Of a stretch of 64,000 nt of DNA, positions 1 through 64,000 are shown piece by piece. A program made the translations under genes and the position numbers. Below the pieces are notes generated by a model that made no database searches, was not told the origin of the DNA, and was given only the letters and a program-made list of their open reading frames with translations. Each line of letters starts with the position of its first letter. Within the stretch, counting starts at the first letter, position 1. Source of the DNA: Patagioenas fasciata (Eukaryota; Chordata; Aves; Columbiformes; Columbidae); contig NC_092560.1 in the NCBI RefSeq assembly GCF_037038585.1, forward strand, positions 85,235,549-85,299,548, written 5' to 3'.

Positions 1-549
1 ACAGGCAACATAAACATTCCAGGTTGCCCTAAGAACTTTGAAATCCCCTTTGGTAGGTGTGGGGCAACAGCGAGCCAGCAGGTATTGCACTGTCCAGCAC
101 AGCGTATCACCTGGGCCAGGCCCAACACATCAAAGGCCTCTGTGAACTTCTGAGCAGCCCAAGGGTTTGAAGATGCCAGTAACAAGCTTATGGAACAAAA
201 GGAACTCAACCCAGCTCTCCTCCATCTTCTTTTAGTACATTCTACAGCTAAAACGTCTCGTAAGCTTTGTTAGAAGCTAAGACATGATCTAAGTCAAGTG
301 TTTCTTCAGAATGCTTCTGTTGCTTAACATGATGCTGTGTTATTCCAGGCAGCAACTACTTCTAAAAAGGAACCTCAGCAAACGTGTATTTCCTCAGCTC
401 TCTGCTGTTGTAAAGTCCGGTGCAATGCAATGATCCCAGGTTCCTCCACCAGCCCAAGGAAAGCCCAGGGAACGGCGACTCGGGCCCACCTCAGACCCGC
501 TCGGCTCCCACCTGGTGCTGCTCACGTCAGCGCACACACAAACGCACAC
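1..549 (-). other. FECH: FECH intron 6 (partial)
   Basis: This stretch follows the exon 6 donor (GTGTGC after the Gln codon ending at 550). I looked on the minus strand for the next ferrochelatase exon, which should encode the SAHSLP-type motif, and found none. The remainder of the gene therefore lies left of base 1. Open frames here on both strands are incidental. Confidence 0.7.
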
Positions 550-9850
<9,301 letters not shown>

Positions 9851-9906
9851 TCCCTCAGACAGCCCCGCCACCGCCCCTCGGGCTCCGACAGCTCCACCGC
9901 CCACGT

Positions 9907-10006
9907 CGCCTCCGCCGCCGCCCCCCGGCACCGCCCCCGCTGCCGTACGGGGGCGTACGCCCCCGTACGGCAGCGGGGGCGGTGCCGGGGGGCGGCGGCG
10001 GAGGCG
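9907..10006. repeat. Perfect 100-bp palindrome, no spacer
   Basis: Reading outwards from the centre between 9956 and 9957, the two 50-base arms are exactly complementary. Complementarity breaks at 9906/10007. The centre is GGGCGTACGCCC and the arms are very GC-rich. It lies 57 bases upstream of the FECH start codon on that gene's strand. If transcribed it would form an extremely stable hairpin in the 5' leader. It may also be a fold-back assembly or cloning artefact, since spacerless perfect palindromes are unstable. Confidence 0.95.
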
Positions 10007-10034
10007 GCCGGGGTAGACGGGGCAGCCCGTCATT

Positions 10035-10097
10035 CCCCTCAGCCCGCCAATCCCCTCAGCCCGCCAACCCCCTCAGCCCGCCAAGCCCCTCAGTCAC
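10035..10097. repeat. 17-bp tandem repeat, about 3.5 copies
   Basis: The unit CCCCTCAGCCCGCCAAN occurs three times in a row, followed by a degraded fourth copy. It directly flanks the palindrome upstream of FECH. Confidence 0.85.
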
Positions 10098-10379
10098 CTC
10101 AAGCCCCGGCTGCGTGACCGCTACCGCAGGGCTCGGCAATGAGAGACTGAAGCACAAAAAAAGACACCGGTACCTAGCTTTTATTTGAGGGGAAAGTTAA
10201 TAACGGCATCCCTCGCATCACGCCGCGGTTGTGTTTTGAAGGGTTTCTTTGCAAGGGGATGCGGTAAGTAGGAAACTGACTGATATCACTTATTAGGTTG
10301 CAGGTAGTCTTACTGTACTTGCTTAAATATTAATGCAGCACATCTCTAACATTTGAAGTACCTTCCCTCTTTTTGTCAG

Positions 10380-10570
10380 TCGAATAGTACTTCCTTAAAT
10401 ACTCATATGTATTCCCACTTAAACCTAAATCCTCTAGTCCTGGTCTCTTCAACAAACTCAAGTATATCAAGCTTAATTTTATAATAATCTTCAGCTAGTT
10501 TAAATACCTCCGTCATGTCACCTCTTAATCATCTTTATTATTCCTCCAAGATGAAGTAATGATCTCTTTT
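10380..10570 (+). mobile_element. Possible old CR1/L3-like LINE fragment
   Basis: Phrases such as CTAAATCCTCTAGTCCTGGT and GTCACCTCTTAATCATC resemble the 3' part of ancient CR1/L3 elements (the stretch before 'ctcttctccaggctaaac'). Divergence is high and boundaries are guesses. Confidence 0.35.
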
Positions 10571-10784
10571 TATATGTAAAATCTTCTATTTATCAATCAG
10601 TTACTCTGCACTCTCCTGTCTCGGTTTCTATTTTCCTTTATATGCATTGACCTTATCTAAACAGCATGGACCAAATTCTAACGCCAGTCACGGCGCTCTA
10701 AATCCAGAGTAACTGACTTCAATGGCACAATTGTCATTTGATGTCACGGATTTACTTGCGCACTTGGGCATCAGCATCCCTGCA

Positions 10785-10895
10785 GGGTTTAAGAGACGAG
10801 GTTCTCAGGGACACGGGTTAGTGCAAGAGTTCTGGTGGACTCGATGATCCTGACAGTGTCTTCCAACTGAAATGATTCCACGATCTCTTAGGTTT
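10785..10895 (+). mobile_element. CR1-type LINE 3' end fragment
   Basis: The run GACTCGATGATCCT followed by CTTCCAACTGAAATGATTCC is the familiar avian CR1 3' terminal signature (GGACTCGATGATCTT ... TTCCAACCTAAATGATTCTATG). The upstream GGGACACGGGTTAGTG also fits. It is in sense orientation on the plus strand and diverged. Confidence 0.75.
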
Positions 10896-13800
10896 ACTCA
10901 GGCTCTAAGAAAGCTGCAAATATTTTAAAAATATGTGTTTCAAATTTTTTTAAAACCCTGGAGAGCCTCCTCAGCAGACACTTATCGTCTTCGTCAGCCT
11001 TTGCTGTGAACCTACCTCCAACAAGCCTTGTCCTTCACAAAGAACCTGGTGGATCCCAGCCCATCTTTCAGGGGACATGAACCCATCGCCTCCTCCAGCA
11101 CCCAGCCCCTTTGCTCTGGTAATTCTCTGCTGCTCCAAGGGAGCTGAAGCCACAGCAATGTGCACTGTTCACAATGAGCATCACTTCCAGGATTTCCTTT
11201 GTGCGCTGGGAAGTCCGGCATTTCTCGGCTGGAGGCAGATACCTGCAGACCTGGATTTACACCCAGCAGCACCTCTGCATCCCGCCACAGTGCAGGTTGT
11301 GCTTCCCCAGCCCTGGCACAGATGCTGGAATCACAGGGGGCTGTCAGGGGACCGAAGGGGTCAGACAGGGATGTCCCGCTGTCCGGCCCCGCGGCTCGGG
11401 GCTCTCACTGCCGCAGCCCTTGCTCCTCTTTTCCACCTCCATCTATCTGGACAGCAGCACTGCAGGAACCGCACCCGAGGAGGAGCAGGACAGCTGGGAC
11501 TTTTGACAGGTCTTAAAACATCCAACTCTGATGGGAGCGCCGCAGGAACACTGTTAGCCCAAAGAACATGTACAGCAGCAAATGTGATTAAATCATCCCT
11601 GAATGCAAACTTAAAATCAAAGAGCCTGGAAACAAGCGTTCTGGATGGCTGCCAGGAACACCCAGAATCATCATGTTTTAAATCACTGCAGACATAATCA
11701 CTCAACAAACACAAAACCATAACTGGTAGGACACAGAAATAAAATCAAGATCCATTCATCCATCTCGAAAGGCATTTTTTTAAAATGATCAAAACCCTGA
11801 ATTGAGCCTCGATGATAAATCAGGAAGTGCAGCAATCGTATTTAACACAGCGAAGGTTCATTTTGAAGTGGCTGCCTCAGGAATGTCTCCTCATTACTTG
11901 GGTGGTAGATTTGCATGGGCTGTTACTGACACAGGCTCCTTCCTGTGCTGGGCTCGCCCAGCCCCACCAGCAGAGCCCCATATTCCACTGCTCATCTTCC
12001 ATCCCAGCCACCTTGTACGCTCCTCTTCTGATGTGCCCCTTCCAGCAGCACCTCCTGAGCGCTCAGACCTTCCTCCCACAGCTCCCCTGGTACAGAAGCT
12101 TTTACCCTTCACAAAGCAGTTCAGTGTTTTTCTAAAGTATCTTTTCCCAACCTTTCTCCTCCCTTCTTAGCACCTTAGGCACTTGAAGGGAATTTGTTTG
12201 TAGAAAAATCTTTGTATGCTCGTAAATTCCTAAATATTCTGAATTATAGAAGCCTCTTCAGCTCTGCTCCCCCCGCCCCCAAACCCACTAACAACAACAA
12301 ACACCCACAAAAAAGAAACCCCAAGGGGTGGGATTACTATTTGGCAGCATTTTCATCTTTGGGACTGGGGTGACTTTTCCTGTAGCTCACTATTAGTAAG
12401 CTGTCCTGTAAGAAGTAAGAAATTTTCAGCATTTTGTTGCAATCAAGCTTTTTCTCCTCTCCCTCTAGCTTATGTACTTCAGACATATGCATCAATACCC
12501 CAAACCACAGGAAATTTACAAGTGACGACACTTTTGCAGGTATTTAAAGAATCTTTTAAGTTCTACATTCGGACAAAGAACTCATCCAAAATGGAGCAGG
12601 ACAAGTGTGAGAGGGGGCTGAGGCACCTTACTGGACACGATAGGGGCTACAACCAGACAAGGAAAATGGGTGAACTCAGAGAGGTGGATAATAAAGCAAG
12701 GCATCCTAACAATGCTCTTTTCTTAGAGTATCTTTAATTTGTCCTCTACTCTCCTCCCCTGCTCCAGAGGGGCAACCCTTGGGTCACACAGCAATGCCAC
12801 AGCAGTCCCCATCAAACCCCAAGACATCAAATCTGTTTAAGAAATCACCTCACTTGTTGCTGCTGTATCAGCCAGCAAGGCAGCGACCAGCTCTGCTACA
12901 AACCGCAGCCGGGAGTCCCGGCCCACCCCCTGGAGCTGCCGCCTTGGCCACCAGTTATTAAGCACATACTGCACTGTAAAATCCACTTTTCCTGTGCAGT
13001 ATATTGCCTGTGCCAGGACAGACCGTATTATGAAGACTAAGGGAAAGGGAAGAAACAGACGTTACAGCTCAAGAACTACTGCCTCGCACACCACCTTATG
13101 TTGCCATAATTTATTGGTTGCTGATTTAGACCGGTTTCTATATGTAACATGCAAGATGAAGAAAACCAGTCATTTCTTACAAAAATATGGACACCGCACA
13201 GCTCAACAGTTCTATTGGTGGCTAATCCAGGTCAAGTCTTGGTGCAGGTGGCAAACGATGCACCTACCAGCCGTTTATCTCTCTGGTAAGAGGAATTGCT
13301 TTATTTCTGACTAAAAAGCACAGATGAGTAGACACATGAAACTGTTACTCGATCCTAGTTGATAACCGGGTTACAGTTGGACACAGCAGAGAGCACGGAG
13401 CCAGCAGGAGCCTGTGCAGCACGTCAGCGAGACGGGGCAGGCGCCACCTGGACTCAGCGCATCTGCGCAGCACAGGAGCTCAGCCCCCACCATGCTCAAA
13501 TCCAAAGGATTTCCAAATTACCAGGGGTTTTGGGTCTTCGCTCAGTCATTTCTGGTTTGAAAGGACGGCAGAACCTCGACTGGGAAGGCAGCACAGACAT
13601 CCCGCTGTCCAGACAACGCTGCGAGAGCAAAGCCCACCTCACATTCCTCATCAATAAATAATCTGCAACAAACAAAAGCCCACAGCTCTTGCAGCGGAAT
13701 TTCGTGCTCAATACTACGGACCTTCTTATTGAATAAACTCAAATGGAGCTTCCATTAAAAACAGCAGGAGCTAAAAAAGTGCAGCACTTAATTATTCCCA

Positions 13801-14121
13801 TTTTTATACTGCGTTGAGCTATTCAGAGGGTGTCTGGTCATGCCATTCTCAGAGGCCAGCCACGTGGCAATTTAAAGAGCTTGAACTGCTGATGTCTCCA
13901 ACAAGAAACCACAAGAGAAGACAGATTAAAATTAAAGCTAATTTAAAAAAAAAAAATCAATTTTAAGTCACAGAAATTAAAAGCAGAAGCATATTTTGCT
14001 TTTTAAATGACATCTTACCAGGATCTTTGTTTTTTGTTGACTCGACAGCATAAATACACCTAACGTTTTTTTCTAGAGCTTCTTCCAGTGAATTAGCATT
14101 TTCCTTTAAAAAGGGGTTTTG

Positions 14122-14127
14122 TTTAAT
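14122..14127 (-). promoter_or_regulatory. NARS1: Candidate NARS1 polyadenylation signal (ATTAAA)
   Basis: On the minus strand ATTAAA lies about 107 bases downstream of the NARS1 stop codon. It is the nearest plausible hexamer. I saw no AATAAA closer to the stop on this strand. Other sites further downstream cannot be excluded. Confidence 0.35.
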
Positions 14128-14233
14128 TTCCTTTTCACATCCTAAATGAGTGGTTGTTCTCAGACGGGCTGTAGACCAGCAGAGTGTATCGTTCTTTTGC
14201 AAGCCCCGGTGGCTCGGGTTTCTCACGGGATGA

Positions 14234-17200
14234 CTAAGGTTTGCAGCGCTGCACGAAGCGTGGATACAGACAGACATCTCGGATGTGGTGTCTGTTCAGA
14301 ATCCAGGTCAGGAACCGCTCCAATCCCAAACCGTATCCACCGTGAGGGCACGTGCCGTATTTTCTCTGTCAAATTAAGATCAGAGAGTAGCCATTGAACT
14401 TTTTCTTATTATTTATAATTGCAGTAATACCACCAAAACAAAAACAAAACCCTTCCAAGATTATTTTCTGTATAATGAGGAAAATGGACTACACTATTTT
14501 CAGGCAAGGTATTTGTCTTTAGTTGTCCTGAGTTTCTTGGGGCAGTTCCAGGACTAGAAGAGGAAAAAGGAAGGTGAAAAAGCAAGTTGTAAGGATTCTT
14601 TCTCAGGTGCCTCCTTTTCCGCTGCCCTTGCTGGCAGAGCTTGGCCATCCCTGTAATCAGACCCTGCGGGACACCCCAACCCACAGCCAGGCTGTTTAAG
14701 CAGGATGGAACTGTCACCCACTGGTTAAACCATTATCTACTTTGGGCCACTAGAAATGTCTCCATGTTAGACTGCAGCATCTGAAGAGTAGCTTAAAGAA
14801 GAGTCCGATATATGAGAGGAGCAGCACATGCAGCCTGTCACAGACCTGGTCGGTGTACCAGTAGTATGGTGTGGGGTCGATGCCCTCTCTCTTGTAGCCT
14901 TCCAGCAGCTCCTCGCTGTCCCAGATACGCATTGAGCCGCCAACTATCTCCCCAACGTTGGGCATCAGCACATCAACCTACAACACACACTGTTACAGTT
15001 AACATGCGTGCAGCAGGGCATAGAAAAACAGCCCAAGCTCAACACATTTTACCACAAAGTCTTAATTCTCCACAACAGGAAAGGAGGGAATTCCTTCCAG
15101 ACCCTATTTACAGATGGACTAAACTGACTGACTAGGTTCTCTAATTTGATCTCTGATGTTCTTGGACACACTGAACTATAAGAAACAAACAAGAAAAACC
15201 TCCAAACCACAATAAAACAACCTAAAATAAACAACAAACAAAGCCAAACCAAACCCACACCCCAAAACCACAAACAGAGCAGCATTCCTCACAACCACCA
15301 CTCCTCCCAGCTGCCCAGCAGCTCCAGTTCAGACAACACGGTCTCAAGAAGCGATAGGAATACTGTCAGCAGAGCAGCACTTCACCAGGCCAGTGGAGAA
15401 CACGCTCACCATGATCCAGCCCCAGTTTCTGAGCACTGCAGTGTCACTTGTTCACTCCTACAGGCTCAACACCACAAGCCGCTCAACCAAAACCTGTAGG
15501 AAATCCCCACGATTTCCCCCGGTACTTGTCCGTTCTTGATTTTACACTCTGCCAGCCCTGCTCTGCTCAGAAGCCCGCAGCACTACATGAACACTAAACA
15601 GCAACGTACAGACTCCGTAAGGCGGGAATCGTCATGGCAGCGCTGCATGTAGAAAGACTTGATCTCTGCAGGAAATCGGCACAGCAAGATCGGCTCGTTA
15701 ATGGTGTCTGTCATCAGCCTCTCGGGAGCTTCAGGAATGTCCTACAGTTAAAGAAGCCTTATTAATATTTTAAACAAAAATCACTCCAAGACCTTAAGTT
15801 CTTCATTGTATCAGGCATGAAACAACAGCATTTGTCCTAAATGGCCTAAATTTCTAAACCAAATTTATCTTAGACAATCCTTTGACTACGGCTACATCAC
15901 CAAGTCCTCTTGAGCTCCTGCAAATCATTTTGTCTTCCATGTAGAAAAGCGAGACAGGGAACAGATGCACAGATGACAACATGGACTTAGATTCCAGTGT
16001 TCCAAGACATTCTGTGAAAGCCCAGCCCACACCCGCATTCCCCGATACATCACAACACCTCCCAGCACAGCCCAAACAGCCAGGCCCCAGTGAAGCTTAC
16101 AGCAAAACTCTCTTTAACTTAAATGGGACTAGAATGTCACTCCTTTTCGATGTCACTCCAAACAAAGCACCATGGTCCAGAAACTGCCAATGGACTCACA
16201 CACCCCCAGGGCCGGGTCAGGGGATTTTGCTTGGTTTTCATTCCTCCAGAGCCTCAGGCAGACTTACCTCCCCAAACTCATAGTGAGTGCCATCATCCTT
16301 CTTCACGTCATGTTCCTTCAGCCACTCAATGGCTTCGCTGTAGTTCATTCGTCGGAAAGGCCGCTTAGGAGGCTTGAATGCCTGTAATTAAGAGCAGACG
16401 AAGCCAGTTAGAAGAGTACCATTTTTACAGCAGAATACTTCCAGACTTGAAGCATACACACCGCTCTTTCCAGCTCTAAAATCAACAAATTATTACTAAA
16501 TACATCAAGCTGGGTACTGAAAAGCTAGAACCAGACACAACCCTATTCCAAGCCAGTAAAGCTTACAGAACAGATGCTGAAAAAGATGGCAGGAGGTGAG
16601 AGGACGTATTTACAAAGCTGTTTCCTTTTCTCTATGAATTCTTTGCACGTGTTGGTGTTTCAGATTGAGTCACTAGCAGAGGCTCCAAGTGTTAGGCCAC
16701 AGAAGAACACTGGTGCTTCCCTTCCAGGTTGGTTGAGCTCCTACCATTTCCTATCTCTTGCCCAAATTCAAAACTGAACCTCCCAGCACTTACCAGGAAA
16801 ACAGGTCAAAATAACAGGGATGACTGAGCCTGTATGCTCTCAGAGAAAAGCCAGTGATGAAGTTTGTGGGCTCTTAACGCCATCTTCTTTGCAAAGGCAA
16901 CAGAAGACCGGAGGTCTCTAACAAACAGAAAGGGCTTTAGAGCTCCACATTCCCGGGTAGACAGTAGAACACGAGCTGTTTCATTGCTCCCTTGTGCTCA
17001 ATCTGCAACACCAGCCGATCGATATTACGAGCTCTGGGATAGAGGTTTTCATTCCAGAAGCACAGCACACGTGGCCATAAATCCCAGCACATTGCTGGCT
17101 CCTGGAACTTCTTCCCCTGCTTCTGGAAGGGCCATTACCAGCCTTGCAGCATTTTAATTCTTCTGATGCTATTTTTCGTATTAGTAATAATAATAGTATG

Positions 17201-20200
17201 CTCGCTGCCATGCCCTGCCTCCCCCCAATGCACATGCTGACCAGGAAAGGCTAAAGCTGCTATTTCCTCGGCTATTGAGGACTGTTCCACATTGCTGCCT
17301 ACCGGGTTCAGCTCGTACAGTAAGCTTGATGCCGGGGATTTCAAGACTCGGCCTACTACATCACAAACCAAGCTCTCCAGACGGTCCAATAAATCCTCAA
17401 AACTTATAAAAGGACATTCGGCTTCAATGTGAGTGTATCTGAAAGACAAAGTCATGACATCACAAAACTGCACACAAGCAACAAATCTTTAGTTATGGAA
17501 CAAATCCTCAGGAGAAAAAAGCGACCGAACGCACAAACATACAGTTCTGTCCCCTTTCTTATATCTCCCACTTCTACACTGAAAAGGAACTTAAGCCGTT
17601 GAAAACAAAAAAAGAAGACAGACAACAAGAGTATGAACTGTACTTTCTAAAAAGACAAAGCTTCCTGGAAGCGTATCAGCTGTTTCGCTCACATCTTCCT
17701 TCGCTAGATGTCAGTGTTTTATGATGAATTGGACAAGGTATTAAGCCCCAAATATACTTTTGCTCAGTCCTCCCACATTAGCATTATGCTGTCTGTCTGC
17801 TCACTGTACATCACGTCACCCAACTGCCCGCTGCTCCCTGGCTTTAGAAATTCACTTCCACATCAAAAACAGAGAAGCAGAGCCTGTCCATACTCGGCCA
17901 GGTGCCTGCGGGTCCGGGACTGCTCGGCTCGGTACGACTGCGCGATGCAGAACACGTCTCCCAGGGCTGGGATGCAGGTCTCCAGGTACAGCTGGGATGA
18001 CTGCGTTAGGTACGCCTCTTCACCAAAGTAATCCAGCTTGAACAGGGTTGAGCCTCCTTCCACCTGCGTCTGGACTAAAGTTGGCGGTGTGACCTGGGAA
18101 AGAACACGGTTCTCACTACTTGGTGAAGAATTAAGGACACTGATGCAAAGCACACCCTTCCAGAACACCGTCTACACCACCTTTGTACCCACGTACACAT
18201 CAGCCTGATATCCCTCAGCACCCCAAAAAGAGGTATGCGGGCTGTTTGTCAGTCACGCTGTGACACACACTTCAGAAGCATCTGCACACCTTTGAGATCT
18301 ATGTCTATGAAAGCAATCAAACAACGCTTTCCTAAAAATGGCTTTTCTTTTGCCTCTTCCAGGTCAATGCAAAAGCCTGCACAGTTTTTCCAGGAAAAAG
18401 ATAACCTTGAATCAGGACGTTAGTTATCTGCTGACAAGGGAAAATATACTTACTTCATAATATCCGTTGGCAAAGAAATGATCCCTGAAGGCCTGTACGA
18501 CCATGGAGCGCACCTTGAAGATTTTGGACATGTTCTCGCCCCGGATCATCATGTGCCTGTTGTTGAGCTGCACGTCCACCTCGGAATCCTCGTTGAGCAG
18601 ATTGTCGGCGCCGCCGGCCGGGGCCAGGCCCAGGAGCTCCCAGTAGTCGCAGCTCAGCTCGTGGCCTCCCGGCGCCTGCCCAGCAAAGGGACACAAACAC
18701 TGGACCCGTGCACTGCCTGCCCCAGATGCAGCGACCTTAACCCAGTTTCACTAACGATGCTCAGTCCTCATGGCAGCACTTTTCAAGTGACTGCTCTCTA
18801 ACCTCAAGTCGAGCTCTTGGGGACAGGACCCGAGTGGCAGGGACAACTACAACAATCAAGCCCATCCAAATTTCATTTGCAAAACATGCCAGTAATGGCC
18901 AACAGCATGTGGCTTACAAAAATATTGAATGATCTACAAAGCACCATGAAAGGTGGACACTTTGACTTTATTCACACATTACAGGCAGCCACAGTGACAG
19001 ACTACTTTGCTCAAATGTTATCTAATGCATTTTGGAAACATTGTTTGAAGTAATATAACAATCCAAAATGTGTTGTTTTTTTTCCAGACACGTTTCTCTG
19101 TGTTACCTCACTAGAGGTTACAACACGTACTCAAGGGACCAGCCAGAATACAGACTGCCGATCCACACAACAGAACAGCTCCCACTGCGAGAACTGATGA
19201 TGATTTTGAATATATGTCTGGAGGATGAGGTAAGCTTACAGACTAGCGAGATTAAACATGCATCTGTCCTCTAAATCTCAACACTGCTGCTTTGCTTTCC
19301 CTTCAGAAAAAAGGGTGTTGCTATAAGCAGCTACCAAGAGCTCATGTCTTTAAAGGACGATTTTAGATTTGGCCTGAGCTTCCTTTCTCCATCACAAGTT
19401 TAGTTTTGCAACACGGACACAACTATCGCCTCTCAGCCACCTCGTAATAACCAAGTCAGAAGCCTTATGGTAATTTTCAACAAACATCCTGGCATAGGCC
19501 TGCGTGTCCTGATGAGTGCACTGAGCTGCTGTCACAGATGCCAGCTCCCAAAGGCTTCCCTCCTGCCTCCAGTCTGCATCCTTCCCGCAGAGCTGCTCAG
19601 CACGGCTTTAGCCCTAACTCCGGATCTAGGCGTGTTTAAACAGTAACGCGTGTGCATCTAGACTGGAATGAGACAGGCACAAGGCTCACCTGTCCCACTG
19701 AACTGTGGAACAGCAGCAGCTTTGGGACCTTTGTTCTTGTCTCTAAGCCAAGTTCCCACCAAAATAATCTAACAATTCTTTCCACCTCTGCTTTTCCTTC
19801 TATCAGGAAAACAATAAACTGCTAAAGAGGAAGAGAAGCCAAGACTAACACTAAGTCTCGTACCTGCTTGCCTTCGGGAACGAGGTTCAGCGTCCCGTAC
19901 ACCGCGACACTGCTCTCCGTGGAGAGAACCAGCCCGTTGTAGCACTGACACTGCCGACACAGACAGACAAAGCGTTAACGGAGCTTCTTGGGATTAGTTT
20001 TCTTACAACATGTATTTGGCTCACAGGCAAGATTGACTCATAGTCACTTCCAAATAGCTCTCACATTGACAAAGAAATTCTAGTGGTATGAGATACGATT
20101 TAACAATAATACGACTTAATCAGTAGGTTTAGGAGAACTTCCAACTGTCTATATAAAAGAAAAATGGATTAGGTACAAACACTTAAATAAAACACAGAAC

Positions 20201-23200
20201 AGAATTCAATCATCACAACTTACCAGTTCATCGGAAAGGACACACTGAAGAAAACCTGTGCCATCTCTCAAAACAATGAACATCAAATTTTTTCCTAGTG
20301 AAAAAGAAAGAAGAAAAGCAGAGCATCTCAGCTTTATTCACCAACCCATCTGAACAGACCTGCTCCTCAGGCACACCACCACTGATGTGCAGGTTGTTGC
20401 AGAAGGACTGTGGTCACATCCTTCCATTTTAAAAACCAAGGATGCTCCAGGTGAGCACTGAGCATGAGCACAGCCAGAGCATTTCAGAGCTGTATTTTGT
20501 ATAGCAAATTAAAATAAGTTTTGACAGCCACCAGGAGCAAAGCCTGTTCCAAGCTGACAGGGCTGGGATGGTACCACCATGCCGCAACCTCGGATGTCCC
20601 TCTAGTCCCCAGGGACTAATGTCCTTCAGAAATAATGGGAGCAAATGCCTGTAGAGCCAGAAGCACCCCTGCCATGCACATCCATGCCCTGGCTGACACC
20701 ACCTTGCCAGCCAGAACACCGGTCATTCTGGCAGCAAGTATTCGTGCTAAGCTTATGTTAAAACTAGGTGCTGACTCATTTTAAGTGCTGTTGAGTTTGT
20801 TCCGTTTGCACAGGTTCAGTCAATGCTTGTGGCTTACCTTGCCTCCGTAATCTGTGGATCCAGCCAAAAATCTTCACTCTCTGGCCTCTGTAAGCCTCCA
20901 GAGCACCAATCTTTACCTGTCAAGGCAAATGATTCACCTTTTAGATGGTGTTTTCCACATAATTACTTACAACACCAGTGTCCGCGACATCTTCCAGCAG
21001 CGCTTGAAGCAAAGCTCCACCCAGGTATAAGCTCAGCTGTCAGTACTGACCAGCTCTTCAGTAAGGAAAGCGTAGTTTAGCGAGTTCTGTCCCAGGGAGT
21101 ACGATCAGACAGCATTTCCAGACTTGGAACTGAGTGCAGCGCAGGTCTGGAGGAGCCTGCGGGTTCAGCCCTTTCCCGGAGAGCGGCGCTGGGCTCCAGT
21201 GAAACCGCTCCAGCGCGGGTCACAGAAACCCCTCCACACAGGCTCTGTGCAAACCCCACAGAGCAGCGAGCGCAGGACCTGCTCAAACCACCAAATCCAG
21301 TAGGACTCTACGAACAGCCAAATGACATGTCTCAGTGACTCCAGTTACATCCTCTGACCAGCACTGCTGCTTCAGTCTCCACCACAATAATCAAAGCAAA
21401 ACTGATGAACTTTCTCAAACAGAAATATGCTCTCTACCACTAGACAGACACAGAGAAGTCTGATGTGTGAACTAAGAAGGTTCAGACATCCATCACGTGC
21501 ATGAGAAAGACTGAAATCTGCACACTAGAGAACACGGATAACCACAAAAACAACGTTACATTTATGGATGGCAAAAAGACAGTGGCCAAACAGCAGAGCC
21601 AGACCCAGTCTCTGTGCAGACAAGATCGTACACACAGGCCATTATCAAGTGCGCAGGATCTTACACATTTTGGCTCCGGAAGGCTGGGGTCATTCTTGAT
21701 AACAACTTTCTTCGCTTCCTCCAGGTTCTTCTCTCTTCTCAAGAGATCCTCTGCCTGGTGGAGAAGAAATAATAGCTGTAACAAGGCTTGGCAAGATTCC
21801 CAGTCCTTACAATTACCCGAGACTATAATATACACTGACAGACAGAGGTGTCATGAAGCTTTGATGTTACCCTACTGGGGCCTAAACATGCCCTAGTTCA
21901 GGACCAGGATGAGAAACAACACGCAGATGCATTTCTGATTTTATCCAGAAATCTGAAGGCAACAGACTGCAATGGTTCAAAACTCGCCCCGTTTCAGCCA
22001 TCGGCTCGTCCTAATCTAAAGAAAGGCGAGTTGCAAATAACATCTGTGCAAAACAAGGAAATGAATGAAGAACAAACAGAAGCTTTTCTGGAGGGGTGGG
22101 AATGGCAGCAATAGTGATAATGTTTCAGAAGAAGGAAGCTGGTGTGATTCCGCTCCTCCTCCATGGCAGCCCCTGCAACCTACCTCCTTCTTCTCCTTCG
22201 CCTCGTTCTTCATTTGTTCCCTGTGCCACAGCTTTTTGACATTTTTCATCTGTGACTTTGAAATGATGGCCCATCTCTAAATCAACCCAAGGAGAGAGCA
22301 GAAGATACCAGATTACATTTGTGTCCCTTCACACAAGGGAGCAGTAAGTGATTTCTACTGGGAAGCTCAAACACTACAGCACCTCGTTTTCTTTTTGCGA
22401 ATCCACATAAATAGTAGGGAACGGTTCCTTTCCTGCTGTCATCAAAGCCTAAAAAAGGGAGAAAACAACAGCATCAGTGGCACTGCAAGTGATCTAAGTC
22501 ATCCTTAAAAAGCCCAAGCAGACATCCTACTTCTGATCAGATGTGCAAAAACCAGTATAAAATTAACATTTAGAAATATAAGGCAAAGCACTTGGCCTGA
22601 ATCACAGCTCACACGTTTCAAAACAAACAGCAGCTGCTCCCCAGTTACCTTGAGAACAGTCTTGAACGGCTTCTTCTGCGTCCCATCCCCCGCGGAGTCG
22701 CTGCCCTCTCGCTCGGACACGTACAGCTCCTCTGGAACGCACCAACACAGGCGGTTACTCACAACAGGAAAAAACGGATCAACCAGGAGGTGCACAGGGA
22801 CACAGAAATCACGGTGATCACCAGGAATGAGCCATCAAAAACAACTCCGTGGGCACGCAGGGTGAGAACTGTCTAATATTTCCCACTGTAAAAATCAGCC
22901 CATGCAGCAAGCGCTGAAGTCTCAGGGGCTGATGCCACAGCGGAACCCGCTCCGGGGCTCCGGCCGCGGGCACGGCCCGGCCCCCTCCGCACGGCGCTCC
23001 GGCCGCCCCCAGCCCCACCCGGCACGGTCCCCTCGGGCCGGCAGCCGCCCCGCCGCTGCCGCCATCTGCTGCCTGCGGCGAGCGGCCGGGCCGGGCCCAA
23101 CCGCATGGCATCGCATCGGGCCGGGCCGCGCCGGGCCGGGCCCGCAGGGAGCGCGGGACCCGCAAGGAGCGCGAGACCCGCAAGGAGCGCGGGAAGCGCG

Positions 23201-23260
23201 GCGCCCGCCCGGCTCACCCAGCGCCAGCGCCGCGGTCCTGCCCAGCACCTCTCCCGCCAT
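14234..23260 (-). CDS. NARS1: Cytosolic asparagine--tRNA ligase (complete, 15 coding exons)
   Basis: Class II aminoacyl-tRNA synthetase that activates Asn with ATP and charges tRNA-Asn in the cytosol. Coding exons: 23260-23218, 22731-22649, 22448-22383, 22276-22184, 21754-21665, 20916-20838, 20294-20224, 19950-19864, 18675-18454, 18093-17894, 17438-17303, 16381-16268, 15741-15610, 14977-14846, 14365-14234. All introns are GT-AG and the phases close to 1680 nt (559 residues plus TAG); human has 548. The N-terminal vertebrate extension contains [27 protein letters not shown] and a Lys/Glu-rich helix (about 70-110). The OB-fold anticodon-binding domain follows (about 126-210). The catalytic domain has motif 1 near NGYYEVTPP (about 275), motif 2 in [17 protein letters not shown] (about 330-347) and motif 3 in [10 protein letters not shown] (about 525-534). 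The first exon differs from mammals (MAGEVLG... against MVLA...), which accounts for the extra N-terminal length. Confidence 0.98.
15180..15275. repeat. A/C-rich low-complexity tract in NARS1 intron
   Basis: An A/C-rich run of AAACA, AACC and ACAAAC motifs with almost no G or T. No unit is strict enough to call a microsatellite. Confidence 0.6.
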
Positions 23261-23410
23261 GGCCGCCGCACTGCCGCAGCCCGCCGGAAGTGGCGTCACC
23301 GCCGCGCCCTGAGCCAACCCGCCGCCGCCTTGCGTCAGCCGCCGCCCGCAGGCCCGCCCCTCCCGGTAAGTCCCGCCCCTTCCGGGTAGCCCCGCCCCGC
23401 CAGTCTTTAG
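22900..23410 (-). promoter_or_regulatory. NARS1: NARS1 CpG-island promoter with ETS, bZIP-like and GC-box motifs
   Basis: A CpG island spans exon 1. Upstream of the start codon, going away from it on the minus strand, are an ETS-type CCGGAAGTG (plus strand, from 23284), an adjoining TGGCGTCA half-CRE (23291-23298), TTGCGTCA (23330-23337) and several GC boxes (23345-23400). There is no TATA box. TTGCGTCA differs by one base from the C/EBP-ATF composite element (TTGCATCA), compatible with the known ATF4 control of synthetase genes. That functional reading is inference. Confidence 0.6.
23140..23200. repeat. Short GC-rich tandem repeat in NARS1 intron 1
   Basis: About three imperfect copies of GGAGCGCGRGACCCGCAA lie directly downstream of the exon 1 donor on the minus strand. 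The block is inside the CpG island. Confidence 0.7.
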
Positions 23411-23612
23411 CACGTGTCATTGGAAATCAAAGCAATATTGCCATTTACATATTTAATATCTTAACCCCACCCTCAGATTCAGAGTCCAACACACGCTGGG
23501 GTTTGTTGTTTTTTTCTTTAAGTCCAACCCCACCTGCCTCACTGAGAGATCAGTTGTCTGCGCTTCCCTTTTAAACATACTTATTAGGACAGAAGCTGTA
23601 TACTTTAGGATA

Positions 23613-23678
23613 TTTATTTGCATTAAATTTCTGAAATGCACATCCATTAAACCAGAGCTGAATGTCATTATTTTTATT
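23613..23678 (-). promoter_or_regulatory. ATP8B1: Two candidate ATP8B1 polyadenylation signals (AATAAA)
   Basis: On the minus strand AATAAA occurs at 23678-23673 and again at 23618-23613. These are about 715-780 bases past the ATP8B1 stop codon. Using either would give a 3' UTR of about 0.75 kb and end the transcript only some 350 bases before the NARS1 start codon. Confidence 0.5.
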
Positions 23679-24392
23679 ATAAAACGATTTAATCAACCTT
23701 AGTTCAGGAGTTGGAAGTAGATAAAAGTGAAACATTCATACATCTCAACCTGAAGAGTCCAAGTCTGTGCAAGTGTAAGGAGACTCATAAAACACTCTTT
23801 GCATTGTAAGAATTGATCTGTTATTGACTGTGTACCTAAAACTGAAATGAAGACACTTTGCCAGCCCAAAGGGCAGCGTTGCAGAGATCAGGTGGATCTG
23901 TTCATAAACACATGCCTATAAACGTCAGGATTCCTAATAAAATTCGAGCCAGGGCACCCAGGGCCCTCTCCAAAGACTGATGGGCAGGTTTGCCGTTTGA
24001 CCGCGGGTCAGTGAAATGGCGCACACCAGGTAACTGCTGTTGGCAGTTTGTTTTCAAAGACTAAACATGAAATGTAGCTGCAGTTTCATACCAGCGTATT
24101 AGGAAAATGTGAAAAGCTTGCAGTTCCAGGCACCACAAGAACAAAGTTGCGATGCTGAGTTTTGTCCCCTAGCACACGTGTCCTTCACTGCCATGTTGGA
24201 CAGAAAGCAGTTGCACAAGGATGAGTAGCTCTGCAGAGAACTCGTCTTTGTGTGTTTCTAGCAGTCCTGTGATAAAGCATAAGAGTCTTCATATCCTTAT
24301 GTCATTTGTGTAAAAAAACATCCTGAGTTCGTTTAAAAAAATATTTGTTTTGTGCAATCCGTGGGCTAAAAAGCTGCTCCAGGCGCCGTGGC

Positions 24393-41714
<17,322 letters not shown>

Positions 41715-43817
41715 GCTGCCGGTACCCTGCAAGCATTTTGTACAAGTTATGGAAAGGAGTTAAGGCAGCAAGTGCTGGAAACACATCTCCCTAATTTTAC
41801 TCTGTTGATGGTCACCAGAACCCACACATGAAACCAGTTTCCCTGGCAGACGCAGAGCACAGGCTGGGTTTTCCCAAAGTCACGAGGCAGTGGATTTCAC
41901 AGCGAGCCCTTCATTAGCGTCCTCCCGTACGTAATTACGGGTGCTCGCACAAGAGAGGGAGGAACGCCCTGGTGCAGCACACCTTGCGTGGGAGGCAGCA
42001 ATTCGGGAGCCCACAAACACCCAGTGGCCAGCACACGGTCTGCTGCGGAGCCACAGTGGGGCTGGACCTGGCCACCAGCTGGGGGCCTGTCCCGCCTGTC
42101 TCGGGACCCCCATAGGGAGCGGCCCTGCTCTTGCTGGCACCTCCAAACCAAACCCAAGTCAAAGCAGCGCTGCAGCCAATGCCAGCACGTGCCCAGCAGC
42201 AGCCCAGTCCCGCCTGCCGCCCCGTCCTGCAGCAGAGCCCGGCTCTGGGCAGGTCCATGCCATCCTGCACCCGCCCGCGGCTGCTGCAGCACCAGCAGCC
42301 ACTGCTGCTGACACCAGACCCTGTCCACAGCCACCCTAGTTCTATTTCTGCAAGGCTGAATTGTCTCCTGTCCTTAATATCTCTTATAAGATAGCATAAA
42401 TATTGCACGAGCATTTAATATGCCCCTCCAGCGTCGGGACTGTTGGCTGGCAGCCCAGAGCCCGCCGCTCACGGGCGCAGCACGGCACTGCTCGCCCGGC
42501 ACTCGGATTCCACTGCCAGTTTACAGAATCAACCGAAACCACCAGGTATCCTGTGGACACACAGTCTGATTTAAATTGGACCAATACAACTTCTCCCAAG
42601 ACGCACTCAGGCTGTTAGAGGCCGCTCACTGATGCAATCGGCCAGGAGTATGACAGCCAGCGCCAACACAGTTGTGGAACCTGAAACCTTTGTGAAAAGA
42701 TCCTTTGTTTTCCTAAATAGCCTTGGAGTTAGGGAACTCACCTCGAGACCCACGAGATTCAAGCTCGAACTCAGGCACTCGAATACCTCACTGTGATATT
42801 TTGCTTTACTTCTCATCTTTTACTCCTTTTGTTCCTTCTCGACTACCACTCCGTCCCCATAAAACCTCGTATTTCACGTGCTACAGAAAGGAAGGACAGC
42901 ATTAACCAGAAGCCTGCACCAAGCCCTTCTCGGAGCCGCCGGCGCGGGCCCCGCAGCCGTGCAGACAGAGCCTCGCCACGCGGGGCTGCGGCGCAGACGC
43001 GGTTGCCCGACCTGCAGTGGGGCTCGGGGGCCCAGGTGACATGGAGGTTTCAGTCCCTCGAGAGCCAGGCAGGCGCTGCTGAACCGGGCGCTGGCCTTGC
43101 CTCTCACCGTCTGCAAGCTCCGAGTTGCTGAGCAGGACGTGCAGCCAACGCAAACACTGACTTTTTCCTCTTCTTTTCAATCCCAAGAGGGATACGGACA
43201 ATCCTGCCATCCGTGCCTCAGCTTTGCGAGCTAGCCAGGTCAGACTCTTCACCCTCATGCCTACTTTGGGCTTTACAGACACGTTTTCTCTGTGCTGAAC
43301 ATCTCCTCAGGCAGAAGACATAACTCTGTTTTCAATCACAAGTTGCTTGACTGCTAGACAAAATCCTTTCAGACCAGGACAGAATGCTCAGTTCCCCTGT
43401 GAAATACCTATAAATCTATATTATATACCTATAATATCTAAAATACAAAACGCAACAGCAGCCCGTGATGCTAGTGGGAATGGCAGTGCAGTCGTTTGCT
43501 GGGGGAAGTTCAAATCAGTTGTACTCACTTGCCCTCCTCCAAGAACCGGACTGCAGCTGGAGAGCTCGGCTAACGGAGCAGACCTCGTTAACTGCTCCCT
43601 GCGGCACGGCTGCCCTGCCGGGCTGCCCCGGGCTGCAGGCAGGGCCAGCACCGTTTCTGCAGAAGGCACCAAACCGCACACCCGGCAGGGATGTCAGGCA
43701 GAGTTTACCAACCACGGATCCACGCGATGCAGGGGGCACCAGCTCTGCACCCCAGGGTTCAGTGCTGCCATCCCCAGAGACATCGCTGCTGGCCCGTACA
43801 CCCACTGCCCTTGGGGA

Positions 43818-43930
43818 CAGCGGCCGAGGGGACCCTGGTGGCACTGCCGGGAGCATGGACAGGGCTGTGAGGGGATCACAGCGGCCGAAGGGACCCTGGT
43901 GGCACTGCTGGGAGCACGGACAGGGCTGTG
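43818..43930. repeat. 61-bp tandem duplication
   Basis: Two near-identical copies, each beginning CAGCGGCCGARGGGACCCTG and containing GGTGGCACTGCYGGGAGCAY, lie head to tail. Confidence 0.85.
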
Positions 43931-45653
43931 GGTGAACGTGGGGCTGGCCGGGAGGCTGCAGAGGCCCCTGTGCTCAGGAGAGAGCAGAGAGGGGCCCAGG
44001 GTAAAGGGGTCCTCCAGTGCTGGGGTGACCAAGCAGTGCAGAGCTGGGTTTCTGGGCACCTGGTCTGCAGGAGAAGGGCCGGATGGGAGGTCAACGCCAT
44101 GCCAGAAGTTCAGGGGAAGGTGGGGAGCGATCACAAGGTGAAAGAGGAGACGGGAGAACCGAGAGCACAGAGCAGCAGAGATAACCAATACTGAGGCAGT
44201 GGGGATGGAAGGGAGCAGAGCGCACATCCAGCGGCACGAGGCACAGAGAACCAAAAGTGAATTAAATATGGCAGGAAGAGATGCGGCTCCTACTGATTTC
44301 TGCAGCGGTCACTATTCTGGGGAGAAAAAAGACACCACAATTAAAAAAAAAAAAGAACCAAAAAGGCTATACCATGCAGGAGAAACAACCTATTTATTAA
44401 CAACGCTGAAATAAAATGAAAGCAACAGCCCATTCTTCAAAGGAGCTGCTCTCAGAAGAGGGATGGACCATTTCTTAGCTTTGCGTGCACTGTTTTTATG
44501 TTCAGACTTGAGCTGAAACAACAACTGCTACAAAACAGTCTGTCAAGCAAGGGCTTGGTTTGCTGGAGCTGGGGGTAACATTGTTACAAACAAGATCGAA
44601 CCCCTTTCCCTCTTCACAACAATCTCTCACATCAAGCTTAAATTCAACCAATAATTAGAAATGTTTGAACATACACAGCAGGAAAATAATGAGCAGGATG
44701 AATTCCAGCACAAGAAAAGCTGCACGGAGCCTCTCGGAGACAGGAGCAGCGTTTCACACACCCAGATGTGCGTGACTCCGTGTAACACAAGCTCCACATG
44801 GAAAGCTGAGGGTCCTGTGGGGGACGGAGCTGTGCGTTCCCAGGGCAGCCGCTCCTGAGCTGGGCACCGGCAGCTCCGGTGCTGGCGCGGGGCAGAACCA
44901 GGCGAACGGGCCGATCCCGCACCAAACGGAGCTGATCCCACCGCGGGGTGGTGTGGGCAGGTAGAGCGGAGGAAAACAGCGTTAAACACAAGTTTCATCA
45001 GACCTGCTTGAGTTTATTTACTAAAAGGGCAGAAAACTCCGGTGCAAATTCCACAGGTTTTATGTGTGCTCGTGCCCCGGGGCAAGTACCAGCTAACTGG
45101 GAATAACTCAGACCTTGGGATAAAAGCATTTACTGCATTTGTTTGAAGGCAATAAAACAACAACTAAAAAATTCCTACTAGAAATTCTCCTCTGAGAGTC
45201 ACTGCGTGTGACACTGTTGCAAGACCCCGGGGTCCCAGGGACCATAACTTCAATGCTTGGGGTCACTCAAAGTGGCCTGAAAACAAAGTTACAGATCCAC
45301 CTAAAAGAAGCTGAGCACAACTCCTCCTCCGCCCCCCCGCAGATTGCCGCTTCGGAACCCAACAGCACCGGGATTTTAAGCCAAGGTCACAAAACAAACT
45401 CAAATGGTACAAAACACAAGGTCAGAGAGACCTTTCTAAACTACTCTAGGTCTGTGGAGTTAAAGGACAGAAAAGCTACAGCGAGGTGTTTCACTGATAT
45501 TTAACCGGGTATTTTAAAAAGCAAACATATGAAAGACCCGATCCTCAGATATTTTGGTTTTATCCCATATCTCTTTACTCTAGAAAGCTTACAAGAGCCA
45601 TCAGTACACATTAAAGCAAAGCAACGCCAGAAGCAGGTAAATGCAAACAATCC

Positions 45654-45888
45654 GAGCCGGTACACACCAAACTGGCACCCACCCAACCCCGGCACCTGGC
45701 GAGCCGGTACACACCAAACTGGCACCCACCCAACCCCGGCACCTGGCGAGCCGGTACACACCAAACTGGCACCCACCCAACCCCGGCACCTGGCGAGCCG
45801 GTACACACCAAACTGGCACCCACCCAACCCCGGCACCTGGCGAGCCGGTACACACCAAACTGGCACCCACCCAACCCCGGCACCTGGC
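45654..45888. repeat. 47-bp minisatellite, five apparently identical copies
   Basis: The unit starts GAGCCGGTACACACCAAACT and ends CCCCGGCACCTGGC. All five copies read the same, which implies very recent amplification or homogenisation. It yields spurious ORFs on both strands. Confidence 0.95.
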
Positions 45889-48800
45889 GAGCCCGTCCCG
45901 CCGTCAGCCAAATGGAGTGCCAGGCTGTGCCACGGTAATAAACACAGTCACACCAACGTCCTGCCCAATAAAATGAGAATGGACTCCAAATCCCCTTGGG
46001 AATCCCCACCGAACGCATCAAAGCCTGGACTCTGCTTGGAGCTCCAACAACGAACCAGCCACAGGACACTTGTTTTCCTTGTGAGCAGGAAGAGTGTTGC
46101 AATATTCCCCATATTCACCAACTGACGTGTTTTTAAAAGCTTTCCTATACTCATTGGGTTTATTTATTTACTACATGTCACTGGACAAAGAAACACCGAA
46201 AACCAACCCCTGCTCCCAGGAGCACTTCCCAAACTGCAGCTAGATACCGTGTCCAACATTAACCTTGGAGGGAGGGGTTCCCCCAGGGACTTTCTAGCAG
46301 ATGCACAATTCCTCCAATTACATTTTCCCCGGAGAGACAGAGGTAATTATTCTGCCATCTTCAGCTGTAACACATTGCTCATCTTGCCAATAACTGGGAT
46401 TTTAAACTAAAAACGAAGCACGAAACAAAGACACCCTGTTAGGTACCAATACAGCAACTGCAGGGATGCTTGCAGGACTGCGATCCAAACCACCAAAATT
46501 AAACCAGAGCCCGCAGAGGGCTCTGATGGCTCTGTCAAAGCAGTCACCTGTATTTAAGAGACCTACGTCCATCCCCCAGCTTATACCCTCGGAGGTTTAA
46601 GAATGACTTTTGATCCGTGGGCACATGGTTAGAGAACGGCTCTAACAACGTTAGAGAGCTGAAGGAGCAGAAAACAAGGTTTTATTCGTGAAGTGAAATT
46701 CCTACAGCCAAAAAAGGCATTTGGCACCTAAATGTCCACGGGCTGGTACGAACAACAAACGAGACGATAGCTGCAGGTGAGCACTACAGGACCTGCAGCA
46801 GAACCGCTCCCATCCAGCCCATAACCATCCGCAGGGAACAGGGGCTCGGGCAACGCTGCTCAGCTCTCGCTCGCTATTTAATCCTCACCGAGCGGCACCC
46901 AGAACCAAAGGCCTTCCATGGTGGGATATTGCGTTTCTAGTCTCACTCCACTGATCCCAGCCAAATGCTTTAATAGCGTATCGTCCTTCATTAAAAATGT
47001 ATTAATCAGCTAATCTGCCTGTAACACGAGCTTCTACAGGGAGACAGGCAAATAATAAGCTTTGCTTTCAAAATGTAAGAAACAGATCACGTATTACTTC
47101 AAATAGGAAATCTTACTGGTAACAAGTGTTGTGACAGCCAGATAGAAGGATCTTCTGACCAACCCAAACCTCCCAGCTAATCTTCATGATTTTTAGGAAG
47201 AAAAAGTAGTGACTTGAAATAGCTTGAATCAACACAAGGAAACAACCTTTGTTCCAAACTCTACCAGGCTTTGGTTGGATTGCCATGCAAATTAAACTCA
47301 ACAATTTATATAGCTTCTTCACACAAACCAGTTACATTTACTTCACCAAATGACTACTTTCAAGTGATTGAACACCCTCAAAATCACCTCTTCACGGGGA
47401 ACAATTTCTGGAACACCCTGAGTTCTGCCCACACCCTCCTGGTGTGCCAGGTAAGGCCCGGCCCTGGCCCCGTCCCACAGAAAGGCAGCCCCAAGAGCCC
47501 GGGTCACCGTTTCGGGCCGGCTGGGACTGCTCTGGCCACCCAGGGCAGTCCGCATCGAGCGGCACCGACGTGGGATCAGTACACCAGAGGGGGGCAAACC
47601 GAACCCCAGCGCTGGAGCCTCAACTCCAAGACAACCAGGCACACTTTGCATTAGGCAAAAAAATCCCATAGGTTATAATTCAGAACGTATCCTATATGGT
47701 GCGTGCCCTTTAGCATCACCCGCAGCGCCCCAGTGACTATCGCGGTGTCGGGGCTGGGTGCAGTCGATCAGATGGGCGGTTCTGGCACTGGTGCAGCGGC
47801 ACAACCGCGGACACTGACCTGCCGAGTGCGTCACCGGCACCAAACGGGGCGGCTCACGGCCATGGCAAACCAGCAGAGGTTGGCTTGTCTGCCAGAGCTC
47901 CCGCAGCTCCCCAGCACAGCCGCTCGGGCCAGGCACGCTCCTCAGAACCAACGGTGCTCAGAGCAGCCGGAGAGCACACGCGAACCAAACCACGGCACTG
48001 AGGAAACAAGCTGCTGACCTGACACATCATCTTCATCGCACTGTGACCACGGAGAAAGTTCCCACCCTGAAACTGGCAACACGTCTAACATGAGGTGACT
48101 CAGAATTCCTATCAAAAGAGATTAAAATCCAAGTGATTAAAATCTGGCTGTAGATAAAATGCTCGTGGAGACGCAGTGCGCCTACACATCCCAGGACACC
48201 AGAACACACGTCATACCTGATGAGTCCGAGATCTGCAGCACTCGGCAGAACCACAAAAACTTCCAAGAGCACTCGCAGAGACCCAGGTGATCACCGCAGC
48301 CTGAGAAATCCCCGGGGAACCTGTTCTGTAAGCAACCGGGCTCGTATGAGTTAGCCTGGTTATGTCGTCTATTGCTGCCATTCACCCACCCCAAGTTCTA
48401 TGCACACACGTATGTATAAATACACACACAAAACTTTTAAGTACAAAATGTATATATGTATTGATTCACAATAGTACCTCATCTGACAGAAAACATTTAT
48501 AAAAGGGGTTGTTTCGAGCAATTTGTGACAACAAATTGTGCAGAGGTTGCTCAAAACATTAGTCTGGATAGTAGAAGTTAATTTCACTTTCCACAAGCAT
48601 CAGATGATAAAATTCACATCTTGTATCTATTGATCAGCAATAATGCAGAATCTATACTCTACCAGAGAATAAGCAATAACAACAGCATTAGTACCCACCA
48701 GAGGAATTTGACTGGTGGCCATCGAGCACTCAAAGTATAGCTGCCTGTTCACATTTTAAGATTGCCATGTATGAAAATGAATCTGAAGGCCATTCCAGCC

Positions 48801-50125
48801 TAAGTGAATTGACCTCTCTGAGCCAACAGGACTCTGCACAGGGAAGAGATGAACCGGTCACCAACAGTGGAGCAGAGACCAGCAACAGAGACCACAGTCC
48901 ACGCTCCGTGAGGTTAAGCAAGGACAGGTGAAGATGGGCCGCTTGCAGAAACAAAATCAGAATTTTACCCCTTATCTGCACTAGGATTTTTCATTAACAG
49001 ATATAGCAGATACATCTTTTAAAGTCCAAGTCAAGACAAGTTATCTTTGCAGAAGATAACAAATTTGGCAACCTTTGTCCGAGCTGCAGGTTTGGTGCAC
49101 TCTGGAGGGGTTTCAACCTGCCTCTTACAGAGCTCATTACGCTGCTCTCAGGGTTCACGTTAGAAAACAGAAAACCTTTGTTTTAATGAAGGAAAAGTGA
49201 ATTATTTTTGTGCACACATGAAATGTATTGTTTGGCATGGAAGATTTTTAGAACTTTAAATGGAGTTCTTTTGCTAGATGTTATCCCTCCCCATCGGAAG
49301 CAGCAGGTATTTTTAACTGTAAAAAATGAAGGTTACTCCACTGCCCGGGCTGGAGCTCACACAGCAACACATCCTTTCTGTCAGCACCGAGAGCCGTCTT
49401 CTCAACGGCTCTTTATCAACAGGGTTGTCACTGAGCCCAGGGGCTGCGGTACAGCCTGGAGCGATGGGACCCTCGGCACAGAGGCCCCCGCCCGCTCCAG
49501 AGTGACACGGGTCCCACTGTCACCCGGGCCCCATCTGCAACGAAACCATGTTTGAGAACAGTTTCTGGGGCTCATGAGACCACGAGCACGCAAACACCAA
49601 AGAACATTTCTTTGAGGCAAACAGGGAAACTAACTCGCCCTGCAATGCTTTCTTAACAAAAAGAGATTCCTGGTTAGCTCTGCAAGCCCTCCGTGCTGCC
49701 TCCTCCTCCCCTCTCCGCAGAAAGTCCCTTTGGCAAGTGACCTGGTTCCTTCCCTGATTCGTTTCCTGCTTTATCTACACTGCTTATTCTCCCACACACA
49801 CCTTTTTTTTCTCCTTTACATGTCACTTTTAGGTCTCCCCATCCATCAGTGTAAACAAAAGCACCCATGAACTGGCTGAAACTGTTAAATTAAAAGCATA
49901 TATCTAATTTATATAAGAACAGATGAGGAGAAGGCACACGCAGCACCAAGCCCACCACTACGAGTTACAGACCAATGCTGCGAGCTCTCCCAAAAGCAGA
50001 GGCGCAGCAGCCGTGCCCATCGCAGGGCGCAGCACCTGGAAGCAGGGCTGAGAGCTCGAGCACCAGCGCCGGGGATTTAATGGGAACCGTGTTCTTCACC
50101 CCGACAAGCGCAGAAACACACAGAG

Positions 50126-50215
50126 GTTAAGTGATTTGCCCAAGGCCACGCGGCAGGTCACAGCCACAGCCAGGCTTGGGTTTCAGCAGCTCCTGGCTAA
50201 TATCCTGCATTCAAT
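50126..50215 (+). mobile_element. MIR-like SINE remnant
   Basis: GAGGTTAAGTGATTTGCCCA followed by AGGCCACGCGGCAGGTCACA closely follows the MIR core 'gaggttaagtgacttgcccaaggtcacacagctagt'. The sense strand is plus. Confidence 0.65.
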
Positions 50216-50795
50216 TACGTCTGCACAAAGCATCGCATTTAACTGAGGCCAGATTAAAGAAATTGCCAAGGAAGAACATCAAACCCCTTCATAATTAAAA
50301 CAAAATCAAACAGAACTCTCCCCATATCTAAATGTGGGCAACACGCTACATTTAGGACCAATACAATTACAGACGCCATCAAAATAAAAGCTGGAACAAC
50401 AAAAGAGTATGTAAAATGAGTTCTAGCTAATTTAAACATATGGCTTCAATGCATAGCAAGCAAGCTTTTTGAATTCACTATCACAACTGCAAAGCAAGGC
50501 ACTACAATATCCACGGGCTGTCTCTCAAGGGAGAATTAAACAAAGACAACAGTTTAGAAGTTACTGAAAATTATCTTTATGATACCTACAAGTTCACAAA
50601 GAGACAAATATAGGTCTAGGACTGATAAAATACAAACCAGACTCTAATGTGAACTTCCATAACAGTAATGCTGAAGCTGACAAGAGAAAACACAAAATGA
50701 CCAAATACCACTTGACACTGGAACCAGACTTGGAAGAGAAAGACACTTACAAAACCAGAACCAAGCAGAAACTGTGAGCCAAGCCGAGGCGCTTG

Positions 50796-50876
50796 CGCAG
50801 GGAGTCGCGGCGCAGGGAGTCGCGGCGCAGGGAGTCGCGGCGCAGGGAGTCGTGGCGCAGGGAGTCGCGGCGCAGG
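50796..50876. repeat. 15-bp tandem repeat, five copies
   Basis: The unit CGCAGGGAGTCGCGG is repeated with one C-to-T change in the fourth copy and a truncated sixth copy. It is CpG-rich and 0.5 kb from the CpG island. Confidence 0.9.
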
Positions 50877-51344
50877 GCTCCGGCGGCTGCCAAGGTGGGG
50901 CTGTACAGACCAGGGCACCCGTGGGCGCCACCGGCTCGCCCTGGCACTGCCATCCAGACCCCACCACACACACCAGACAAGAACCGCTGCGCTGCCGCTC
51001 GGTACCAGGAACTATTGCCAGAGGCTCCCTGCCCCGCGTGGCTTCGGGTTCAAATGTTGCTGCTGACATTCGGGCAGGTGGTGAAATGCTTCACTAGCTG
51101 CTCCGTCTCAGTTCCGTCCATGCTAGTTAAGCCAGAGATGCAAAGCTGTAGGAAACACGACTCAGATACTGATTTTTTTGGGGTCACAAAATGCTTTTCA
51201 TCTCCCACGTGACTGACCCCACAAGTAACTTTTCCAGCATTTTCTGTTGCAGAATTCTGACAGTTCCTTAATACGAACACCTATTGCTGCTCTAAAGGCT
51301 GAGTAAATATTGACTGATGAGTAATCACCCCGCAACCACGGAAA

Positions 51345-51435
51345 CTATTTTCCTCATTTATAGATGGCGGGTTGGGGGGGGAACCAGAAGCGGAACCACT
51401 GGCCCAAGGCCACACAGCCCGGTCAGCAGAACGGG
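51345..51435 (+). mobile_element. MIR-like SINE remnant at edge of CpG island
   Basis: TTTTCCTCATTTATAGATGG, later CTGGCCCAAGGCCACACAGC, matches the order of MIR landmarks ('ccccattttacagatgagg' and 'ttgcccaaggtcacacagct'). The middle is disrupted. Confidence 0.5.
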
Positions 51436-51614
51436 AACACCTGCGGCGCCGGCGCTCGGCGGGGCCGCTCCTGCGCCTCCCCCGGCACACACCCGCGCCC
51501 TCCTCACCGCAGCCCGGCCGGTCCGCGCGTCAGTGCCCCCGCAGCCCGGTCGGTGCCCCCGGTCGGTGCCCCCGGTCCGTCCCCCGCCGGTCCCCGCGCC
51601 CCCCGAGGCCTCAC

Positions 51615-51745
51615 CGGCAGCAGGGCCCTCAGGCCGCCCGCTCGGCACCCGCCGCCGCACGGTCCCCAGACGAAGCCGCTCTCCTCGGAATGAATATTCA
51701 ATGGTTTAAATATTCATGGCGCTGCTGGGCCGCCCCAGCCCAATG
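51615..51745 (-). promoter_or_regulatory. ATP8B1: Candidate ATP8B1 core promoter and first non-coding exon donor
   Basis: Read on the minus strand, an inverted CCAAT box (ATTGG, near 51735) is followed by an AATATTTAAA TATA-like run (51715-51706). A GC-rich leader follows, ending in a good donor, GCCG|GTGAGG, with the last exon base at 51615. This order is what a first exon would show, but no transcript evidence is available here. Confidence 0.35.
51690..51717. promoter_or_regulatory. AT-rich inverted repeat in CpG island
   Basis: ATGAATATT and its exact reverse complement AATATTCAT are separated by 10 bases. This is an isolated A+T block inside a GC-rich island and overlaps the TATA-like run. 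It could be a paired homeodomain, POU or CUT-type binding site. Confidence 0.5.
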
Positions 51746-53228
51746 GAAAAAGAGCTCCCCGGGGCCGGCCCCGCCCGAGCGCACGGCGCCCGCAGCGCCC
51801 GGCCCGGCCCGGCCCGGCCGCCGCCGCCTTCACACCCGGGCCCGGCCCGCGCATCGAGGGGTTCCAGCTTCCGTGTCTCTCCACAGAAATCCATCGCGTT
51901 CCAGACCAAGCAGGTGATATTTTGCGACAGAAAGTCGTTTCGGGGCCGCCCCGGTGTCAGCTCTGACCTGCCCGGTCCCGGTCCCGGTCCCGGTCCCGCC
52001 CGCGGCACCTGGGCGCGGGTTCCGCCGCCGCTCCCCGCTCAGGGCCCTCGCATGCCGCCCCGTCCTCGCTCCGCCCGGCCTCCCCGGGAGCCGCCGTCAG
52101 ACCGGACAAACGGGTTCCCCCAGTTCGCCGGGCCGGCCCCGGAGGCGGGGAGAGGCCGCGGACCTGTCCCGGTGTCCGGCCTCGGCACGGCCGCTTCCCG
52201 CAGCCCCGGCCCCCGAGCGGGTCAGCGGCGGGACCCCCTGCGCTGGGGCCGCAGCCCCGTCTGCCTCGCCTGCCTCGCCCGCCTCGCCCGCTTCGCCCGC
52301 CTGCTGCTGGACGGGCAGGGAGCTCGGTCGGGAGGTGAAAATGTCGGTAGCGGTGATAAAGAGCCGACAGAAATCACCACCCTGGACAAAGAGACTGTGT
52401 GGGGAGGCCGCCCCGGCGCTGCCCCCCCGTGTCCACGCTGCCATGCGGGGTCGCTGGGCCTGTCCCCCGTTCCCAGCGAGGCGTTGCTCGTGGCTGCTCT
52501 GGGCCACATCACCTGCAGGTCGGGGAGCAGCGGCTGCCGAGCCGTGTGGGAGCAGGAGGAGGCAGCCCCAGGCCCGCTCCCCGCTGGCGGAGGCGCCGGT
52601 TCTGCGTCGCTTTGGGCCTGCGCTGGGGCAGCCGGGCCCAGCGGCATCGCCCCCGCACTGGGCCACAAGGACTGGGCAACAGCTGCTGCTCGTCACCGTG
52701 TGCCCGTCACCATGTGCCCGTCACTCCACCGTGTGCCGTCACCCCGCCGTGCGGCACAGTGGTCTGTCTGGCACAGGGACAGCATTCGGCGCGTCCTGGG
52801 GTGCTCAGGAGGTCCCTGTTCCCAGCCCAGCTATGCCACGCTGGGGAACGGATGGCAGCACCGAGAAGACACAGCTCTTGGAGGCGTGGGACCTCACGCC
52901 TGTGGTGTTAGAAGTGACAGGGTTACTTTATTCCCTCTCCATTACCAGGACTGTACCGTGTTACAGAGAACACTTGCAAGAGTGCAGGATTTTAGCCTTT
53001 TGGCCTTTGTAAAAGGTCAGAATGGACCCCCACTTCCCACATTCTTTTGAGGAAGGATTGGAGAGTTGGAGGATGCTTAGTCATGATAGCGTTAGCCCTT
53101 GAGACGGACAGTTTTGCGTATTAATTAAGTAACAAAGAAAGTGGTTATGTTTAGGGTTGACAGCAGTACAATTCTGCTACATGCTGTGTCCATTTGCAAT
53201 CCTCTTCATTGTATTTTTCTTGTTTCAG

Positions 53229-53301
53229 GCTGCAGCAAAACAATGGAAACACCTTGGGAGCCTACTGAGAACTCGTCAAATGAACGTGACTGGCTCTGAC
53301 T
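53229..53301 (+). ncRNA. Exon-like block of a possible divergent non-coding transcript
   Basis: The block is preceded by a strong polypyrimidine tract and acceptor (TTTTTCTTGTTTCAG) and followed by a consensus donor (GTAAGT). It is 73 bases long and has no convincing reading frame. Possible upstream donors lie in the CpG island (for example CAG|GTGATA near 51913). An antisense non-coding gene beside ATP8B1 is known in human (ATP8B1-AS1), but equivalence here is only a guess. Confidence 0.35.
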
Positions 53302-56300
53302 GTAAGTTTTGATGCAGTGACTTTTCATAAGCCTTAGAATGTGGTCCTGGGTGCTGCTGTACTTGGCTAGCAGTTCTGTGACTTGAAACCTGGAGACTGA
53401 GAGGTTTTGCTAGTTTGTTTGTACCCTGGGTTTGTTGGTGGGGTCACCCCGCCTCAGAGGCCTTCACGCTGCTGGTTTGCTGCCGCACACGCACGGACAC
53501 GCCTGCTCTGCACCGGAGGCGCAGACTGAGGCTGAAGAGCGTCACTGCTGTGGTTTTGCTGGGTAAAATTGCACCAGCGCTGATTCTCTTGTCCAAGTTG
53601 TTCAGATTATCTTTGAACTCAAATGTTTGTATTGCACGGAGTAGAGAGTGGTACAGTGGTGGCGCATAAAAGTTGGGGAAGGTGCCAGAAATTGGAAAGA
53701 AGTGACATTTGGGTCAGCAATACTGGTTGAAATGCACACCAAGTACGGCTTGGGCGTCTTTGCTGTGTCATCAGTTTGCATGGTTTGGGTTAATTTCTCT
53801 TCGAGAACCAGCTGCTTTGCTCCAGCACCTCTTCAAACCCATAGAAGGTCCCGTCAAAGCTGTGGCTGGCGCTTGCAAGAATTCCCAACGTTGTCATCCA
53901 TTTTAAACCCACCTGCCCCTTGAGCTGCAGCTTTCCGTATTGGCCAAACTTAAGTGCAGTGACAAGCTTCTTCATACATCAGAGTATCTTAGTAATGCAG
54001 AACCCTCTTGTCTTTCAACCAGCAAGGAGGAGTCATAGTTCCCAGAAGGCACCTGGTTTGCTCCCGTTCCACAGCCCCGCTCCCAAAGAGGACGTTGTCC
54101 TTGTTTAAACGTGGCGAGGTTGAGCTGACTGTGCCCAGGAAACAGTCCCCGTATGGCTGTAGCGGTACCGGCATCTCAGCTGTTGCACTTTGTTCCTCAA
54201 GCCGTATTACAAAAATGAGTGAGAAAGACTACAGTAGAATTTCTTCTGTTCTTTAAATGAGAAACATACTTTTTACGTTAACATACGTTCTTAGTTTGGC
54301 ATAACACTGTCTTATTATTGAACAGGTATACAAGCAGGGGGAAAAAGGAAAGAAAAAGCTTGATATCTTGCAGGTTTTTAATCAATACATCATCAAACCA
54401 TCATATGTTTGGATCCTTTGCTGCAGACTTAGCTGATAAAAGTGTATTTGATCTTTGTATCTATGGGAGACCCTGGCTGAGATTAGCACTGTTCAGCTAT
54501 TCATTTATGAGTAGCTCTGCAGAAACAGAGTCTGCCCGTTTGTGGATGCTGGCCTGTAATGAAAGTGATCTTTGTCTTGGACTGACAGACGTGTAAGAGA
54601 TTGCTTGGTTTATTTTACAGTAGCAACAATGCTCGATTTTCCTGCGCCAGAAAAAGTCCTGTTCAAACAGACCTCTGTTTCCTAGGTCGAAAACGTGATG
54701 CTGGATTCCAAAGTTGTGTCTTTCAGCACTGTTCTCTTTTACTACCTGCCTCAAATTCCTCACACAGGAATAAAGACCAAGTTAATTAAAAATCGGTAAC
54801 ATCTTGGCTTAACAAAGCAGCAGAGCTTTACTTTGGCAATTCCATTTCAGTCCAGGAAGTTCATTCCAGTCCAGGGCTCTCTGGCTTCTGTAATACCCCA
54901 GTTTCATTAGGTAGCTGCACGCACAGCCAGGTTTGCATGACGTCTCTTCAGGAAGAAGACTATTAGAGATAAAGAAGTCCCTTAGCCGTGATTAATTGCT
55001 GTAGCAGTGATTAATGGCCCAGTCCAAATATGGTGTTTTAGAGTTAACACCCGTGCCTAGGGAAGCGCAGCAGCTGTTCTGCAGGCGCGGGCATCATGAA
55101 GGAGCTGCCGCTGCCACCGCTCACAGCCCCTGATTTGTTTTGTTTTAAATAAACATAATCACAAACACAGGCACTTAGAGATAAGCAAACGGAAACCAAG
55201 CACCATAATGGTTTGGATCTGCTAGGCCAGCTGTTACTTTTCCCATCAACCTCCTACAGATTTCTGTAAAACCCCAAGGTGAATGTAAAGGGCATGACCT
55301 GAGTTTGCTTGGTTTCGTTGCATTCCTCATCACCAGAATGATTTAGAACTTCAGTCACTAATTCCTTTTTGAGAAGTGGGGATTATAGCCATAGGAAAAA
55401 AAAGATGCAAACACTGAATTTCTTCAAATCCTACTAGTAGTTCATGGCTAAACTTGGGATCACACCCCAAAGTTCCATAGTATTAGTCTAGGCTCTCAAA
55501 ATGACAAGCTATCGTTAATTGTCATCATCAATACAGTCCTTTTCAGAAAGAGCTGTGTAGAGTCAGTGTGTAGTGTGACAGTAGAAACCCTTGCTTGTCG
55601 ATGTTGGACCTCTTTTAGAGCAATGAGCAGGTCTTGGTTTCAGTAACTGAGCACAGTCAGAGCAGGGTTCACTCTCGCTGATAACTAGTTGTTCAAAAAT
55701 ATTGCTGGGTGCTTGATTTGTGCCTGTGTGAGCACTGGGAGCTCATGGGAAGGGGCAGTGGCAAGGGGCTGCAGTGTAAACTATGGTACAACAGCTTTGC
55801 AAGAGAGCTTAAAGTAACGGTGGGCTCAGCTTACAACTGTAGCCATTGCAGAGAATGAAGTTAATTCCCGATTCCAACTATTAAAAAACTGTTGTTTCCC
55901 ATGCATTCCCTTTTCTGCCTGTGATCCATCAAGTGTATACACGTGGGTTCTATGGAAGTTCCTGTTTGTGTGAAGTGCTCCTTGCAGGCAAGCCGGCCGG
56001 TGCTGTTTCGCCTGAGGAGGGCAGCGTTTTCCCAAAGTCATCTGGTAACATCGGAGCTCAATGGCTCTAACAGATACAGCGGGAACCCTGGACTCCATCT
56101 GTTTTCTAAATCTACGATGATCCTGTAGGCTTTTAAAGCAAATAATGATTAATCTCATCTCCAAAAACTATGCAAAAATTTGAGATTTCTTTTCATAAAC
56201 CACAAAGTCAGTGGGTGATTTTTACACAGCAAAAAAAAAAGGTCTCCTTCAAAACCACTTCTTTCTGTGCACTTTATATACTAACGCTTTTCCTAAAATG

Positions 56301-58548
56301 AAGGGGGGCTTTGGCAAAACGGAAAAGAGACTCAGCACATCACAACTACACACTCGTGTGTCTGAGCGAAGCATTTTGTCAGGAGCTGGTGAGATCCCCA
56401 GAGAACCTCGTGTGTCCCCCGCCCTGTCCCCGAGTGTCCCTGAGCATCCCTGTCTCTGTCCCTGCGCTGTTGCAGCCTGCGGCCGGGAGATGGAGACCCA
56501 GACCGCAGGACGCAGCCAGCAGCTGGGGATGTGGCCAGCAGGTGGGGACATGACCAGCAGTGTAGGGACGTGGCCAGCAGCTGGGGACACAGCCCGTGGG
56601 GGGACACTGCTGTGTGTCCCTGTCCCTGCAGTTGTCACCAGCACATCTTGCTTCCAGGCCGGTGCCAGGGGCTATAAACCTGCAGGTTCCCCAGGCAGGA
56701 GGCCACAGCGTCTTCCCACCAGCTCTGCGCGCTCTGGCCGCTGCCTTTGTGGTGCTGGTAGCGTTTGTGCATCCGTGCGATGAGCTGGATGCGCACGGTG
56801 GCCGGGTTGGGAACGCGCTGGATGTGTCCGCCCCGTGGCAAAGGCTCCTCTCCAGCGGGGGGGCTCCTGGCCTGCGTTCCCAGGGCTGCCCGTGGCCGGG
56901 AGCCAGGGCGGGGGCACCGCTTCCGCAGCACCTTGGATTTATGCACAATAAAGCGGATATTTCCTGAGCGAGTGGAGTGAGTGAGAGACGATGTGTCAAA
57001 CTTTGGTCCTCTGGCACCGGATTTGCAATATGATCCTATTGTCATGCTAAGTAGCTGTGGAAAATAAGTGCTGCTTGCCTTGAAGGCTTTTGCAGACTCA
57101 ATTTTAAGACGTGGAAGAAGCCAGACTTCTCCAGAAATAGGAACGGAACTGCCTGGAGATTCTGCCTCACCACGTACAGGCTCGAGCAGAATACCTGAAA
57201 TGCCAGTGGGCTTCCTTTGTTGCACACTTTGGAGAACTTTGCCTGTCAAGTTTAAAATCATGCTTTTGAAGCATTAGATGTATCTGCTGTCGCTGCGGAT
57301 CAGTTCAGGAGGCAGAAGGGAATGGAAATCCTGCAGGTCTGGTTAGATTCCAACTTCAGCTCAGCTGCTCCTGAGCTGCCGGAGTCGGTGGAATGACAAA
57401 TGATGTCGGTTTCAATGAGAAATTCAGAACAGTGGAATGTGCCTGCACTCCCACAGAACCACTGGAAATGAGAGACTCCTGGATGAGCCCACGGCACTGA
57501 AAAGCGAGTGACCTGGTTTCTGTGCCCGTTTTCATCACGTTTCCTTTCCCAGCGGGGATTTGCCGGTGCCCCTGCTGGCCGGGCTGTGTGTCGGTGTCCC
57601 AGGTGAGAGCGCTGCAGAAGGCAGGAGGCAAAGTCGGGCTCCTCCCTGCGCCAGGGCCATCATGCAGTTTCTAATGCAGTTTCTAATACAGTTTGCATGG
57701 GAGGTATTTTCTTTTCTTTTCCCAAATTACTGAAGTTATTTACCGCAGAAAGATTTTTTCTGGTTTTTTTCTCCCTGAGAGTCTGTGTGTCCACAGATCA
57801 AAATTCAGTGTTTTCTGTCACTTCTTTGCACTCTGTAGAGCAGCTGTCCCCTGAGATTCCGATGCGTCTTTCCTGAAGGGAGCATTACTCTTGTTTAGCT
57901 TACGTGTAATGTATTTCATTGTTCATCCCTGAGCAGCTGGTTTTGTATATTATCAATTTGGGGACCTGCATTGTTGGATGCACAGAACTGTGCACATTTG
58001 AGGTAATTTGCAGCTTTCGTACTTTCTGAGAGAAGATAATGTATGTTGGCTTGACTGAAATGGCAACAAAAACCTGCTATTATTTTCTGTAGCTTACAAA
58101 GGGAATCTGATGTGTGCTCCTTGCAGCTACTGCTGGAGGCACTTGGGTGATCGGGAATTACTGTACCATTATTCCCGGAGTCCTTTGTGCAGGGATTACT
58201 CGGGACCCTCATCCCGGACAGTATTCGCGGGTTATTAGCATACTCCTGGCTTGCTGGCCTGCTGGAACGATGGGACAGTCCAGCCTGCCAGGCAATTCGA
58301 GCAATAATAGTATGAAAATTCACTGCAACAATGGAATCCCCCAGCTGAAAGAAAAGTATTAAAGCAATAATATTACTTACAAATGTAAAGTATTGTGTAA
58401 ACATTAGATAATCCTTAAAGCAATTCCAAGAGATATGTTCTACTCATTTCAGTGACTTGAGTGCTGCTGCACACTCTGGCAGGTGTAGAACACGATTACA
58501 AAGTAGAACGTAGCAGAACCCAAGGACAAGCAGTGGTGACCCCCAGTT
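53302..58548. other. Intergenic stretch, no protein gene recognised
   Basis: A+T-moderate unique-looking DNA with short open frames only. A small GC-rich patch at 56.4-56.9 kb contains degenerate repeats built on GTGGCCAGCAGCTGGGGAC (56.5-56.6 kb). I see no splice-supported coding exon. Confidence 0.5.
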
Positions 58549-58554
58549 TTTGAT

Positions 58555-59990
58555 CCAGATGCTCTCAGTGGCTGTTTGTGTCGGAGCTGTTGATCTGGAT
58601 GCTCTCAGTGGCTGTGTCGGAGCTGTCGGTCCAGATGCTCTCAGTGTCTGGTTGTGTCGGAGCTGTCGGTCCAGATGCTCTCAGTGTCTGGTTGTGTCGG
58701 AGCTGTTGGTCCGGATGCTCTCAGTGGCTGTGTCGGAGCTGTTGATCCAGATGCTCTCAGTGGCTGTGTCAGAGCTGTCGGTCCAGATGCTCTCAGTGGC
58801 TGTGTCGGAGCTGTCGGTCCAGATGCTCTCAGTGGCTGTGTCGGAGCTGTCGGTCCGGATGCTCTCAGTGGCTGTGTCGGAGCTGTCGGTCCAGATGCTC
58901 TCAGTGGCTGTGTCGGAGCTGTCGGTCCAGATGCTCTCAGTGGCTGTGTCGGAGCTGTTGGTCCAGATGCTCTCAGTGGCTGTGTCGGAGCTGTTGGTCC
59001 GGATGCTCTCAGTGGCTGTGTCAGAGCTGTTGGTCCAGATGCTCTCAGTGGCTGTGTCGGAGCTGTCGGTCCGGATGCTCTCAGTGGCTGTGTCAGAGCT
59101 GTCGGTCCAGATGCTCTCAGTGGCTGTGTCGGAGCTGTCGGTCCAGATGCTCTCAGTGGCTGTGTCGGAGCTGTCGGTCCGGATGCTCTCAGTGGCTGTG
59201 TCGGAGCTGTCGATCCAGATGCTCTCAGTGGCTGTGTCGGAGCTGTCGGTCCGGATGCTCTCAGTGGCTGTGTCGGAGCTGTCGGTCCGGATGCTCTCAG
59301 TGGCTGTGTCAGAGCTGTCGGTCCAGATGCTCTCAGTGGCTGTGTCGGAGCTGTCGATCCAGATGCTCTCAGTGGCTGTGTCGGAGCTGTCGGTCCGGAT
59401 GCTCTCAGTGGCTGTGTCGGAGCTGTCGATCCGGATGCTCTCAGTGGCTGTGTCAGAGCTGTCGGTCCAGATGCTCTCAGTGGCTGTGTCGGAGCTGTTG
59501 GTCCGGATGCTCTCAGTGGCTGTGTCACAGCTGTTGGTCCGGATGCTCTCAGTGGCTGTGTCGGAGCTGTTGGTCCGGATGCTCTCAGTGGCTGTGTCGG
59601 AGCTGTCGGTCCAGATGCTCTCAGTGGCTGTGTCGGAGCTGTCGGTCCAGATGCTCTCAGTGGCTGTGTCGGAGCTGTCGGTCCGGATGCTCTCAGTGGC
59701 TGTGTCGGAGCTGTCGATCCAGATGCTCTCAGTGGCTGTGTCGGAGCTGTCGGTCCGGATGCTCTCAGTGGCTGTGTCGGAGCTGTCGATCCGGATGCTC
59801 TCAGTGGCTGTGTCGGAGCTGTTGGTCCGGATGCTCTCAGTGGCTGTGTCAGAGCTGTCGGTCCAGATGCTCTCAGTGGCTGTGTCGGAGCTGTTGGTCC
59901 GGATGCTCTCAGTGGCTGTGTCAGAGCTGTTGGTCCGGATGCTCTCAGTGGCTGTGTCGGAGCTGTTGGTCCGGATGCTCTCAGTGGCTG
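58555..59990. repeat. 36-bp satellite array, about 40 copies
   Basis: The unit reads CAGATGCTCTCAGTGGCTGT plus GTCGGAGCTGTCGGTC. Copies vary mainly at three sites (T or C before GGTC, G or A in GGTC/GATC, A or G in CAG/CGG). The left end is degraded. Since 36 is a multiple of three, the array is open in several frames and gives spurious ORFs of 505, 453 and 295 codons. A set of five variant units recurs 14 units (504 bp) later, showing block duplication. Confidence 0.96.
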
Positions 59991-62066
59991 GTTGTGTTGG
60001 GCTGGTGCCCTGTAGCCGCTCTCCTGCCCGCGGCCTGGCCTGCCCGGACAGGCTGCCCCGCTGCTAACACACCAAAGCCATATTAGGCTATGTGGAGATG
60101 TTTTTTTTCTGTTTCAAAACGATTTTGTGAGGAGGACACCCAGCGCTGCGGCACTGGGCCCAGGTGGCGCTGCCGCGGGGCAGCGTTGGGCTCCGCCGCT
60201 GGCACTGGGATCCGCAGGATTTATCGTCACCAGGCAGCCTCTCCACTTTACCAGAGACGTGCCATGTGAAAGTGAGTCAGTTTGTTTTGAAGGGAAGTGA
60301 ATGCTTTTAGCAGCCTCTGAGGAGCCGTTCTATGTAACATGTTTGTGAGCGGGCTTGTGTCAGCAGCCGTGGTTATATATATTTCAGAGGCATTACAATA
60401 AAGTGGCCGCGTGTAGTCTTTCTAACAATGTTGTCACGGCACCCTCCTCCTCGTGTCCCGTGGCTGCAGCTGTTCTGCAGGCTGCCAGCCGCTCTGGGTG
60501 CGTGGCCAGCAGGTGTGCGGGGCAGGCGGTCGGGCAGCGGATCCCAGGCCGTGCTCTTTCAGTAGCCCAGCACATGCTCTCAGACCAGCAAGGATTTCGG
60601 GTAGTAAGGGCACGTTTGCATCCGGTTAATGTAGTCAGAAAATCTGTTCAGGAATCACTGATGTGATTGACTGCACTTCAGGCACGGTGAAATGAATCCT
60701 TTTGGTCTTTCTCCTCTTGTGTGCACCACAGCTCTGCAGGAAGGAGCGTTATGGAGTTAAAATGCGGCTCCCTACGGACGTGCTCAAAGCCTGGAGCCAA
60801 GCGGGGGATGTTCCGTGACAGCAGTGGCAGGCAGAGCTGCGCTGGGTTCCCTGGGCTGAGGGAAGGGAAGGCTGAGCTGGCCACCAGCTGCACTGGTGAT
60901 GGTCGGGACCTTGGGGTGCTCTACTCACCATCCTAACTCTTGCCCCGTCCTTTTAGAACTGGAAGGGCCTGGCCTATAACATCTGGGCTCCTCAACATGT
61001 ATCCCACTTTACTTTTTTTTTTTTTTTAATAGGCATTTGGAGTAAATCCAAGACTCAAAATCAAAATGCAGAGAAACATGAGCTAGAAATTTGTTCACTC
61101 ATACTACTGTAAGCACCATTACTTCTTAAAGTGGCTGACTGGTGATGATAAAGGTTGATGAGGTTCATTTGATCGAACTCCCAAAGTGAGCAAAGTAGAA
61201 ATGCCTGCATGCTGGATTGCTGGTAAACGTGATTCGTGCTTTATGTGTGCTGTTCTAGAGAAATGGCAGCAATTTTAATGTAGACACCTCTGCATTACAT
61301 TTTTGCAGCTTCTCCTGAAAAGCTGCTATTTGGACCAAAAAATATTCAATAATCAATTTCTATTATATATGTGCACTCCCATAAACATGCATTCTCTTTT
61401 CCTCTTTGTTGATTAGCTTCAATACAGTGTCTTGGAAATAGACGCTTTTATGCCGGGTTTTACAGGAGGAAGCATGCAATGATTAGATTGGGTGAGCTGG
61501 CATCTCTGACTTGGCTGGCTTCAAAGGCAGATTTATTCTCCTTATTTCGGCTATTAGTGCTGCTCAGCTGAGCCCGACTGGCCCTGGTGCGCAGCCGGCA
61601 GCTGGGCCGCTTGCTGGGGATGGATGGACTTTTGAACACATTTTAGTTTTTAAAGCCCTAGATTTTTTTGAAGATAATAAACCTGCCCCCCAGTTTATAT
61701 GACTGATCAGCTTTATGTGACAGGAAATCACAGGCGTACACTAACACTGTGGCTGGTTAAAGACCAGGCAGAAGTGTGTGTTGGCTGTGTAAAGATGTAT
61801 GACTGTCTACAGAGCTACGCATGCTGGAGTTTGTGACAACACAGAGGACTCATTACCTTAACTAATGTCTTTTTTCTCTTTATACTAATCGTTCTCCCAC
61901 TCGTCAAGAAAATTAACTGCCAAGACTTGCACAAATCCCACATTGTAAGACTTATTCTAGAATAACTGAACAGGTCTTTGGAGATCACTCCTGCCCTTGC
62001 TGGATCTGTTTGGGATGGCGTTCCGCGCCGTGTTCAGCTGCATCCCCAGCCACACGCCGCTTTCGG

Positions 62067-62167
62067 GCTGGCTCCTGCGCACCGTGGGCCAGCCCAGTTT
62101 TGGACTGGCTCCTGCGCACCGTGGGCCAGCCCAGTTTTGGGCTGGCTCCTGCGCACCGTGGGCCAGG
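62067..62167. repeat. 37-bp tandem repeat, about 2.7 copies
   Basis: The unit is CTGGCTCCTGCGCACCGTGG plus GCCAGCCCAGTTTTGGR. Two full copies are followed by a partial third copy. Confidence 0.9.
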
Positions 62168-62392
62168 ACGGGGTTCCCTTCCCGGCAGCGGGAATTCCCA
62201 GCGGCGCTGCCCCCCGTCAGGCCCCTGAGCCTCCGCACAGCACCGCAGAGAAACAGCATCACCATTTCACATTTATCTCACCATCCTCTGTTCTGTCAGT
62301 GGCATGGAAACGGCACCATCTCGTACTTAGAGTCACCGCAGGTCTTGTCTTGGTGGGGACACTCAGCAGAGCCTGACTTCAGCAGAGGTGTC

Positions 62393-62519
62393 CTGTCCCC
62401 AGCTTCCTCTGCCAGATGTGACCGCCCGTCCCTCTGAGTGCCAGCAGAAAAGACTCTGTCCCCAGCTTCCTCTGCCAGATGTGACCGTCCATCCCTCTGA
62501 GTGCCAGCAGAAAAGACTG
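62393..62519. repeat. 63-bp tandem duplication
   Basis: Two copies, each starting CTGTCCCCAGCTTCCTCTGC and ending CCAGCAGAAAAGACT, differ at only a few bases. Confidence 0.9.
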
Positions 62520-64000
62520 CTCAGAACTAGAAATCAGACAAGCAAAAAATGTTTCTCTGGTACAGAAGTGCAAACACACTGAACCTTAGGTACCTTGAGA
62601 CGTCGTGTTTCTGACAGAGTTGTAGGTGTTCGTTGCTGATGAAGATTTGCCTAGGGATCTTCCAGTGTCAGAGAAGGAGTTTGCTCTTCCGAGGGCTGTT
62701 GAGTCGAGATCTGTGATCCCAGAAGAGCGTGTCCTGTATTGGCATTACCTGATCCTGGCAAGAGGAGGTCTCACTGCGTTCTGCTGGCTCTTCTTCCCTG
62801 CACACCAGATGGAGATGAACGCAGGGACACCAGGAGAACAGTCCGCACGTGGTGTCCAGCCAGTCGGGACTGAGTTTCAGCCGGAAAGATCAACATCGAG
62901 TCACGATCTCCTTTTCGAACAGAGCTGACATGCCGTCTCTTCTGCAGCACACGGTTCGGCTTTGAAAGCACCAGAGGAGTTTTCCTTCTCCTGGGTTTGT
63001 GGTTCTAGTGCATTAACATTTGTACCACAGGGAGTGCTAAAATACTTGAGGATAGGAACTGAATAGCTAAGGATACAGCGCTGCTAACACCTTGCCTTGT
63101 TTCAAAAGAAGTAAGCAACAAAAGCTGGGCTAAGCTTCTTCATCATTCTCCACAGCTTAGAATGGCATAATTGAGCTTCCCTCAAATATCACTAAACTTA
63201 AATAGGCGATAATTCCATGTACTTATCAAGCCCTTGTTCGTCGGTGGTTCCCCAGTTAGTGTTCCAGCGCCCTGCTCAGGTGTTTGGATGTGCAGAGCAT
63301 CGTATCTTCACGTCCCCTCTCCCCTCCCGCGCCCGTCGTCCCCCGTGCACACCCCAGCGTGCTGTGCGTGGCCGTTTCCCGGGGGCTGCGGGGAGGTAAA
63401 GCTGCGCTCTGGAAAGCAGACCTTGTGTTTCTGCACAAATACACGTCTGCAAATCCTAAAGAATCTGGGGGAGTCATGCTTTACTATACCTCGCTATCCT
63501 GGACTTATCGAATCTGTGGAGGAGAAAGGGCCGTTCAAATCCAGTGTGAAAATGTTTACATACCGTCCCGCAAGGGTGGTTCGGAGCTCAGAAACATCTC
63601 CCCCAGTTTCCCCTGGGAACATTGCGTCCCAGGCTAGCAGCACAGATACCTGGAGCCACATGAATAAGTGGAAATGACCGGAGATATTTTGTCTGTCAGA
63701 AGATACCTTTTAGTTTATTTTGGTTTAGTTTGTTCTGTTTTGGTTTGTTTTGTTTCATTTCTGAACAAGTAGGAAACGCTCGTAGAGGCACTGCAGTTTG
63801 CGTGGTGTGTTTGGAAGCAGAGTTGGGTGGTGCAGCCCTTGGACAAAACACTTGGCTGCTGTGCCAAGAACTGACGGGGCAGACACCCTGACTTGTCCCA
63901 AAGCCGGTCCCAGGTGTTTACGGAGATCGGTCTGTGCAGCAGCTTCCCGGCAGGTGTGATGGGGATGGCTGGCGTAGCCGGGCGGGCTCTGCTGCTCCGC

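Follow-up and report, generated by a model that had tools for sequence, protein, structure and literature searches.

A perfect spacerless GC-rich palindrome upstream of the ferrochelatase start codon in Patagioenas fasciata and its probable origin by template switching

The FECH locus and its upstream palindrome

The window (the whole 64-kb stretch of Patagioenas fasciata DNA that was analysed) lies on contig C48 of its own assembly (1.454 Gb, 359 contigs), which served as the genome searched. A protein family was matched by 4 of the 6 window proteins. On the basis of Pfam, structure and exon matches, the gene downstream of the palindrome described here is ferrochelatase (FECH), which is carried on the minus strand; matches to the ferrochelatase family (PF00762) were found at 1010-1423 and 5312-5677, the latter also matching ferrochelatase structures. 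In a genome search, C48 and a second contig, C47, each gave five stop-free ferrochelatase exon matches, ten in all, with none elsewhere; two of those on C48 fall past the left edge of the window. Rightward on the same strand as FECH are matches to a class II tRNA synthetase and a phospholipid-translocating ATPase, which we take from gene order to be NARS1 and ATP8B1.

The coding part of FECH exon 1 (9784..9850, minus strand, 67 nt) begins with the ATG at 9850-9848, adjoins a GTGAGT donor and presumably resembles human FECH exon 1 both in its peptide and in its 67 coding nucleotides. Between this exon and the next ferrochelatase exon match lies a 27/54-bp minisatellite (8845-9245, approximately 15 copies of 27 bp), which is of equal length in the C47 copy. 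Elsewhere in the window, tandem arrays were located at 33777-34732 (58-bp unit, 16.5 copies), at 58554-59990 (36-bp unit, 39.6 copies, with long open frames in several frames) and at 45653-45893 (47-bp unit, 5.1 copies), the last with 100% matches between copies, which suggests a young expansion.

The segment from 9907 to 10006 was found to be its own reverse complement, comprising a left arm (9907..9956) and a right arm (9957..10006), neither assigned a strand, of 50 bases each with no spacer or loop, and with 88 G+C among its 100 bases; the symmetry ends at exactly 50 bases per arm. The perfect, spacerless, GC-rich palindrome described in the initial annotation is thus exact, as is its placement 57 bases from the FECH start codon: the palindrome occupies positions -57 to -156 relative to that codon, inside a CpG island, and 56 bases separate its near edge from the ATG. 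This interval (9851..9906, minus strand), which is likely to hold the transcription start or a short leader, contains GGGCGG at -26 and -52 and ACGTG at -56, touching the near edge of the palindrome. In minus-strand reading, GGGCGG stands at -73 and -86 in the near arm, with mirror copies in the far arm at -132 and -145. On the far side of the palindrome, Tandem Repeats Finder identified a GC-rich 17-bp tandem repeat (10023..10093, 4.2 copies, no strand assigned); minus-strand G-quadruplex-like motifs start at 10089 and 10055.

Apart from the palindrome, no inverted repeat with arms of at least 12 bases and a spacer of 0-8 was present in the 64-kb window, where the runner-up among spacerless palindromes measured 16 bp (30061-30076). 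Half-arms reached 14 at most in 2000 dinucleotide shuffles of the CpG island (9400-10150), and with the base frequencies of the flanks the number of such palindromes expected in 64 kb is approximately 10^-22; a chance origin was ruled out on the exactness of the palindrome and these results. Folded as single-stranded DNA, the palindrome gave -83.9 kcal/mol (z -17.3). A background survey of 17 stretches of 10 kb from the genome, which contain 15 CpG islands of at least 400 bp by the thresholds of the script and form a sample too small for a rate, revealed no arm longer than 11 (spacers 0-8) and no spacerless arm longer than 10.

The palindrome is uncommon, yet of a kind already known. PMC7680136 counts, in the human reference, 783 near-palindromes of 100-200 bp that have no spacer and at most four mismatched pairs. 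The longest among these are AT-rich, and only 2% of palindromes have more than 80% CG. In the survey across life cited here (PMC13155455), the longest perfect human arm is given as 140 bp and spacerless eukaryotic inverted repeats are described as disproportionately AT-rich. Palindromic AT-rich repeats (PATRRs), as described in PMC7999016, are likewise long, have little or no spacer and may form a hairpin or cruciform, but they are several hundred bp in length and more than 90% AT, whereas the present palindrome is 100 bp long, 88% G+C and situated in a promoter CpG island.

Two homologous copies

The palindrome was found at two sites in the genome, in the window on C48 and at C47:622399-622498, both 100% identical. 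These sites belong to a 29.8-kb region (window 106-29906 and C47:602500-632299) in which the two contigs, in reverse orientation, share 99.956% identity, located where C48 ends and C47 starts. A total of 13 differences (12 substitutions and one indel) separate the copies, and two of these lie close to the palindrome, the indel (10101) at a distance of 95 bp and a SNP (10106) at 100 bp. The right junction of the palindrome has one site each on C48 and C47, with no third copy in the genome, and the core GGGGGCGTACGCCCCC (9949..9964, no strand assigned), which could fold into a stem of 6 bp closed by a GTAC loop, occurs in the whole genome only within the two copies of the palindrome.

Three DM-domain (DMRT-type) matches were identified on C48 (72.1-72.2 Mb) and two on C6, while none were found on C47 in the genome search. 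Since DM-domain matches lie on C48 and none on C47, the arrangement fits a reading of C48 as Z and C47 as W with a common pseudoautosomal region, and a region of this kind is described for palaeognath birds (PMC6735826; PMC11036779). Only 0.04 differences between C48 and C47 are expected across 100 bp, so the identity of the homologues over the palindrome is uninformative and is no proof of independence.

Origin of the palindrome and competing explanations

The best explanation of these observations, and one that we consider quite likely to be correct, is a real short-range template switch which made the palindrome, is carried on both homologues and has a small effect. During replication or repair of the FECH CpG island, a new strand ending near the present centre would have folded back or switched to the complementary strand, copied approximately 50 bases in reverse and then rejoined the original template. 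The left, C-rich arm would be the source and the right arm its inverted copy, the fold-back possibly having been primed at the core; the switch itself, its direction and the role of the core as primer are all inferred from the sequence. What was found, exact 50-bp arms that are absent at other genome sites, is the perfect local inverted copy of neighbouring sequence that such an event is expected to produce. Short-range template-switch mutations, as set out in the four-point model (PMC7954356; PMC8794818), make a local reverse-complement copy and leave a perfect inverted repeat (PMC7954356), as here, and are described as both creating and maintaining hairpins (PMC8794818). The present case, in which the event is a presumed one, differs from those in being spacerless, with 50 bases per arm and 88% G+C. 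Microhomology break repair offers an alternative route, which is favoured for many microinversions according to PMC8755829.

The direction of copying was assessed from base composition. On the plus strand the left arm has a GC skew of -0.273 and the right arm one of +0.273, compared with -0.241 for the 100 bp to the left and -0.417 for the 100 bp to the right; the left arm is thus C-rich on this strand like both flanks, and the skew of the right arm is opposed to theirs. When the flanks were modelled as Markov chains of order 0, 1 and 2, the left arm outscored the right by 9.1, 7.5 and 9.5 bits respectively. The right arm is therefore probably the flipped copy and the left arm the original, although the skew argument is indecisive, because at order 1 the forward reading was the better fit for 48 of 52 overlapping 50-mers of the left flank (median 9.5 bits) and the reversed reading for the other 4.

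The alternative raised initially, that the palindrome is a fold-back assembly error hiding true promoter sequence, is weakened by the second copy. Far from being restricted to one molecule, contig or haplotype, the palindrome is present on both C48 and C47, and because these homologous copies have their own nearby differences, an error that arose in just one molecule or one contig is unlikely. The form of the error that survives is one common to both copies, in which fold-back, polishing or the filling of a gap would have produced the palindrome at a poorly read GC-rich promoter, or one copy would have served to patch the other. Such an error is in our estimation unlikely. It would accord with the description of GC-rich bird promoters as a weak spot in older assemblies (PMC9516821), with the palindrome's length of exactly 100 bp, a round number, and with the expectation that the copies would be identical over this length in any case. 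Fold-back library artefacts of long reads also resemble the palindrome in being reverse-complement copies, the two halves of which adjoin directly in some reads (PMC12870357); however, such reads are described as mirrored about the read midpoint, whereas the mirrored part of the present sequence is 50 bases long and gives way to unique sequence, and the two homologues agree. The differences at 95 and 100 bp from the palindrome also speak against a shared error, as does the window itself, which contains no N and in which long arrays such as that at 58554-59990 are resolved, suggesting that long reads were used. Given its presence on both homologues, the palindrome probably arose by a real accident of DNA copying rather than by an isolated mistake in assembly.

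Its resemblance in shape to terminal hairpins would favour an insertion at the promoter, whether of a mobile element, of a viral terminal hairpin or of contaminating DNA, but such an origin is extremely improbable: the only two genome sites are both the homologous FECH site, with no copies at unrelated sites of the sort that mark MITE-like elements, and in base skew the left arm matches its flanks. No match to 9850-10130 was found in plasmids or phages, and exact-pattern searches with a 22-base core pattern gave no exact match in viral_contigs or genome_contigs. A mobile element, phage, plasmid, viral hairpin and bacterial contamination were ruled out on the two-site-only occurrence together with these null searches of plasmids and phages and, by exact pattern only, of viral and genome contigs.

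A further explanation holds that the palindrome is an old functional element of the FECH promoter that acts by forming a cruciform or by offering a symmetric platform of GC boxes, and the arms of which have been kept identical by repeated arm-to-arm copying. It lies in the proximal FECH promoter with paired GC boxes at -73, -86, -132 and -145, and an absence of mismatches still permits an age of millions of years. Template switching is reported to be able to maintain perfect hairpins (PMC8794818), and inverted repeats are described as preferentially located upstream of transcription starts (PMC13155455). Against this, inverted GC-box pairs with a spacer of up to 30 (pattern CCGCCCCC N{0,30} GGGGGCGG) showed no genome-wide excess (167, compared with 165 for the reversed control), a pattern outside which the palindrome's own pairs fall, being 36-62 bases apart. 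We regard an old functional element as very unlikely, and we would give slightly less credence still to the fuller proposal that this bird lineage has an old, selected cruciform element in its FECH promoter, with arm-to-arm copying keeping it perfect and supercoiling from transcription toggling it so as to tune heme synthesis.

Age, effect on FECH and significance

The finding of 0 mismatches in 50 pairs limits divergence to at most 0.03 substitutions per site per arm (95%), which, if rates of between 4e-9 and 1e-9 per site per year are assumed, sets an upper bound of 7.5-30 million years. The suggestion that the palindrome reflects a recent event is therefore not established, as mismatch-free arms permit an age of up to approximately that bound. 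The accompanying premise, that such palindromes are normally deleted or broken in living genomes, is borne out in part, since longer arms and shorter spacers are described as more recombinogenic (PMC7999016), but was too strongly put, given the 783 human near-palindromes (PMC7680136). Instability is expected of long spacerless palindromes (PMC7999016), which counts against the explanation by a real mutation.

Folding of the predicted FECH leader depended on where it was taken to start, with values of -164.2 kcal/mol for a start beyond the palindrome, -52.8 kcal/mol from its centre and -21.3 kcal/mol from its near edge. Strong leader hairpins block scanning, and FECH is an essential gene. Because the palindrome is carried on both homologues, the exon matches are without stops and a leader spanning the palindrome is predicted to fold at -164.2 kcal/mol, the start of FECH transcription most likely lies downstream of the far arm. 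The initial annotation had proposed a giant hairpin in either the promoter or the leader of FECH; on the same folding prediction a leader hairpin is unlikely if FECH is expressed normally, and a position in the promoter is the better guess. As transcription would begin downstream of the far arm, the effect of the palindrome on FECH is probably small. The arms are expected to present a duplicated mirror-image GC-box segment at -57 to -156. Lying upstream of the presumed start site, they could be extruded as a cruciform when the DNA is negatively supercoiled.

If the palindrome were to prove an artefact, it would serve as a warning that the two homologous copies in one assembly can carry the same false promoter sequence. 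If it is real, it would provide a clean natural example of an essential gene tolerating, at its promoter and on both homologues, a perfect GC-rich palindrome of 100 bp, and the stability of such a structure in a vertebrate germ line and its effect on transcription would become measurable.
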